DNA from: Pedobacter glucosidilyticus DSM 23534 | Lineage (GTDB): Bacteria > Bacteroidota > Bacteroidia > Sphingobacteriales > Sphingobacteriaceae | NCBI RefSeq assembly: GCF_000425145.1 | Contig: NZ_KE384311.1 | Location: 62,001-126,000, forward strand | Length of the DNA: 64,000 bases | Direction: 5' to 3' | Shown: positions 1 through 64,000 of the stretch, in pieces | How the letters are laid out: every line of letters starts with the position of its first letter | How positions within the stretch are numbered: position 1 is the first letter of the stretch | Translations under genes and position numbers: made by a program | Notes under the pieces: generated by a model | Seen by the model: only the letters and a program-made list of their open reading frames with translations | Databases searched by the model: none | What the model was told of the DNA's origin: nothing

Positions 1-333
1 CGTGAGTACTCTTTAACACCTTTAAGAGAACTTTTACAAAGAAATGCCATTGATATTTGGCAGCCTGATATTTTAAGATTAGGTGGGGTAGAAGCTTGGA
101 GAAATAGTGCTGCACTTGCGGCAAGTTTTAATGTAAGCGTTTTGCCACATTATTATAAAGATTACGATATCCCTTTACTATGTACCATTTCTAATGGGGC
201 TGGCGCCGAGTCTTTCGATTGGATAGACACGCTTATTGATCATCCTTTAGAGATAAAAGACGGCATGGCTACACCGCATAACACACCGGGATGGGGCTTC
301 AAATTTAAAGACGAGTACTTAAGACAGGTATAA
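1..333 (+). CDS. Mandelate racemase/enolase-superfamily enzyme, C-terminal part
   Basis: The frame is open from the first base, so only the last 110 residues are present and the N-terminus lies outside the window. The segment QPDILRLGGVEAW, followed by the HYYKDYDIPLL stretch and the late NTPGWGF, is typical of the end of the barrel domain in sugar-acid dehydratases or dipeptide epimerases of this superfamily. An internal TTG at 142 could be mistaken for a start, but coding continues upstream of it. The metal ligands lie upstream, so the substrate cannot be read. It ends 9 bases before the beta-galactosidase and probably belongs to the same catabolic operon. Confidence 0.8.
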   Translation, partial: REYSLTPLRELLQRNAIDIWQPDILRLGGVEAWRNSAALAASFNVSVLPHYYKDYDIPLLCTISNGAGAESFDWIDTLIDHPLEIKDGMATPHNTPGWGFKFKDEYLRQV

Positions 334-3669
<3,336 letters not shown>

Positions 3670-3698
3670 CTCGTCTTCAAGAAATTTAAGAAATAAAC

Positions 3699-4859
3699 AT
3701 GTCCACAAAGAAAATATTAAAAGGAATAACTTGGAACCATAGCAGAGGCTTTACATCTGTTGTAGCCACAGCCCAACGTTTTACAGAACTTTATCCCGAT
3801 GTAGATATCATTTGGGAAAAACGTTCTTTACAGCAATTTGCAGATATGTCTATCCAACAGCTGGCAGAAAAATACGATTTATTGGTGATAGATCATCCAT
3901 GGGCGGGCTTTGCTGCGGGTACAAAATCTATCCTTCCTTTAGATGATTATTTGCCAGCTGCCTTCATCAAAGACCAAGAGGAAAATTCGGTTGGCCGCTC
4001 TCACGAAAGCTATAATTTTAATGGCAAGCAATGGGCTTTAGCTATAGATGCAGCAACGCCCGTAGCATCAAGCAGACCAGATTTATTAGCGCAGCAAGGT
4101 TTAAGCTTGCCTGAAACTTTTGATGATGTTTTGGCTTTAGCCGATAAAGGTTTGGTAGCTTGTGCACTTATTCCTATTGATGTATTGATGGCTTTTTATG
4201 GTTTTTGTGCAACGCTGGGTGAAAAACCATGCCTACAAGACGATGTTGTAATTAGCGCAGAAACAGGTACTAAGGCTCTACAGTTATTTAAAAGCTTAAG
4301 TGATAGGATAGACCGTTCTTTCTTTGATAAAAACCCTATTCAGGTTTATGAAACCATGGTAAATACCAATCAAATAGCTTATTGTCCTTTTGCTTATGGT
4401 TATTCTAACTATTCAAGAAATGGTTATGCAGCCAACTTACTTCATTTTCATGATACAGTAAATTTAGAAGATTATGGTCATTTAATTACTTCTTTAGGGG
4501 GTACGGGCTTGGCTGTTTCATCATCATCAAAATACATCCATGAAGCGGTTAAATATGCCGAGTTTACAGCTCAACCAAATACACAAGAATTTTTATTTTT
4601 TGATAATGGAGGGCAGCCTGGGCATTTAAAAGCTTGGGAAAGTGAGCATACCAACAATGCATCTCATCAATATTTTAAAAATACCTTGCCAACCTTACAA
4701 AGGGCTTATTTAAGGTCACGTTACCAAGGGCATATGTATTTTCAAGACCATGCCGGTGATATTGTTAGAAATTATTTGTTAAACGGTGGCAATGAAAAAG
4801 CTGTTTTAGATGCTTTAAACGAGTTATATATCCAATCTAAAAATCTAGAGAAGGCTTAA
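3699..4859 (+). CDS. Solute-binding-protein-like protein without signal peptide (SBP-A)
   Basis: 386 residues resembling family 1 extracellular sugar-binding proteins of ABC importers (N-terminal alpha/beta lobe, then a TP-x-x-x-x-x-P-like hinge region, and a late GGQPGH segment). The N-terminus MSTKKILKGITWNHSRG has no hydrophobic run, and an in-frame TAA 12 bases upstream of the ATG rules out a longer secreted form. No permease or ATPase gene is in the neighbourhood. It is one base from the CoA-transferase gene behind it, so the two are almost certainly translated together. I infer a cytosolic role linked to the CoA-transferases, perhaps substrate binding; the true function is unknown. Confidence 0.65.
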   Translation: MSTKKILKGITWNHSRGFTSVVATAQRFTELYPDVDIIWEKRSLQQFADMSIQQLAEKYDLLVIDHPWAGFAAGTKSILPLDDYLPAAFIKDQEENSVGRSHESYNFNGKQWALAIDAATPVASSRPDLLAQQGLSLPETFDDVLALADKGLVACALIPIDVLMAFYGFCATLGEKPCLQDDVVISAETGTKALQLFKSLSDRIDRSFFDKNPIQVYETMVNTNQIAYCPFAYGYSNYSRNGYAANLLHFHDTVNLEDYGHLITSLGGTGLAVSSSSKYIHEAVKYAEFTAQPNTQEFLFFDNGGQPGHLKAWESEHTNNASHQYFKNTLPTLQRAYLRSRYQGHMYFQDHAGDIVRNYLLNGGNEKAVLDALNELYIQSKNLEKA

Positions 4860-4860
4860 T

Positions 4861-6003
4861 ATGAAACCACTAGAAGGCTTATTGGTGTTAGAATTTGCAC
4901 AGTTTATGGCAGCGCCATCGGCTGGTTTAAAACTGGCCGATTTAGGTGCTCGTGTCATCAAAATAGAACGCCCCGTAAAAGGCGAGGCGGGCAGGCAAAT
5001 TGCTATTAAGAATCTATTTATAGATGGTGATAGCTTAGTTTTTCATACCATAAACCGCAATAAAGAGTCTTACGCCGCCGATTTGAAAAATCCTGAAGAT
5101 TTAGAGCGCATCAAAAAGCTTATTCAGCAGGCAGATATCATTACCCATAACTTTCGTCCGGGGGTGATGGAGAAAATAGGTTTAGATTATGAGCAGGTAA
5201 AAAAGCTTAATCCTAAAGTTATCTACGCCATAGTAACGGGTTATGGCAATAAAGGTCCTTGGGCAAACAAACCGGGACAAGATTTATTAATCCAGTCTTT
5301 ATCAGGTTTAACCTGGCTTTCTGGTACAAAACAAAAAGGCCCTGTTCCCTTTGGTTTGGCTGTCGCCGATATGGTTTGTGGTGCTCATTTATGCCAAGGT
5401 ATTTTGGCAGCTTTAATCAGGAGAGCTAAAACCCAAACAGGTGCTTTGGTAGAAGTTAGCCTGATGGAATCTATCCTAGATGTGCAATTTGAAGTTTTAA
5501 CCAGTTATTTAAATGATGGAGGAAAACTCCCTGATAGAAGCTCGGTTAAAGGAAATGGACACGCCTATTTAAGCGCTCCTTACGGGATATACCAAACTGC
5601 CGATAGCTACATTACTTTAGCTATGGGTAATTTATTGCATTTAGGCGAGGTTTTAGGTATAGATTTATCAGCCTACAGCAAAAAAGAAGATTGGTTTACT
5701 AAGCGAGATGAAATCAATACTTTAATAGCCCAGCAGCTCATTAAAAAAGAAACCGATGCTTGGATATTTATCCTTGAAGAGCAAAAAATATGGTGTTCAA
5801 GAGTTTATAATTATCAGGAAATTCTAAACCACGAAGCTTATAAGATTCTGGATATGCAACAGCAGCTTAACCTGCCTGATGGTACACAGCTTACAAGTAC
5901 AAGAAGTCCCATCCAAATCAATCGTCAAAAATTATTTTCAGCAAAAGCAGCTCCTAAAGCTGGTGCGCATACAGTAGCTATAAATCAGGAATTTAACTTA
6001 TGA
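4861..6003 (+). CDS. CaiB/BaiF family CoA-transferase (copy A)
   Basis: 380 residues, typical of class III CoA-transferases, which move CoA between carboxylic acids through an aspartyl-CoA intermediate. Family landmarks are [14 protein letters not shown] near residue 25, [11 protein letters not shown] near 70, [11 protein letters not shown] near 98 and the aspartate in the VADMVCG motif (Asp170), which aligns with the catalytic Asp169 of formyl-CoA transferase. It overlaps the next gene by four bases (ATGA) and by eye is roughly half identical to it, so the pair arose by tandem duplication and may form a heteromer, as in other two-subunit members of the family. The acid substrate is unknown. 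Confidence 0.88.
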
Positions 6004-7145
6004 TGCCTTTAAAAGATTATTTAGTTGTAGACTTTAGTCAGTTTCTTTCTGGTCCGTCAGCAAGTTTGCGCTTGGCCGATTTAGGTGCTCGGGTTATTAA
6101 AATAGAACGACCAGAAACAGGAGATATTTGCAGGCATTTATATACTTCTAACGTTATTTTAAACGGAGAATCTTCTGTTTTTCATGCTATTAACAGAAAC
6201 AAAGAAAGCTTTGCTGTAGATATCAAAGATGAAAAAGACCGCGAGTGGATTTGGAAATTAATACGCAAAGCCGATGTGGTGATGCATAATTTCAGACCTG
6301 GCGTTATGGAAAGACTAGGTTTTGATTATGAAAGCGTAAAAGCTCAAAACCCGCAGGTGGTTTATGGTGAAATATCGGGTTACGGTACCGATGGTATTTG
6401 GAAAGGTAACCCGGGACAAGATTTACTTTTACAATCTTTAAGTGGTTTAACTTGGTTAAGTGGCGATGCTGATGATGGTCCTGTTCCTATGGGTTTATCT
6501 ATCATAGATATGCTGGCGGGGGCAAACTTAGCAAATGGTTTATTGGCTTGTTTGGTAAAGAAGGCTATAAGTGGCTTGGGTGCTTTGGTACAGGTAAGTA
6601 TGCTAGAAACCGCTTTTGATTTCCAGTTTGAAGCTATTACTACTTTTAATAGAGATGGCGGACAGTTACCACAAAGAACAGCTAGTAACAATGCACATGC
6701 TTATTTAGGCGCTCCTTACGGGATATATCAAACCCAAAACGGTTGGTTAGCTTTAGCTATGGGGCAAATACCAGTTTTAGGTAATTTATTAAGCTGCGAT
6801 GCCTTGCTAGCCTATCAAGAAACTGCGGAGGCTTTTGATAAGAGAGATGAAATAAAAGCGGTTTTAGCCTCGCATTTGAAGACAGATACAACAGAAAAAT
6901 GGCTATCTGTACTAGAGCCAGCAGATATTTGGTGTGCCGATGTTTTAACCTGGGATAAGTTAATGGCTCATGATGGTTTTAAAGCTTTAGAGATGCTACA
7001 AGAGGTTACCATGTTAGATGGTTTCTCTTATAAAACCACGCGTTGCCCTATTCGTATTGATGGTCAGCTATTAACATCAGCGAAAGCGTCACCTGCATTA
7101 GGGCAAGATAATGCTAAGATTATAAAAGAGTTATCAAATGAGTAA
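6000..7145 (+). CDS. CaiB/BaiF family CoA-transferase (copy B)
   Basis: 381 residues and a close paralogue of the preceding gene, with the same [33 protein letters not shown] and [17 protein letters not shown] blocks. The catalytic aspartate is kept (Asp170 in SIIDMLAG), so neither copy looks like a dead subunit. Two consecutive ATG codons begin the gene; the first overlaps the stop of copy A. Its own end overlaps the second binding-protein-like gene by eight bases, which points to translational coupling through all four genes. A heterodimeric CoA-transferase or two transferases acting on successive acids are both possible. Confidence 0.87.
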
Positions 7146-8364
7146 TATAAACAAGTTTAGGTTTGCGGTAAGAAAGTTTGAACCTTTTGAGCGCAGTATG
7201 CAAAAGATTTGGGAAAGCTTTTGCGTAGCAACAGGTTGTAAGCTTGAGGCCGAGTTTATAGCAATGGACTTACCCGAATTGCATCATGAATTAATCACTA
7301 ATGAAGGCTTAAAAAATGGAAACTGGGATGCAGCCCATTTAGTAACCGATTGGTTATTAGAAGCCTATACAGCTAATGCTATAGCAGATATTAAACCTGC
7401 TCTAAATAAGCAAGAGCTTGCCGCCTGGAGTAACTCTTTATTGGATATTCAACAGTTTGATGGTAAATTATTGGGTTTGCCTTTTCATGATGGACCTGAG
7501 TGCTTAATATATCGTAAAGATTTATTTGAATCTCCGCAAGAGCAGCAAAAATTTAAAGACTTGTATGGTAAGGATTTAAAAGTGCCCCTAAGCTGGGATG
7601 ATTTTATAGAAGTAGCGGAGTTTTTCCTAAGACCTGAGGATAGTTTATACGGTACTGTGGTAGCAGCTTTTCCTGATGGACATAATACCGTTTTTGATTT
7701 TTGTTTACAACTATGGAGTCGAGGAGGTGAATTGCTTGACGCAGATGGAAATATCCAAATTAACACTCCAGAAGCTGCTGATGGTTTAATATTTTATAGA
7801 GATTTATTAAATAATCATCAAGCAATACATCCGCAATCAGCGCAATATGAATCTGTACAAGCAGGTGAGGCTTTTGCCCGTGGCGAAGTAGCCATGATGG
7901 TGAATTGGTTTGGTTTTGCGGCTGTTTGTGAAGTTTCAGAAAGCTCAAAGGTTAAAGGTAAGGTTGATGTAGCAGGCTTACCCAAAGCTGGCAACGGAGA
8001 AGCTTGTTCTTTAAATGTTTATTGGATGTATGCCGTTGGTACAGGAAGTAAACACCAAGATATAGCATTGGCTTTTGTGAAGTATGCAACCCAAGCTCAG
8101 CAAGATAAATTACTCACTTTAGAAGGGGGTATTGGCTGTAGAAAATCTACCTGGCAAGATGCTGATGTTAATCGTATCATTCCTTATTATCATAAGTTAG
8201 AAGAGTTGCATAAACATGCTAAAACATTGCCACAAAGCAAACATTGGTCGGCCATTGCAAGCCTTATAGATGAGTTGGTTGTGAAAGCATGTTCAACTAC
8301 TGATGATGTAGGTGATTTGCTAAAAGATGCTCAGTATAAAATAAATAATATCAATACTTTATAG
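7138..8364 (+). CDS. Solute-binding-protein-like protein without signal peptide (SBP-B)
   Basis: 408 residues with a clear family 1 solute-binding-protein layout: residues around 105-125 ([20 protein letters not shown]), a central [14 protein letters not shown] segment, [14 protein letters not shown] near 240 and a late WMYAVG stretch. As with SBP-A there is no signal peptide, and an in-frame TAA at 7123-7125 excludes an upstream start. It overlaps CoA-transferase B by eight bases. It is more canonical than SBP-A but still lacks any transporter partner here. A cytosolic binding or scaffold role is my inference; a miscalled N-terminus is unlikely given the stop codon. Confidence 0.7.
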
Positions 8365-8393
8365 TATTTGATTAAATAAAATATTTAATAGAT

Positions 8394-9437
8394 ATGGATA
8401 TTCAATATCATCCTATTTTACCTCAAAAAAAGTTGCCCATTATTATGATTGGTGCAGGCGGAATTGTAAAAGATGCCCATTTACCTGCCTATAAAAAAGC
8501 AGGTTTTGAGGTTGTAGGAATTACCAATCGTACCAGGGAAAGAGCGGTGCAGGTTGCGCAAGATTTTCATCTTCCTAATGTTTATGATTCTGTTGCTGAT
8601 GCAGTAGCTAAAGCGCCTTCAAATGCGGTTTATGATATTACAACCATGCCCGAAAGTTATATCAGTATCTTAGAGCAATTGCCAGACGGTAGCGCTGTTC
8701 TGATACAAAAGCCTATGGGCGATGATATCCAGCAAACACAAGATATCCTAGAAGTTTGTAGAAAGAAGAATTTGGTAGCGGCCATCAACTGTCAGTTGCG
8801 TTTTGCACCTTATGTAAGTGCAGCCAGATATCTTATAGAAAAAGGTTTCTTAGGCGATTTATACGATATGGAGGTAAGGGTAACCGTAGAAACACCTTGG
8901 GAGTTATTTCCGCATGTGATGGTGCATCCACGTTTAGAAATCCAATACCATAGCATTCATTATATAGATTTAATGCGGTCTTTTTTAGGCAATCCTAAAG
9001 GTGTTTTAGCTAAAACTTTAAAACATCCTGCAAAGAAGTTATCCTCATCTCGTTCTACCATTATTTTGGATTATGGCGATACGTTACACTCAGTTATCAA
9101 TACCAACCACGACCATGCTTTTGGCCCACATCATCAAGAAAGTTTTATTAAATGGGAAGGTACTAAAGGAGCTATAAAAGCTAAAATGGGTTTATTAATG
9201 GATTATCCTAATGGTGTACCCGATGTTTTTGAATATTGCTTATTAGAGGACGAAAAAGCACCCGAATGGAAAAGTATCAATTTAGAAGGTTCTTGGTTTC
9301 CCGATGCTTTTATTGGTACCATGTCTAGCCTCATGCGCTATAAAAACGGAGAAACTAAGGTTTTACCCACTAGCGTAGAAGACGTTTTTCAAACCATGAT
9401 GCTGGTAGAGAAAGCTTACGAGGTGAGTTTAAAGTAA
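8394..9437 (+). CDS. Gfo/Idh/MocA family oxidoreductase
   Basis: 347 residues. An N-terminal Rossmann fold starts with IGAGGIVKDAH (residues 19-29), the NAD(P)-binding glycine motif of this family. The usual EKP motif is replaced by QKP at 105-107. The C-terminal alpha/beta domain holds the H-S-I-H-Y-I-D block, which carries the likely catalytic histidine and aspartate. Such enzymes oxidise or reduce a hydroxyl/keto group of sugars, inositols or sugar acids. Position 30 bases after SBP-B puts it in the same catabolic unit; the substrate is not readable from sequence. Confidence 0.85.
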   Translation: MDIQYHPILPQKKLPIIMIGAGGIVKDAHLPAYKKAGFEVVGITNRTRERAVQVAQDFHLPNVYDSVADAVAKAPSNAVYDITTMPESYISILEQLPDGSAVLIQKPMGDDIQQTQDILEVCRKKNLVAAINCQLRFAPYVSAARYLIEKGFLGDLYDMEVRVTVETPWELFPHVMVHPRLEIQYHSIHYIDLMRSFLGNPKGVLAKTLKHPAKKLSSSRSTIILDYGDTLHSVINTNHDHAFGPHHQESFIKWEGTKGAIKAKMGLLMDYPNGVPDVFEYCLLEDEKAPEWKSINLEGSWFPDAFIGTMSSLMRYKNGETKVLPTSVEDVFQTMMLVEKAYEVSLK

Positions 9438-9469
9438 GGAGTCTGTGTACCGTTGACGGATGAACACTG

Positions 9470-9590
9470 TCTAAAGTCCTGAGTGGAGAATAAAAGCCCC
9501 TAATCACCTAAAGCACTTATTGTCTAACAAACTAATAACTAACAAACTAACCAACTAATACCTAACCACCTAACAACTAACCAACTAAAT
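9470..9590. repeat. Low-complexity AACTAAC-type intergenic repeat
   Basis: The spacer in front of the MaoC gene is built from variants of AACTAAC/CCAACTAA/CCTAACCA repeated over about 80 bases (9515-9590) and running right up to the start codon. The words contain stop codons in several frames and encode nothing. A sparser version of the same vocabulary lies at 11395-11478, and a TCAATCA-type version at 50893-51016. Confidence 0.7.
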
Positions 9591-10037
9591 ATGTATTTTA
9601 AGTCGATTTTTTTTGAGGATTACCAATTAGAAGAGAAAAGAGTAACCTTAGGTAGAACCATTACCGAGACAGATTTTGTAGTTCATGCAGGGCATACCGG
9701 AGATTTTTTTCCGCACCATATGGATGCAGAATGGTGTAAGACACAGCCTTTTAAGCAGCGTATTGCGCATGGTTCCATGATATTTAGCATTGGTATTGGC
9801 TTAACAGCTTCGGAAATAAACCCTGAGGCGATGTCTAAAGGTTATGATAGGTTAAGATTTATTAAGCCTGTTTTTATTGGCGATACCATCCATTCAGAAA
9901 TTACCATTTCTGCCAAATCTGATGCTAAAAAGCCCGAATATGGTAACGTTACAGAACATGTAGAGGTTATTAACCAACATGGTGAGGTAGTTTTGGTGTG
10001 TGATCATATCTTATTGGTAAAAAGAAAATCTGTTTGA
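9591..10037 (+). CDS. MaoC-like hydratase/dehydratase
   Basis: 148 residues with a single hot-dog fold. The hydratase-2 motif is present as GDFFPHHMD, giving the expected Asp38 and His43 catalytic pair, followed by [10 protein letters not shown]. The asparagine usually found between them is Phe here. Such proteins add water to, or remove it from, enoyl-CoA esters. In this cluster it would act after the CoA-transferases on a 3-hydroxyacyl- or enoyl-CoA intermediate, an inference from order alone. It ends one base before the transporter start. Confidence 0.85.
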
Positions 10038-10038
10038 T

Positions 10039-11334
10039 ATGAATACGAACTCAGTAAATCAGCCATCGGTATTAAACCAAAGCAAAGGGTCAAAACAAAA
10101 CTATGTATTGCCTTTTATCTTAATAGTATGTTTGTTTTTTTTATGGGGCATGGCTCATAATTTGGATTCTATCTTGATTCCGCACTTAAAAAAAGCTTGT
10201 CAGCTAAATAACAGACAGTCTACTTTAATAGATACCTCAATTTTCTTAGCTTATTTTTTAATGGCTATTCCCGCCGGAATGATGCTTAGAAAATTTGGCT
10301 ATAAAGCCAGTATGATTATAGGTTTATTGGTATTTGCAATGGGAGCATTTTTGTTTATTCCGGCTGCCAATACGCTATCATACAGTATTTTCTTAATTGC
10401 ATTGTTTATTATTGGTTGCGGTTTAACCGTTTTAGAAACAGCAGCAAACCCTTATGCCACCATCTTAGGTAAGCCAGAGGGGGCAACAACCCGATTAAAC
10501 TTAGCTGCATCATTTAACGGTTTGACAGCTATGGTAGCGCCTATTATTGGCGCAAACTTTATATTATCTGGAAAAGAATATACAGCAGCGCAGCTAGCGG
10601 ATATGCCAGAGAGCGAAAAAATGAGCTATTTATTTTCTGAAGCAGCAGCAGTTAAAACTCCTTATTTGGTATTAGGTATCATCGTAATTCTGGTTGCTGT
10701 TTTGTTTTATTTTATCCATTTCCCAGAAATAAAGCCAAGTAAAGAAGAAAAAGCCAAAACCGGATTTTTTGCAGTCCTAAAACATCGCCATTTAAGATGG
10801 GCGGTTATAGCACAATTCTTTTATGTAGGTGCGCAAGTATGTGTAACCAGCTTTTTTATCAGAATGGCGCAGCAAGGAGCAGGTTTAGATGAAAAATCAG
10901 CAGCTTACTATTTAACCATTTATGGCTTCTTATTTATGGCTGGTAGGTTTGTAGGTACTTTCTTTTTAAAATATACTACACCACGTAAATTATTGTCCTT
11001 ATATGCGGTTTTAGCAGCGCTGATGTGTTTGTTAGCTGTTACTACGCAAGGTATTTTCGTGATTTACGCTTTAGGAATCATTGGTTTTTTAATGTCTATT
11101 ATGTTTCCAACCATTTTTTCTTTAGGTATTACCAATCTTGGAGAAGAAACAAAATCCGGTTCATCTTGGCTTATAATGTCTATTGTTGGTGGTGCTATTT
11201 TACCTTATTTAATGGGTACAGTAATAGATTATAATGGAGATAATATACAAATAGGTTATCTTATTCCTTTCTTTTGCTTTATCATCATCTTATTTTTTGG
11301 ATGGAAGCGAGGCGAAGTGGGCGTTAAAAGTTGA
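10039..11334 (+). CDS. FucP-type sugar MFS transporter
   Basis: 431 residues with about twelve hydrophobic membrane segments. The opening FLWGMAHNLDSILIPHLKK resembles the first helix of the fucose/glucose/galactose proton symporter family, and ETAANPYATILG near residue 135 is a hallmark of the FucP subfamily. It should bring a monosaccharide or sugar acid across the inner membrane. As last gene before a strong terminator it closes the catabolic cluster and is the only recognisable transporter in it, which makes the binding-protein-like genes without ABC partners more puzzling. Confidence 0.88.
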   Translation: MNTNSVNQPSVLNQSKGSKQNYVLPFILIVCLFFLWGMAHNLDSILIPHLKKACQLNNRQSTLIDTSIFLAYFLMAIPAGMMLRKFGYKASMIIGLLVFAMGAFLFIPAANTLSYSIFLIALFIIGCGLTVLETAANPYATILGKPEGATTRLNLAASFNGLTAMVAPIIGANFILSGKEYTAAQLADMPESEKMSYLFSEAAAVKTPYLVLGIIVILVAVLFYFIHFPEIKPSKEEKAKTGFFAVLKHRHLRWAVIAQFFYVGAQVCVTSFFIRMAQQGAGLDEKSAAYYLTIYGFLFMAGRFVGTFFLKYTTPRKLLSLYAVLAALMCLLAVTTQGIFVIYALGIIGFLMSIMFPTIFSLGITNLGEETKSGSSWLIMSIVGGAILPYLMGTVIDYNGDNIQIGYLIPFFCFIIILFFGWKRGEVGVKS

Positions 11335-11346
11335 GAGTTAAAAGTG

Positions 11347-11396
11347 ATGAGTTGTTAGTTTTAAAATCATCGTTAAAACTAACAACTCATTTTTTA
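11347..11396 (+). terminator. Perfect 18-bp hairpin terminator after the sugar transporter
   Basis: Arms at 11347-11364 and 11373-11390 match perfectly over 18 bp with an eight-base loop, and five T residues follow. It lies 12 bases after the transporter stop and marks the end of the catabolic cluster. The arm contains the AACTAACAACT words seen in the nearby intergenic repeats. Confidence 0.85.
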
Positions 11397-11478
11397 TATG
11401 TATCATCCGCTTAGTCACCTAACTCCCCGTAGCTATCCGAACTAATCACCTAAGTATCTAATACCCCAAACCAACTAA
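11395..11478. repeat. Degenerate CTAATCACCTAA-type intergenic sequence
   Basis: Between the terminator and the end of the permease gene the sequence repeats variants of CACCTAA, ACTAATCACCTAA and CCAACTAATTAAC. It is less regular than the block before the MaoC gene but shares its words. No gene is visible in it. Confidence 0.45.
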
Positions 11479-12447
11479 TTAACTACATAATATCACCGCT
11501 AAATAAACAGGCATACCAATGGTAATATTTACAGGGAAGGTTACGGCTAAAGCCATTGGGATGAAAATACCTGGGTTGGCTTTAGGTACAGCAATTTTCA
11601 TGGCAGCTGGTACAGCTATATAAGAAGCACTGGCAGCTAAAACAGCCATAATAAATCTATCACCAGGTTCATGGGTAATGATTCTACTTAAGTAAGCTAC
11701 AATTAATCCGTTTACTAAAGGTGTTACAGTAGCAAAAACCACGGTAAATTTACCGCTGTTTAAGAAATCTTGTAGCTTTTTACCGCTAACAATTCCCATA
11801 TCAAGTAAGAATATTGCTAGAAAACCTTTAAAAATATCGGTAGTAAAAGGTTTAATACCCATAGCTTGCTCATCACTTGCCAAAAGTCCAATGATTAAAC
11901 TTCCTAAAATAAGCAGTACACTACCGTTAGTAAAAGAGTGTTTAATAATTTGGCTAAGGCTTTGTTGTGGTTTCATAGGGTCGTTTTTAGCAAAAATCCT
12001 TATCAAAATAACACCTATAATAATAGCCGGAGCTTCCATAAGCGCCATTACAGCAACCATATGTCCATTAAAGCCTATGTTTTGTATTTCTAAGAAAGAA
12101 ACTGCTGTAACAAAAGTAACAGCACTTACCGATCCGTAAGCAGCAGCAATTGCCCCAGCATTATAAACAGAAAGCTTTTTCTTTAAGATAAAGAAGGTGT
12201 AAAAAGGTATAGCAGTGGCAGTACAAATTCCGAAAATGATAGCGTAAATAATCGACATGGAAAACTCGCTATGCGCTAATTCTTGTCCGCCTTTAAAACC
12301 AATAGAGAATAATAAATAAAGAGAAATAAATTTTGATGTTTGGTCTGGTATGGCTAAATCGCTTTTAAGTCTTACAGCTATTATACCAAGAATAAAAAAT
12401 AAAAGAGCAGGGTTTGTTAAATTGTCAATTAAAAGATGGAAGTCCAT
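11479..12447 (-). CDS. SbtA-like sodium-dependent bicarbonate permease family protein
   Basis: About 322 residues and some ten membrane helices, matching the DUF897/SbtA permease family: DNLTNPALLFFILG at the start, IAAAYGSVSAVTFV around 105, LMEAPAIIIG around 140 and LAASASYIAVPAAMK near 280. In cyanobacteria SbtA imports bicarbonate with sodium; outside them the substrate is unproven. An upstream ATG at 12510 would overlap the neighbouring gene by over 50 bases and adds a charged extension that the family lacks, so the ATG at 12447 is preferred, leaving a ten-base spacer. Confidence 0.8.
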   Translation of the reverse strand: MDFHLLIDNLTNPALLFFILGIIAVRLKSDLAIPDQTSKFISLYLLFSIGFKGGQELAHSEFSMSIIYAIIFGICTATAIPFYTFFILKKKLSVYNAGAIAAAYGSVSAVTFVTAVSFLEIQNIGFNGHMVAVMALMEAPAIIIGVILIRIFAKNDPMKPQQSLSQIIKHSFTNGSVLLILGSLIIGLLASDEQAMGIKPFTTDIFKGFLAIFLLDMGIVSGKKLQDFLNSGKFTVVFATVTPLVNGLIVAYLSRIITHEPGDRFIMAVLAASASYIAVPAAMKIAVPKANPGIFIPMALAVTFPVNITIGMPVYLAVILCS

Positions 12448-12457
12448 TATATGAGGT

Positions 12458-12916
12458 TTAATTAGGGAAAATTCCTTTATTCGCAATGCTATAGCTTTCG
12501 TTATTTTCAAGCTGTGCTATTTCTAAACCATACTGTTCAGGGTTATTTTTTTTATAATTATAATCAACCATATTTTTCAATAACACTTTTTTTCTATGAT
12601 TTTTTGTGGATTTTTGGATAAAGTTATTTGTTGGTTTTTCATCATCATCACTATTAAAACCCCAATCTAAATTATCTCCAAAAGCGTTTTTAAACGCTGA
12701 ATCATCATTTTTACTGTCTAGAAGTTTTTTTGTTGATAGATATAAATTTAATTCTGTTTGATTTTTGGTGAGCCAAACTAATATGATAATGGCTAGTCCT
12801 ATTCCCAATTTGCTCAATAAATAATCTGATATAAAACTTACAACAATTAATATCCCCATGATAGCGAAAAGGGTAGGAGCTAATAATTTTTGGATATTGT
12901 AGCGTTTTTGCCTCAT
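12458..12916 (-). CDS. Small membrane protein of unknown function
   Basis: 152 residues. Two hydrophobic segments (about 10-32 and 35-50) are followed by a hydrophilic, Lys/Asn-rich tail of about 100 residues with an acidic SDDDEK patch. I do not recognise the family. It sits ten bases upstream of the SbtA-like permease on the same strand, so the two may be co-transcribed; whether it serves the permease is not known. Confidence 0.6.
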   Translation of the reverse strand: MRQKRYNIQKLLAPTLFAIMGILIVVSFISDYLLSKLGIGLAIIILVWLTKNQTELNLYLSTKKLLDSKNDDSAFKNAFGDNLDWGFNSDDDEKPTNNFIQKSTKNHRKKVLLKNMVDYNYKKNNPEQYGLEIAQLENNESYSIANKGIFPN

Positions 12917-13316
12917 TTTTAAAGTTTTTAATACTCCAAAATTGAAACTTATAATTCATAAATTATTATTTATACTTTATATGTTTATCATAAAAAAAAC
13001 TTATGATTTTTTTGATTAAAAGCAGTGAGAAGCTGTCATGAGAATAAAATTTCACAACACTAAGTTATGGGATTTTTTGATGGATGGGTTGAAACTATCT
13101 CGTAAGAATCATGAATTTTAAGCGTTTCAGATACGTATCTTATTCCCCATATCCCACAAACGTTTCATAAGCCTGTTGAATGGCTTAAAACCGGTTTAAT
13201 TAAGAGAGGCGAACTTCCAAAAGTTCGCCTCTCTTTCAAATATCACCAATTCACAAAGAGCTTAATTCTAAGGGAATGCTATCTTTAGATGTGATATATC
13301 TGCTTGGGTTTCTTAT
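12917..13316. other. Non-coding stretch between two minus-strand genes
   Basis: About 400 AT-rich bases without a convincing gene on either strand. It contains the hairpin at 13202-13235, a weak hairpin with a T run at 12987-13013, and otherwise nothing I can assign. The promoter of the small membrane protein gene should lie in its left part. Confidence 0.5.
13202..13235 (-). terminator. 15-bp hairpin downstream of the NtrC-type regulator
   Basis: Arms 13202-13216 and 13221-13235 pair perfectly over 15 bp with a CCAA loop. It lies 82 bases after the stop of the minus-strand regulator. The T run on either side is poor, so it may be an mRNA-end stabiliser rather than a classical terminator. 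Confidence 0.6.
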
Positions 13317-14702
13317 TTAATCACCTCTTTTTAAACCAAATTTCTCTATTTTAGAGTAAAGATGACTTCTTTGAATATCAATATCCTCAGCTGTTTTAGA
13401 AACGTTCCAATTGTTTTTTTCTAGCTTAAATTTGATATATTCTTTCTCTGCATAATCTTTATAATCCTGAAAGTTTGCAAATTCATCAAAATTTATTCCT
13501 GATGATTTATGGGTTGTATCAGGTGCATAAATACTACCACTAGGATTAGAAAAAGCCTTAACATCATCCTCAGTAATGGTTTTATCGCTTAAAATAATTA
13601 AGCGTTCTATAACATTTCTAAGTTCGCGTATATTACCTGTCCAAGGTAAATTTTTTAGAGCTTCATAAGCTCCAGCTGATATTTTTTTCACCGGCATCCC
13701 ATAATCATTGCAAATTTCTTCACAGAAAGTTTCAGATAATAATGGAATATCACTTTTTCTTTCTGCCAAAGGTGGTACATGGATATGTATAACATTTAAT
13801 CGATGGTAAAGGTCCATCCTAAAATTACCGGCTTCAATTTCTTTAAGTAAATCTTTATTGGTAGCTGCAACAACTCTTACATTAACATCTATTTCTTTTT
13901 CACCGCCTACTCTGGTAATTTTGCTTTCTTGTAAAGCTCTTAAAACTTTTGCTTGCGCAGATGCACTCATGTCGCCAATTTCATCTAAAAATAGCGTACC
14001 CCCATTAGCTTGTTCAAACTTTCCGATACGTTGTTTTACAGCCGATGTAAATGAACCCTTTTCGTGTCCAAACAATTCGGATTCTATTAATTCTGATGGG
14101 ATAGCAGCACAGTTAACCTCTACCATAGGACCTTGAGCCCGGTTAGATTTCTCGTGTAACCATCTTGCTACTAGTTCTTTACCGCTTCCATTGGCACCGG
14201 TTACCAAAACACGAGCTTCTGTAGGAGCAACTCTTTCTATCGTTTCTTTAATTTTACTAATACTTGGAGATTCGCCTAAAATTTCTCTCGTTTTGGTTTT
14301 ACTTACTTTTTGCTTTAATACTTTGGTTTCTGTAACCAAAGAACCTCTATCTAAAGCATTTCTTACGGTAATTAATAAACGATTTAAATCTGGTGGTTTG
14401 GAGATAAAATCAAAGGCACCTTTTTTAGAAGCTTCAACAGCAGTTTCTACCGTTCCATGTCCTGATATCATGATGAAAGGTAAATCAGGTCTTATTTCTA
14501 AACCTGCAGACAGTACTTCCATTCCGTCCATTCTATTCATCTTAATATCACAAAGAACTAAATCATAATTCTTTCTTTTGATAAGGTCTAAACCGTCAAC
14601 GCCATTGTCTACATCTTCAATTTCAAAATCTTCATACTCTAAAATTTCTCTTAGTGTATTTCTGATAGCTCTTTCATCATCAATAATTAAAATTTTTGCC
14701 AT
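13317..14702 (-). CDS. NtrC-family sigma-54-dependent response regulator
   Basis: 461 residues. Receiver domain 1-120 with acidic pair Asp8/Asp9 and phosphoacceptor Asp52; AAA+ domain about 140-375 with Walker A GANGSGKE (169-176), Walker B TLFLDEIGD (236-244); Fis-type helix-turn-helix at the C-terminus (NVSKTAEDIDIQRSHLYSKI). The sigma-54 contact loop, usually GAFTGA, reads GSFTSA here (216-221). No histidine kinase gene is adjacent, so it is an orphan regulator whose partner and targets lie elsewhere. A long non-coding region and a hairpin follow it. Confidence 0.93.
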   Translation of the reverse strand: MAKILIIDDERAIRNTLREILEYEDFEIEDVDNGVDGLDLIKRKNYDLVLCDIKMNRMDGMEVLSAGLEIRPDLPFIMISGHGTVETAVEASKKGAFDFISKPPDLNRLLITVRNALDRGSLVTETKVLKQKVSKTKTREILGESPSISKIKETIERVAPTEARVLVTGANGSGKELVARWLHEKSNRAQGPMVEVNCAAIPSELIESELFGHEKGSFTSAVKQRIGKFEQANGGTLFLDEIGDMSASAQAKVLRALQESKITRVGGEKEIDVNVRVVAATNKDLLKEIEAGNFRMDLYHRLNVIHIHVPPLAERKSDIPLLSETFCEEICNDYGMPVKKISAGAYEALKNLPWTGNIRELRNVIERLIILSDKTITEDDVKAFSNPSGSIYAPDTTHKSSGINFDEFANFQDYKDYAEKEYIKFKLEKNNWNVSKTAEDIDIQRSHLYSKIEKFGLKRGD

Positions 14703-14755
14703 ACAAGTATTTAACGTTTGGGTTTAAAATGTATACTAATCTATACAATTGTGCA

Positions 14756-14786
14756 TAAAAAAAGTCCTGCGTTGGAAGCAGGACTA
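14756..14786 (-). terminator. Terminator of rnpB
   Basis: On the minus strand AGTCCTGC, a seven-base loop and GCAGGACT (arms 14778-14785 and 14763-14770) are followed by a run of seven T residues. It lies about 25 bases beyond the conserved 3' end of the RNase P RNA. Confidence 0.85.
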
Positions 14787-14807
14787 TCAGAAATTAGTTA
14801 TAAAAGC

Positions 14808-15208
14808 AAATCTATAAGCCGGGTTCTGTCATCCTGATCCAAATTGCTTCGGATTTCAGGATTCTCTATCATTTATCTTGCCATAATATTGCTATTATGA
14901 TCTAACGACCTACCCTCCTTAATAGCGACAAGCGCAGCGGAACGAGCAGCCCCGACGGTTAAGGTTTATTTGGTCTTTCAACTCCTGAGGTTTACCACGA
15001 TGTATGTCGCCATACAAAGTCGTGAGCTCTTACCTCACGTTTTCACCTTTTCTCCCGTTAAACGGAAGTAGTTTATTTTCTGTAGCACTTTCTGTCACCT
15101 TTATGGGGCGCCTTCCCGTTAAGAAGCAGGATGCTCTGTGTTGCCCGGACTTTCCTCCATCCCGATATTAATCGGAACAGCGATAGAGCGATTTGCCCTG
15201 TAAAGATA
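14808..15208 (-). ncRNA. rnpB: RNase P RNA (bacterial type A)
   Basis: On the minus strand the conserved 5' core GAGGAAAGTCCGGGC (complement of about 15140-15155) is followed by AACACAGAGC and ends with ACAGAACCCGGCTTAT (complement of about 14812-14829), the universal CR I and CR V regions of RNase P RNA. The length near 400 nt fits Bacteroidota. The ends are estimated to within about ten bases. Its 5' end lies only about six bases after the cytochrome c stop codon, so its promoter must lie inside that gene or it is made from the upstream transcript and processed. Confidence 0.93.
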
Positions 15209-15213
15209 ACCTT

Positions 15214-15636
15214 TTACTTGCAGTTATTGATGTTTTTTTCTACTTCCTTAACATCATAAATACCTTGTTTATTACCAAACGAGTTGGTGATGTAAGTTAA
15301 AACCTTAGCAATATCAATAGCTGCTAAATGCTTTTCTGCTGGCATTGGCGTTTGGTAAGTTACACCGTTTACCACAATAGTATCTGCTAAACCATAAACA
15401 ATGTAGCAAGCCAAATCTTTTCGGTTTTCTTTTAAAAAAGTACTATCTGTTAATGGAGGGATAACATTTACTAAACCGCTACCGTCTTTCATGTGGCAGT
15501 TTTGACAATGTACCTGATAAATTTGAGAACCATCTGCATAATAGCGTTGATATTTCACTTCCTCCTCGCTACAAGCACTTAAAAAAATGCAGATAATCAG
15601 TAAACTAAATATCAAGCTTATAATTTTTGCTCTCAT
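15214..15636 (-). CDS. Lipoprotein c-type cytochrome
   Basis: 140 residues with a lipobox ending at Cys22 (LSAC), so anchored in a membrane facing the periplasm. One haem-binding motif CQNCH at 44-48 and a later TPMPA segment whose Met is the likely sixth iron ligand, as in small class I cytochromes c. Its start overlaps the stop of the SCO gene by four bases. Together with that gene it suggests electron transfer linked to cytochrome oxidase copper loading. Last protein gene of the metal locus. Confidence 0.88.
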   Translation of the reverse strand: MRAKIISLIFSLLIICIFLSACSEEEVKYQRYYADGSQIYQVHCQNCHMKDGSGLVNVIPPLTDSTFLKENRKDLACYIVYGLADTIVVNGVTYQTPMPAEKHLAAIDIAKVLTYITNSFGNKQGIYDVKEVEKNINNCK

Positions 15637-16256
15637 TTATACTCGGCTAATAAAACATCCATATCATCCATCAATTGACTTACTTGCTTTTCATCTGTAC
15701 CATCATAAGCACCTCTAATATGCTTGTTTTTATCAACCAAAATAAAGTAGCCAGAGTGGCTGATGCCTCCTGGTGCTAAAGAATCTCTATCTGCATAATT
15801 CATATAACCATTACGAGCCATATTGTAAATAACATCTCTAGCTCCATATAAAAAGTGCCATTTGTTGCTGCCTACGCCGAGTTTATCTGCATATTTTTTT
15901 AAAACAGGTACACTATCATGTTTTGGGTCTATGGTATGAGAAACTATAGCTACTTGGTGATTATCTTTATACTTATCATGAATACGCAATAATTGTTTTT
16001 TCATGATTGGGCATATCGAAGGGCATGAGGTAAAGAAAAAATCAGCTACGTAAATTTTATCCTTTAAAGAATCATTGTTAATGTAAACACTGTCTTGATT
16101 CAATAAATTAAAATCCGGTATGGTTTGGTAAATCGTGTCTTTTCCGTTTGCAGCCAACTCGCGATGACCTAAAATGGGCAGTTTAGCAGTATTTTGCTTG
16201 CAAGAACTTATCGCTAAGAATAAAAAGGAAATAACTAATAAAATATTGGTTTTCAT
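15633..16256 (-). CDS. SCO1/SenC/PrrC family copper chaperone
   Basis: 207 residues, lipoprotein signal with Cys19. Thioredoxin-like fold with the copper-binding pair Cys78 and Cys82 in FTSCPSICP and the conserved histidine His167 in GISHSGYF, the three ligands of SCO proteins. The family delivers copper to the CuA site of cytochrome c oxidase. Overlaps the cytochrome c gene by four bases and starts two bases after the lipoprotein gene upstream, so all are one operon. Confidence 0.92.
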   Translation of the reverse strand: MKTNILLVISFLFLAISSCKQNTAKLPILGHRELAANGKDTIYQTIPDFNLLNQDSVYINNDSLKDKIYVADFFFTSCPSICPIMKKQLLRIHDKYKDNHQVAIVSHTIDPKHDSVPVLKKYADKLGVGSNKWHFLYGARDVIYNMARNGYMNYADRDSLAPGGISHSGYFILVDKNKHIRGAYDGTDEKQVSQLMDDMDVLLAEYK

Positions 16257-16257
16257 G

Positions 16258-16698
16258 TTATTTATATTGTTGAATAAGGGCGTTGCTATGTGCTAATGAT
16301 TTATCAAATAGCGTTTTTACAGAATCTATTTTTTGTTCCTGTTTTCTTAGATAATCAAAAATTTCTGTACTTGATTTTCCTGTATAATCTGGATTAAACT
16401 GTTGCATCCAGTTCATCATAGCTTCATCGGCATTGCTTAATAAGTTTTTAGCACTATCAATTTGAGCTATAAGTGTATTGCTATCAAGATTTGGATTTTC
16501 TACTTTAATTTTTTTGTATTTCAGCGTAATACTATCTAATCTTAGTTGGTTTTCTGTTAAAGAATCCATCTTGGCCATTAGAACATCATGTTTATCTATC
16601 ACTACTTTTTGAAGCTTTTGTTGCTCTTCTTTATCATTATTACAAGCAAAAATACTTAACAAAGCTACTAGAGTTAAAAATTTTAAACTGTTTATCAT
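16258..16698 (-). CDS. Small lipoprotein of unknown function in metal locus
   Basis: 146 residues. A short hydrophobic N-terminus ends in IFAC (Cys19), a lipobox; the rest is charged, predicted mostly helical, possibly coiled coil, with many Lys, Glu and Gln and the segment MMNWMQQFNPDY near 95. I do not recognise a catalytic motif. It is tightly packed between the PepSY protein and the SCO protein, and similar small lipoproteins are common in such Bacteroidota loci, so a role in metal handling or assembly is plausible but unproven. Confidence 0.7.
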   Translation of the reverse strand: MINSLKFLTLVALLSIFACNNDKEEQQKLQKVVIDKHDVLMAKMDSLTENQLRLDSITLKYKKIKVENPNLDSNTLIAQIDSAKNLLSNADEAMMNWMQQFNPDYTGKSSTEIFDYLRKQEQKIDSVKTLFDKSLAHSNALIQQYK

Positions 16699-16709
16699 CT
16701 TAAAAGGGG

Positions 16710-18203
16710 TTATTTTTTAATAAATATAGCTAGGCCAAACAAACTTACGATTAATACGCCTAGTGCTGAAATTAACATAGTTAAATCTCTAATGTTTTTG
16801 CCAGCCCAGTCCATAAATAAGAATTTATGAAATATGGCAAAACTATAACCTTCGGTTCTATCATCATTAGTTACATGTGAAGCTAAAGTTGAAAATTGGG
16901 TATCAATAAAATAGGTGTCTTGGTCTGGAGTATCATAATCTAATTGCACAACAGGCAGTCTTTTAAATACAAAACCGTAATCTCTTGAAAAAGAATGCAG
17001 TGTTTTAGTATTTAATAGTTTTGCTTCAAATAAACTATTGTCTTCATCAGTTTTTAAACAGCAATCTGGTAAAATAATATCCTCTTGTTGTAGACTTGTA
17101 GTAAACTTTTTAACTAAATATTTAGCATATTCAACATCAGCATTTACAATTTCTTTACCGGCTTTTGCATTAAAATATAAAATTTCTTGAGGCTCGTCTT
17201 CTGTTTTATTGTATACAACTTGATATAAAGTATCTTTTCTTAAAACAACAATCGCGATATTGGAAAGTCTTTCCCCACGTAAATTAAGCTTTAAAAAGTC
17301 TTTTTTAAGGTGTTCTGCTTTAATAATGGGTTCATGTTTTAATCCTGTTTCTCTATCTGGATTCCATTTTTTGCTGGCATGATAAGCACCACTAGCAGCA
17401 AAAGTTAAGGTTACAAAGGCAGTTGCTATACCAATTTGCCTATGGTATTTTTTTAAAATACTTTTACTATTTGTAGGTTTTGTTTTAAATTTTCCCCATA
17501 TAAATCCGTAAATCAAAATACCGCTTAGCGCTGATAATATGATGATGCTTAAGCAAATCATCATTACTGTAATGCGTATTTGGTTATTGCTTATAGCATC
17601 TAAAAAAGACCAGTTATGAAATAAATCAAAAATTGAGAGGAAATTTTTACGGTTTTGATTATTAAAAGTAGCTAAACGACCACTGGTGGTTTCAATAAAT
17701 AAATCTGTACCACCATTTTTATCAAAAGATAATTTCCAAACTGGTAAAAGCCGGTTGATGTATTTATAGTCTTGGCTAAAAGCAGTTTGTAGGCTGATAT
17801 TTGAAGGCTTAATAGCTGTATCTGCTAAATAATATTGGGCTAAATGTGTAGCGTAACGCTTATCACCCTGTAAGAGTTCTTTACTAGTTGCCGTATCAAA
17901 ATATCTTATTTTTTTATCGATGCTTTTAACTTGATAATAGGAACTACCCTTGAAAGAAACTATGCGAAAGTTTAAAAATCGGTGTATTTGATGTGCTTTT
18001 AAAACTTCTTGAAAACTGTATTTTATCTTTGTAGTATCTATTACGCTAATCTCTAGTTTTTCTTTTGGCAAAGTGGGTTTAAACCAATGTGCCATAAATG
18101 GATGCATAAGACCAGATAATGTCCAAAAAATTACAGGTATAATGGTTGTTAAACCTATAATCTTGTGCCATTTATAGATGTTTTGTTTGATGTATTTTTT
18201 CAT
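16710..18203 (-). CDS. PepSY-associated inner membrane protein
   Basis: 497 residues with about four membrane helices: near 12-35 (HKIIGLTTIIPVIFWTLSG), around 210-235, around 255-275 and at the extreme C-terminus. Large periplasmic loops lie between them. This is the PepSY_TM architecture often found next to TonB-dependent metal receptors, where it may reduce metal or link uptake to respiration. It follows the receptor gene after a 52-base gap holding a hairpin and is followed by the lipoprotein gene 11 bases later. Confidence 0.85.
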   Translation of the reverse strand: MKKYIKQNIYKWHKIIGLTTIIPVIFWTLSGLMHPFMAHWFKPTLPKEKLEISVIDTTKIKYSFQEVLKAHQIHRFLNFRIVSFKGSSYYQVKSIDKKIRYFDTATSKELLQGDKRYATHLAQYYLADTAIKPSNISLQTAFSQDYKYINRLLPVWKLSFDKNGGTDLFIETTSGRLATFNNQNRKNFLSIFDLFHNWSFLDAISNNQIRITVMMICLSIIILSALSGILIYGFIWGKFKTKPTNSKSILKKYHRQIGIATAFVTLTFAASGAYHASKKWNPDRETGLKHEPIIKAEHLKKDFLKLNLRGERLSNIAIVVLRKDTLYQVVYNKTEDEPQEILYFNAKAGKEIVNADVEYAKYLVKKFTTSLQQEDIILPDCCLKTDEDNSLFEAKLLNTKTLHSFSRDYGFVFKRLPVVQLDYDTPDQDTYFIDTQFSTLASHVTNDDRTEGYSFAIFHKFLFMDWAGKNIRDLTMLISALGVLIVSLFGLAIFIKK

Positions 18204-18217
18204 TTTTATGATGCTAA

Positions 18218-18253
18218 AAAAGAGCTAACTTTAAATTCAAAGCAAGCTCTTTT
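18218..18253 (-). terminator. Hairpin between receptor and PepSY genes
   Basis: AAAAGAGCT (18218-18226) pairs with AGCTCTTTT (18245-18253). Read on the minus strand it sits between the receptor stop and the PepSY start and is followed by T residues, so it could reduce transcription into the downstream genes rather than stop it fully. Confidence 0.55.
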
Positions 18254-18255
18254 AG

Positions 18256-20616
18256 TTAATTAATTTTATTCTTACCCGTAAAATTGTATTGAATTCCCAT
18301 TACATAACTTCTTGGAGCGCCAGGATTAAAGGTGCTTCTATCAGTAAGGTTATTACCTCTAGTTACCGAGTTGGCAAATAACTCATCAGTAATATTCATG
18401 ATATTAGCATAAAGCTCAATAGCTTTCCATTTATAGCCAACTCTATAATTTAATAAATGATAACCTTCATACTTTACCGTATTAATTTGGTTTTGATACC
18501 ACGATGATAAGTATTGCCATTCTACAGATGTTCTGAAATTTTTAAACCATTTAGGATAATAAGAAAATTCGCTATTCCATGTCCAACGTGGCGAGCTTGG
18601 CATGTCAAATCCAGCCAGATTTTGAAGTGGGTCATTTGGTCTATCACTAATTTTAAAATCTTCAAAACGATGGATGGCGCTTGTACCTCCAAATCTAAAC
18701 CAGTATTCTTCGCTTGGTTTAGCATTAAATCCAAATTCTAAACCACGGTGTAAGGTTTTTCCTGCCGATTGAAAATCAAAAGAATTATCTGCTTGTCGGA
18801 TACTTAACAACTCATTTCTACCATCCATTTGGTAAGCCGTAACATCCAAATAAATTTTATGATTAAGGAAAGAGATCCATCCTCCCAATTCATAATTATT
18901 AAAGTAAGCAGGGCTTAAATTGGTATAAAACTCAACTGGATTACTATTTGGTCTTGGCCTGAAAATAGAAGTTAGAGATGGCGGCGAAAAGCCTTGAGAA
19001 AAATTAGCATAAACGCCCTTGTTTTTATCAATCTCATAAGTTAAACCAATTTTAGGCGTAAACCGTTGGTAAGTGATGTTCCCTGAAGTAATATTTACGT
19101 TGTTGATATAATCTAAATCCATCACATCATATCTGCCACCAACAGAAAAGCGTAGTTTATTGACAGGCTCAAAATCATATTGTAAGTAAGCAGCATAATT
19201 TTTAATGTCTCCATTGTAATTAGCTATAGGAATATCAGGTCTTTCTCTGGCTATACTATACTTTTCTACAAACCTATTACTTGGGTCTAGTTGCGCATTT
19301 AAATCAATTAAATAAGACCAATACGTGTTATCTGTTAAGTCTAAAACCGCACCAGTAAGAAGTTGCGAGTTTAAAAAATCAAACTTTTGGCTATGTTGGG
19401 CTATAAAACCATAACTCTCAAAATCATTAGAATTAATTTCTCCTCTGGCTTTTGTTGGGTCGTTTGTTGCACTTGATACAGGGTTCCACCTAATGGCATA
19501 ACTTGGATTTTGCCCATGCTTATTATTTCTTTGAAATAACGTAATGAAAGATTTAGAATGGCTATTCCAATCATGTTCTAGGGTTAAGCGAGAACGGTAA
19601 GCATCAGATTTTCTATAAGTAAAATCTGATGTACTTACATAATTTCTACTGTAAAACATGGCGCTATCCACACTTCCGGCCATTTGCGAATAATAAGTGC
19701 CGTAGATAAAGTTTCCTATGAGGCGGGTTTTGCTATTGAAATTGTACTCTAATCTTGCATTTACTGATGTTTTATCATAATCAGAGCTAGCCATCCAAGA
19801 ATTGGTTTGTTTACTGCTTAAGCCTCCAATATAAAAGCCAAACTTTTTTAGTTGAGCTCCGGCTCCAAATTGTATCCGCCTAAATCCCCAATTATCAAAC
19901 TGAACGCCCACTTTTGCAGTAGGTACGGGGGTAGGCCTTTGCATAATAAAATTAATAGCCCCACCCACAGCTTCGGGTCCGTAAATAGAGGAAACAGGTC
20001 CTTTTACAACTTCAATACTATTGATAGCAAATTGGTTAACTTCCAATAAAGCATTATGGTTAAAAACACCTAAAGGTCTTATAGGTACACCATCTTCCAG
20101 ATATAAATAATAAGCACTTGTGCCCATAGGCTGTCTAATAGACATGCCATGTTGCTCGTTATTATAACTCGGCATAATAACTCCTGATGTTTTATTAATG
20201 ATTTCAAAAACCTGACTAGCCTTTGTTTCATCAATAAGCTTTGCCGATAATTTACTAATAGCCATTGGAGTTTGGCTTCTTAAGCTTGCTTCTCTATTTG
20301 CTGTAACTACAACTTCATTTAAATTACTAGAGCTTTGCTTTAAAGCGATATAAATAGCTTGATTTGTTTTTACAATAAATTCTTGGTTTTCATAACCTAA
20401 AGCTGTTATAAATAAGTTTGTACTGTCTTTTGAGCTTTTAATAAGAAAAGCTCCGGAAGCATCGGTTAAACTTACCAAATTCTGGTTTTCAACTTTAATG
20501 ATAGCTCCGCTGATGGGAGTTTTTGTAAACTCCTCATATACAATTCCACTTATATCTTGTGCATAAGTGTTTACAATGGCGAGGATGTACCAAACCATTA
20601 TCAAATAAAATTTCAT
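18256..20616 (-). CDS. TonB-dependent outer membrane receptor (probable copper/metal uptake)
   Basis: 786 residues. A signal peptide ending near YAQ (20) is followed by a carboxypeptidase-regulatory-like domain (about 21-105), a plug domain (about 115-235, with IEVVKGPVSSIYGPEAVGG) and a 22-strand beta-barrel ending in aromatic-rich MGIQYNF then GKNKIN. The short extension after the last strand is slightly unusual. Neighbouring PepSY, SCO and cytochrome c genes suggest a copper substrate; iron chelates are the alternative. A hairpin lies immediately behind the stop codon. Confidence 0.9.
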   Translation of the reverse strand: MKFYLIMVWYILAIVNTYAQDISGIVYEEFTKTPISGAIIKVENQNLVSLTDASGAFLIKSSKDSTNLFITALGYENQEFIVKTNQAIYIALKQSSSNLNEVVVTANREASLRSQTPMAISKLSAKLIDETKASQVFEIINKTSGVIMPSYNNEQHGMSIRQPMGTSAYYLYLEDGVPIRPLGVFNHNALLEVNQFAINSIEVVKGPVSSIYGPEAVGGAINFIMQRPTPVPTAKVGVQFDNWGFRRIQFGAGAQLKKFGFYIGGLSSKQTNSWMASSDYDKTSVNARLEYNFNSKTRLIGNFIYGTYYSQMAGSVDSAMFYSRNYVSTSDFTYRKSDAYRSRLTLEHDWNSHSKSFITLFQRNNKHGQNPSYAIRWNPVSSATNDPTKARGEINSNDFESYGFIAQHSQKFDFLNSQLLTGAVLDLTDNTYWSYLIDLNAQLDPSNRFVEKYSIARERPDIPIANYNGDIKNYAAYLQYDFEPVNKLRFSVGGRYDVMDLDYINNVNITSGNITYQRFTPKIGLTYEIDKNKGVYANFSQGFSPPSLTSIFRPRPNSNPVEFYTNLSPAYFNNYELGGWISFLNHKIYLDVTAYQMDGRNELLSIRQADNSFDFQSAGKTLHRGLEFGFNAKPSEEYWFRFGGTSAIHRFEDFKISDRPNDPLQNLAGFDMPSSPRWTWNSEFSYYPKWFKNFRTSVEWQYLSSWYQNQINTVKYEGYHLLNYRVGYKWKAIELYANIMNITDELFANSVTRGNNLTDRSTFNPGAPRSYVMGIQYNFTGKNKIN

Positions 20617-20639
20617 GTGATTTTATTTAAGTCTGCAAT

Positions 20640-20670
20640 AAAAAAATATCATCCAAACGCTTGGGATGAT
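20640..20670 (-). terminator. Hairpin between the Cys-rich protein gene and the receptor gene
   Basis: ATCATCC (arm 20664-20670 on the minus strand) pairs with GGATGAT (20648-20654), then A and a run of T residues. It may act as an attenuator controlling entry into the receptor gene. Confidence 0.65.
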
Positions 20671-20692
20671 GTTAAATAAAATTATTACAGGC

Positions 20693-21058
20693 TTAAGCCG
20701 GAGGGTGAAAAATAGGAAATGCTCTTACTAAATTGTAGTGGAGTTGAACTGGGGTGTTAATTTCTGAAAGTAGGCTAGTTTTAAAGCAAAAATCATGATT
20801 GTTAACGGTAGCAATTTCTTGAAAGAGGTTTTTCTGATTTTGCCTTTCCTGTTGTGCTTGCTTTTTTTCTGCTTGTTCTAGTTTCTTCTTCAAAAAACAT
20901 TTCCCAAAACATTGTAATTGCGGCTTATTTTTGTTTTCACAAAGTTGTGCAGCAATATAATTTTTGTTCAACTCAAAACCTGCAAACACATATATCTTAC
21001 TAAAATGAGTAGAAATAATAGTACAGATTAATAGATATGCTATAATGCGTTGAAACAT
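20693..21058 (-). CDS. Small secreted Cys-containing protein upstream of metal receptor
   Basis: 121 residues with an N-terminal hydrophobic segment (about 5-17) that can act as signal or anchor. Three cysteines at 40, 50 and 54, in a CENKNKP...CFGKC context, are followed by a Lys/Gln/Glu-rich helix and a C-terminus ending HPPA. This pattern recurs in Bacteroidota next to TonB-dependent copper or iron receptors, as far as I recall, but has no assigned function. A metal-sensing or metal-binding role is an inference from the cysteines and location. Confidence 0.7.
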   Translation of the reverse strand: MFQRIIAYLLICTIISTHFSKIYVFAGFELNKNYIAAQLCENKNKPQLQCFGKCFLKKKLEQAEKKQAQQERQNQKNLFQEIATVNNHDFCFKTSLLSEINTPVQLHYNLVRAFPIFHPPA

Positions 21059-21139
21059 GCTGCAAATATAAATTTAGTATCATCAAACCAAAGAAAATAC
21101 ACTATATAATTCTTAGATTTAAGGAAAAATAATACGCAT

Positions 21140-21850
21140 ATGAAAAAGCCTCTTCGTATTTTTAAAATCTTTTTACTTTTATTGATGATGATGACTACAC
21201 AAGATTTACTAGCCCAATTAAAAGGTGCTTGGCACTTAAAAGATGGTGATACCAACCATTTATTATTGATAGAGCATGACTTTATTTTCCATACCATTTA
21301 TAAGGATAACGAGTTTATAAATTTACATGGAGGTACTTTTGAGCGTACAGAAAAAGAATTGGTAATTAATATGCTTGTTCATAATCTTAATGCCGATGCT
21401 GTGGGCAAAAAAACACATTTGCCTTATACTTTCTTAAATGATGAACTTACTTTAATGCCTGGCAGTAAGATTCTAAAATTTAAAAGAGTTGATGATGGTA
21501 AGGCGCCTTTAGCTGGCGTTTGGCGCATAACGTCCAGAATGCAGCCCGATGGTAAAGTTGTACCTATACACCAAACAGGTACCAGAGTTACCTATAAAAT
21601 ATTAACAGGAAGTAAGTTCCAATGGTTAGCTATAGACCCTGCTGTTAAGTTGTTTAATGGTACTGGTGGAGGTTCTTATACTTTTAAAGATGGTAAATAT
21701 GTAGAAACAATTAAGTTTTTCTCTAGAGATAATAATAGGGTAGGTGCATCATTAAGTTTTGATGGCAAACTAGAAAATGGCGACTGGCACCACAGTGGTT
21801 TAAGCTCTAAAGGAGAAAAAATTTACGAAATCTGGTCGCAGGTTAAATAA
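21140..21850 (+). CDS. Secreted protein with two lipocalin-like halves
   Basis: 236 residues. Signal peptide with a Leu/Met-rich core ending in LLAQ (about 26). The mature part seems to be an internal duplication: [11 protein letters not shown] near 27 and [16 protein letters not shown] near 125 start two beta-rich halves of about 100 residues that look like the small lipocalin-like DUF4488-type domains of Bacteroidota. No catalytic residues are evident. It is divergent from the metal locus and two bases upstream of the pterin dehydratase gene. Confidence 0.7.
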
Positions 21851-21851
21851 T

Positions 21852-22085
21852 ATGAACTGGAAAGAAGAAAATAATACCCTTTACAAAAGCTTCAGCTTTA
21901 AAGATTTTGCTGAAGCTTTTGCTTTTATGAAAAAAGTTGCTGTTTTAGCAGAAGAAGCCCAGCATCATCCCACATGGAAAAACACCTATAATAAGGTTGA
22001 AATTTGGCTTCAAACCCATGATGAAGGAAATATCGTTACAGAAAAAGATAAAGCTTTAGCCCAAGCTATTGATGCGCTTTTATAA
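21852..22085 (+). CDS. phhB: Pterin-4a-carbinolamine dehydratase
   Basis: 77 residues, a normal size for this small enzyme, which dehydrates 4a-hydroxytetrahydropterin after aromatic amino-acid hydroxylation. The signature is visible as Gln37-His38-His39-Pro40-x-W followed by [12 protein letters not shown] and a late [11 protein letters not shown]; the paired histidines and the aspartate are the catalytic set. It begins two bases after the secreted protein gene and its end overlaps the convergent DUF3307 gene by six bases. No phenylalanine hydroxylase is in the window. Confidence 0.9.
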
Positions 22086-22811
22086 GATTTTTAAAACAGC
22101 TAAATAAAGTTCGGCACATAAAATACCCATTCCAAAGCTTAGTAAAGTTCCTATCAAGATATATTCTGTAAGCTTAATGTCCTTAGCATCTTTTAAATCG
22201 CCAAACCTAAAAATAGATTTAGCTGCAAGCAGAAAACCAATACCTTCCCAAAAGTTTATCACTACAAAAAAGAAGATAAATAAGCGCTCTAAAATACCTA
22301 TATACTTACCTGCATGGTTACTATTGTGTTGAATAAGTTCTGATGTTTCTTGCTTAATTTGAACACTCCATTGTGTTAATAAAACCCTTAAAACAATGGC
22401 ACTTACATAACTCACGCTTAGTAAAGCTGTAACCATTAATAAAAATTGGGGTGTTTGTAGATATTGGAGATTTACCTCGTAAGGATAATAAGCATAAACA
22501 ACCACTGCTATAACAAGGAAGTGTAAAAACTGGTCTGTAAAAAAGTATGCTTTGCTGTATTTGGGTTTCTCTACGTAAATTTTAAGTATATCAATAACTA
22601 AATGACTGATTACAATTGCCATAACACCCAATAGATATTGCGTTTTAAATGCTGTTATCAATAACAAAAGCATTAAATGGATGGCTGCGTGGGAATAAAG
22701 ATATTTTGATTTTATTTTGAACGACTTTTTATGTTCAACCCATTTGTTGGGTTGCAGAACAAAATCGCCAATAAGATGAGCTAATAGCAGTTGCAATAAT
22801 AATGTTAACAT
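22080..22811 (-). CDS. DUF3307 membrane protein, partner of SatD-like regulator
   Basis: 243 residues and about six membrane helices. The start [21 protein letters not shown] is the DUF3307 signature (conserved H, D and Q in the first helix). Function is unknown, but the family is repeatedly coupled with SatD-like genes. Here its ATG overlaps the end of the SatD-like gene by seven bases, indicating translational coupling. Confidence 0.85.
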
Positions 22812-23413
22812 AGGTTTTTTAGCTGTTGCTGATAATAATTCAGCAGTTTTAGCAATTCATCATAACCACCTCTTTTTAAGCCCGCACTTATAGCACTTTG
22901 GCTTTTTTTATTTAACGCAGCAGCAAGCTGTTGCTGATTAAGCTCCGGATGTTGTAAAGCCTTCAATATCATTTCTGCCGATGTTGATGTCCAACCATCA
23001 GCGGTAAGCGCAAAAATTTCTAACATGGTGTTTATGGTTAAATCAAACTGTGGCCATGTAGTTTTTATTGCTAAAGTATTTGTTTTTAAGCTATCAAAAC
23101 ATTCGCCAGCAAAAATAAAAGCGTCACCATTAGATTCTGATAGCTTATCGCTTTGATAATTTATGTCTCCAATACCAATACCAATTCTTGCATCTAATTG
23201 GCTTAACTTTTTAACATTAGCTTTGATAATATAAGCCAATTTAAGTGCAAATACAGGTTCTGTTTTAATTTGGAAACTATCTCCACGGTAAATTTCCCAG
23301 TCTTTAGGCTGTACTCCATATTGCCCAAACAGCGCTTTTAAACTATTGAGCCATATTTCAGAATCAACTTTTCTCGAGCTGATGATATCTCCGGTTAAAA
23401 TTGCTTGCATCAT
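22805..23413 (-). CDS. SatD-like regulator with cyclase-like N-terminal domain and HTH
   Basis: About 202 residues. Residues 5-150 show ILTGDIISSR, YRGDSFQ, ARIGIGIGDI and SNGDAFIFAGECFD, spaced like the core of class III nucleotide cyclases but without a clear full metal and substrate set, so probably a ligand-binding relic. The C-terminus (LNQQQLAAALNKKSQSAISAGLKRGGYDELL) reads as a helix-turn-helix. The first possible codon is a TTG at 23422; the ATG at 23413 (or 23410) is preferred. Three 28-bp palindromic repeats lie 15 bases upstream, well placed for autoregulation. Confidence 0.75.
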   Translation of the reverse strand: MMQAILTGDIISSRKVDSEIWLNSLKALFGQYGVQPKDWEIYRGDSFQIKTEPVFALKLAYIIKANVKKLSQLDARIGIGIGDINYQSDKLSESNGDAFIFAGECFDSLKTNTLAIKTTWPQFDLTINTMLEIFALTADGWTSTSAEMILKALQHPELNQQQLAAALNKKSQSAISAGLKRGGYDELLKLLNYYQQQLKNLC

Positions 23414-23427
23414 AGTATGCAATATAG

Positions 23428-23511
23428 TAATTATCGCTTAATTATGCGATATTTTTAATTATCGTGTATTTGTGCGATATTTTTAATTATCGCTGATTCA
23501 CACGATAATTT
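23428..23511. promoter_or_regulatory. Three-unit 28-bp palindromic operator array
   Basis: Three direct repeats start at 23428, 23456 and 23484, exactly 28 bases apart. Each contains AATTATCG-N10-CGATAATT or its variant ending CGATATTT; the third is a perfect eight-base inverted repeat (23485-23492 and 23503-23510). The ten central bases differ between units while the arms are kept, as expected of protein-binding sites rather than simple slippage. The array is immediately upstream of the SatD-like gene and probably overlaps its promoter. Confidence 0.75.
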
Positions 23512-23531
23512 GTATTTCAAAAATAGTATAT

Positions 23532-23558
23532 AAAAAAAGCCCGCTTTAAACGGGCTTT
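23532..23558 (-). terminator. Terminator of the phosphohexomutase gene
   Basis: On the minus strand AAAGCCCG, a seven-base loop and CGGGCTTT are followed by a T run. It begins seven bases after the stop codon and separates this gene from the operator array behind it. Confidence 0.85.
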
Positions 23559-23564
23559 ATGATT

Positions 23565-25301
23565 TTAAACTCCTAAATCAGCCATAATCTGATTGATTTT
23601 TTCATCTAACAAAGCATCAGTTTCTTTAAATGCTTCCTTATTTGCTAAAGGTGTGTTTACACTGCAATAGAATTTAATTTTTGGTTCTGTACCAGATGGG
23701 CGAGCAGAAATGATACAGCCATCCTCGGTAACAAACTGTAAAACATCAGATTTTGGTAAATCTATTTGTTTAATGATACCCGAATTTAAATCAGTTTCTT
23801 TTCTTAAAGTATAATCCTTTAAAGTAACCACTTTAGAGCCACCTAAACTTTGTGGCGGATTATTTCTAAAACGCTCCATCATAGCTACAATTTCTTCGGC
23901 ACCGGTTTTACCTTTCTTCGTGATAGATACTAACTTCTCTTTATAGAAACCGTATTTCACATACATATCTATCAAAGCATCGTACAAGCTGCTTCCTTTA
24001 TCTTTGTAAAAAGCAGTCATTTCTGCAATAAATGCACAAGAAATTACTGCATCTTTATCTCTAACAAATTCTCCAACTAGATAGCCGTAACTTTCCTCGC
24101 CACCTACAATAAAAGTTTCTTTACCTTGTAATTGTGTCATAATCTGACCAATAAATTTAAAACCAGTTAAGGTATTGTAGCAGGTTACATTTTTAGAAGC
24201 AGCAATTTTATCTATTAGGTAAGAAGTAACAATGGTTTTAATTACGTATTCTTTACCGGTAAATTTTCCTTCTTTTTCCCATGCCTCAAGCATATAATTA
24301 ACCAGTAAACAGCCGGTTTGGTTACCATTTAAAAGTTCAAACTCACCATCGTGGTTTTTAACAGCAATACCTACACGGTCTGCATCAGGGTCTGTTGCTA
24401 AAACCAAATCAGCATCAACTTCTTTGGCTTTTTGTAATGCTAAAGTTAAGGCTTCTTTTTCCTCAGGGTTTGGATAAATAACGGTAGGGAAATTTCCATC
24501 GGGTTTAACCTGTTGCTCAACCAAAGTAATATTGGTAAAGCCAAATCTCTCTAAAGCAGGAGGTACTAAGGTGATACCCGTACCATGAATAGGAGAGAAA
24601 ACGATTTTTAAATCATGCTGACGTTTAATAGCATCAGGCGAAACCGATAAGGAAACTATTTTGCTTAAGTAGCTCTCATCAATTTCTTCGCCTATGTAGG
24701 AAATATTATCAGGCTTGACCGTAAATTTAACATCGTCTATATTGGTAATTTTTGCTACTTCATCCATCACCATTTTATCATCAGGAGCTACAAACTGCCC
24801 ACCATCTGCACCATAAGCTTTATAACCGTTATATTCTTTAGGGTTATGAGATGCAGTTAACATCACACCACTTTTGCAACCCAATTCTCTTACAGCAAAA
24901 GAAAGTTCAGGTGTTGGTCTTAAAGCTTTAAAGAAATAAACATGAATATCATTAGCAGATAAAACCTCGGCAGTAATTTTGGCGAAGTAATCAGAATTGT
25001 TACGACTATCATGAGCAATAGCAACTTTTATAGTTTCGCCTGGATATTTTTTGATTAAATAGTTGGCTAAACCTTGCGTTGCTGCTCCAATGGTATATTT
25101 ATTTATACGATTAGAACCTGGCCCCATAATACCACGTAAGCCTCCGGTACCAAATTCAAGATCTTTATAAAAGGAATCGGTTAATTCTGTAAAAGATTTT
25201 TCATCTAATAAACTTTGGATTTTTTGCTTGGTTTCGGCATCGTAACTTCCTTGTAACCAAGTGTTAATTTTAGATTGGACAGATTGTTCTAATTGCTGCA
25301 T
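23565..25301 (-). CDS. Phosphoglucomutase/phosphomannomutase
   Basis: 578 residues, the length of the long phospho-sugar mutase subfamily. Active-site serine in MLTASHNPKEYNGYK (about 145), metal loop DPDADR (about 305), sugar-binding GGEESYG (about 400) and the C-terminal phosphate-binding RPSGTEPKIKFY. The enzyme interconverts hexose 1- and 6-phosphates, feeding glycogen, cell-wall and nucleotide-sugar synthesis. Stands alone between its terminator and a divergent 170-base spacer shared with lysC. Confidence 0.93.
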   Translation of the reverse strand: MQQLEQSVQSKINTWLQGSYDAETKQKIQSLLDEKSFTELTDSFYKDLEFGTGGLRGIMGPGSNRINKYTIGAATQGLANYLIKKYPGETIKVAIAHDSRNNSDYFAKITAEVLSANDIHVYFFKALRPTPELSFAVRELGCKSGVMLTASHNPKEYNGYKAYGADGGQFVAPDDKMVMDEVAKITNIDDVKFTVKPDNISYIGEEIDESYLSKIVSLSVSPDAIKRQHDLKIVFSPIHGTGITLVPPALERFGFTNITLVEQQVKPDGNFPTVIYPNPEEKEALTLALQKAKEVDADLVLATDPDADRVGIAVKNHDGEFELLNGNQTGCLLVNYMLEAWEKEGKFTGKEYVIKTIVTSYLIDKIAASKNVTCYNTLTGFKFIGQIMTQLQGKETFIVGGEESYGYLVGEFVRDKDAVISCAFIAEMTAFYKDKGSSLYDALIDMYVKYGFYKEKLVSITKKGKTGAEEIVAMMERFRNNPPQSLGGSKVVTLKDYTLRKETDLNSGIIKQIDLPKSDVLQFVTEDGCIISARPSGTEPKIKFYCSVNTPLANKEAFKETDALLDEKINQIMADLGV

Positions 25302-25471
25302 GTTTGAAAACTTTTTGTAAAGAAAAAATAGGATGGATAAAATTATAATTATTAATGTAAATTCTTACAATTAATCAAAAATCGTACAATTTTATTTTAT
25401 TCGTTCCTGATAATACCAAGCTTTTATCTATTTTTAGCTCCTGAATTAAAAATCATATAAATAGTATAAAA

Positions 25472-26785
25472 ATGAAAGTTCTAAAGTTCGGAGGTACATC
25501 TGTAGGAAGCCCTGAAAGAATGAAAAAACTTTTAGACATCATCAATCCGTCTGAAAGACAGATAGTCGTACTATCTGCAGTTTCTGGTACAACTAATAGC
25601 TTGGTAGAAATATCTCAAGCTTATCTTGCGTCTGATAAGGCCAAGGCTAAGGAACTTGTAAAGGCTTTAAAGGATAAGTATGAGGTTTTCATTAAAGAAC
25701 TATTTCAAAAAGACGAATTTTTAGGTAAAGGTAAAGAAGTAATTGATTCTCATTTTGATTTATTAGATGCTTTTTCGCATGATTTATTTACAGCTATTGA
25801 AGAAAAAGTTGTTTTAGCACAAGGCGAGCTTTTATCAACAACCTTATACCATATTTACTTAGAGGAAATTGGTGTTCCATCTGTGTTGTTACCAGCTTTA
25901 GAATTCATGAAGATTGATGAAGACAATGAGCCTATTGTTGATTTTATCACAGAAAAACTTACACCACTTTTAGATGAAAATCCTTCTATCAACCTGTTTA
26001 TTACACAAGGTTACATCTGTAGAAATTCTTTTGGTGAGATCGATAATTTAAGAAGAGGAGGAAGTGATTATACAGCTTCTTTAATTGGTGCCGGTATACG
26101 TTCAGAAGAAGTTCAAATTTGGACAGATATTGACGGAATGCACAACAACGACCCTCGTATTGTAAAAGGTACTAAGCCTATTGCTCGTTTATCTTTTGAT
26201 GAGGCTGCTGAGCTAGCTTATTTTGGTGCTAAAATTTTACACCCACAATCGGTTTTCCCTGCGCAACGCTACAAAATACCAGTTAGGTTGTTAAATACAA
26301 TGGAACCTAAAGCTTTTGGTACATTAATAAGTTCTGAAAGTGAAAAAGGTAAAATCAAATCTATTGCAGCAAAAGATGGTATTACAGCTATTAAAATACA
26401 ATCTAGCAGAATGCTATTAGCTTATGGTTTTTTGAGGAGAGTTTTTGAAGTTTTTGAGCGTTATAAAACGCCAATTGATATGATTACAACATCAGAAGTG
26501 GCAGTTTCTGTTACTATTGATGAAACTAAATATTTAGGAGAAATCACCAAAGAATTAAGTGATTTTGGAACTGTTGAAGTTGATGTAAACCAATCTATCA
26601 TTTGTATAGTAGGGGATATGGGAGCTGATACCCATGGTTTTGCTTCAAGAGTTTTTGAATCTTTAAAACACATCCCATTAAGGATGATTTCTTACGGTGG
26701 AAGTAACTACAATATCTCTTTATTGGTTAAAACCGAAGATAAGGTAGAAGCTTTAAGAAGTTTACACAATCGTTTATTTGAATAA
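25472..26785 (+). CDS. lysC: Aspartate kinase
   Basis: 437 residues. Kinase domain with KFGGTSVGS (5-13), RGGSDYTASLIGA near 195 and WTDIDGMHNNDPR near 220, followed by two ACT domains (about 300-437) that normally bind lysine or threonine. First step of lysine, threonine and methionine synthesis. It overlaps the following lysA reading frame region closely (lysA ATG ten bases after the stop), so the two lysine enzymes are co-expressed. I see no lysine riboswitch in the spacer upstream. Confidence 0.93.
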   Translation: MKVLKFGGTSVGSPERMKKLLDIINPSERQIVVLSAVSGTTNSLVEISQAYLASDKAKAKELVKALKDKYEVFIKELFQKDEFLGKGKEVIDSHFDLLDAFSHDLFTAIEEKVVLAQGELLSTTLYHIYLEEIGVPSVLLPALEFMKIDEDNEPIVDFITEKLTPLLDENPSINLFITQGYICRNSFGEIDNLRRGGSDYTASLIGAGIRSEEVQIWTDIDGMHNNDPRIVKGTKPIARLSFDEAAELAYFGAKILHPQSVFPAQRYKIPVRLLNTMEPKAFGTLISSESEKGKIKSIAAKDGITAIKIQSSRMLLAYGFLRRVFEVFERYKTPIDMITTSEVAVSVTIDETKYLGEITKELSDFGTVEVDVNQSIICIVGDMGADTHGFASRVFESLKHIPLRMISYGGSNYNISLLVKTEDKVEALRSLHNRLFE

Positions 26786-26795
26786 TATAGTGCAG

Positions 26796-27989
26796 ATGGT
26801 AAGGCAAATGTTTAATGCCCAATTAGTAGATTCATTTAAAGATAAAGAGACACCTTTTTACTATTACGATTTAAAGTTGTTGAAAGACACTTTAACAGCA
26901 TGTAAAGAGGCTTCTGCATCGCACCATTTTCATATACATTTTGCATTAAAAGCTAATTTTAATAACCGTGTTTTACAGCTTATTAAAGATGCTGGTTTAG
27001 GTGCAGATTGTGTTTCTGGTGGCGAGGTTAAAAAAGCAATTGAAACAGGTTTTAATGCTGAAAAAGTTGTTTTTGCAGGTGTAGGAAAATCAGATAGAGA
27101 GATAAACTATGCATTAGATAATGATATTTTTTGTTTCAATGTAGAATCTATTCAAGAGTTAGAGGTTATAAATGAATTAGCTGCTAAGAAAGGTAAAAAA
27201 GCCTCGGTTGCTATTCGTGTAAACCCTAATGTAGATGCGCATACCCACCATTACATTACCACAGGTTTAGATGAAAATAAATTTGGTATTAATGCTTGGG
27301 AGCTTGCTGATGTTTCCGAAACATTAAAAAAATGTAGCCATTTAGAATTTTTAGGTATACATTTTCATGTGGGTTCTCAAATTACAGATATGAACGTTTT
27401 CAAAAGCCTTTGTGTAAAGGTTAATGAAGTTCAGTCTTGGTTTGAAGAGCGTGGTATGCCTGTAAAAGTTTTAAATGTTGGCGGTGGTTTAGGTGTAGAT
27501 TATCATCAACCAGATGAAAACTCTATCGCAGATTTTAATAGCTATTTTCAAATTTTTAAAGATTTCTTGGAGATAAAACCTTATCAAGAAGTTCATTTTG
27601 AATTAGGTAGAGCTTTAGTTGCGCAATGTAGTAGCTTAATTACTAGTGTTTTATATGTAAAACATGGTATTAAAAAGAACTTTGCTATTGTAGATGCAGG
27701 TATGACAGAATTAATGCGCCCGGCTTTGTATCAGGCATATCATAAAATAGAAAACATTTCACAACAATTAGATAATTCTGAAATCAAAAATCAAGAATCA
27801 AAATTTATTAATTACGATGTTGTTGGGCCAATTTGCGAATCGTCTGACTGTTTTGGAAAAGAAGTTGTTTTACCTGAAACTAAAAGAAGAGATTTAATTG
27901 CATTAAGAACAGCTGGCGCTTATGGCGAGGTTATGGCTTCTGCTTATAATTTGAGGCCTGATATCAGACATGTTTACACTGAAGCATAA
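26796..27989 (+). CDS. lysA: Diaminopimelate decarboxylase
   Basis: 397 residues from the ATG at 26796; a TTG at 26778 inside lysC is less likely. PLP-binding lysine in HFALKANF (Lys52), HFHVGSQI near 190, GGGLGVDYH near 225, the ELGRALVA stretch near 270, and GPICESSDCFGKE at the C-terminal domain, where Cys, Glu and Asp contact the substrate. It makes L-lysine from meso-diaminopimelate. The glycosyltransferase gene begins inside its last codons. Confidence 0.93.
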   Translation: MVRQMFNAQLVDSFKDKETPFYYYDLKLLKDTLTACKEASASHHFHIHFALKANFNNRVLQLIKDAGLGADCVSGGEVKKAIETGFNAEKVVFAGVGKSDREINYALDNDIFCFNVESIQELEVINELAAKKGKKASVAIRVNPNVDAHTHHYITTGLDENKFGINAWELADVSETLKKCSHLEFLGIHFHVGSQITDMNVFKSLCVKVNEVQSWFEERGMPVKVLNVGGGLGVDYHQPDENSIADFNSYFQIFKDFLEIKPYQEVHFELGRALVAQCSSLITSVLYVKHGIKKNFAIVDAGMTELMRPALYQAYHKIENISQQLDNSEIKNQESKFINYDVVGPICESSDCFGKEVVLPETKRRDLIALRTAGAYGEVMASAYNLRPDIRHVYTEA

Positions 27990-29007
27990 AAAGTTACACA
28001 TTCTTATTTATTGCCCCGTAAAAATTCCTGCTATACAATATGGTGGAATCGAAAGGGTAATTTGGGATCTAGGAAAAGCTCTTCATCAACAAGGTTATCA
28101 AATTACCTACTTGGTGAAGAGCGGTTCTTATTGCGATTTTGCTAAAGTTATTCATTACAATCCTTCGGTTGATATAAACCAGCAAATTCCTGATGATGTA
28201 GACTTAGTACATTGCCATGATATTGTACATCCAAAGCCACAAAAACCTTATTTAATTACCATTCATGTAAACCCTGGCTATGGACATACCTTAGATAAAC
28301 AATGTGTTTTTATCAGTAAAAACCATGGAGAAAGGCATCAATCTAATGCTTTTGTCTATAATGGTTTAGATTGGGATAATTATCCAAAACCTAATTTTAA
28401 TATTAAGCGAACATATTTTCATTTCTTAGCTAACGCAGCATGGAAGGTTAAAAATATAAAAGGAGCTATTGAGATTACTAAAAAAGCAAATGAAAAATTA
28501 GAAGTTTTAGGTGGATACAGATTTAACTTTAAAATGGGTTGGCGTTTTACCTTTGATACCCATGTAAGGTTTAGAGGTATGGTTGATAATTTAGTGAAAT
28601 CAAATTATTTACAGAAATCTAAAGGGCTTATTTTCCCTGTTTTATGGGATGAGCCTTTTGGCTTAGCCATTATAGAAAGTATGTATTTTGGATGCCCAGT
28701 TTTTGCGACTCCTTATGGTGCCATTCCAGAACTAGTGAGCAAAGAAACAGGGGTTTTAAATACATCAGCAGAAGATTTAGCTTATGCACTGAAAAAGGCA
28801 GATGATTTTGATAGTTTCAAATGCCACGAAAGAGCTAAAGATTTATTTTCAGCAACTTTTATGGCTAATCAATATCTTAAATACTATGAAAGAGTTTTAA
28901 ACGGAGAGGCTCTAAATGAAAATATTCCGACTTTAAAAGAGGAAGTTAAATCAAAGTATTTACCTTTTGATTATTCTTCAAAAAACTCTAATAACTCTCC
29001 AAAATAA
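27970..29007 (+). CDS. GT4-type glycosyltransferase
   Basis: 345 residues with two Rossmann-like lobes. The N-lobe contains GGIERVIWDLGKALHQQGY (about 18-36) and the C-lobe the family signature DEPFGLAIIESMYFGCPVF (about 222-240) with the sugar-nucleotide-contacting Glu residues, then PYGAIPELV. It should transfer a sugar from a nucleotide donor to an unknown acceptor in the cytoplasm. The start overlaps lysA by 20 bases, an unusual partner for a lysine gene, and its 3' end overlaps the convergent SRPBCC gene by 37 bases. Confidence 0.85.
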   Translation: MFTLKHKKLHILIYCPVKIPAIQYGGIERVIWDLGKALHQQGYQITYLVKSGSYCDFAKVIHYNPSVDINQQIPDDVDLVHCHDIVHPKPQKPYLITIHVNPGYGHTLDKQCVFISKNHGERHQSNAFVYNGLDWDNYPKPNFNIKRTYFHFLANAAWKVKNIKGAIEITKKANEKLEVLGGYRFNFKMGWRFTFDTHVRFRGMVDNLVKSNYLQKSKGLIFPVLWDEPFGLAIIESMYFGCPVFATPYGAIPELVSKETGVLNTSAEDLAYALKKADDFDSFKCHERAKDLFSATFMANQYLKYYERVLNGEALNENIPTLKEEVKSKYLPFDYSSKNSNNSPK

Positions 29008-29351
29008 GAGCTATCCCAGCCATCAACAAATTCTTCGTAGCTTTCTGTCGGGATATTGGTGTGTAATAATTCTACAGAGGTGCCTTTTTTATGCTCGTGT
29101 AGTTTAATGGTTACGATTGATTTTTCTTCTTGTCCATCAAAATACCATTCTTGTACAATTTTTTGATTTTCAACGAACTCTAGATTTTTTCCTACGATAT
29201 CACCATCAAATAAAGAAAATTCTGTACCCGGACTAGTACTCATTTCTGCTTCAGCACCTGTCCAAAGTTTAATGCTTAAAGGGTTGGTAAGGGCCAAATA
29301 AACTTCTTCTGGCGTTGCAGGAATAAGGTAATATTTTTTATAATCTTTCAT
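28971..29351 (-). CDS. SRPBCC/START-like (AHSA1-type) protein
   Basis: About 126 residues. The opening KYYLIPATPEEVYLALTNP and the central LWTGAEAEM...GTEFSLFDGDIVGKN, followed by QEWYFDG, match activator-of-Hsp90-ATPase-like domains that form a hydrophobic ligand pocket. A TTG-initiated extension from 29393 is possible, but MKDYKKYY is the natural start. The last 37 bases overlap the glycosyltransferase gene on the other strand. Ligand and role are unknown. Confidence 0.8.
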   Translation of the reverse strand: MKDYKKYYLIPATPEEVYLALTNPLSIKLWTGAEAEMSTSPGTEFSLFDGDIVGKNLEFVENQKIVQEWYFDGQEEKSIVTIKLHEHKKGTSVELLHTNIPTESYEEFVDGWDSSYFGELLEFFEE

Positions 29352-29440
29352 TTTATAAATAAAAAAAGCAGAAATATTTAAATCTCTGCTCAAAATTAGA
29401 ATAAAATTCGGTTATGTAAACCTTTATCATCTTGTTAAGA

Positions 29441-29653
29441 TTAGGTTTTCTTAGCTGTAACTAATAAAACAATACCGGCAATTAAAACTACTCCGCCCAC
29501 ATAAGGAGGCCAATTAACAGTCTCTTTTTTATCTGCTGAAACCTGTATAGGTCCTGCATCTATGACTTTTTCTTGTTTAGTATAAGAAAAGCCACCCCAA
29601 ACCAGCATCACAATGCCAATGATGGTTAAAATAATTCCTAATGATTTGTTCAT
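29441..29653 (-). CDS. Small DUF3185-like membrane protein
   Basis: 70 residues with two hydrophobic helices (about 5-22 and 50-66) around a polar loop containing KEKVIDAGPIQVSADKKETV. The layout is that of the DUF3185 family of small bacterial membrane proteins. No function is known. It follows the 270-residue lipoprotein gene by 12 bases on the same strand. Confidence 0.75.
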   Translation of the reverse strand: MNKSLGIILTIIGIVMLVWGGFSYTKQEKVIDAGPIQVSADKKETVNWPPYVGGVVLIAGIVLLVTAKKT

Positions 29654-29665
29654 AGTATTGGTGTT

Positions 29666-30478
29666 TTAAAAAGAATAACCCAAAGCAATTTTGGCTCCAA
29701 GATTATGTTCTGCTCCTATTTGTAAAGTGCTAAAAATTTTTTTGTACTTGATAAAGGAGTTAAAACTTACAGCTCTATAATCCATATCAGGATCAGTTTG
29801 ATTTGTGTCTTTGTTGATAAAGCTCTTATTTAGGCCTGATGTTATTCCAACAAAAAGGCGTAAACCTATTTGTAAGTTTTTGTTTAAAAAATTTGGATTC
29901 CATAAAATCTCTGATGATAAACCCGTAGTAAAGAATTTATCAAAATTTGAAACATAAACTGGATAACTTAATGTGGATCGGTAAATTTCTTTTCTGTAAT
30001 TTGTGTAATCGCCTTTTTCAATGGAAAATGCGTTCTCCCAATTTAATATCCTAAAATCTAAATTCTTTATTTCTGTAACATGAAAACCTATAGTTGTTCT
30101 TAATCCGCCACCGTATAAAAACTTGTTAAAATTATTTATAGGATTATCAGAATCTGATTTTGATATGGTAGAGTCATTCTCATAATTGGCGTTACCTAAG
30201 AAAACAAATGCGCCATAACCAAAGTTAATATGTTTTAGAGTATGACCTTTGCTAATATTTAGCATTCCTAGATTGAAATTTAAATCTCCACTTGGTGCAC
30301 TACTTGAACTGTATTCTGCAGAAATAAAATTCTGATGCTTAATAGCATCTTTAGAGAACGGACGTGGTAAATATCCTATATTGTTATCTCCAGTCATTGA
30401 GGGAGTTAAATACGTAACACATGATGGTAAACTTATAGCGAGAACAATAAGTGAAATCAGTAATTTAAATGTTTTCAT
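29666..30478 (-). CDS. Lipoprotein with predicted beta-strand-rich body
   Basis: 270 residues. Lipobox ending LPSC (Cys20). The body alternates hydrophobic and polar residues and ends in GAKIALGYSF, the aromatic-terminated pattern of an outer membrane strand, so it may form a small barrel or beta sandwich on the outer membrane. I do not recognise the family. It lies between the acyl-CoA dehydrogenase and the small membrane protein on the same strand, which may be chance grouping. Confidence 0.6.
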   Translation of the reverse strand: MKTFKLLISLIVLAISLPSCVTYLTPSMTGDNNIGYLPRPFSKDAIKHQNFISAEYSSSSAPSGDLNFNLGMLNISKGHTLKHINFGYGAFVFLGNANYENDSTISKSDSDNPINNFNKFLYGGGLRTTIGFHVTEIKNLDFRILNWENAFSIEKGDYTNYRKEIYRSTLSYPVYVSNFDKFFTTGLSSEILWNPNFLNKNLQIGLRLFVGITSGLNKSFINKDTNQTDPDMDYRAVSFNSFIKYKKIFSTLQIGAEHNLGAKIALGYSF

Positions 30479-30494
30479 AGTTTAGTTTAAGGTA

Positions 30495-31688
30495 TTACGT
30501 AAAAGCATTCTCACCTGTTACATCTAAACCTGTTATTAATAGATGTATGTCATGAGTACCTTCATAAGTAATAACACTTTCTAAATTCATCATGTGGCGC
30601 ATGATAGAGAAATCTCCGGTTATGCCCATACCGCCTAGCATTTGCCTAGCTTCTCTGGCAATATTTAAAGCTGTTTCTACCGAATTTCTTTTAGCCATAG
30701 AAATTTGAGCAGGAGTGGCTCTGTTCTCATTTTTTAGAACTCCTAAACGCCACACTAAAAGTTGGGCTTTGGTTATTTCAGTAATCATTTCCGCTAATTT
30801 TTTTTGTTGCAACTGAAAGCCAGCCAAAGGTTTACCAAACTGTTTTCTTTCTTTAGCATACTTAAGAGCAGTGTCATAACAATCCATAGCTGCACCTAAA
30901 GCACCCCAGGCAATACCAAATCTAGCTTGATTTAAACAACTTAAAGGCCCTTTTAAGCCTTGTATATGAGGTAAAATATTTTCTTTTGGGATTTTAACAT
31001 CCTGAAAAATAAGTTCTCCAGTAGCAGATGCTCTTAAAGACCATTTTCTGTGTGTTTCTGGTGTGCTAAATCCTTCCATGCCACGTTCTACAATTACTCC
31101 TCTTATAGTTTGTGTGTCGTCTTTAGCCCAAACAACAGCTACATCGGCGAAAGGAGCATTAGAAATCCACATTTTAGCACCATTAAGTAAATAATGGTCT
31201 CCTTGATCTTGAATATGAGTTTCCATTCCGCCAGGGTCAGAACCATGATTAGGTTCGGTTAAACCAAAACATCCCATAAGCTCACCAGTAGCTAATTTGG
31301 GTAGGTATTTTAATTTTTGTTCTTCCGAGCCAAAAGCATAAATAGGATACATGACCAAAGAACCTTGAACAGAAGCTGTAGAGCGTAAGCCAGAATCTCC
31401 ACGTTCTATTTCTTGCATCATAATACCATAGGCAATATAATCTAAACCAGCACCGCCATAATCTTGAGGAATAGTTGGCCCAAATACACCTAAATCTGCC
31501 ATTCCGCCAATTAAGTGTTTAGGAAATTGTGCTTTTTGGGCATAGTCTTCAATAATTGGGCTAACTTCTTTTTTTACCCAATCTCTAACAGTATTTCTAA
31601 TTAATTTATGCTCATCACTAAGCAATTCATCCATTAAGTAATAATCTGGATGTTGGTATAAATCGGTTTTTGAAGATTTTTGGTTCAT
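30495..31688 (-). CDS. Acyl-CoA dehydrogenase, glutaryl-CoA dehydrogenase type
   Basis: 397 residues from the ATG at 31688 (a TTG at 31715 would add nine residues). FAD-binding CFGLTEPNHGSDPGGM near 145, KMWISNAPFADV near 172, and the C-terminal ITYEGTHDIHLLITG with the catalytic glutamate in YEGT. The HRKWSLRASATGELIF block is characteristic of glutaryl-CoA dehydrogenases, which produce crotonyl-CoA in lysine and tryptophan breakdown. A broader acyl-CoA substrate is possible. Confidence 0.88.
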   Translation of the reverse strand: MNQKSSKTDLYQHPDYYLMDELLSDEHKLIRNTVRDWVKKEVSPIIEDYAQKAQFPKHLIGGMADLGVFGPTIPQDYGGAGLDYIAYGIMMQEIERGDSGLRSTASVQGSLVMYPIYAFGSEEQKLKYLPKLATGELMGCFGLTEPNHGSDPGGMETHIQDQGDHYLLNGAKMWISNAPFADVAVVWAKDDTQTIRGVIVERGMEGFSTPETHRKWSLRASATGELIFQDVKIPKENILPHIQGLKGPLSCLNQARFGIAWGALGAAMDCYDTALKYAKERKQFGKPLAGFQLQQKKLAEMITEITKAQLLVWRLGVLKNENRATPAQISMAKRNSVETALNIAREARQMLGGMGITGDFSIMRHMMNLESVITYEGTHDIHLLITGLDVTGENAFT

Positions 31689-31771
31689 GGTATTGGCTTT
31701 TGTTAAATTTAACAAAACAATATTTTATTTGTTCCCTTTGATATCATTAGTTTTTCATCCATATTTATAAC

Positions 31772-32149
31772 ATGTCTGTGATCAAAAGAAAAATTGCATT
31801 AGAAGAAGTGAAATTTAATGCTCCGATAGGTTTTTTTGAGGAAGAAAGAATCTTAAAGAATAACTTTTTATTTTCTGCTTATGTAAGCTATACCGTTCAG
31901 CATCAACAGGATACAGATAATTTAGAACATACGGTTGATTATAGTAAACTTTATGATATTGCTAAACATCATTTTTCTAAAGAGGCTAAATTATTAGAAC
32001 ATGTTGCCCATGGTATTTTAAATGATATTGTAGCAACCTATCCGTTTTTAGAGCATATCAACATTCAAATAAAGAAGCTAAATCCACCTATAAAAGCTGA
32101 GATTAAAAATTCGTTAGTTGAATTAATTTATCAGGCAGATGCTATTTAA
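31772..32149 (+). CDS. folB: Dihydroneopterin aldolase
   Basis: 125 residues, the normal size. Conserved GFFEEER (20-26) containing the active-site glutamate, the central DNLEHTVDYSKLYD and the C-terminal IQIKKLNPPI with the catalytic lysine. It cleaves dihydroneopterin to the hydroxymethylpterin used for folate. Divergently transcribed from the acyl-CoA dehydrogenase gene with an 83-base shared spacer. Confidence 0.92.
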   Translation: MSVIKRKIALEEVKFNAPIGFFEEERILKNNFLFSAYVSYTVQHQQDTDNLEHTVDYSKLYDIAKHHFSKEAKLLEHVAHGILNDIVATYPFLEHINIQIKKLNPPIKAEIKNSLVELIYQADAI

Positions 32150-32456
32150 AATAAATAAACATTCGATTTTGTAGTAGTTTTAAATTTATAAAAAAACTTA
32201 AAAGAAAAAAGGTAAGTCTTTAAAAAGAGAAACTTTTTGTTTAAGAATAAATTTCCTATACATAAAAGTACTAAATACAGTAATATTGTAAAATATAAAT
32301 ATCGAAAGTAGAATAAGGGTAGCTGTGTCTGTCATACTTTAAATATAATTTAATAAATTTAAAAGACAAAAAACTAGGAGGAATTTCTTAAACTTAATTA
32401 CAAGTAATTCTATCTTAAGTTTTGATAACGAGGAATTCCACTATAATTGTAAGAAA
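32150..32456. other. Spacer after folB
   Basis: Very AT-rich spacer. Apart from a possible 45-residue membrane peptide on the minus strand and the terminator at its right edge I see no gene, repeat or RNA. Confidence 0.5.
32198..32335 (-). CDS. Possible 45-residue single-pass membrane peptide
   Basis: An ATG at 32335 opens a frame of 45 codons ending in TAA. Residues 5-25 (ATLILLSIFIFYNITVF) form one strongly hydrophobic helix, followed by a positively charged tail (MYRKFILKQK) and a hydrophobic end. The polarity fits a small inner-membrane protein. Support is limited to composition and layout; AT-rich spacers can produce such frames by chance. Confidence 0.35.
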   Translation of the reverse strand: MTDTATLILLSIFIFYNITVFSTFMYRKFILKQKVSLFKDLPFFF

Positions 32457-32483
32457 ATGGGGGAATTTTTAAAATTCCCCCAT
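32457..32483 (-). terminator. Terminator after the LKGxxYKN-repeat protein gene
   Basis: ATGGGGGAA and TTCCCCCAT form a strong GC-rich stem, with further pairing possible through the AT centre, and T residues follow on the minus strand. Located about 40 bases after the stop codon. Confidence 0.75.
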
Positions 32484-32524
32484 TTATGGTATAGTTTTGA
32501 TAAATGGTAACCTTAGTGTTACTA

Positions 32525-32845
32525 TTAGTTTGCTCTTTTATGAGAACTGTAGTTTTTGTACTCTGCCCCTTTTAGTTTTTGTTGCTCGCTACCGATAGTG
32601 GCTACAGTTGCCATTTCAGTTTTCTGAGTATTTCTGTTAAAACGTTGATTTTTATACGCCGGTCCTTGAAGTTCTGTTGCAGTAGAAGCTGACTGTACAT
32701 TTGTTGGCACAGCTTTATGCATCCAAGATTTAAAATTTTTATATTCTGGACCTTTTAAATCGCTTTGTTTTACTTCACTTTTATCTTGCGCCAATGCCCC
32801 AAATGAGAAGGCAAATAGACCTAAAATTAAAACTGTCTTTTTCAT
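32525..32845 (-). CDS. Secreted small protein with three LKGxxYKN repeats
   Basis: 106 residues. A signal peptide (KKTVLILGLFAFSFGALAQ, cleavage near 20) is followed by three spaced copies of an eight-residue unit: LKGPEYKN near 30, LQGPAYKN near 64 and LKGAEYKN near 93. The intervening sequences are Lys/Thr/Ser-rich and differ, so the units are conserved islands, perhaps ligand- or polymer-binding. No family is recognised. It lies 112 bases downstream of the NarX/NarL-type pair on the same strand and has its own terminator. Confidence 0.7.
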   Translation of the reverse strand: MKKTVLILGLFAFSFGALAQDKSEVKQSDLKGPEYKNFKSWMHKAVPTNVQSASTATELQGPAYKNQRFNRNTQKTEMATVATIGSEQQKLKGAEYKNYSSHKRAN

Positions 32846-32957
32846 AACCTTAATTTTTATGTTCTATATAAAGATATAGGCAGCAGTATAATTTTAGTAT
32901 TATAAGAATTTACGCTATTTTTATCCGTATTTATACGGATAAATTTGATGAAGTAAA

Positions 32958-33593
32958 TTAAATCAAATTTATTTCTGTAGCTTTTTTAATAAGCTCGGCA
33001 GTGTTTTTTACCTCAAATTTTTTCAGAATACTAGTGCGATGGGTTTCTATTGTACGTGTGCTAACAAATAATTTAGCAGCAATTTCTTTTGTGGTTAAAC
33101 CTTTAGAAATTAATCCTAAAATTTCGTTTTCTTTATTTGATAATACATTTTCACTAATGCTTTGAGTAGACATAAAGTTTATCATTTTTTCAGAAATTTC
33201 TGAGCTAAAATGTTTCTTTCCTTTGTAAACATTTCTAATGGCAAACACCAATTCAGACTCGTCAGTATTTTTTAATAAGTAACCGTATGCACCCATTTTG
33301 GCACATTTTGCAATGTAGTTACCAACACTGTGCATAGAAATTACTATAGGTTTTATATTAGAGTTTAAGTTTTTTATTTCTCTTAAAACCTGAAAACCAT
33401 CCATATTCGGCATAGTAAGATCTAACAGAACTATATCCACTTGAATTTGGCTATTGAGTATTTCCATTAATTCAACACCATCGGCAACACTTTTAATAAT
33501 TTTAATATCGTCATGCTTTTTAAGTAACTCTGCAAGCCCAATCCTAAAAAGCTCATGATCATCAGCTATTATTAATTTAATTTCATTCATCAT
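32958..33593 (-). CDS. NarL/LuxR-type response regulator
   Basis: 211 residues. Receiver domain with Asp11/Asp12 and phosphoacceptor Asp58 (LLDLTMPNMDG), then a GerE/LuxR DNA-binding domain at about 148-208 (LSNKENEILGLISKGLTTKEIAAKLFVSTRTIETH). The start overlaps the kinase stop by four bases, so the two form a cognate pair. Likely targets nearby include the repeat protein gene downstream, but that is only a positional guess. Confidence 0.93.
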   Translation of the reverse strand: MMNEIKLIIADDHELFRIGLAELLKKHDDIKIIKSVADGVELMEILNSQIQVDIVLLDLTMPNMDGFQVLREIKNLNSNIKPIVISMHSVGNYIAKCAKMGAYGYLLKNTDESELVFAIRNVYKGKKHFSSEISEKMINFMSTQSISENVLSNKENEILGLISKGLTTKEIAAKLFVSTRTIETHRTSILKKFEVKNTAELIKKATEINLI

Positions 33594-35242
33594 TCAATTG
33601 GTAATTCAATTTCAAAAGTTGTATTTCCAGGTAAAGCATTGATTAAAATATTGCCGTTGCAAATTTCTACACGCTCTTTGATGTTAATAATTCCAGAGCC
33701 TAGTTTAACGGTATTCATATCAAAACCAATTCCATCATCAAAATAAAAAAGCGAAATAAATTCATCAAATTCTGAAAGTGTAATTCGGATGTTTTTCGCT
33801 TTAGCATGTTTTAAAGAGTTATTGATGAGCTCTTGGCTTATTCTAAAGAGATTAATACCTTGATGACTAGAAATGTTTGAATTTTCTTGTTTGGTTAAAT
33901 CTTCATACTCAATGTTTATACTGGTTGATTTATTCAGGTTTTCTATATAGTTAGTAAGTGTTACTCCAATTCCAAAATCATCAATTGAAGCAGGCATTAA
34001 TGCGTTAGACATCAATCTGATTTCAGAAATGGCATCATCTACTATTTTTTTCATTTCAGTCTTCTTCAATTCATTTTTAACATTATTTTCTATGTAATGC
34101 TTTAACGAAGTCAAATAAGGTCCTAAGCCATCATGTAGTTCTCTTGAAAGTCTGCGTCTTTCGTTCTCCAATCCGTTTACCAATAATCGTTTTGCCATGA
34201 TCCTGCTATCATCTTCTTTATTTTTATAGTCAATGAGCTTATTTCTCATGGTTACAAGGCTTTTTCCGAGAACATCGTTGGCGCTACTAGGTTGATATTT
34301 GGTTTCTAAATTCATGTTGCCAATTTCATAAGAAAACTTTACGGCGCCTTGTAAAGAAGCTTTTAGGTTAGATAGCGCATCAAACATTTCTTTTATTTCA
34401 TTGCTACTTTTTTTATATGCAATAGTTTGATCATAGTTGCCTTTAGCCATAACTTTTAGGCTGTTTTGCATGTTTTTTATTGGGTCAACAATAATTTTTG
34501 TTAGAAAAAGAGATAGGGTAACAGCTACTAAAAAAATAACGAGAGTTAAGGTCATAAGTCTCAACTTTAATTTTTCTAAAGGCTTAGCAACCTCACTTAC
34601 GTCAATTTCTGAGAGGATAACCATTTTTAAATTAGAAATTTTAATAAGACTATATACACTGTAAACTGGTATACCTCTATAATCATTAAAAATTCCTCTT
34701 CCATTAATACCTTTTAATGCACTCATTACCCCTTGTGTTTTTACTGAAATATCGCTAGTTTTTTTATTAGGAAAAAACCGAGATTCAGAGCGCATCCGAA
34801 AATCTTCGCCAACAAGATAGGTCTCTCCACTCTCACCCATACCTGTTCGTTCTAGAAGAATATTTTGTATATTTCTAAAATCTAGTATTTTGATTTTTCT
34901 ACCCTTATTAGAATTTAACACAAAACCTATTGTTGTTTTTTTATGTTTATGATAAGGTGTAAAGTCATGTATACCATCAATTTTTTTGATACTGTCTGAA
35001 AGCATCAAATTAGCACTATCAATATCTTCGTTATAATTTTCAGACAATTCAAAACTTTTCCATTCAGACTTTATATAATTTTCTATTTGGACACTTTCTA
35101 AGGTTTCAATTGAATTTAATTGCATTAAAATACGATCATTTAAAACACTTGAAAACTGTTCGTAAAACGAAAAAGATAACAAACCTATCACCAATACAAT
35201 CAAACTATTAATTATAATAAGTACTAGTGTTTTGATATTCAT
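33590..35242 (-). CDS. NarX-type sensor histidine kinase with periplasmic sensor domain
   Basis: 550 residues. Membrane helix 1 at about 5-27, a roughly 200-residue periplasmic domain resembling Cache sensors (ERTGMGESGETYLVG near 131), helix 2 near 225-247, HAMP linker, then a HisKA_3 dimerisation domain with phosphoacceptor His370 in SRELHDGLGPYL and an HATPase domain ending with GSGIINIKERVE. Signal unknown. Translationally coupled to the NarL-type regulator. A TonB receptor gene upstream on the same strand is separated by a terminator. Confidence 0.9.
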   Translation of the reverse strand: MNIKTLVLIIINSLIVLVIGLLSFSFYEQFSSVLNDRILMQLNSIETLESVQIENYIKSEWKSFELSENYNEDIDSANLMLSDSIKKIDGIHDFTPYHKHKKTTIGFVLNSNKGRKIKILDFRNIQNILLERTGMGESGETYLVGEDFRMRSESRFFPNKKTSDISVKTQGVMSALKGINGRGIFNDYRGIPVYSVYSLIKISNLKMVILSEIDVSEVAKPLEKLKLRLMTLTLVIFLVAVTLSLFLTKIIVDPIKNMQNSLKVMAKGNYDQTIAYKKSSNEIKEMFDALSNLKASLQGAVKFSYEIGNMNLETKYQPSSANDVLGKSLVTMRNKLIDYKNKEDDSRIMAKRLLVNGLENERRRLSRELHDGLGPYLTSLKHYIENNVKNELKKTEMKKIVDDAISEIRLMSNALMPASIDDFGIGVTLTNYIENLNKSTSINIEYEDLTKQENSNISSHQGINLFRISQELINNSLKHAKAKNIRITLSEFDEFISLFYFDDGIGFDMNTVKLGSGIINIKERVEICNGNILINALPGNTTFEIELPIE

Positions 35243-35361
35243 TTAAATCTGCTTAAATATATTGTTATCCAATTTAATTATTGCTGTTTGAAACATGCTG
35301 ATAAGCATTTCTAATATAGCTTATTAAAGGTAATAATTACACAAGTGCTAAACCATTATTT

Positions 35362-35400
35362 TAAAAAAAAAGCCTCGAGAAAACTCCCGAGGCTAAAAAA
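35362..35400 (-). terminator. Terminator after the FecA-like receptor gene
   Basis: On the minus strand AGCCTCG (35388-35394) pairs with CGAGGCT (35371-35377) and a run of nine T residues follows. It lies about 20 bases after the receptor stop codon. Confidence 0.85.
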
Positions 35401-35415
35401 TAATATATGATTGAA

Positions 35416-37830
35416 TTAGAATTTCACTCCTAAAGAAAGATAGGCAATACGGCCATCAGCAGGCATAATACCAGGACCTGGATAACCACCAGCTCTACGC
35501 GTAAAATAACGTTCATCTGTTAAATTATTAACACCTGCTTTAATGTTATAATGTTTTAAAAATTTATAGCTTGCAGATAAATCTTGTACGCTGTAAGCAG
35601 GAATTAAACCCGTTGTAGCAGCAGCGTTTGGTGCTTCAGTATTAGAAGCATCGGCGTAAGCCTTACCAATTTGACTTAATTGCCAAGTCATAGAGAAACC
35701 TTTTAAGCTGTAAGTAGCACCAAAGCGATTGATACTTCTTGGAGCATTTTCTACTCTTTTTCCTGCTAAATTACTTTCTATAATTTGACCGTTGTTTACC
35801 GAGGTAGTTTTGAAATCTTGATAAGTAGCATCAATATAGGCTAATGAGGCAAATAAGCTTACATAACCTATTTTAGAGCTTTTAAAAATAGCAGTAACAG
35901 GGTCTACTTCTATATAAGCTTCGAAGCCTTTACTTACTGATTTACCTAAATTTGTACGGAATTGGAAGTTTTGCAAGCTGGCATTTGATTGTGTAATTGT
36001 TCCAATACGATCATCATAGCTTAAATAGAAATAGTCAATATCAAAATTTAAGAAATTACTTACTTGACCACGGTAACCAAAATCAAAATTGTAACCTCTG
36101 GCATCTTGCAAATTAGGATCTATTACATCTGTAGTAGCTGGTGGTGTTAAATCAGAAATTAATACAGGACGATAGGCTTGCGAAATGTTTGAGTAAAATT
36201 TAGTTGTTGGTGTAATTTTATACTCAGCACCTGCACCAAAAAGTAAGAAATTACGCTTACGAGTGCTAGGGGATAAGTTAGTTGTTGCATTAAACTGCCC
36301 CTCTATAGTAGAGCTAATATTTTCTAAGCGTACACCACCTGTAACTAGGAATTTATCAGTAATATGAAAAATATTTTCTACAAAAGCTGCTGAGTTCACG
36401 TTAGCAAAATCAAGGTCGCGAGGGTAAACGCCGCTCGATAAGTTAAAATCCATATCTGTACCAGCTGTACCAACCCCTTGTTGCTTACGGTCTATATGTC
36501 CATTAAAATATCTTACACCTGCCGCTAAAGTGTTATTTAAGCCTAATGCTTTATAGGCTGTTAATAAACGTAACTCGGAACCGTAAGTGGTGTAATAATC
36601 ACGGTCTACTTGTCTGGTGCCTAAATTATCTGGCGTAGTGATGGCACTTACAATACCAACACTATTACGCTCTGCAATAGTTCCAAAAGCTTTCCAGCTG
36701 AGTTTAGTTTTTTCGTTAAATACATATTCTGCATGAAGCGATGGAACCAACCAAGGCGTACTAAACCAGTTTCTACTTCTATTACTCTGACGAGCATCTT
36801 GATTAAACTGTACATCAGTTAAACCACCAGGTTGCTGACTTTTAGTAGTCATATAAGTAATCTCTGTGCCTATTTTAAACTTTTTAGAAACTGCGTAGCT
36901 TAATTCAAAATGTGCGTGGTCTGTATCAAAAAAGCCATTGTCTCTCCATCCATCACCTCTACGTTTTTGGTAGTATGCGGTGTAGCTTAAACGACCAACA
37001 GTACCACCGATATAGTTAAAGGTACTGAGTAAACCATTACTGCCCACTGTATTTTGAGATTCAAATGTTAAGCGAGTAGAAATATCTGGTTTACGTAATA
37101 CAAAATTCATTAAGCCACCAAACTGAGGTCCATATTGTAATGATGATGCACCACGAATAATTTCGATACGGTCTACAACTTCCATTGGAGGAGTATAGTA
37201 AGCTTCAGGATAACCCATTGGGTCTGGTGTAATATCATATCCGTCCATTCTTACGTTAAATTCCCAAGACCTATTAGGGCTTAAACCACGTGAAGCAACA
37301 CCTAATTGTATACCAGAACCATCATTTTCCCAAACAGAAATACCGGGTGTACGACCAAAAATTTGGCGACTGTTATTCATCGCTAAATTAGCATTGATAT
37401 TATCTAACTTAATCAATTCGCTTTTCTTTGCTGCATTGATTCTGAAATCTGTAACATCCGGAAGAGTTTCATTGCCTTTTATTCCTTTTCTAGTAGATAC
37501 CTCAACTTCGTTTAAAGAGATCCCATCATCATCAAGTTTGAAATTAACAGTACTGTTTTGGTTATCTGATAAATTAACTTCAAAAGTTTTATTTTGCATA
37601 CCTATAAAACTTACCATAATCGTGTAAGCTCCTTTTTCAAGTCCTTTAATCACATATTCTCCTTTATTGTTGGTTTGTGCAGCTCTAACCGTTCCTTTTA
37701 AAACGATGTTAGCCCCAATAATTGCTTGTTCATTATGGTCAACAACTTTACCACTTAAAGATGCTTTCTGTGCAAATACTATAGTTGTTAACAAAAGTAG
37801 GAGGGATAGAAAAGTAAAACGCAATTTCAT
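35416..37830 (-). CDS. FecA-like TonB-dependent receptor
   Basis: 804 residues. Signal peptide (cleavage after FAQ, about 20), a CarboxypepD_reg-like domain (about 21-105), plug (about 130-245 with VVDRIEIIRGASSLQYGPQFGGLMNFVLRK-type region) and a beta-barrel ending in YLSLGVKF with the terminal Phe. The sequence style (NNSRQIFGRTPGISVWENDG, DGYDITPDPMGYPEAYY) is that of ferric-dicitrate-type receptors, so ferric-chelate uptake is likely. No anti-sigma/sigma pair is adjacent. Confidence 0.88.
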   Translation of the reverse strand: MKLRFTFLSLLLLLTTIVFAQKASLSGKVVDHNEQAIIGANIVLKGTVRAAQTNNKGEYVIKGLEKGAYTIMVSFIGMQNKTFEVNLSDNQNSTVNFKLDDDGISLNEVEVSTRKGIKGNETLPDVTDFRINAAKKSELIKLDNINANLAMNNSRQIFGRTPGISVWENDGSGIQLGVASRGLSPNRSWEFNVRMDGYDITPDPMGYPEAYYTPPMEVVDRIEIIRGASSLQYGPQFGGLMNFVLRKPDISTRLTFESQNTVGSNGLLSTFNYIGGTVGRLSYTAYYQKRRGDGWRDNGFFDTDHAHFELSYAVSKKFKIGTEITYMTTKSQQPGGLTDVQFNQDARQSNRSRNWFSTPWLVPSLHAEYVFNEKTKLSWKAFGTIAERNSVGIVSAITTPDNLGTRQVDRDYYTTYGSELRLLTAYKALGLNNTLAAGVRYFNGHIDRKQQGVGTAGTDMDFNLSSGVYPRDLDFANVNSAAFVENIFHITDKFLVTGGVRLENISSTIEGQFNATTNLSPSTRKRNFLLFGAGAEYKITPTTKFYSNISQAYRPVLISDLTPPATTDVIDPNLQDARGYNFDFGYRGQVSNFLNFDIDYFYLSYDDRIGTITQSNASLQNFQFRTNLGKSVSKGFEAYIEVDPVTAIFKSSKIGYVSLFASLAYIDATYQDFKTTSVNNGQIIESNLAGKRVENAPRSINRFGATYSLKGFSMTWQLSQIGKAYADASNTEAPNAAATTGLIPAYSVQDLSASYKFLKHYNIKAGVNNLTDERYFTRRAGGYPGPGIMPADGRIAYLSLGVKF

Positions 37831-38068
37831 ATACGCCAGATTAAATTAGATTAATTATAAATAATGCGGCAAACGTATATATTATTTAGATTAAATACAA
37901 ATAAAAATATAAGAAATTTATATCTGAAAAGAGGGTAGACTTTGGTGCTTAAAATAGCTTAATAACCAGTATTTTAAGATATAGTGATGTTTATTATTAA
38001 TAAACATACTAGAAGAATAAAAACAATGAAATAATATCAAATAAGAAATATAAAGGGTGCTAAAGCAA
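37831..38068. other. AT-rich spacer upstream of the FecA-like gene
   Basis: About 240 bases that hold the promoter region of the receptor (transcribed left) and, at the right edge, the terminator of the first cold-shock gene. No coding frame or repeat is evident. Confidence 0.5.
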
Positions 38069-38097
38069 AAAGCCATCGCAATTATTGCGATGGCTTT
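38069..38097 (-). terminator. Terminator of first cold-shock gene
   Basis: AAAGCCATCGCAA and TTGCGATGGCTTT (38069-38081, 38085-38097) form a 13-bp stem with a three-base loop, followed on the minus strand by T residues. Confidence 0.85.
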
Positions 38098-38136
38098 GTA
38101 ATGACTTTAAATGTTTAATTATATAAAAAGCTGCAA

Positions 38137-38328
38137 TTAAGCAAGTCTTACATTAGCAGCATTTAATCCTTTTTTACCATTTTGAAGGTCGAAAGTTACT
38201 TCGTCATTTTCTCTGATATCATCTACCAGACCCGAAACGTGTACAAAATACTCATTGTTTGTTCCGTCTTCTTTAATAAAACCAAAACCTTTGGTAGAAT
38301 TAAAGAACTTTACTGTTCCATTATTCAT
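38137..38328 (-). CDS. Cold-shock domain protein, copy 1
   Basis: 63 residues, a single cold-shock domain. RNP1 KGFGFI at 13-18 and RNP2 YFVHVS at 27-32 give the RNA/single-stranded DNA binding surface of CspA-type chaperones. Nearly identical to the neighbouring copy; the 3' flank is also shared. About 140 AT-rich bases separate it from the terminator of copy 2, room for its own promoter and a 5' leader. Confidence 0.92.
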   Translation of the reverse strand: MNNGTVKFFNSTKGFGFIKEDGTNNEYFVHVSGLVDDIRENDEVTFDLQNGKKGLNAANVRLA

Positions 38329-38469
38329 GTTATAATTTTTAATTGAAGCAAATATAATAAAAATAAAAATGTAAAACTAATTTTTAATAAATTTAATATT
38401 TGATTAAATTTTAAAGCTTTATATTATTTAATTAATTTTAATAGATATTTAAGCTTTTTAGTAAACAAA

Positions 38470-38501
38470 AAAGCCCTCGTTTCTAAAAAAACGAGGGCTT
38501 T
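38470..38501 (-). terminator. Terminator of second cold-shock gene
   Basis: AAAGCCCTCGTTT (38470-38482) pairs with AAACGAGGGCTTT (38489-38501) over 13 bp; T residues follow on the minus strand. Each cold-shock gene therefore has its own terminator. Confidence 0.85.
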
Positions 38502-38539
38502 GATGACTTTAAATGTGATCTATATTAAGAGACCTGCAA

Positions 38540-38731
38540 TTAAGCAAGTTTAACATTCACTGCATTTAATCCTTTTTTTCCGTCCTGTAGGTCGAAAGTA
38601 ACTTCGTCATTTTCTCTGATTTCGTCAATCAGACCTGAAACGTGTACAAAATATTCTTTGCTCGTTCCATCTTCTTTAATAAAACCAAATCCTTTGGTTG
38701 AGTTAAAGAACTTTACTGTTCCATTGTTCAT
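38540..38731 (-). CDS. Cold-shock domain protein, copy 2
   Basis: 63 residues from MNNGTVKF at 38731; a TTG eight codons upstream is rejected because the paralogue starts at the same Met. Same RNP1 and RNP2 motifs as copy 1 with only a few substitutions (for example SKEY for NNEY, IDEI for VDDI, QDGK for QNGK). The two genes form a tandem duplication with matching 3' untranslated sequence. Independent terminators suggest separate expression. Confidence 0.92.
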   Translation of the reverse strand: MNNGTVKFFNSTKGFGFIKEDGTSKEYFVHVSGLIDEIRENDEVTFDLQDGKKGLNAVNVKLA

Positions 38732-38814
38732 TGTAATTGTTATTAATTGTATCAAATGTATACATAATAATTTAAAATTACTATTGTTTTAAGTTTTCAA
38801 AAAAAATATCATAA

Positions 38815-38845
38815 AAAAAGCCATGAAGATTATTCATGGCTTTAT
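38815..38845 (-). terminator. Terminator after the PUR-family gene
   Basis: AAAGCCATGAA (38817-38827) pairs with TTCATGGCTTT (38833-38843); a T run follows on the minus strand. About 20 bases after the stop codon. Confidence 0.8.
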
Positions 38846-38863
38846 ATCATCTATAAGTAGTTA

Positions 38864-39190
38864 TTAAATTTCAAAAGAGAAATCATCATCTACTTTTTGC
38901 GGAGCACCGTCAGGATTGTACTCATATCTTTTTTCTACAACTTCTTGGTGTGCTTTTATATAATCTACAGTTTCAGCAAGACCTTCAGCAAATTTTTCAA
39001 AATCTTCTTTATATAAAAAAATCTTATGTTTTACAAATACGCCGTCTTCTAGTCTTTTTTTGCTTTCGGTTACAGTAATGTAATAATCATTTGATCTTGT
39101 TGATTTTACATCAAAAAAATAAGTTCTTTTTCCTGCCCTTACTTTTTTAGAAAAAACCTCTTCTCTCTCTTTGTTTTCGTAATCTCCCAT
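38864..39190 (-). CDS. PUR-family nucleic-acid-binding protein (DUF3276)
   Basis: 108 residues from the ATG at 39190 (a TTG four codons upstream is less likely). The segments EVFSKKVRAGKRTYFFDVK and YYITVTESKKR, followed by HKIFLYKEDFEKFAEGL, are those of DUF3276, a Bacteroidota family with a PUR-alpha-like fold that binds single-stranded DNA or RNA. An acidic tail (DDDFSFEI) closes it. Location between cold-shock genes and an ABC exporter gives no further clue. Confidence 0.88.
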   Translation of the reverse strand: MGDYENKEREEVFSKKVRAGKRTYFFDVKSTRSNDYYITVTESKKRLEDGVFVKHKIFLYKEDFEKFAEGLAETVDYIKAHQEVVEKRYEYNPDGAPQKVDDDFSFEI

Positions 39191-39280
39191 TGCTGTTGTC
39201 AAGTTTTTAGTTTTGATTGGTTAAATAAAGAAAGAAAAAACTAAAGTTCCAAATAATTGTTAATGCAAATTCGTTAAAAA

Positions 39281-41080
39281 TTAACTAACCTGTTCTTCTT
39301 CTAGTAGTTGCTTCTCGTATAAATCATAATACGAGCCTTTTTTAGCCAATAAACTTTCATGATTGCCAATTTCTGCAATCTCACCATCTTCTAAAACAAT
39401 TATTTTATCGGCATTTTTAATGGTAGATACCCTGTGCGCAATCATAACACTGGTTTTATGGTGCATAATCTTACCTAAATTATTTAAAATAGTTTCTTCT
39501 GTTTTGGTATCAACAGCAGATAAGCTATCATCAAAAATGAGTATTTGTGGCGAGTTTATAATAGCCCTAGCTATAGAAACGCGTTGTTTTTGTCCTCCTG
39601 ATAATGTGATACCACGTTCGCCAATAAAGGTTTCAAATTGCTGGTCAAACTCCATTATATTATGGTAAACAGCAGCATCTTTAGCAGCTTGTTCTACTTT
39701 AGACATATCCATTTTGTCTAAACTGAAGGCAATATTACGGGCAATCGTATCAGAAAACAAGAAAACTTCTTGCGGTACAAAACCAACTTGTCTACGATAG
39801 TTTTCTAAATTTAATTGATGAATAGGAGTACCGTCAATTAAAATTTCTCCTTTATCGATATCATACATCCTCAATAAAAGATTGGCCAATGTAGATTTAC
39901 CCGAGCCGGTTTTGCCAATTACAGCTAGCATTTCTCCAGATTTTACTTCAAAGCTTATATTTTTTAAAGCTTTTATACCGGTATCTGGATAGGTAAAACT
40001 CACATTTTTAAAGGTTATATCACCTGTGATTTTTTTTGTAATAGCTTCAGATTCACTATAAATATCTGGCTTTATACTTAAAAAATTATTAATTCTTTTT
40101 TGTGATGCTGCTGCTCTTTGAATTAAAGAAGTTACCCATCCTAAAGACATCACCGGAAAGGTTAACTGGTTTACATAGATGATAAATTCCGCAATATTAC
40201 CAGCTGTAATTTTTCCTTGCATAACCTCAATACCCCCCATGTAAACGGTTATAATGGTACTTAAGCCAATCATCAATAACATAAAAGGATAAAACAAAGC
40301 TTGTACCCTAACTAAGGATAAAGATTCTGTTTTATAACTTTCACTTTCCTCTGCAAAACCTGCTCTTATCTGTTCCTCTCTACCATAAGATTTAATTACC
40401 CTAATGCCTGCAAAAGATTCTTGTACGTAAGAAGATAAATCGCTTAAGCGTTCCTGTATTTTCTCGCTTTTTAAGTTGATGATGCTATTTACATAATAAA
40501 TAGCAATAGCTAATATTGGTAAGGGAGCTAAGCAATATAAAGCCAATTTTAGGTTTACACCTACCATAGCTATAATGATGAGTGCAAAAAGTACTGTAGT
40601 GTTGATAGCGTACATAATAGCCGGACCTACGTACATTCTTACTCTACTCACATCCTCGGTAACTCGGTTCATTAAATCACCAGTATTGTTTTTCCTGAAG
40701 AAAGCCATATCCAGCTTTTGATATTGATTATAGATGTCGTTTTTTAAATCGTACTCTATATGTCTTGAGGTAAGAATAATAGTCTGTCTCATGAAAAACA
40801 AGAAAATACCACGTGTTAAAGCCATCAATAGCACCAATAGACCAAAAAACAGTAGGCTAGTACCAAATAAATCGTAGATGATTTCTTGCCTATTGAAACC
40901 GAAAAATAATCTGTACAAGGCAATATTTTCATTTACCAAGTCTAATGCTAGACGAATAATTTGAGCAGGTACAACAGCAAAAAAATTAGAGATGATGACA
41001 AATATAATACCTGGTATAAGTTTCCAGCGGTACTTAAAGAAAAATTTATTGAGATAAGCTAATTCTTTCATGGATTTCAT
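39281..41080 (-). CDS. ABC exporter (membrane domain fused to ATPase), MsbA/LmrA-like
   Basis: 599 residues from MKSMKEL; the TTG at 41134 adds an unlikely polar extension. Six membrane helices in residues 1-310 fused to an ATPase: Walker A GKTGSGKS (389-396), signature LSGGQ, Walker B ILIFDDSLSAVD (Asp517, Asp518) and H-loop AHRVS. The residue after Walker B, normally the catalytic Glu, is Asp. This is common in one subunit of heterodimeric drug exporters, yet no partner gene is adjacent. Substrate unknown: lipids or drugs. Confidence 0.9.
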   Translation of the reverse strand: MKSMKELAYLNKFFFKYRWKLIPGIIFVIISNFFAVVPAQIIRLALDLVNENIALYRLFFGFNRQEIIYDLFGTSLLFFGLLVLLMALTRGIFLFFMRQTIILTSRHIEYDLKNDIYNQYQKLDMAFFRKNNTGDLMNRVTEDVSRVRMYVGPAIMYAINTTVLFALIIIAMVGVNLKLALYCLAPLPILAIAIYYVNSIINLKSEKIQERLSDLSSYVQESFAGIRVIKSYGREEQIRAGFAEESESYKTESLSLVRVQALFYPFMLLMIGLSTIITVYMGGIEVMQGKITAGNIAEFIIYVNQLTFPVMSLGWVTSLIQRAAASQKRINNFLSIKPDIYSESEAITKKITGDITFKNVSFTYPDTGIKALKNISFEVKSGEMLAVIGKTGSGKSTLANLLLRMYDIDKGEILIDGTPIHQLNLENYRRQVGFVPQEVFLFSDTIARNIAFSLDKMDMSKVEQAAKDAAVYHNIMEFDQQFETFIGERGITLSGGQKQRVSIARAIINSPQILIFDDSLSAVDTKTEETILNNLGKIMHHKTSVMIAHRVSTIKNADKIIVLEDGEIAEIGNHESLLAKKGSYYDLYEKQLLEEEQVS

Positions 41081-41242
41081 CAAAGTTACAGCATTATTTT
41101 GGTTATCACATTCAGTTTTTAAAACAAGGTACAAAAAGAGCTATTCATTAAAATTGTTACGGTCTTAGCTGTTACTGTATATAAAATTCAAAAAAAACAG
41201 CTACTTTTGTCAAAGATCTTCGGGTTCAATTATATTGATTTT

Positions 41243-42331
41243 ATGTCATCTGTTCGTTTAGAAGAAAGTTCCGTATTTAGCCAATTAGGGTTATTAAGTC
41301 ACCAGCAAGTTGTATTTTGTAATGATGAAGAAACTGGCTTAAAGGCTATTATCGCTATACATAATACTGTATTAGGTCCTGCTCTTGGTGGTACCAGAAT
41401 GTGGGATTACGCTACAGAAGCAGAAGCTTTAAATGATGTTTTGCGCTTATCACAAGCCATGACTTATAAAGCGGCTATCACCGGCTTAAATTTAGGTGGG
41501 GGCAAAGCAGTTATTATTGGCGATAGCAGAAAAGACAAAACCGAAGTGATGATGCGCAGATTTGGACGTTTCATCCAAAACTTAAATGGAGCTTTTATTA
41601 CTACACAAGATGTAGGAACCAGTCCTAAAGACATGGAATACATCCGTATGGAAACTAAATATGTAACCGGTATACCGGAAGTAATGGGGGGCAATGGCGA
41701 TTTATCTCCAGTTACAGCAAAAGGTGTTTTCATGGGGATAAAAGCTTGTGTTAAAGAAATGTTTGGGACAGATTCTTTAGCTGGAAGAACTGTTGCCGTA
41801 CAAGGAACAGGACATGTAGGCGAAAATCTGGTAAGTCTTTTAAGAGCAGAAAACGCTAAAGTTTATGTAAGTGATATCAATGAAGAGCGATTAATTAAAG
41901 TAGCTCGTCAATACGGTGCAGAAGCGGTAAACAACAGTCGTTTATTTGATATAGATTTTGATATTTACGCACCTTGCGCTTTGGGTTCTACCGTAAACTC
42001 AGAAACTATAGCTAAAATGAAATGTGCTATTATAGCTGGTTCTGCCAATAACCAATTAGCAGACGAAAAAGCTGATGGGCAACTACTTTTAGAAAAAGGC
42101 ATCTTATATGCGCCAGATTATTTAATTAATGCTGGAGGTTTAATCAACTGCTACTCTGAATTAGAAGGTTACTCTAGAAAAAGAACCATGCAATTGGCAG
42201 AAAATATTTACGAGGCAACCAGAGAAGTGTTAAGAAAATCAAAACAAGAAGAAATTCCAACTTATTTAGCTGCTAATAAAATAGCAGAAAAGAGAATTGC
42301 AGATATTAGAAAGATAAAATCATCAAATTAA
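41243..42331 (+). CDS. Leucine (Leu/Val/Phe) dehydrogenase
   Basis: 362 residues from MSSVRLEE; a TTG twelve codons upstream is less likely. Glu/Leu/Phe/Val dehydrogenase layout: LGPALGGTRMWDY near 50, the catalytic lysine in MTYKAAITGLNLGGGKAVI near 80-95, TTQDVGTSP near 122, and an NAD fold with VQGTGHVG near 186. It deaminates branched-chain amino acids to keto acids. Single gene, divergent from the ABC exporter. Confidence 0.9.
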   Translation: MSSVRLEESSVFSQLGLLSHQQVVFCNDEETGLKAIIAIHNTVLGPALGGTRMWDYATEAEALNDVLRLSQAMTYKAAITGLNLGGGKAVIIGDSRKDKTEVMMRRFGRFIQNLNGAFITTQDVGTSPKDMEYIRMETKYVTGIPEVMGGNGDLSPVTAKGVFMGIKACVKEMFGTDSLAGRTVAVQGTGHVGENLVSLLRAENAKVYVSDINEERLIKVARQYGAEAVNNSRLFDIDFDIYAPCALGSTVNSETIAKMKCAIIAGSANNQLADEKADGQLLLEKGILYAPDYLINAGGLINCYSELEGYSRKRTMQLAENIYEATREVLRKSKQEEIPTYLAANKIAEKRIADIRKIKSSN

Positions 42332-42383
42332 TTATACCCATATACAAATTAGGTTTTTTAAAAACCAGATCGTTCTTTAAAAT

Positions 42384-43325
42384 ATGTTAAATAGAAGGCA
42401 TTTAAGAGTAAAAGTAATGCAAACGCTGTATGCGTTTCAACAAACCGAATCTACAGATTACAGGCTGCAAGAGAAAAACTTATTGGCAAGTGTAGATAAA
42501 GTTTATGAAATGTATATTGGCTTGTTAGCTTTAATTAATGATGTTGTGCAATATGCAGATATTGATGCAATAGAAAGGGCTAATAAACATTTGCCTTCGG
42601 AGGAGGATTTAAATCCGAATCTTAAAATTTTAAACAACCTATTTATAAAACTTTTATTAGAGTCTGAAGATTATCAACAAGCTATAAAAAAGTACAAAAC
42701 TTCATGGGATTTTGATCCAGAACTTGCTCGTTCTTTATTTGCGTCTTTAAAAGCCTCAACAGAATATCAAGAATATATCAAGGCAGATGGCCAAGATTTA
42801 CATACAGATAAAGACATCATCAAATTTATTTTCAAGAAAATCATCTTAAAATCTTCTTTAGCGCAATCTGCCTTAGAAGAAAAGCATATCAATTGGCAAG
42901 TAGATCAAGATGTTTTACAAGCCATGATAGCTAAAACATTAAAGAATTTTTCTTCTTTAGAAGGAGACCATAAATTAGCACAAATTAGTTCTAATTGGGC
43001 AGAGGATAAAGAGTTTATCACAGATTTATTTCATAAAACTGTTGCTAACGAAAGCACTTTTCAGGGGCTTATTGCTGGTAAAACTAAAAATTGGGAAGCA
43101 GATAGGATTGCCATGATGGATGTTATCATCATGAAAATGGCTATAGCAGAAATGATATATTTCTCAAGTATCCCGGTTAAGGTTACCATCAATGAATATC
43201 TAGAAATAGCAAAAGAATTTAGTACACCTAAGAGTAATTCATTCATAAATGGTATTTTAGACAAAATATTTGAGGAATTGAGCTCCCAAAATAAAATAAG
43301 AAAATACGGAAGAGGTTTAAATTAA
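42384..43325 (+). CDS. nusB: Transcription antitermination factor NusB (long form)
   Basis: 313 residues, about twice a typical NusB. The start LNRRHLRVKVMQTLYAFQQ matches the NusB N-terminus and residues about 180-300 hold the RNA-binding helical core ending with STPKSNSFINGILDKI. The extra middle helices (about 40-170) are normal in Bacteroidota. Binds boxA RNA in ribosomal RNA antitermination. It begins a block of seven closely spaced genes reaching 46803. Confidence 0.92.
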   Translation: MLNRRHLRVKVMQTLYAFQQTESTDYRLQEKNLLASVDKVYEMYIGLLALINDVVQYADIDAIERANKHLPSEEDLNPNLKILNNLFIKLLLESEDYQQAIKKYKTSWDFDPELARSLFASLKASTEYQEYIKADGQDLHTDKDIIKFIFKKIILKSSLAQSALEEKHINWQVDQDVLQAMIAKTLKNFSSLEGDHKLAQISSNWAEDKEFITDLFHKTVANESTFQGLIAGKTKNWEADRIAMMDVIIMKMAIAEMIYFSSIPVKVTINEYLEIAKEFSTPKSNSFINGILDKIFEELSSQNKIRKYGRGLN

Positions 43326-43333
43326 GAAGCGAT

Positions 43334-43765
43334 ATGAGAAAATGTTTTTTAGTACTAGGCGTTGCTATTTTTCTTTTCACAGGATGTAGCAATAATGGTT
43401 CAACAAAAAGTGATGCTAATAGTACCGATACCACAAACGTATCAACAGATGGTGCGGCAGCTATTACTTTTGAAGAAGGAACTTATGATTTTGGTAAGAT
43501 AAAAGACGGCGAGAAGGTATCTCATGATTTTATATTTGAAAATACTGGAGAAGCGCCATTAATTATTTTAAATGCGAGTGCAACTTGTGGTTGTACGGTG
43601 CCAGAATGGCCAAAAGAGCCAATTGCAGTAGGCGGTACTGCAAAAATTACGGTAGTATTTGATAGTGCAGGTAAAGTTGGTTTACAAGATAAAGTGGTAA
43701 CCATTTTGGCTAATACAGTTCCAAATACTACACAAATACACCTTATAGGAGAAGTAACTCAATAA
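43334..43765 (+). CDS. DUF1573 lipoprotein
   Basis: 143 residues, lipobox ending FTGC (Cys18). After a Ser/Thr/Asp-rich linker comes one DUF1573 domain with ITFEEGTYDFGKIKDGEKV, the block FENTGEAPLIILNASATCGCTVP and a final HLIGEV. Abundant in Bacteroidota, function unknown; the fold is immunoglobulin-like. Lies between nusB and yajC with gaps of eight and five bases. Confidence 0.88.
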   Translation: MRKCFLVLGVAIFLFTGCSNNGSTKSDANSTDTTNVSTDGAAAITFEEGTYDFGKIKDGEKVSHDFIFENTGEAPLIILNASATCGCTVPEWPKEPIAVGGTAKITVVFDSAGKVGLQDKVVTILANTVPNTTQIHLIGEVTQ

Positions 43766-43770
43766 ATTAA

Positions 43771-44079
43771 ATGATAGATATGTTAAATTTTGTTTTATTA
43801 CAAGCAGGTAGCGGGGTAATGCAATTCCTTCCGATGCTATTAATCGTAGTGGTTTTCTATTTTTTCATGATAAGACCACAAATGAAAAAAGCTAAAGACC
43901 ATAAAAAGTTTGTTGCTGAATTAAAAAAAGGAGATAAAGTAATTACTACTGCTGGTATACACGGTAGAATTGTTGATTTAAATGAAACTACCATTGTTTT
44001 AGAAACAGAAGGTGGTGGCAAAATTAGATTTGAAAAAGCGGCAGTTTCTTTAGAATCTTCTAAAAGCTTAAATAGCTAA
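43771..44079 (+). CDS. yajC: Preprotein translocase subunit YajC
   Basis: 102 residues. One N-terminal helix (FLPMLLIVVVFYFFMIRPQMKKAKDH) with the family-typical RPQ motif and a cytosolic domain KKGDKVITTAGIHGRIV. It associates with SecDF to support protein export. A second in-frame ATG at 43780 is an alternative start. A terminator-like hairpin follows. Confidence 0.92.
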   Translation: MIDMLNFVLLQAGSGVMQFLPMLLIVVVFYFFMIRPQMKKAKDHKKFVAELKKGDKVITTAGIHGRIVDLNETTIVLETEGGGKIRFEKAAVSLESSKSLNS

Positions 44080-44101
44080 TCAAAAAAATAAATTAAAGGT
44101 A

Positions 44102-44131
44102 CCGTTTTGATATATTCGAAACGGCATTTTT
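44102..44131 (+). terminator. Hairpin after yajC
   Basis: CCGTTTTGA (44102-44110) pairs with TCGAAACGG (44116-44124, one G-T pair) around a TATAT loop and CATTTTT follows. It may end part of the nusB-yajC transcript. Confidence 0.65.
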
Positions 44132-44166
44132 GTTGTAAATAAACAAATAGCCTTAATTTTTAATCT

Positions 44167-45114
44167 ATGGCAATCATCCGGTTATCTGCAGCAGAGCGTA
44201 AAAGAATAAGTATATTTTTTACTTGTTTACTTTTAGCTGTTACCGCCTGGATGTTTTACTCTTTATCTCTTAAGTACGATTATCAGCTTAAAACGTTGGT
44301 AACCTTTAAAAATCTTCCTCAAAACAAAGCTTTTTATCCTTTACAGTCTGATACTGTTATACTAAATGTACAGGGTACTGGTTGGCAGCTTTTATTTAAT
44401 AGAATAGGGGTAGGCTCTAAAGAGATTAAAGTAGATTTAGCTTCATTACAAAAGCAGCATTTCGTAACTTTTACTGAGCAATTACCAGCTATAAACCAGC
44501 AATTTTCATCTTTACAGAGAATCATCAGCGTACAGCCAGATACCCTTTTCTTTGATTTTACAACTCGGAAAGTTAAGCGGGTACCTGTGAAGTTTATTGC
44601 TGATGTCAATTATAAAAAACAGTTTGGACAATCAAAAGATATCCAATTAAAGCCAGCTTATATAACCATAACAGGTCCTTTAGAACAATTGCAGCGTATT
44701 AGTTATTGGGAAACAGATACCTTCAGAAAGAAAAATGTAGATGCTTCTTTAGCTGCAAAAGTAAATTTAAAACAACCTTTAGAACCTAATATTAGCTTAT
44801 TCCCGCTTTCTGTAGAAATGCAGTTACCTGTAGAAGAGTTTACGGAAAAAGTTATCACTATACCAGTTAGAGTAGTTAATAACCCAGAATATCATCAGGT
44901 TAAAATTATTCCTGAAAAGGTTACCCTTACGGTAATGGTAGCCCTTTCTTATTATGCTGATATTAATGAAGAAGATTTTAATGTAACCGCTGATTTAAGC
45001 TTATGGAGGAAATCTGGAGCTAGTAAGCTCCCGATTGTTATCAAGAATAAAAATGCTTATGTTAAGATAAGTCAGGTAATGCCGCAACAGGTAGATTTTA
45101 TGATTCTTAAATAA
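44167..45114 (+). CDS. CdaR/YbbR-like domain protein
   Basis: 315 residues. A single N-terminal membrane helix (about 15-33) is followed by YbbR repeats in the periplasm: KTLVTFKNLPQNKAFYP near 38 and the later KRVPVKFIADVNYKKQF near 138. In Firmicutes CdaR regulates a diadenylate cyclase; in Bacteroidota this domain occurs in the same nusB-yajC-coaE context but its role is unproven. Its stop overlaps the coaE start by one base. Confidence 0.85.
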   Translation: MAIIRLSAAERKRISIFFTCLLLAVTAWMFYSLSLKYDYQLKTLVTFKNLPQNKAFYPLQSDTVILNVQGTGWQLLFNRIGVGSKEIKVDLASLQKQHFVTFTEQLPAINQQFSSLQRIISVQPDTLFFDFTTRKVKRVPVKFIADVNYKKQFGQSKDIQLKPAYITITGPLEQLQRISYWETDTFRKKNVDASLAAKVNLKQPLEPNISLFPLSVEMQLPVEEFTEKVITIPVRVVNNPEYHQVKIIPEKVTLTVMVALSYYADINEEDFNVTADLSLWRKSGASKLPIVIKNKNAYVKISQVMPQQVDFMILK

Positions 45115-45710
45115 TGATGAAAGTAGGCATTACAGGCGGTATTGGTAGTGGTAAAACCACAATATGTAAATTGTTTGAACTTTTAGGAATCCCTGTTTTT
45201 TATGCTGATACAGTAGGCAAAGAATTGATGTTGAGTGATTTAGCTGTTAAACAAGCTATAGTTAATTTATTTGGAGATTCTGCCTATTTTCCGGATACTA
45301 GCCTAAATAGAAAATACATAGCCGATATTGTTTTTAAGGATAATGAAAAATTAAACGCTTTAAACGCTATCATTCATCCCGCTGTAAAAGATGCTTTTTT
45401 ACTTTGGAGCGAGAAACAAAGCGCACCTTATGTTTTAAAAGAAGCAGCTTTACTTTTTGAAAGCAAATCTTATTTGGACAATGATTCTAATATTTTAGTT
45501 TCTTCGTCGGTTGAGTTACGTATCAAAAGGGTAATGGAAAGAGACCAAACTAGTAGAGAAAAGGTTTTAGAGCGCATTGAAAAGCAACTTCCAGAAGAGG
45601 AAAAACAAAAGCTGGCTGATTTTTTTATCCTTAATAATGAGGAATTACATATCATACCACAGGTTTTAAAATTACATCATCAATTGGTGCTTTTAGCTCA
45701 ACAGAAATGA
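45114..45710 (+). CDS. coaE: Dephospho-CoA kinase
   Basis: 198 residues. P-loop GGIGSGKTT at 8-16, YADTVGKELM near 30 and LLFESKSY near 112 match CoaE, which makes coenzyme A from dephospho-CoA using ATP. The gene has two adjacent ATG codons; the first overlaps the stop of the preceding gene and its end overlaps the next start by four bases. Confidence 0.93.
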   Translation: MMKVGITGGIGSGKTTICKLFELLGIPVFYADTVGKELMLSDLAVKQAIVNLFGDSAYFPDTSLNRKYIADIVFKDNEKLNALNAIIHPAVKDAFLLWSEKQSAPYVLKEAALLFESKSYLDNDSNILVSSSVELRIKRVMERDQTSREKVLERIEKQLPEEEKQKLADFFILNNEELHIIPQVLKLHHQLVLLAQQK

Positions 45711-46645
45711 TTATAGATGATTTTTTAGTCCTTAAACCAGAGGGAATTTATTGCCGATACGCCGATTTTTATTTAGATCCACAATTGCCAGTACAACATG
45801 CTGTCATTTCTCACGCACATGGTGACCACGCAAAGGCTAATAACCATAACGTATATTGTACTTCATTTACAAGAAAGTTAATGGAGCTTCGTTATAAAAA
45901 ACAAGCTGCTAAAGACTTTAATATTATCCATTATTATCAAGAATTTTTTATTAAGGATGTGAAGCTAACTTTTTATCCAGCTGGGCATATTTTAGGTTCT
46001 GCTATGGTGAAAATGGAATATCTAGGCTGCTCTTATTTATACACTGGAGATTATAAGTTACAAGAAGACGCTACTTGCGAGCCAGCCGAATTGGTTAAAG
46101 CCGATGTTTTGATTACCGAAACAACCTTCGCAAATCCAGAAATACAACATCCAAACGTAGAGGATGAGATAAAAAAGTTAAATGAAATAGAACAAAATAT
46201 CATTCTTGGAGTGTACGGTTTAGGTAAAGCACAAAGAATTACAAGTTTAATAAACCAGTTTTGCCCGCAAAAAGAAGTTCATGTACATTACGCTATTTAT
46301 CCAATACACCAGCTTTACGAAGCTTCTGGATATCAATTAGGCAAATATCAATTATATAATAGAAAAAGTTTAAAACAAAATCAGTTACAACAAGTATATT
46401 TAGTGCCACCATTAACTTTTAATAGTTATATAAGAGCTAAAGGAGTAGCCAGAGTATTTGCATCCGGGTGGAAATATTTACAAAAAGGTAATGATGCTGC
46501 TTTATATATTTCTGACCATGTAGATTGGAACGATATTTTGTATACCATAAAAGAGGTTAAACCTAAAGAAATTTGGACTTTACATGGTGATGGTATGGCA
46601 CTTAAACAATATTTTAAAAAGGATTTAGTAGTTAAGTTGCTTTAA
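45707..46645 (+). CDS. DNA-ligase-associated exonuclease (metallo-beta-lactamase fold)
   Basis: 312 residues. HAHGDH at 36-41 gives the zinc-binding cluster; PAGHILGSAM near 91 and YTGDYKLQ near 112 are further metal motifs of the CPSF/SNM1-like beta-CASP group. The conserved KPEGIYCRYADFYLDP start is that of the ligase-associated exonuclease subfamily, usually encoded near an ATP-dependent DNA ligase, which is not seen here. Probable role in DNA repair; RNA processing is an alternative. Overlaps coaE by four bases. Confidence 0.85.
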   Translation: MIIDDFLVLKPEGIYCRYADFYLDPQLPVQHAVISHAHGDHAKANNHNVYCTSFTRKLMELRYKKQAAKDFNIIHYYQEFFIKDVKLTFYPAGHILGSAMVKMEYLGCSYLYTGDYKLQEDATCEPAELVKADVLITETTFANPEIQHPNVEDEIKKLNEIEQNIILGVYGLGKAQRITSLINQFCPQKEVHVHYAIYPIHQLYEASGYQLGKYQLYNRKSLKQNQLQQVYLVPPLTFNSYIRAKGVARVFASGWKYLQKGNDAALYISDHVDWNDILYTIKEVKPKEIWTLHGDGMALKQYFKKDLVVKLL

Positions 46646-46803
46646 TGTTGGTAGAAAATATTGATTATTATATTAACAAAGATGGTAATTTTGTATTTAC
46701 AGAAGCTTATCATTTAAAGCGTGGCTATTGCTGTAAAAACGGATGTAAACATTGCCCTTGGTCTTATAAAAAGGAAAAGACTGATAAAAATATAAAGAAG
46801 TAA
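46645..46803 (+). CDS. DUF5522 Cys-rich mini-protein
   Basis: 52 residues starting at an ATG that overlaps the exonuclease stop by one base (TAATG). The hallmark YCCKNGCKHCPW places four cysteines at 29, 30, 34 and 37, suited to bind zinc or an iron-sulfur centre, and the Lys-rich tail could bind nucleic acid. The family (DUF5522) is uncharacterised. Translational coupling suggests a link with the exonuclease. Confidence 0.8.
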   Translation: MLVENIDYYINKDGNFVFTEAYHLKRGYCCKNGCKHCPWSYKKEKTDKNIKK

Positions 46804-46816
46804 ACTTGCTTAAATT

Positions 46817-47266
46817 ATGGAATTAGAAAAAGAGATATTTAGCAAAGGTTTTGATAGTTTTTACAATAAAGCTATCGTGAATATTCTTTACACACATGGT
46901 TGGTTAAGCAATCATTTAAAAAGCGAATTAGATAAATCTAATATTACTCCGCAACAGTATAATGTTCTTAGAATTTTAAGGGGACAACTTCCTAATCCAG
47001 CCACTATAAACTTATTAAAAGAACGTATGTTAGATAAAATGTCTGACGCCTCTCGTATAGTTGATCGTTTGGTTCAGAAAGAACTGGTTAAACGCTCTAT
47101 CAATAAAAAAGATAGGAGAGCGGTTGATATCATCATTACAGATAAAGGACTTAAGTTGTTGGAAACCATTCAAATGGAAACTCATGTCATCAATATTTTG
47201 AAAAACAATCTTTCAGAAGAAGAAGCAAAGCAATTAAGCGATTTATTAGATAAGTTTAGAGGGTAA
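46817..47266 (+). CDS. MarR-family transcriptional regulator
   Basis: 149 residues forming a winged helix: residues about 48-115 contain TPQQYNVLRILRGQLPNPATI, ERMLDKMSDASRIVDRLVQKELV and the wing KKDRRAVDIIITDKG. Such regulators respond to small phenolic ligands or oxidation and typically repress neighbours. Its targets are not evident. Ends three bases before the convergent ZIP transporter. Confidence 0.9.
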   Translation: MELEKEIFSKGFDSFYNKAIVNILYTHGWLSNHLKSELDKSNITPQQYNVLRILRGQLPNPATINLLKERMLDKMSDASRIVDRLVQKELVKRSINKKDRRAVDIIITDKGLKLLETIQMETHVINILKNNLSEEEAKQLSDLLDKFRG

Positions 47267-47268
47267 AC

Positions 47269-47973
47269 TTAGTGTAAAAAGTAACCCACTAAAGCCAATA
47301 TAATCCCTAAAGATACCGCTAAAGTCTTTTTTAAAGTAAAACGATGATCTACCGTAGATTCAAATAATATGGTAGTAGAGATATGTAAAAATATACCAAT
47401 TACAATACCCATAATAGAAGAATAATACTCGCCCAAGAAAGCTCCATTTTTAAGAGAAAAGCTAAATAAATAACCAAAAGGCGACATTAAAGCAAAAATA
47501 ACCAGCAAAATAGAGGTTGTTTGTTTACTAATGTGGTTGCTTAATAAAACACTTCCAAGTGCAAAAGCAGCCGGTATATGGTGAATTGCAATTCCTAAAA
47601 CCAATTCTTGATTATTGGCCGCTGCAATGGGCATTCCTTCCAAAAAAGCATGTAAACTTAAACTCAACATGATGCCCCAAGGAAAGCTTTTTTGATGGCT
47701 GTGTTTATGGATATGCCCATGCTCTATACCATCAGAAAATTGCTCTAACAATATCTGTAAGATAAAACCTCCTAAAATAAATAAACCAACCTCATGGTTA
47801 TGACCTTGATAAACATCTGGTAAAAGGTGTAAAACAGTTATAGCAAATAAATAAGCGCCACTAAAAGCTAAAATAAGTTTAAGTCTTTGCGGATGATCTT
47901 TTTTAACAAAGAATACCGCAAAGCCGCCAATAATTGCCCCAGTGGTAAGGATAAGGATGATTAAATAATTCAT
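47269..47973 (-). CDS. ZIP-family metal transporter
   Basis: 234 residues with about eight membrane helices. Metal-binding features: the His-rich cytoplasmic loop HGHIHKHSHQK near 83, HAFLEGMPIA near 108 and HHIPAAFALG near 133, where the His/Glu residues of helices 4 and 5 form the transport site. Likely imports zinc or another divalent metal. It starts at the end of the PAP2 gene with a four-base overlap; the three minus-strand genes form an operon. Confidence 0.9.
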   Translation of the reverse strand: MNYLIILILTTGAIIGGFAVFFVKKDHPQRLKLILAFSGAYLFAITVLHLLPDVYQGHNHEVGLFILGGFILQILLEQFSDGIEHGHIHKHSHQKSFPWGIMLSLSLHAFLEGMPIAAANNQELVLGIAIHHIPAAFALGSVLLSNHISKQTTSILLVIFALMSPFGYLFSFSLKNGAFLGEYYSSIMGIVIGIFLHISTTILFESTVDHRFTLKKTLAVSLGIILALVGYFLH

Positions 47974-48542
47974 GATTGCGTAGAAAGAGCAAAATATTTT
48001 TGATATAATTTAGCTATACCAAAACCAATAAAAGAACCTAATAAAGCGCCAGCAGTAATATCTATAGGAAAATGTACTCCTACATAAACTTGTGCTATAG
48101 CTATAGAAGCAGCCCAAATAAGACCAGTTGCAAGGGTATATTTCCAGCGTTTTCTAAATATGGTAATCAGAAATAAAGCTATAGCAAAATGGTCAGTAGC
48201 ATGTGTAGAAGGGAAGCTTAATCCAGAACCACAAGGAACCCGACTGATAACTTGTTCTTTAAGCTCTATATTATTGCAAGGCCTTACTCTTTTGAAAGCA
48301 GATTTTAAAATACTGGCACTTCCAAAATCTGCGATAGAAACTGTAATGGCTAAGAAAATAACCAAGTACAAGCCTTTCATTTTATACCATTTGGTAGCAA
48401 AAAATATAATAGCTAAATAAAGTGGAATCCAAGTATATTTATTACGCAAAATTGGCATCAGAAAATCAAATACCGGATTACTTAAGCCTTTATTAATGGC
48501 AAAAAATAACTGATGATCTAGTTGTACAAGCTGTTCTATCAT
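47970..48542 (-). CDS. PAP2-superfamily phosphatase
   Basis: 190 residues, five or six membrane helices. The three phosphatase motifs are visible: KSAFKRVRP near 79, FPSTHATDH near 110-118 and VYVGVHFPIDI near 153-163 with its catalytic histidine. Acts on lipid phosphates such as undecaprenyl pyrophosphate or phosphatidic acid at the membrane. Overlaps both neighbours by four bases. Confidence 0.9.
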   Translation of the reverse strand: MIEQLVQLDHQLFFAINKGLSNPVFDFLMPILRNKYTWIPLYLAIIFFATKWYKMKGLYLVIFLAITVSIADFGSASILKSAFKRVRPCNNIELKEQVISRVPCGSGLSFPSTHATDHFAIALFLITIFRKRWKYTLATGLIWAASIAIAQVYVGVHFPIDITAGALLGSFIGFGIAKLYQKYFALSTQS

Positions 48543-49270
48543 ATTTTTTTACAAACAAAAATAAGTCTATCAGATTGATTGATGTCAAACTTATTTAACT
48601 GATAATCGCCAAAGGTATGAGATATTTCTAAGCCGGCCAGTTTAAACATCCTTTCAAAATCTGAAAGTTTAAAATCTCTTACTTCTTCTTTAAAAGAGTA
48701 TGGTTTAGCATGATGCTCAAAATCTATGGTTTTGATGATTTTATCATCTTTAACCGTTCTGCTGATATGAAACTCTATACCGTCAACATCTTTAATTTCT
48801 CTTAAAACTAGTTTATTGATGATTTTCTGACTGTTCATATAATCAAAAACTAATTTTCCATCCGCTTTAAGCGATTTACAGAAACTTTTAAGCGCATTTA
48901 CATGCTCTTTTTCTGTCTCAAAATAACCAAAGCTGGTAAATAGGTTAAAAGCAAAATCAAAGTAATTGATGTAAAATAGATGGCGCATATCATGCACTAA
49001 AAAGTGCAAGCGACTATTTTCAAAAGAGTGTGCGTATTTTATATTGGCAATAGAAAGGTCTATCCCGGTAACGTCAAAGCCTTTTTTGTTCAGATAAATG
49101 GCATGCCGGCCTCTTCCACAAGCAATGTCTAACATTCTTGAGTCTTTGGCAGGTTTTAGCAAAGTACAAAGGTTATCAATAAAAAGTTCTGCCTCTTCAT
49201 CGTCTCTTTGTTTGTAAAGAATATGATAGAAAGGCGAGTTAAACCAATTTTGAAACCACTTTTTCGGCAT
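48539..49270 (-). CDS. Class I SAM-dependent methyltransferase
   Basis: 243 residues from MPKKWF; a TTG three codons earlier is less likely. SAM-binding motif MLDIACGRGRHA near 42-53, followed by FDVTGIDLS near 63-71 and DFAFNLFTSFG near 105. Substrate unknown. First gene of the minus-strand operon with the phosphatase and the ZIP transporter. Confidence 0.88.
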   Translation of the reverse strand: MPKKWFQNWFNSPFYHILYKQRDDEEAELFIDNLCTLLKPAKDSRMLDIACGRGRHAIYLNKKGFDVTGIDLSIANIKYAHSFENSRLHFLVHDMRHLFYINYFDFAFNLFTSFGYFETEKEHVNALKSFCKSLKADGKLVFDYMNSQKIINKLVLREIKDVDGIEFHISRTVKDDKIIKTIDFEHHAKPYSFKEEVRDFKLSDFERMFKLAGLEISHTFGDYQLNKFDINQSDRLIFVCKKI

Positions 49271-49385
49271 AAATATCAATATTAGAATTGTTGCAAATAT
49301 AGCTAATTAAGCTTTCAATTTGTTTTTATCCCCAATATTAAGAATTGCAAATGCTTATGTTTATTTTTGCCCAAAATATACGATC

Positions 49386-50768
49386 GTGACTTTAATAAAA
49401 TCAATCTCAGGAATAAGAGGTACTATAGGTGGTAAGGCTGGAGACGCTTTAACCCCGTTTGATGTGGTGAAATTTACAGCTGCTTTTGGTAGTTGGGTAA
49501 TACAACAAGGTGGAAATAAGAAAATTGTAGTAGGAAGAGATGCTCGTATTTCTGGCGAGATGGTGAGAAACCTTGTGGTAGGTACTTTACAAGGTTTGGG
49601 TATTGATGTTATAGATTTAGGTTTATCTACTACCCCAACGGTAGAAATTGCCGTACCGGATGAACAAGCAGGTGGAGGTATTATTTTAACTGCTAGCCAC
49701 AATCCAAAACAGTGGAATGCCTTAAAATTATTAAACCATAAAGGTGAGTTTATCAATGATGAAGAAGGTAAAAAGGTTTTAGAAATTGCAGAAAGTGACG
49801 CTTTAAGCTTTGCTGATGTAAATGATTTAGGTACGGTTAAATTCGACGATTCTTATCTTCAAAAGCATATTGATAAGATTTTAGCATTGCCTTTGGTTGA
49901 TGTTGAAGCTATTAAAAAAGCTAATTTCAAAATTGCAGTAGATGCCGTTAATTCTACTGGAGGTATTTTTGTTCCTGCATTGTTGAAGGCTCTAGGAGTA
50001 GAAACTGTTTACGAACTTTATTGTACGCCAGATGGGCATTTCCCTCATAACCCAGAACCATTACCAGAAAATTTAACAGAGATTTCTAAAGTAGTGGTAC
50101 AAAACAGAGCCGATTTAGGTATTGTTGTAGACCCTGATGTTGATAGACTATGTTTTGTTTGTGAAGATGGTTCTATGTTTGGCGAGGAATATACGTTGGT
50201 AGCTGTTGCTGATTATATCTTAAAAAATAATCCAGGAAATACCGTTTCTAATTTGTCTTCTACAAGAGCGCTAAGAGATGTTACAGAAGCTGCTGGTGGT
50301 GTTTATAAAGCTTCTGCGGTAGGTGAGGTAAATGTTGTAAACCTGATGAAAGCAGAAAACGCAGTGATAGGTGGCGAAGGAAATGGTGGAATTATTTATC
50401 CTGAATTACATTACGGAAGAGATGCTTTAGTTGGAATTGCTTTGTTTTTAACACATTTAGCTAAATATGGTAAATCTATTTCTTTGTTGAGAAAGAGCTA
50501 TCCTTCTTATTTCATTTCAAAAAATAAAATCACGCTTACACCAGAAATGGATATCGATAACTTGCTAAAACAAGTTGAAGAGAAATATAAAAATCAGCCT
50601 TATTCTACTATAGATGGTTTAAAAATAGAGTTTGATAAACAGTGGGTACATCTACGTAGATCTAATACAGAACCTATCATCAGAATTTATTCTGAAGGAG
50701 ATTCTGAAACTGTTGCCGATAACTTAGCAAATAAGATTATTGCAGATATTAAGGAGATATTGAAGTAA
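49386..50768 (+). CDS. glmM: Phosphoglucosamine mutase
   Basis: 460 residues from a GTG at 49386; the protein then begins VTLIKSISGIRGTIGG, the normal N-terminus for this enzyme, whereas the TTG at 49320 adds an unlikely stretch. Active-site serine in ILTASHNPKQWNALK (about 99-113), metal loop VDPDVDRLCF (about 240), GEGNGGIIYP (about 325) and RRSNTEPIIRIY near the end. Converts glucosamine 6-phosphate to 1-phosphate for peptidoglycan and LPS. Phosphomannomutase activity is possible. Confidence 0.88.
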   Translation: MTLIKSISGIRGTIGGKAGDALTPFDVVKFTAAFGSWVIQQGGNKKIVVGRDARISGEMVRNLVVGTLQGLGIDVIDLGLSTTPTVEIAVPDEQAGGGIILTASHNPKQWNALKLLNHKGEFINDEEGKKVLEIAESDALSFADVNDLGTVKFDDSYLQKHIDKILALPLVDVEAIKKANFKIAVDAVNSTGGIFVPALLKALGVETVYELYCTPDGHFPHNPEPLPENLTEISKVVVQNRADLGIVVDPDVDRLCFVCEDGSMFGEEYTLVAVADYILKNNPGNTVSNLSSTRALRDVTEAAGGVYKASAVGEVNVVNLMKAENAVIGGEGNGGIIYPELHYGRDALVGIALFLTHLAKYGKSISLLRKSYPSYFISKNKITLTPEMDIDNLLKQVEEKYKNQPYSTIDGLKIEFDKQWVHLRRSNTEPIIRIYSEGDSETVADNLANKIIADIKEILK

Positions 50769-50827
50769 TGTTGATTGATTTTTGAATGATAGATTGGGTA
50801 TATTGAATAACTCATTAGGATTAATAA

Positions 50828-50893
50828 ATGGAAAGAATAAGTAAATCTGAATTTGCGGATATTTTTAAATCTAGAACTAAACAATTTGTGATT
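50828..50893 (+). pseudogene. Possible 5' remnant of a four-helix-bundle protein gene
   Basis: An ATG at 50828 encodes MERISKSEFADIFKSRTKQF, which resembles the beginning of the small four-helix-bundle (23S rRNA intervening-sequence type) proteins of Bacteroidota. After about 22 codons the similarity stops where TCAATCA-type repeats begin, although the frame stays open to 50998. I read this as a truncated copy. The match is by memory of the family only. Confidence 0.35.
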
Positions 50894-51016
50894 CAATCAA
50901 AACTCAATCAATCATTCAATAAATATTTAATCAATCAAAACTCAATCAATCATTCAATAAATATTCACTCAATCAAAAATCACTCAATCAATAAATAAGT
51001 AATCACTCAATAAAGA
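50893..51016. repeat. TCAATCA-type repeat block with two identical 35-base units
   Basis: Identical 35-base units lie at 50893-50927 and 50931-50965, separated by TAA, followed by degenerate CACTCAATCA copies up to 51016, just before the cysteine desulfurase ATG. The block is built from TCAATCA and ATTCAATAAATA words and resembles, in style, the AACTAAC blocks near 9.5 and 11.4 kb. Confidence 0.8.
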
Positions 51017-51017
51017 A

Positions 51018-52151
51018 ATGACTCGTGTATATTTAGATAATGCCGCAACTACGCCTTTAGATAAAGAGGTGATGCAAGCAATGATGGATGTGATGGAGCA
51101 AAGTTATGGCAACCCGTCTTCTATACATGCGCATGGTAGGGAAGTAAGAACTATTGTGGAGAAGGCAAGGAAAAACGTAGCCAACTTGCTTCATACTGCT
51201 CCGGCAAATATATTTTTTACTTCCGGAGGTACCGAGGCTGATAATACGGCTATACGTTCTGCTATTCAGGATTTAGGAATTACTCATGCCATCACTTCAA
51301 AAATAGAGCATCATGCTGTTGGTCATACTTTAGAGATGCTAGAGAAAACAGGTAAAATAAAACTTTCTTATGTGGAAATTGATAGCAAAGGAAATATCGA
51401 TTTTACTCATTTAGAAGAGCTATTAAGCAAAGCTGATAAATCTTTAGTGTCTTTAATGCATGCTAATAACGAGATTGCTACCATTACTGATATTGAAAAG
51501 GTTGGTGAACTCTGTGAGCAATATGGCGCTATCTTTCATTGCGATACAGTGCAAACCATGGGGCACTATGCTTTTGATGTAAGTAAGTTAAAAGTACATT
51601 TTGTAGTATGTTCTGCTCATAAGTTACATGGCCCTAAAGGAGTAGGTTTTTTATATGTAAATCCATCTATCAAAATAAATCCTATGATTTATGGTGGTTC
51701 GCAAGAGCGTAATATGCGTGGCGGAACAGAAAATGTTTATGGTATAGCAGGTTTATCTAAAGCGCTTTCTATAGCTCATGAGCACATGAAAGAGCATCAA
51801 GAATATATTCAATCGCTCAAAACATATATGATGGAACAGTTAAAAGCAGTTATCCCAAATATCCATTTTAATGGAGAAACAGCGCCTGATAAAAGCTTGT
51901 ACACTGTTTTAAGTGTTTGCTTTCCTGAAATGGATATGGCAGATATGCTTTTATTTAATTTAGATATCAATGGTATTTCGGCATCTGGTGGTAGTGCATG
52001 TTCATCCGGAACAGATATTGGCTCTCATGTACTTACAGCTATAGGTGCAGATGCTAACCGACCATCAGTTAGGTTCTCTTTCTCGAAACTTAATACCAAA
52101 GAAGAGATTGATTATGTGGTAGAAAAGGTTAAAGAAGTATATAAGCTATAA
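51018..52151 (+). CDS. Cysteine desulfurase (NifS/IscS class)
   Basis: 377 residues. Fold-type I PLP enzyme: YLDNAATTPLD at the start, PLP lysine Lys202 in SAHKLHGPKG, and the persulfide cysteine loop SGGSACSSGTD near residue 330. It mobilises sulfur from cysteine for iron-sulfur clusters and tRNA thiolation. No scaffold gene (iscU or sufU) is adjacent, so its partner pathway cannot be named. Expressed after an unusual repeat-rich leader. Confidence 0.9.
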   Translation: MTRVYLDNAATTPLDKEVMQAMMDVMEQSYGNPSSIHAHGREVRTIVEKARKNVANLLHTAPANIFFTSGGTEADNTAIRSAIQDLGITHAITSKIEHHAVGHTLEMLEKTGKIKLSYVEIDSKGNIDFTHLEELLSKADKSLVSLMHANNEIATITDIEKVGELCEQYGAIFHCDTVQTMGHYAFDVSKLKVHFVVCSAHKLHGPKGVGFLYVNPSIKINPMIYGGSQERNMRGGTENVYGIAGLSKALSIAHEHMKEHQEYIQSLKTYMMEQLKAVIPNIHFNGETAPDKSLYTVLSVCFPEMDMADMLLFNLDINGISASGGSACSSGTDIGSHVLTAIGADANRPSVRFSFSKLNTKEEIDYVVEKVKEVYKL

Positions 52152-52214
52152 ATCTACTGGCAAGCTATTTGTTTTAACGTCCTGTATAAAATCTATTAAT
52201 TAAAACATGATGTT

Positions 52215-52424
52215 ATGGAAAGTAAAGTAGAAAAGCTAAACGAGCTGAAAGAAAAAGAGCTAAAGTTAAAAGATGAGCTGTTAAAAGAAGGGCATGAGGA
52301 TATAAAAGATAACAATCCAGACCCTGTTGTAGATAGTAAGGATACGTTTACAGTATCGCCAGCAAACAAATCAAGAGCGCATAAAGGGCATATCGGTCCT
52401 GATAAAGAACCTGGGACATTTTAA
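52215..52424 (+). CDS. Small charged protein of unknown function
   Basis: 69 residues, no hydrophobic segment. The first half (KVEKLNELKEKELKLKDELLKE) is a likely amphipathic helix, and the second half is Asp/Pro/Lys-rich and ends in HKGHIGPDKEPGTF. It may be intrinsically disordered. Family not recognised. Lies 63 bases after the cysteine desulfurase on the same strand. Confidence 0.6.
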   Translation: MESKVEKLNELKEKELKLKDELLKEGHEDIKDNNPDPVVDSKDTFTVSPANKSRAHKGHIGPDKEPGTF

Positions 52425-52512
52425 ATATCATAGAGTCTACAACAAGTAGCCTCTTTTTTTTGAGAACATTTTATCCTGCTCAACTGTAGTATGCTTGTAA
52501 ACTATTAAGCGT

Positions 52513-53412
52513 ATGAAAAGAAGAGATTTTATTAAAACTGGAACTTTAGCAGTAGCAGCTTCACAAATACCAGGGAAAGTTTGGGCTTCTTGGTTAGGTA
52601 TGGCCGATTATCAAATCAGGATGTTGAGCGATAACTTAGGTATTTTTACAGAGCAAGGCGGTACTATTGCATTTTTAAAATCTAAGAGTGGAATAGTAGT
52701 GGTCGACTCTCAGTTTCCAAATCCGGCCCAACATTTAATAGATGAGTTGAGGAAAAGATATGATGAAACTCCTTTTCAATTATTGATTAATACACACCAT
52801 CATGCCGACCATAGTAGTGGTAATATCGCTTTTAAAGGATTGGTGAAACATGTGGTGGCACATGAAAACTCTGCTAAAAACCAAATTAGAGTATCAGAAG
52901 AAGCTAAAAAAGCTGGTAAAGAAAGCGTGATTTTAGCACCGGATAAAACTTTTCAAACCACGTGGAATTATAAATTAGATAAGGAAAATATCAAGCTCCA
53001 TTATTTTGGAGCTGGGCATACCAATGGAGATTCATTTGTGCATTTTGAAAATCAAAATACTGTACATACCGGGGATTTAGTTTTTAATAGAAGATTTCCT
53101 TATATCGATAAATCAGCAGGAGCAGATATCCAAAATTGGATTAAGGTTTTGGATAAAGCTATGGATACCTTCGACGCAAAAACGCAATATATTTTTGGTC
53201 ATGCTTTAGAGCCACAAAAGATTATTGGAACACAAGAAGATATTAAAGCCCATCAAAATTATCTAGAAAAGCTTTTAGAATATGTTGCTAAAGAGAAAAA
53301 AGCAGGTAAAAGTTTAGAAGATATTTCTAAAGTGAAAGTTATACCCGGTGCAGAAGAGTGGCAGGGGCAAGGAATAGAGCGAAGTATAAATGCCGCTTAT
53401 CAAGAGCTGTAA
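52513..53412 (+). CDS. Exported metallo-beta-lactamase-fold hydrolase
   Basis: 299 residues. An N-terminal KRRDFIKTG twin-arginine signal and hydrophobic stretch direct export through Tat. Zinc ligands in THHHADH (94-100) and further His and Asp at GHTNGDSF (about 168-175, with H168) and HTGDLVF. The family includes beta-lactamases, glyoxalases and lactonases; which one applies here cannot be read. It converges with accD across a shared terminator. Confidence 0.85.
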   Translation: MKRRDFIKTGTLAVAASQIPGKVWASWLGMADYQIRMLSDNLGIFTEQGGTIAFLKSKSGIVVVDSQFPNPAQHLIDELRKRYDETPFQLLINTHHHADHSSGNIAFKGLVKHVVAHENSAKNQIRVSEEAKKAGKESVILAPDKTFQTTWNYKLDKENIKLHYFGAGHTNGDSFVHFENQNTVHTGDLVFNRRFPYIDKSAGADIQNWIKVLDKAMDTFDAKTQYIFGHALEPQKIIGTQEDIKAHQNYLEKLLEYVAKEKKAGKSLEDISKVKVIPGAEEWQGQGIERSINAAYQEL

Positions 53413-53449
53413 AACAAAAAGAGCCGATTTAAAATCGGCTCTTTTTGTT
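53413..53449. terminator. Bidirectional terminator between converging genes
   Basis: AACAAAAAGAGCCGATTT (53413-53430) and its exact complement (53432-53449) around a single A form an 18-bp palindrome with A and T runs on both sides. It can end transcription of the hydrolase and of accD; the last base overlaps the accD stop codon. Confidence 0.9.
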
Positions 53450-54294
53450 TAGTTATTCATGATTCTGATGAAAGTAGAGAGTTTGTTTTTGATTTCTCTT
53501 CTATCAACAATAAAATCTAGGAAACCATGCTCTAAAACAAATTCAGATGTTTGGAAACCTTTTGGTAAGTCTTTTTTGATAGTTTCTTTAATAACTCTTG
53601 GGCCTGCAAAGCCGATTAAAGCCCCTGGTTCTGCAATGTTAATATCGCCAAGCATCGCATAAGAAGCAGTTACACCACCTGTTGTAGGGTCTGTTAATAA
53701 AGAAATGTAAGGGATTTTTGCCTTGCTTAATAAAGCCAGTTTTGCTGATGTTTTAGCCATTTGCATTAAAGAGAATGCCGCTTCCATCATTCTTGCTCCG
53801 CCTGATTTAGAAATCATCAGGAAAGGGATTTTGTGCTCGATACAATAATCTATAGATCTAGCAATTTTTTCTCCTACTACAGAGCCCATAGAGCCTCCAA
53901 TAAAGTTGAAATCCATACAAGCAATTACTAAATCTTGGCCGTCTATTTTGCCATGTGCGGCTCTTATAGCGTCTTTTAATCCAGTTTTCTTGTAACTTTC
54001 AACTAATCTGTCTTTATATGATTTCGTATCTGTAAAATTAAGTGGATCTCCAGAGGTTAAATTGCCAAATAACTCTGCAAAAGCATTATCATCAAAGAAA
54101 ATCTCAAAATACTCTTTAGAACCTACTCTTAAATGATAATTACAATACTGGCAAACGTATTTATGCTCAACCTGCTCAGAGTAATGGAGTGCTTTTTTAC
54201 AATTAGGGCACTTATTCCATACGCCATCTGGTGCTTCTTTTTTATCCTCTGTAGAGGTAAATATTCCTTTTGTACTTCTTTTAAACCAAGCCAT
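53449..54294 (-). CDS. accD: Acetyl-CoA carboxylase carboxyltransferase subunit beta
   Basis: 281 residues from [10 protein letters not shown] at 54294 (a TTG eight codons upstream is less likely). N-terminal zinc ribbon with Cys29, Cys32, Cys48 and Cys51, then the carboxyltransferase core with SGGARMMEA near 170, [14 protein letters not shown] near 205 and GFAGPRVI near 230. With AccA it makes malonyl-CoA for fatty-acid synthesis. accA is not adjacent. Divergent from the aldolase gene. Confidence 0.94.
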
Positions 54295-54457
54295 TCTTTT
54301 AAAAAAGTGAGAATGCAAATAAACAAAAAATTGATGAATACTTAACCTCTAATGTTTTTTAGTGAGTATAGAAATTACAAAAGGCTTATTTTCAATAAGT
54401 ATTCAGCCGGTTTAATAAATTTTTTTAACTTCGAGTCTTAGAAAAATTGAAATAGAA

Positions 54458-55537
54458 ATGAGTTTAAAAGATTTTAAAGGGGTAATTACCGGAGAGCAAG
54501 TTCAAGAATTATTTGAAGCCGCAAAAAAACATCAGTTTGCTTTACCTGCTGTTAATGTGATTGGTACAAATTCTATTAACGCTGTAATGGAAACAGCTAA
54601 AGCTGTTAATTCGCCAGTTATTGTGCAACTATCTAACGGAGGAGCGCAATTTTACGCAGGTAAATCTCTTGATAATGATAAATTACAAGCATGTATCTTA
54701 GGTGGTGTTTCTGCTGCACAACACGTACATTTATTAGCAGAGCATTATGGTGTTGCCGTTATTTTGCATACCGACCATTGCGCTAAGAAATTATTACCTT
54801 GGCTAGATGGATTGTTAGATGCTGGAGAGAAATTTTATGCTCAACATGGTAAACCATTATTTTCTTCACACATGATAGATTTATCTGAAGAATCTATTGA
54901 AGAAAACATAGAAATTTGCAAAACCTATTTAGAGCGCATGAGCAAAATGGGGATGACATTAGAAATAGAATTAGGTGTAACCGGTGGTGAAGAAGATGGT
55001 GTTGATAATTCTGATGTAGATTCATCAAAACTATATACCCAGCCAGAAGAAGTTTCTTACGCTTACGAGGAGTTAAGCAAAATAAGCCATAGATTTACTG
55101 TTGCAGCAGCGTTTGGTAACGTACATGGTGTTTATAAGCCAGGAAACGTAAAACTACAGCCTGTAATATTACATAACTCTCAAGAGTATGTTAAACAAAA
55201 GTTTGGTTTAGATGCAGAGAAACCTATCAACTTTGTATTCCATGGTGGTTCTGGTTCTTCACAAGAAGAAATTAGAGAAGCTATTTCTTACGGTGCTATC
55301 AAAATGAATATTGATACAGATATGCAATGGGCATTCTGGGAAGGTATTTTAAACTACTACAAAGGAAAAGAAGGTTACTTACAAGGTCAAATTGGTAACC
55401 CTGAAGGTGATGATTCTCCAAACAAAAAATATTACGATCCAAGAGTTTGGTTAAGAAAAGGTGAAGAGCAATTTGTAAAGCGTTTAACCGCGGCATTTGA
55501 AGATTTAAATTGCTTAGACGCAAATTCAAAACTTTAA
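54458..55537 (+). CDS. fbaA: Class II fructose-bisphosphate aldolase
   Basis: 359 residues, the length of the zinc-dependent FbaA type. LHTDHCAKKLLPW near 107 carries the catalytic Asp and zinc-binding His, followed by LEIELGVTGGEEDG near 170, HGVYKPG near 227 and FHGGSGSS near 265. Cleaves fructose 1,6-bisphosphate in glycolysis. Stands alone with a strong terminator behind it. Confidence 0.93.
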   Translation: MSLKDFKGVITGEQVQELFEAAKKHQFALPAVNVIGTNSINAVMETAKAVNSPVIVQLSNGGAQFYAGKSLDNDKLQACILGGVSAAQHVHLLAEHYGVAVILHTDHCAKKLLPWLDGLLDAGEKFYAQHGKPLFSSHMIDLSEESIEENIEICKTYLERMSKMGMTLEIELGVTGGEEDGVDNSDVDSSKLYTQPEEVSYAYEELSKISHRFTVAAAFGNVHGVYKPGNVKLQPVILHNSQEYVKQKFGLDAEKPINFVFHGGSGSSQEEIREAISYGAIKMNIDTDMQWAFWEGILNYYKGKEGYLQGQIGNPEGDDSPNKKYYDPRVWLRKGEEQFVKRLTAAFEDLNCLDANSKL

Positions 55538-55558
55538 TAAACATAAAATAAGAGGAGA

Positions 55559-55584
55559 GGGTAGAAGAAATTCTACCCTTTTTT
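55559..55584 (+). terminator. Terminator of the aldolase gene
   Basis: GGGTAGAA and TTCTACCC (55559-55566, 55571-55578) flank a GAAA tetraloop and are followed by six T residues, 20 bases after the stop codon. Confidence 0.88.
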
Positions 55585-55621
55585 ATTTGCTTAAAATGCC
55601 AGAATAAGATAAGTTTAAGGT

Positions 55622-56047
55622 ATGATAGAAGTTAAGAAGGTTACCGCCCAAGAAGAACTAGATAAAGTTTTTGCTATTAGAAAAGAAGTTTTTGTAGTAG
55701 AACAAAACTGTCCGCCAGAGCTAGAATGGGAAAATGAAGATGTTTCTCATCATTTTTTAGCTTTTTTAGAGAGTAAGCCGGCAGGTGCTTGCAGATGGCG
55801 AAAAACAGATAAAGGCTATAAATTAGAGCGTTTTGCTGTATTAAAATCTTGTAGAGGTAAAGGAGTAGCGCAGGCTATGCTTAAAACTGTTTTGGCAGAT
55901 TTGCCCAAAGATGCTGAGTATGTTTATTTACATGCACAAATAACAGCTATGGGTTTATATCAGAAATTTGACTTTCAAACGGTAGGTGATATTTTTGAGG
56001 AGGCTGGTATACAGCATTATAAGATGGTTTTAAAGAAAATAATCTGA
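55622..56047 (+). CDS. GNAT-family N-acetyltransferase
   Basis: 141 residues. Motif A KLERFAVLKSCRGKGVAQAMLKT (about 68-90) binds the acetyl-CoA pyrophosphate through R-x-x-G-x-G/A, followed by AQITAMGLYQKFDFQTVG, the ElaA-like C-terminal pattern. The opening KEVFVVEQNCPPELEWE resembles the ElaA subfamily. Substrate unknown. Confidence 0.85.
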   Translation: MIEVKKVTAQEELDKVFAIRKEVFVVEQNCPPELEWENEDVSHHFLAFLESKPAGACRWRKTDKGYKLERFAVLKSCRGKGVAQAMLKTVLADLPKDAEYVYLHAQITAMGLYQKFDFQTVGDIFEEAGIQHYKMVLKKII

Positions 56048-56190
56048 TTTTGTATTTTACTAAAATATAAAATTGTATTTCAGTAAAAGATAAATTTCAA
56101 GCCATACAAGTTTGCTAAGAAATAGCATCAGATAATTTAAATAGAAAGTCTAAAACAATACTAGTAGATATAAAATCAATCATAAACCCC

Positions 56191-56931
56191 ATGATAAAAA
56201 GAAGAGCATTTTTAAAAGGCACCTCTATGGCAGGTGTTTTAGCTTTAAGTATTCCAGAAATTGTGCAGGCGGCTATGCCCAAAGCCTCAGGTATAAAACT
56301 CCAAAAAGGAGATGTTATCCTTTTTCAAGGAGATTCTATTACAGATGCTGGTAGAAAAAAGGATGATTTAAATTTTAACACACCTAATAGCCTAGGCGGA
56401 GGTTATGCCGTACAAGCAGCAGCAGAAATGCTTTTAAAACATCCAGATAAAGGACTTAAAATTTACAATAAGGGTATCAGCGGAAATAAAGTGTACCAAT
56501 TAGCAGAAAGATGGGATAAGGATTGTTTAGAGCTAAAACCTCAGGTTTTGAGTATTTTAATTGGTGTTAACGACTATTGGCATAAGCACAATGGTAAACA
56601 TGATGGCACTATAGAAACCTATAAAAAGGATTTTAGAGCTTTATTAAACAGAACAAAAGAGAGCTTACCCAACGTTAAATTGATTATAGGAGAACCATTT
56701 GCGGTTAAAGGTATTAAAGCTGTTGATGAATCTTGGTATCCGGCTTTTGATGAATATAGAAAGGCAGCTAAAGAAATAGCGGAAGAATTTCAAGCTGTTT
56801 TTATCCCGTATCAAAAAGTTTTTGATGAAGCACAAAAAACTGCCCCCGGCGTTTACTGGACTTATGATGGTGTTCATCCATCTTTAGCTGGTGCAAAACT
56901 TATGGCCGAAGCTTGGTTAAAAGCTTTGTAA
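56191..56931 (+). CDS. Exported SGNH/GDSL hydrolase
   Basis: 246 residues. N-terminal KRRAFLKGTS with a hydrophobic core looks like a Tat signal. Catalytic Ser49 in FQGDSITDAG (block I), Gly in the NKGISGNK region (block II), GVNDYW near 126 (block III) and Asp226/His229 in DGVHPS (block V), so all four SGNH residues are present. Likely a carbohydrate or lipid esterase outside the cytoplasm. Confidence 0.88.
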   Translation: MIKRRAFLKGTSMAGVLALSIPEIVQAAMPKASGIKLQKGDVILFQGDSITDAGRKKDDLNFNTPNSLGGGYAVQAAAEMLLKHPDKGLKIYNKGISGNKVYQLAERWDKDCLELKPQVLSILIGVNDYWHKHNGKHDGTIETYKKDFRALLNRTKESLPNVKLIIGEPFAVKGIKAVDESWYPAFDEYRKAAKEIAEEFQAVFIPYQKVFDEAQKTAPGVYWTYDGVHPSLAGAKLMAEAWLKAL

Positions 56932-56933
56932 TT

Positions 56934-56977
56934 TTCTCCCTTCGGATAAACAAACATCTATCCGAAGGGAATTTTTA
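56934..56977 (+). terminator. Terminator of the SGNH hydrolase gene
   Basis: TCCCTTCGGATA (56937-56948) pairs with TATCCGAAGGGA (56959-56970) over 12 bp and ATTTTT follows, a few bases after the stop codon. Confidence 0.85.
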
Positions 56978-57086
56978 AAAACATTTGGATTTTAAATATG
57001 TACAATTCATCCATTAAAATGGCGTCTTCAGTAGGTTAAGCAAATCTAATTTTCGGCTTTTAAGTTATTTCATCATAACTAAAAAA

Positions 57087-58058
57087 ATGAAAATCATGAA
57101 AAGCACAACAACACAAAAATGGATGAAATTAGGCATCATAGCCAGCCTAATTCTAGTAACAGTTTCTTTTACGGGATGTAAAAAAGACGATGACCCTGCA
57201 CCGGTACAAAATAATATTGTACAATTGGTGGTAAACAATCCTAACTTTAGTTTCTTAGAAGCTGCGGTTGTAAAAGCAGAGCTCGTAGAAGCTTTAAGCG
57301 GAAGAGGACCTTTAACTGTATTTGCACCAACCAATGATGCTTTTATTGCAGCAGGTTTTGCAAATGAGGCAGCAGTTTCTGCATTATCAAAAGAAACTTT
57401 AGTTTCTATTTTAACTTATCACGTAGTAGGAAGTGGAATTACTTCCTCTGCTATTCCTACGGCTGCAAACACTCCAGTAGAAACTTTAGCAGAGACAGAT
57501 GTTTTTGTTACTAAAGATCAAAGAGGAGTTTTTGTAAATGGCGCACAAGTAGTGCAAGCAGATGTACAAGCTTCTAATGGTATTATCCATGTAATTAATA
57601 AAGTTTTAATGCCAGCAGTAGGCAACATTGTGCAAGCAGCACAAGGCAATGCTAATTTAAGTTATTTAGTAGCTGCAGTATTAAGAGCTAGTGAAGGGAC
57701 TACCAATGTAGCAGAAGCATTATCAGCAGCAGGACCACTAACTGTATTTGCACCAACAAATCAAGCTTTTATTAATGCAAACTTTGCAACAGTTGCCGCT
57801 ATCCAACAGGCTGATCCAGCTACTTTAACAAGTATTTTAACTTATCATGTTGTTCAGGGAAGAGTATTGTCTACAGATTTAACGGAAGGTGCTACACCTG
57901 CTACCTTAAATGGCGGTAGGGTAACCATAACTTTATCTGGAGGAGCAAAAGTTAAAGGTGTTGGTAATGCAACTCCATCTAATATCACTGCAGCAGACAT
58001 CATTACTACCAATGGTGTGGTACATGTAATAGATCAAGTATTGTTACCAGCAAGTTAA
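57087..58058 (+). CDS. Lipoprotein with two fasciclin (FAS1) domains
   Basis: 323 residues. Lipobox TGC (Cys31) followed by KKDDDPAP. Two FAS1 repeats, about 45-175 and 185-322, each with the block GPLTVFAPTNxAF, a YHVV segment and a closing GIIHVINKVLMP or GVVHVIDQVLLP. Such proteins mediate adhesion on the cell surface. It precedes a LytS/LytT pair on the same strand by 44 bases, which may be coincidence. Confidence 0.92.
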   Translation: MKIMKSTTTQKWMKLGIIASLILVTVSFTGCKKDDDPAPVQNNIVQLVVNNPNFSFLEAAVVKAELVEALSGRGPLTVFAPTNDAFIAAGFANEAAVSALSKETLVSILTYHVVGSGITSSAIPTAANTPVETLAETDVFVTKDQRGVFVNGAQVVQADVQASNGIIHVINKVLMPAVGNIVQAAQGNANLSYLVAAVLRASEGTTNVAEALSAAGPLTVFAPTNQAFINANFATVAAIQQADPATLTSILTYHVVQGRVLSTDLTEGATPATLNGGRVTITLSGGAKVKGVGNATPSNITAADIITTNGVVHVIDQVLLPAS

Positions 58059-58102
58059 TTAATCAAGAAAAATTCATAGTATTGATGTAAGAAATTTCTA
58101 AT

Positions 58103-59149
58103 ATGTTTAGTTTAAAATATAGGTATCTGATTATTTTAGCTTTAGGATTTTATTCTTACATCAATACTTATTTTACAGACTTTTTCAATCATTATCAAGT
58201 TAAGGCTTCATCAGAAGCCTTAATACTTTCGTTTTTGCTTATTGTATTTTTTGTTTGGGAGTTAAGCAGATTGGCAGAGCAAACTTTAAAGCGCTATTTT
58301 AAAACCCAATCGGCTGTTAAATTCCTAACTATTTTATTCATCATCAGTTTACCACTAACGCTTATTTCGGCAATTGCTGTAATTGCGATAGCTGGTGTTT
58401 GGTATTCAGGCTATCAACTTACAGAAATCCAAACAGAAATTAAATTAACCCTCTTACTTGCTTTTAGAATCAATTTATTCTTACATTGTATTAACTCCAT
58501 CGTATATTTCTTTAAGCAATTAAGAGCTAAACAATTAGAAGCAGAGGAGTTGAAAAGAGCAAAAATCCAAGCTCAGCTACAGCAAATTAAAACACAAATC
58601 AATCCTCATTTTTTATTCAATAATCTTAATGTATTGGCCTCTCTTATCATGAATAAAAGCGAAGAAGCCAATCAGTTTATAGAGAGTTTCTCTGAAGTTT
58701 ATCGTTATATCTTAAAAAATCAGGAAAAAGAACTGGTAAGTCTTCAAGACGAACTTAAAGTGATGGATTTGTATATTTTTCTGTTAAAAAAACGCTTTGC
58801 AGAAGCTATAAAGTTTCATATTTCTTTTGATAAACATCACTTAGAAAACACCTATATCGTACCTGCAACCCTTCAAATTTTAATAGAAAACGCAATAAAA
58901 CACAATATTGCATCTTCATCAAAACCACTTATCATAGATATTGTTATAGAAAATAACATATTGATGGTGCGAAACAATTATCAGCCTAAGAAAATTCTAG
59001 AAAACTCTAGTCAGATAGGTTTAAAAAGCATCAATCAACAATATAAAATAATCTGTGGAAAGGAAATTACTGTGAAAAACCAGGATGATTATTTTGAAAT
59101 AACATTACCTGTTTTAAAAGTAGAAAACTATGAAGTTTTTAATCATTGA
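58103..59149 (+). CDS. LytS-type sensor histidine kinase
   Basis: 348 residues. Four membrane helices in residues 5-140 form a small sensor, then a coiled stretch and a His_kinase domain with the phosphoacceptor His169 in INPHFLFNNLNVL and an HATPase with LIENAIKHN near 263. Signal unknown. Overlaps the regulator gene by 20 bases. Confidence 0.92.
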   Translation: MFSLKYRYLIILALGFYSYINTYFTDFFNHYQVKASSEALILSFLLIVFFVWELSRLAEQTLKRYFKTQSAVKFLTILFIISLPLTLISAIAVIAIAGVWYSGYQLTEIQTEIKLTLLLAFRINLFLHCINSIVYFFKQLRAKQLEAEELKRAKIQAQLQQIKTQINPHFLFNNLNVLASLIMNKSEEANQFIESFSEVYRYILKNQEKELVSLQDELKVMDLYIFLLKKRFAEAIKFHISFDKHHLENTYIVPATLQILIENAIKHNIASSSKPLIIDIVIENNILMVRNNYQPKKILENSSQIGLKSINQQYKIICGKEITVKNQDDYFEITLPVLKVENYEVFNH

Positions 59150-59876
59150 AGATGAACCACTTGCAGCAGAAAGATTAGTTAATTTATTATCTCAGCATTA
59201 TCCTCATATAGAAAAACCCGAGACCTGTGATAGTGTAGAAAGTGCAGTTTTATGGCTTAAACATCATCCAATGCCAAATTGTATTTTTATGGATATCCAG
59301 TTGTCTGATGGTTTAAGTTTTAATATTAGCCATGATGTAGAAATTACATGTCCAGTAATATTTACAACCGCTTATGAAAATTATGCTTTAAAAGCTTTCG
59401 AATTATTTAGTATCGATTATTTATTAAAACCAGTAACGCTTAAAAGTCTCAAGCAAGCGCTCCATAAACTTGAAACTTATACAAACGCCACCCTAACCGC
59501 ACAACAAAATTTATTAGATATTCCAGCATCAACATATAAAAACCGCTTTCTGATTAAAATAGGTAATAAAATGTTTTTTGTTGATGTAAACCATGTGGCT
59601 TATTTTTTGTCTGATGATAAATCTGTTTACTTATACACTAAAGACGGGAAAGCTTTCCCAATAGACTATACTTTAGATAGCTTGATGGAGCTTTTAAACG
59701 AAAAAGAATTTTTTAGACTTAATAGGCAAGTTATTGCCAGAATTGATGCTATTAAAGATATTAAACTTTATACTAACAGAAGATTAAAACTTACCCTAAA
59801 TAGTGGTAATGCAGTAAATGATTTTATAGTGAGTAGAGAAAGGGTAGCTGCATTTAAAACCTGGGCCGGAAACTAA
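59130..59876 (+). CDS. LytTR-type response regulator
   Basis: 248 residues. Receiver domain with Glu7/Asp8 and phosphoacceptor Asp55 (FMDIQLSDG), KPVT at the switch lysine, and a LytTR DNA-binding domain at about 140-245 (NRFLIKIGNKMFFV, FFRLNRQVIARIDAI). Cognate partner of the LytS kinase by overlap. Targets unknown; the membrane protein gene just behind is one candidate. Confidence 0.92.
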   Translation: MKFLIIEDEPLAAERLVNLLSQHYPHIEKPETCDSVESAVLWLKHHPMPNCIFMDIQLSDGLSFNISHDVEITCPVIFTTAYENYALKAFELFSIDYLLKPVTLKSLKQALHKLETYTNATLTAQQNLLDIPASTYKNRFLIKIGNKMFFVDVNHVAYFLSDDKSVYLYTKDGKAFPIDYTLDSLMELLNEKEFFRLNRQVIARIDAIKDIKLYTNRRLKLTLNSGNAVNDFIVSRERVAAFKTWAGN

Positions 59877-59897
59877 TTATTTCTCTCATTATCAATT

Positions 59898-60605
59898 ATG
59901 AAGCTTCAACTATTTTCTACCATTTTTATTGTTTTACTTAGTCTCCAAAGCTTAGCACAGAAAAAGGAAGATGTTATTTATTTACTTAATGGATGGGTAA
60001 TTCGTGGTAAAATCATCAGCAAAGAACAAGACAAAATAAGTATTCAATCGGTAGATAGAAATCTATATGTTTTTGAAGCTAATGAAATTAAAGAAATTAC
60101 AGAAGAAGAAATTCCTCCAGTTTTTAATATCAAGCAAAAAGGATTTGGACATTTTACAGAGCTAGGGCCATTAGCTTCACAGAACACGGGTGAACTTAAT
60201 GTAAACACCTCTGCTTTTTCTTTTCAAACTATTAATGGTTATAAGTTCAATCAGTTTTTATTTACCGGATTAGGTGCTGGTATAGATTTATATGCTACAC
60301 AAACGTTTTTCCCGGTAATAGGTACTATTCGTGGCGATTTTAGAGCAGGTAAACAATTTGTACCATTTTATTTTACTGACTTTGGCTATGGCTTTAACGG
60401 AACTAAAAATACCATTACTGGTGTTTCTTATGAAGGAGGAACAGTGTTTGCCGCAGGTATTGGACTTAAAATTGGCTTAAGCAATAATGCAGGTGTGATG
60501 ATTAGTATTGGTTACCGAGACCAACGTTATGGCACTGTACAACAAAATCTAAAAACTAGAAATAATTATCAAAGAATAGCACTTAGGGCAGGTTTTTATC
60601 TTTAA
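59898..60605 (+). CDS. Secreted outer-membrane-like protein of unknown function
   Basis: 235 residues. Signal peptide ending SLAQ (about 21). Residues 22-75 are a small beta-rich start (VIYLLNGWVIRGKIISKEQDKISI) and the remainder has alternating strands ending in ALRAGFYL, as in outer membrane barrels. Family not recognised. Lies 21 bases after the LytTR regulator, so it may be co-transcribed with it. Confidence 0.65.
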   Translation: MKLQLFSTIFIVLLSLQSLAQKKEDVIYLLNGWVIRGKIISKEQDKISIQSVDRNLYVFEANEIKEITEEEIPPVFNIKQKGFGHFTELGPLASQNTGELNVNTSAFSFQTINGYKFNQFLFTGLGAGIDLYATQTFFPVIGTIRGDFRAGKQFVPFYFTDFGYGFNGTKNTITGVSYEGGTVFAAGIGLKIGLSNNAGVMISIGYRDQRYGTVQQNLKTRNNYQRIALRAGFYL

Positions 60606-60683
60606 AAACCATACAGAATTTGATGTTTTTTTATCATCAAACAAGAATATCATAAATACCTGGTGTTTTTTACATTTTGTATG

Positions 60684-61067
60684 TTAAATATCCAGGTGAT
60701 TTATAACCTCTTTGGGTGCAATTATAGGTTTGCCAAATGAGGTAAAAACTACTACAACCTTAGCTTTTGCTATCAATATATCTGCTTTATAAATATTTTG
60801 ATAGAAGATGAATCTTAGATTTCCATCACGCTCTAAACTTAAACTCACATAAAATTTATCACCGCTTTTTAACGGTTTTTTATAGTCTATCTCTATACGA
60901 TAAACTACAGGGTCTATATGTTGCTGATGTAGCTTTTCAAAATCTAAACCTTTATGCTTTAAAAATTGATGTCGGGTATGTTCTAAATAATTTTGATAAA
61001 CGGCGTTATTTACAATTCCTTGTAAATCGCATTCATAATCTCTAACCTCAAAATTTTCTATAAACAT
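60684..61067 (-). CDS. Acyl-CoA thioesterase, YbgC-like
   Basis: 127 residues, single hot-dog domain. FEVRDYECDLQGIVNNAVYQNYLEHTR carries the conserved aspartate-containing DxxGxxxxxxY pattern of 4-hydroxybenzoyl-CoA thioesterase relatives. Its start shares a base with the end of the neighbouring thioesterase gene. Substrate likely short or aryl acyl-CoA. Confidence 0.87.
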   Translation of the reverse strand: MFIENFEVRDYECDLQGIVNNAVYQNYLEHTRHQFLKHKGLDFEKLHQQHIDPVVYRIEIDYKKPLKSGDKFYVSLSLERDGNLRFIFYQNIYKADILIAKAKVVVVFTSFGKPIIAPKEVINHLDI

Positions 61068-61504
61068 TATATTTCTGGGTTGTCATAAGCAATCATTTTA
61101 GCTTTTTCTGCTTGTGGAATAGCTATAGGTTTACCCGTTTGATAGTCAATAGCTACTTGTGTAGTTTTGCCAATTGTTTTTAAAATAAACTGATCTTCTT
61201 CTTCCGCGTAAAGCAAATAAGCAATATCAAAACTAGTATTACCAACTCTGGTGGTTTTTACACAAGCTGTTATTTTATCTTCCAAAAGTATAGGTTTTAA
61301 GTACTCTACTTCTGATTTTACCAATATAATTCCGGTTGCTTTCCAATCCCATTCTATAACATCTTTCCAATAAGCAGACCTAGCTTGTTCAAAATAAGTA
61401 AGGTAAACAGCATTGTTAGCATGGCCAAACATATCCATATCCGCAAATCTGATAGGGATAGGAGTTTTATAATTAAAAGCTGTAATATTTTCTTCTATTT
61501 TCAT
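61067..61504 (-). CDS. Acyl-CoA thioesterase, 4HBT type
   Basis: 145 residues from MKIEEN; a TTG four codons upstream is less likely. IRFADMDMFGHANNAVYLTYFEQAR is the classical 4HBT active-site block (D-x-D-x-x-G-H-x-N-N-x-x-Y). Paired with the YbgC-like gene by a one-base overlap, the two are paralogues and may act together on acyl-CoA intermediates. Confidence 0.9.
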   Translation of the reverse strand: MKIEENITAFNYKTPIPIRFADMDMFGHANNAVYLTYFEQARSAYWKDVIEWDWKATGIILVKSEVEYLKPILLEDKITACVKTTRVGNTSFDIAYLLYAEEEDQFILKTIGKTTQVAIDYQTGKPIAIPQAEKAKMIAYDNPEI

Positions 61505-61630
61505 ATATGACTGCAATAAAGTCAGTAAAATTAATTTAATAACGACAAAAAGTCTTGTTTTGAACTCAAAATCACCATTGGTATTAGAGTTGATTCATCT
61601 TTAAACGTAAACAAATTTAAAATAATTTAT

Positions 61631-61638
61631 AAGGAGGA
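61631..61638 (+). promoter_or_regulatory. Strong Shine-Dalgarno site before hsp20
   Basis: AAGGAGGA ends eight bases before the hsp20 ATG. A consensus ribosome binding site is uncommon in this phylum and in this window, so it stands out as a high-translation element. Confidence 0.75.
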
Positions 61639-61645
61639 TATAAAA

Positions 61646-62086
61646 ATGACTTTAGTAAAATTTAACAACGAAAAAAACAGTGTAAGAAACTATTCGCCTT
61701 TTAATGATTTATTTGACAGCTTTTTTAGAGACAATTATTATAATGACAGTACATTAAATAAGGTTCCGGCTGTTAATATTTTTGAAAACGAAGAGTCTTA
61801 CACCATTGAAGTTGCAGCGCCAGGTTTAAAAAAGGAAAATTTTAAGCTTCAATTGGAAAAAAATATTTTGAAAATTTCTGGAGAAAAAGCCACCGAGACA
61901 GAAAGTGAAAATAGAAAAGTTACCAGAAAAGAATTCAGTTATAACGCTTTTGCAAGATCATTTACTTTACCAGAAACAGTAGATTTTGCTAAGATTGATG
62001 CTAAATACGAAGATGGTATATTACAGGTAACTATTGGTAAAAAAGAAGAGGCTAAAATACAATCCAGAGAAATTGCAATAAGTTAA
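61646..62086 (+). CDS. Small heat-shock protein (Hsp20/alpha-crystallin)
   Basis: 146 residues. Alpha-crystallin domain at about 40-135 with VNIFENEESYTIEVAAPGLKKENF, the central KILKISGEK and the RSFTLPETVDFAKIDAKYEDGILQVTIGKK block, and a C-terminal I-x-I tail. It holds unfolded proteins during heat stress. Preceded by the strong ribosome binding site above; no CIRCE palindrome is seen upstream. Confidence 0.92.
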   Translation: MTLVKFNNEKNSVRNYSPFNDLFDSFFRDNYYNDSTLNKVPAVNIFENEESYTIEVAAPGLKKENFKLQLEKNILKISGEKATETESENRKVTRKEFSYNAFARSFTLPETVDFAKIDAKYEDGILQVTIGKKEEAKIQSREIAIS

Positions 62087-62114
62087 TCATAGTTTTTAGG
62101 TTTAGTTTTTTTGA

Positions 62115-62157
62115 TTGGCATCCCGTTTTTGTTAACAGAAACGGGATTGCTTTTTTA
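62115..62157 (+). terminator. Terminator of hsp20
   Basis: TCCCGTTT (62121-62128) pairs with AAACGGGA (62139-62146), extended by GCA/TGC, and a T run follows at 62151-62156. Confidence 0.8.
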
Positions 62158-62190
62158 CTTCAAAATCAACATTATTTACTAAATTTGGAC

Positions 62191-63489
62191 ATGAGTTTAG
62201 AAATTCTGGATACCCGCCGAAAAGCCTTAACAATTAATCTTGACCCAAATATATACGGTACTTTTGCAGAAATTGGAGCCGGACAAGAAGTAGCTAGAAA
62301 CTTCTTTACAGCTGGTGCCGCATCTGGTACCATTGCCAAAACCATGTCTGCTTACGATATGACTTTTAGTAATGAAATTTACGGTCAGGAAGAATCCGGA
62401 AGGTACGTATCTAAATCAAGATTAATAAAAATGCTTGATTATGAATTTAAACTCTTGGGCGATAGATTGTTTGGAGATAAATATCAAACCAAAACTTTTT
62501 TCGCTTTTGCAAATACAGTAACTACACTCAATTATAATAAAACTAACGATCCGCATGGTTGGCTGGGCATAAAATTTCAATTAGAACCCTACGGTCCGCC
62601 GCATGAAATTATTTTTCATGTGCGCTTATTAGATAGTGATGCCAGTTTGCAACAAAATGTTTTAGGAATTTTAGGCGTAAATTTAGTTTATGCAGCTTTC
62701 CATCTTTATCATAATCCAAAGGCTATGATAGAATCTTTGGCTGATAACTTATCGCAGGGCTCGGTAGAAATTGATTTGATTAGCTTAAAAGGTCCTGTAT
62801 TTGAGTTTTTGGATGATATTTTGGTAAACTTATATTTGATACAAAAAGGCTTTTCTAGCGCAGCTATTTTTGATCATCATGCTAAAGCAAAACAAGCTAA
62901 AGATTTGATGTATAAAAAGCATATCATGATTTTGCGTACTCGCTTTAACCAAAAAGTATTGCCAGATTTTAATCTTTTTAGTCATGCAGTTAATCAGTAC
63001 AAATCTACTTTAGATATTGTTGATACAGAGCTGGTTACCCTTGCCGAGCTTACTTTGAATAATTTGATGGAGCATGCTGATAAAAGTGACGAAGATTTAT
63101 TAAAAAGAGTAGCTAAAAGAGCCAGAGAAATTTCTGAAAAAGGTCATTATGTTATTGTATCTAATTTTAATAGGCATAATAAATTAGCAAAATATTTAGC
63201 CTTGGCTAAGCCTAAAAGTGTAGGTATTACTACCAATATTTCTAATTTACAACACATTTTTAAATCAGAGTATTATGGCGAAAATTACACGAATGAGTTA
63301 TTAGCTTATATCAGCGATTTGTTTAGTAGAAATGTAAAACTTTTAACCTATCCTTACCGCGATATTAAAAATAAAACTACGGTTACTACCAAAAATGTTG
63401 AAGTATCGCCAGAAGCAAAACCACTTTTTGATTTTTTAATACAAAACAAATATATTATTGATATTGAGGAGATTGCAGAGATTATATAG
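62191..63489 (+). CDS. Conserved protein of unknown function, often misnamed in databases
   Basis: 432 residues from the ATG at 62191 (a TTG two codons earlier is possible). The start SLEILDTRRKALTINLDPNIYGTFAEIGAGQEVAR and AKTMSAYDMTFSNEIYG resemble a broad bacterial family annotated variously as TonB-box or nicotinate-nucleotide adenylyltransferase proteins, with no experimental support that I know of. There is no signal peptide or membrane helix; it looks cytosolic and globular. Overlaps the convergent IMPACT gene by eight bases. Confidence 0.7.
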   Translation: MSLEILDTRRKALTINLDPNIYGTFAEIGAGQEVARNFFTAGAASGTIAKTMSAYDMTFSNEIYGQEESGRYVSKSRLIKMLDYEFKLLGDRLFGDKYQTKTFFAFANTVTTLNYNKTNDPHGWLGIKFQLEPYGPPHEIIFHVRLLDSDASLQQNVLGILGVNLVYAAFHLYHNPKAMIESLADNLSQGSVEIDLISLKGPVFEFLDDILVNLYLIQKGFSSAAIFDHHAKAKQAKDLMYKKHIMILRTRFNQKVLPDFNLFSHAVNQYKSTLDIVDTELVTLAELTLNNLMEHADKSDEDLLKRVAKRAREISEKGHYVIVSNFNRHNKLAKYLALAKPKSVGITTNISNLQHIFKSEYYGENYTNELLAYISDLFSRNVKLLTYPYRDIKNKTTVTTKNVEVSPEAKPLFDFLIQNKYIIDIEEIAEII

Positions 63490-64000
63490 TGTATAAAAAT
63501 TTCATTTGTATATCTCTTAAGCTTTCAAATTTTGATAAGATTTTGTTGAGCTCGACTTTTCTAATACTAAGGTTTATAATTACATGTAAATCAAATTCTT
63601 GGCTCAAGATTTCTAGTCTATCTTCTTTGATGATTTTCATGACGTCATTCATCAATAAATAATTAAACTTTAATTCATAAACATCATTTACAGTTTTTTT
63701 TATGATTTGAGCATTTAAAATCGCATCTTCTGTAGCTGTCTTATAAGCGTTTATTAAGCCTGGCACACCTAATAAAGTACCTCCAAAATACCTTACAACC
63801 ACTACTAAAATATTGGTGAGCTCTTTAGAAAGTAAAACATTTAAAATAGGCCGACCGGCAGTACCAGAGGGTTCTCCATCATCATTAACTCTATAAATAT
63901 TTTTATCCGGTGTAAGCCTGTAAGCATAACAATGATGTCTGGCTTTTGGATGTGCTGTTTTTAAATCAGCAATAATGGTTTTTAAATCATTTTCTTTTAA
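63482..64000 (-). CDS. IMPACT/YigZ family protein, 5' end cut by window
   Basis: The frame is open to the right edge, so the N-terminus is outside. Visible residues contain the DDGEPSGTAGRP motif (complement of about 63850-63890) and VVVRYFGGTLLGVPGLINAYK, both hallmarks of the YigZ/IMPACT domain, followed by a C-terminal ferredoxin-like region of about 70 residues. A GTG at 63802 is internal, not the start. Role in translation stress is suspected for the family but unproven in bacteria. Confidence 0.9.
   Translation of the reverse strand, partial: LKENDLKTIIADLKTAHPKARHHCYAYRLTPDKNIYRVNDDGEPSGTAGRPILNVLLSKELTNILVVVVRYFGGTLLGVPGLINAYKTATEDAILNAQIIKKTVNDVYELKFNYLLMNDVMKIIKEDRLEILSQEFDLHVIINLSIRKVELNKILSKFESLRDIQMKFLYTI

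Follow-up and report, generated by a model that had tools for sequence, protein, structure and literature searches.

The stretch of DNA that we analysed (the window) comprises 64,000 nt of the Pedobacter glucosidilyticus genome, and it contains a closely packed run of genes, all on the forward strand. SBP1 (3699..4859) encodes a leaderless protein of 386 aa with the SBP_bac_1 fold, as judged from its open reading frame and its Pfam match, and carries the conserved N-terminal motif LKGITWNHSRG. It is followed by CT1 (4861..6003; 380 aa, likewise assigned from reading frame and Pfam) and CT2 (6000..7145; 381 aa), two family III (CaiB/BaiF, CoA_transf_3) CoA-transferases that are about 50% identical to each other, and then by SBP2 (7138..8364), a second leaderless protein of 408 aa with a Pfam match to the SBP_bac_1 fold and the conserved N-terminal motif AVRKF.PFE. 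The gap between SBP1 and CT1 is 1 nt, while CT1 and CT2 overlap by 4 nt, and CT2 and SBP2 by 8 nt. An earlier note on this DNA had described two binding-protein folds, tightly spaced around two CoA-transferases, and the coordinates and spacings are exactly as described there.

The block continues on the 3′ side of SBP2 with a Gfo/Idh/MocA-family dehydrogenase (8394..9437) and a MaoC/PaaZ-C-type hydratase (9591..10037), followed by a FucP-family proton symporter (10039..11334; TIGR00885, 384.5 bits with a cut-off of 280.4). The gene run also extends to the other side. A GH2 glycosidase (343..3669) lies 29 nt upstream of SBP1 in the same local gene run, and before it (1..333) is the 3′ end of a gene for a relative of the enolase-superfamily (MR_MLE) sugar-acid dehydratases, whose start lies before the window (L034:1260-2333).

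Both transferases match Pfam CoA_transf_3 over their full length (313.9 bits for CT1 and 318.1 bits for CT2, with a cut-off of 23.3). The catalytic Asp170 that the earlier note had placed in both copies could be confirmed from the sequence and the alignment (GAT codons at 5368..5370 in CT1 and 6507..6509 in CT2, both on the forward strand). This residue aligns with the Asp of YfdE, and it is kept in 70 of the 70 aligned transferases. When we examined the named NCBIfam transferases (oxalate, succinate-glutarate, mesaconate, carnitine and others), none of the seven matched families passed its curated cut-off; the highest scores were 226.1 for CT1 and 182.8 for CT2, as against the 750 needed. The full-length family match and the catalytic Asp are shared with Frc, YfdE and the HMG-succinate CoA-transferase, while the two paralogues lying side by side are reminiscent of the two-subunit benzylsuccinate CoA-transferase (PDB 9fn0). 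One account describes the transferases of family III as enzymes that stand alone (PMC9813914).

SBP1 and SBP2 scored 39.4 and 92.3 bits, respectively, with Pfam SBP_bac_1 (cut-off 26). Among proteins of known structure, profile comparison gave MalE3 (6dtq) and the trehalose/maltose-binding protein (1eu8) as the best relatives of SBP2 and SBP1. AlphaFold models of SBP1 and SBP2 were unusable, with a mean pLDDT of 43.6 and 39.5 from thin alignments of 4 and 3 sequences. Fusions of an SBP gene to a CT gene were also looked for, and none was seen among the strong matches, in which the longest open frame was 443 aa.

As these Pfam and PDB relatives are binding proteins of importers, SBP1 and SBP2 might be ordinary ABC importer binding proteins, with a leader that was missed or another exit route, and with an unlinked permease. 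We therefore evaluated their N-termini. In the window, an in-frame stop leaves 3 codons before the SBP1 start and 4 codons before the SBP2 start, with no other start codon among them, and because of these stops a leader is impossible for either protein. This bears out the earlier claim that upstream stops leave both proteins without a signal peptide. The same note had held that homologues with Sec signals and adjacent ABC permeases would refute its reading, and no leader was found in the 47 SBP1 and 29 SBP2 genes checked (the SBP1 gene of L084 has a longer open frame). Among the Bacteroidota loci, the longest possible frame begins 5-9 codons ahead of the motif in 30 of 32 SBP1 genes, the exceptions being L089 (19 codons) and the longer frame of L084, and 5-17 codons ahead of it in 25 of 25 SBP2 genes. 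Outside this 32-locus set, an earlier in-frame start codon is open in 7 of 15 SBP1 and 2 of 4 SBP2 genes, as an importer protein would need; however, where earlier starts are open, a leader-like hydrophobic stretch is absent from the last 60 open codons (10-residue mean ≤1.29). We also compared the hydrophobicity of the first 35 residues, with the starts of the 32 loci trimmed to the Met nearest the motif (which makes motif-to-start distances partly circular; the frame and stop counts use untrimmed starts), and this gave only a rough separation of SBP1 and SBP2 from the secreted proteins used as controls (46 SBP1 at ≤1.69, 29 SBP2 at ≤1.48 and 11 controls at 0.99-3.36). The control at 0.99 has a late annotated start.

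The linkage to transporters was examined as well. A genome-wide profile search for BPD_transp_1 permeases gave three matches, two of them beside another SBP, and none in the window, in agreement with the earlier note as regards permeases. Only one other protein of the host matches SBP_bac_1, and it comes with a lipoprotein-type leader, two permeases of its own and an ATPase. The SBP2 gene of Croceibacterium shares 4 nt with an ABC permease gene, which would favour an importer role, but the importer in question possesses a separate leader-bearing binding protein of its own. SBP1 and SBP2 are thus fold kin of the CUT1 sugar-importer binding proteins by their SBP_bac_1 match, but they have no Sec or lipoprotein leader and no linked permease in the window, and are linked instead to transferases, a hydratase and a dehydrogenase. 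A role as importer binding proteins is already disfavoured, and we consider it very improbable.

To see how widely the block occurs, we surveyed 100 genomes (the host and 99 relatives). SBP1 was found in 15 of them, and SBP2 in 14 of those 15. Close relatives of the transferases (48-100% identity) were present in exactly the 15 SBP1 genomes, with two per genome, while close MaoC relatives (≥84%) were present in 9 of 61 genomes, these being the nine that carry SBP1 among those 61. We then read 32 Bacteroidota loci, chosen by SBP1. The order SBP1-CT1-CT2-SBP2-Gfo/Idh-MaoC was retained in 25 of these, and CT1 adjoins SBP1 in 31, the exception having its CT pair about 60 kb off on the same contig. 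The four-gene order thus extends far beyond this strain; its absence elsewhere is what the earlier note would have counted against itself. Its order for the block is conserved, but the unit is larger than it had proposed: in Bacteroidota it is a unit of at least six genes, including the hydratase and the dehydrogenase, in a fucose-type setting. SBP2 is absent from 7 of the 32 loci (L048, L082, L083 and L087-L090), and so the transferase pair can do without it. In Wocania, one locus (L018) has a distant SBP1 relative (27% identity) and no adjoining transferase, the genome carrying three transferase genes in other blocks, and another (L105) has one transferase only.

Pairs of SBP1 and a transferase recur in Alphaproteobacteria and Streptomyces, and a transferase adjoins SBP1 in 13 of the 14 loci read outside Bacteroidota. 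A Microvirga locus (L058) has a distant SBP1 relative (33%) without an adjoining transferase; the sole match on the plasmid lies 0.7 Mb off and is 30% identical. Between the window and the nearer alphaproteobacterial set, identity was 63-69% for MaoC (three counterparts), 45-57% for CT, 39-47% for Gfo and 33-40% for SBP1. Within 12 kb of the transferase-SBP1 pair of S. meliloti we saw no annotated Gfo or MaoC (the gene table is incomplete), and Labrenzia has another kind of MaoC beside its pair (38.5% identity to the window MaoC). The haloarchaeon Halostagnicola has a leaderless SBP2 with an AMP-dependent CoA ligase immediately 5′ of it, in a locus that gave no match to SBP1. The SBP2 gene of Croceibacterium is located away from the transferases. 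It is hence Gfo/Idh and MaoC, and not the transferases, with which SBP2 associates. The arrangement is beyond chance, since the block has been conserved between families and between phyla and, in part, in an archaeon.

Across 25 loci, the distance matrices of SBP1, CT1, CT2, SBP2 and Gfo correlated with one another at 0.86-0.96, and that of MaoC correlated with these at 0.67-0.79, in both cases uncorrected for shared ancestry. Such correlations are also compatible with joint transfer lacking functional contact, that is, with a selfish operon or hitch-hiking cluster in which the SBP-like genes are decaying. However, no strong match has an internal stop codon, the co-occurrence is strict, and different arrangements recur in Bacteroidota, Pseudomonadota, Actinomycetota and one haloarchaeon, so that we give this explanation very little credence.

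The genes around the block relatives include those for GH95 and GH78-type enzymes, an alpha-L-fucosidase, a fuconolactonase-family relative, an L-rhamnose mutarotase and FucP/RhaT, with RhaT taking the symporter role in several relatives. Rhamnose genes also occur there, as do OiaK/OiaX relatives that scored below the cut-off. On balance, these neighbours appear to point to L-fucose-type sugar-acid catabolism. The FAH hydrolase was rejected as a marker of the block, its close relatives being found in genomes with and without it. In many loci, the block lies beside gene relatives of the non-phosphorylative L-fucose/L-rhamnose pathway (lactonase, acid dehydratase, keto-deoxy-acid dehydrogenase and diketo-acid hydrolase). 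That pathway is not known to require a CoA ester, and in comparison with it the transferases and MaoC are extra in the block. Several loci, including the window, also carry an enolase-superfamily acid dehydratase, which could render a CoA-dependent dehydration superfluous.

In this setting, SBP1 and SBP2 might themselves be enzymes of the sugar-acid pathway (e.g. a lactonase, epimerase or lyase) on a binding-protein fold, with no need to contact the transferases. Enzymes with such a fold are known in MqnA/MqnD and Thi5/NMT1, which are likewise leaderless and act in cytosolic metabolism, and belong to Pfam families other than those of SBP1 and SBP2. The SBP1 relatives without an adjoining transferase do lie among sugar-acid genes, and SBP1 has 26 positions that are invariant across 18 diverse sequences, including the polar residues R16, D65, D117, Y235, Q306 and R339. 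Furthermore, in four loci (L048, L087, L089 and L090) an amidohydrolase occupies the slot of SBP2 on the 3′ side of CT2; the L048 enzyme, the only one scanned, matched the L-fucono-1,5-lactonase family at 150.6 bits, short of the 400 that the cut-off demands. In these four loci, it is suggestive that a fuconolactonase relative has replaced SBP2, but the replacement is not clean, because eight of the nine f41 loci with SBP2 (L084-L086 and L091-L095; not L081) have an amidohydrolase as well. In addition, SBP1 and the transferases occur in exactly the same genomes, a closer match than mere membership of a pathway requires. We regard an enzymatic role of this kind as rather unlikely. The two proteins might also be cytosolic buffers or sensors of sugar acids (a ligand sponge, or the partner of a regulator), operon-linked and non-catalytic. 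A buffer requires no output domain, and several blocks have an IclR regulator nearby; however, no fusion of an SBP to a regulator was seen in the loci read, and the SBPs sit closely spaced amid enzyme genes and not next to IclR. This role appears distinctly unlikely.

We favour, with a probability of about 40%, the reading that the block is a catabolic module, spread by horizontal transfer, for the acid of an L-fucose-like sugar, working through a CoA cycle with cytosolic binding proteins that came from importers. A proton symporter (FucP or RhaT), or an ABC importer with its own secreted binding protein, would bring the sugar in, and oxidation would turn it into an aldonic acid or a related sugar acid. 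CT1 and CT2 would transfer CoA to this acid, and MaoC (a crotonase in some relatives) would dehydrate or hydrate the CoA ester. The product ester would then pass on its CoA to a further molecule of acid, and CoA would serve only as a catalyst, as it does in the carnitine cycle of CaiB and CaiD. The two SBPs would be one-time sugar-importer binding proteins that lost the leader and now have a cytosolic role, acting on the acid or the product, possibly by binding it within a protein complex, with SBP1 paired with the transferase and SBP2 with the Gfo/Idh-MaoC end. A cytosolic complex in which the folds select or present an organic acid for CoA activation had been inferred in the earlier note, and it may exist.

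Cycling of CoA by the CoA-transferase CaiB and the hydratase CaiD is described for carnitine metabolism (PMC2131755). The cai operon of E. coli likewise joins a family III transferase to a hydratase-type enzyme, and the CoA ligase of Halostagnicola would stand in the role of CaiC; a CoA cycle would be the simplest reading of the linkage between transferase and hydratase. The two systems differ in the hydratase (crotonase in cai, MaoC in the window) and in the context (betaine versus sugar). Moreover, no binding-protein fold is named among the cai genes described there (PMC2131755), whereas the window block has two. No published account of the block or its chemistry was found among the matches listed in one open-access library.

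We know of no family III CoA-transferase with an SBP-fold partner. We consider it less likely than not that importer-derived folds serve as dedicated intracellular substrate subunits of these transferases, with sugar acids being carried as CoA thioesters in a cycle where CoA is catalytic. If they do, a CoA-dependent route of sugar-acid breakdown would exist across Bacteroidota, Pseudomonadota, Actinomycetota and haloarchaea. The S. meliloti pair is a two-gene version of the transferase-SBP1 association, and the question is thus testable in a bacterium that is widely used in the laboratory. Together, these studies describe a conserved group of binding proteins that lack the usual leader for exit and travel with CoA-transferases. 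Genome records label proteins of this type 'extracellular solute-binding protein' or parts of sugar importers, and many of these annotations would be wrong if our reading is right. In that case, family III CoA-transferases would sometimes have partners, and sugar acids may be handled as CoA thioesters.

The four genes of the block were borne out with the positions and spacings that the earlier note had given them. The two binding-protein-fold proteins, SBP1 (3699-4859) and SBP2 (7138-8364), each had an SBP_bac_1 match over the cut-off, and the two family III CoA-transferases between them, CT1 (4861-6003) and CT2 (6000-7145), matched CoA_transf_3 along their lengths. SBP1 and CT1 are separated by a 1-nt gap, CT1 and CT2 overlap by 4 nt, and CT2 and SBP2 by 8 nt. 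Genes for a Gfo/Idh/MocA-family dehydrogenase (Gfo), a MaoC-type hydratase (MaoC) and a FucP symporter extend the run 3' of SBP2, and a GH2 enzyme and an enolase-superfamily acid dehydratase relative lie 5' of SBP1. A protein of the bicarbonate transporter superfamily (Sbt_1; window 11479-12510, minus strand) adjoins the block, and is also found beside it, by its N-terminus, in two relatives (loci L016 and L017).

The observation is correct, and far more general than its author knew. Of 100 genomes, the host's and those of 99 relatives, 15 have SBP1, at 98% and 93% identity in same-genus genomes, and 14 of these 15 have SBP2. The same loci were also seen in P. puniceum and a P. glucosidilyticus MAG. 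With CT2 as query, exactly the 15 SBP1 genomes gave two close matches each (48-100% identity), and 22 further genomes had distant transferases only (at most 37%). Among 61 genomes, a close MaoC relative (at least 84%) occurred in nine, the same nine that carry SBP1; 21 more genomes had matches, all at 37% or less. A profile of SBP1 relatives split 395 Bacteroidota genomes cleanly, with 19 at E ≤1.6e-150 and 43 with partial matches only (E ≥5.5e-13), as expected from ordinary binding proteins.

We then read 32 Bacteroidota loci (15, 15 and two plasmid loci), all selected for holding SBP1 and many from close kin. CT1 adjoined SBP1 in 31 (spacing -38 to +238 nt by longest frames), and the order SBP1-CT1-CT2-SBP2-Gfo-MaoC was kept in 25. 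One locus (L088) had no adjacent transferases, its CT pair lying elsewhere on that contig, at a distance of about 60 kb; in the stretch L088:2976-11990, SBP1 is flanked by an IclR regulator on one side and an L-rhamnose isomerase/rhamnulose-1-phosphate aldolase run on the other. Beyond these 32, Wocania had a complete block and also a shorter one that contains just one transferase (L105:5858-10761, minus strand; SBP1-CT2-SBP2-Gfo) and has an 81-aa RhaT-like remnant upstream. In four loci (L048, L087, L089, L090) an amidohydrolase follows CT2 in the place that SBP2 takes elsewhere; that of L048 matched the L-fucono-1,5-lactonase family below the cut-off.

SBP1 relatives also occurred in 145 plasmid records (90 Sinorhizobium, at least 3 Bacteroidota). 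Outside Bacteroidota we sampled 13 loci reached via SBP1 and one reached via SBP2 that also holds SBP1; two unannotated records (L098, L100) were read from ORFs called here. A transferase stood next to SBP1 in 13 of the 14, the exception being Microvirga. Labrenzia, Qingshengfaniella, Shinella and Nitratireductor carry Gfo and MaoC about 7-9 kb from the SBP1-transferase pair, together with genes for a mandelate-racemase-family protein, an L-rhamnose mutarotase, an SDR and an ABC importer in the same run. The importer's own binding protein carries a leader in the first three; in Nitratireductor the annotated start gives none. Labrenzia has a second, different MaoC (L055:8256-8822, plus strand) directly upstream of its transferase-SBP1 pair, at 38.5% to the window's MaoC; that of its sugar cluster is at 69%. 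No annotated Gfo or MaoC was found within 12 kb of the S. meliloti pair. Croceibacterium has SBP1-CT, CT-MaoC and SBP2-Gfo near an alpha-L-fucosidase. The archaeon Halostagnicola larsenii has an SBP2 (39.5%) that is leaderless as annotated. Its locus also includes a transferase, Gfo and MaoC (41%), along with an AMP-dependent CoA ligase, an alpha-L-fucosidase and an L-rhamnose mutarotase. A more distant set of SDR, transferase, SBP1 relative and crotonase was seen in Streptomyces, Pseudosulfitobacter and Sinorhizobium C101, with an FAH-family gene added in the first two.

In-frame stops lie 3 codons (SBP1) and 4 codons (SBP2) before the starts in the window. For the Bacteroidota genes we used the longest possible frame, with starts untrimmed. 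This began 5-9 codons before the conserved N-terminal GITW motif of SBP1 in 30 of 32 genes (the exceptions were L089, at 19 codons, and L084, with a longer open frame), and 5-17 codons before the SBP2 motif in 25 of 25. For the other 15 SBP1 and 4 SBP2 genes, annotated or chosen starts were used; an earlier in-frame start is available in 7 of the SBP1 and 2 of the SBP2 genes, and no leader-like hydrophobic stretch was found there. The host genome has three SBP_bac_1 matches, SBP1, SBP2 and a protein with a lipoprotein-type leader adjoining two permeases and an ATPase, which is a good internal control.

The PDB relatives of the SBPs are maltose/trehalose-type binding proteins. Across 18 diverse sequences, 26 positions of SBP1 do not vary (including R16, D65, D117, Y235, Y238, Q306 and R339), and several of these presumably sit in loops that touch the sugar in maltose-binding proteins. 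The transferase Asp was kept in 70 of 70 sequences (31 CT1, 31 CT2, 8 from other groups).

Neighbours among the loci include GH95 and GH78-type enzymes, alpha-L-fucosidase, mutarotase, FucP and RhaT and, both below cut-off, relatives of L-fucono-1,5-lactonase and 2,4-didehydro-3-deoxy-L-rhamnonate hydrolase. Because of these fucose- and rhamnose-type genes, the block likely acts on a 6-deoxyhexose or its acid. OiaK-like (DUF1537) and OiaX-like RuBisCO-like genes, below cut-off, lie downstream of the block's FucP in one locus (L046:193-2822, minus strand), and a RuBisCO-large-like gene lies about 11 kb beyond SBP2 in Croceibacterium (L096).

Family III transferases use an aspartyl-CoA intermediate to pass CoA from one acid to another (PMC9813914); in carnitine metabolism, CaiD works on the CoA ester and CaiB cycles the CoA from product back to substrate (PMC2131755). 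The linkage of transferases with MaoC, or with crotonase in some relatives, is compatible with a CaiB-type CoA cycle. By our reading of the chemistry, an aldonyl-CoA dehydrated by a 3-hydroxyacyl-CoA dehydratase would yield a 2-keto-3-deoxy acid as its enol, and the role of the binding-protein folds would be to hold either the acid or the product. A search of one open-access library for six sugar-acyl-CoAs by name found no paper.

The earlier interpretation, a cytosolic complex selecting or presenting an organic acid for CoA activation, is partly supported overall. Strict co-occurrence argues for a putative SBP-transferase contact; since some SBP1 relatives have no neighbouring transferase, the SBPs may also work alone. 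We file the block as a variant of the known family III CoA-transferase and hydratase catabolic module, in which the binding-protein fold has an unexplained and possibly new use.
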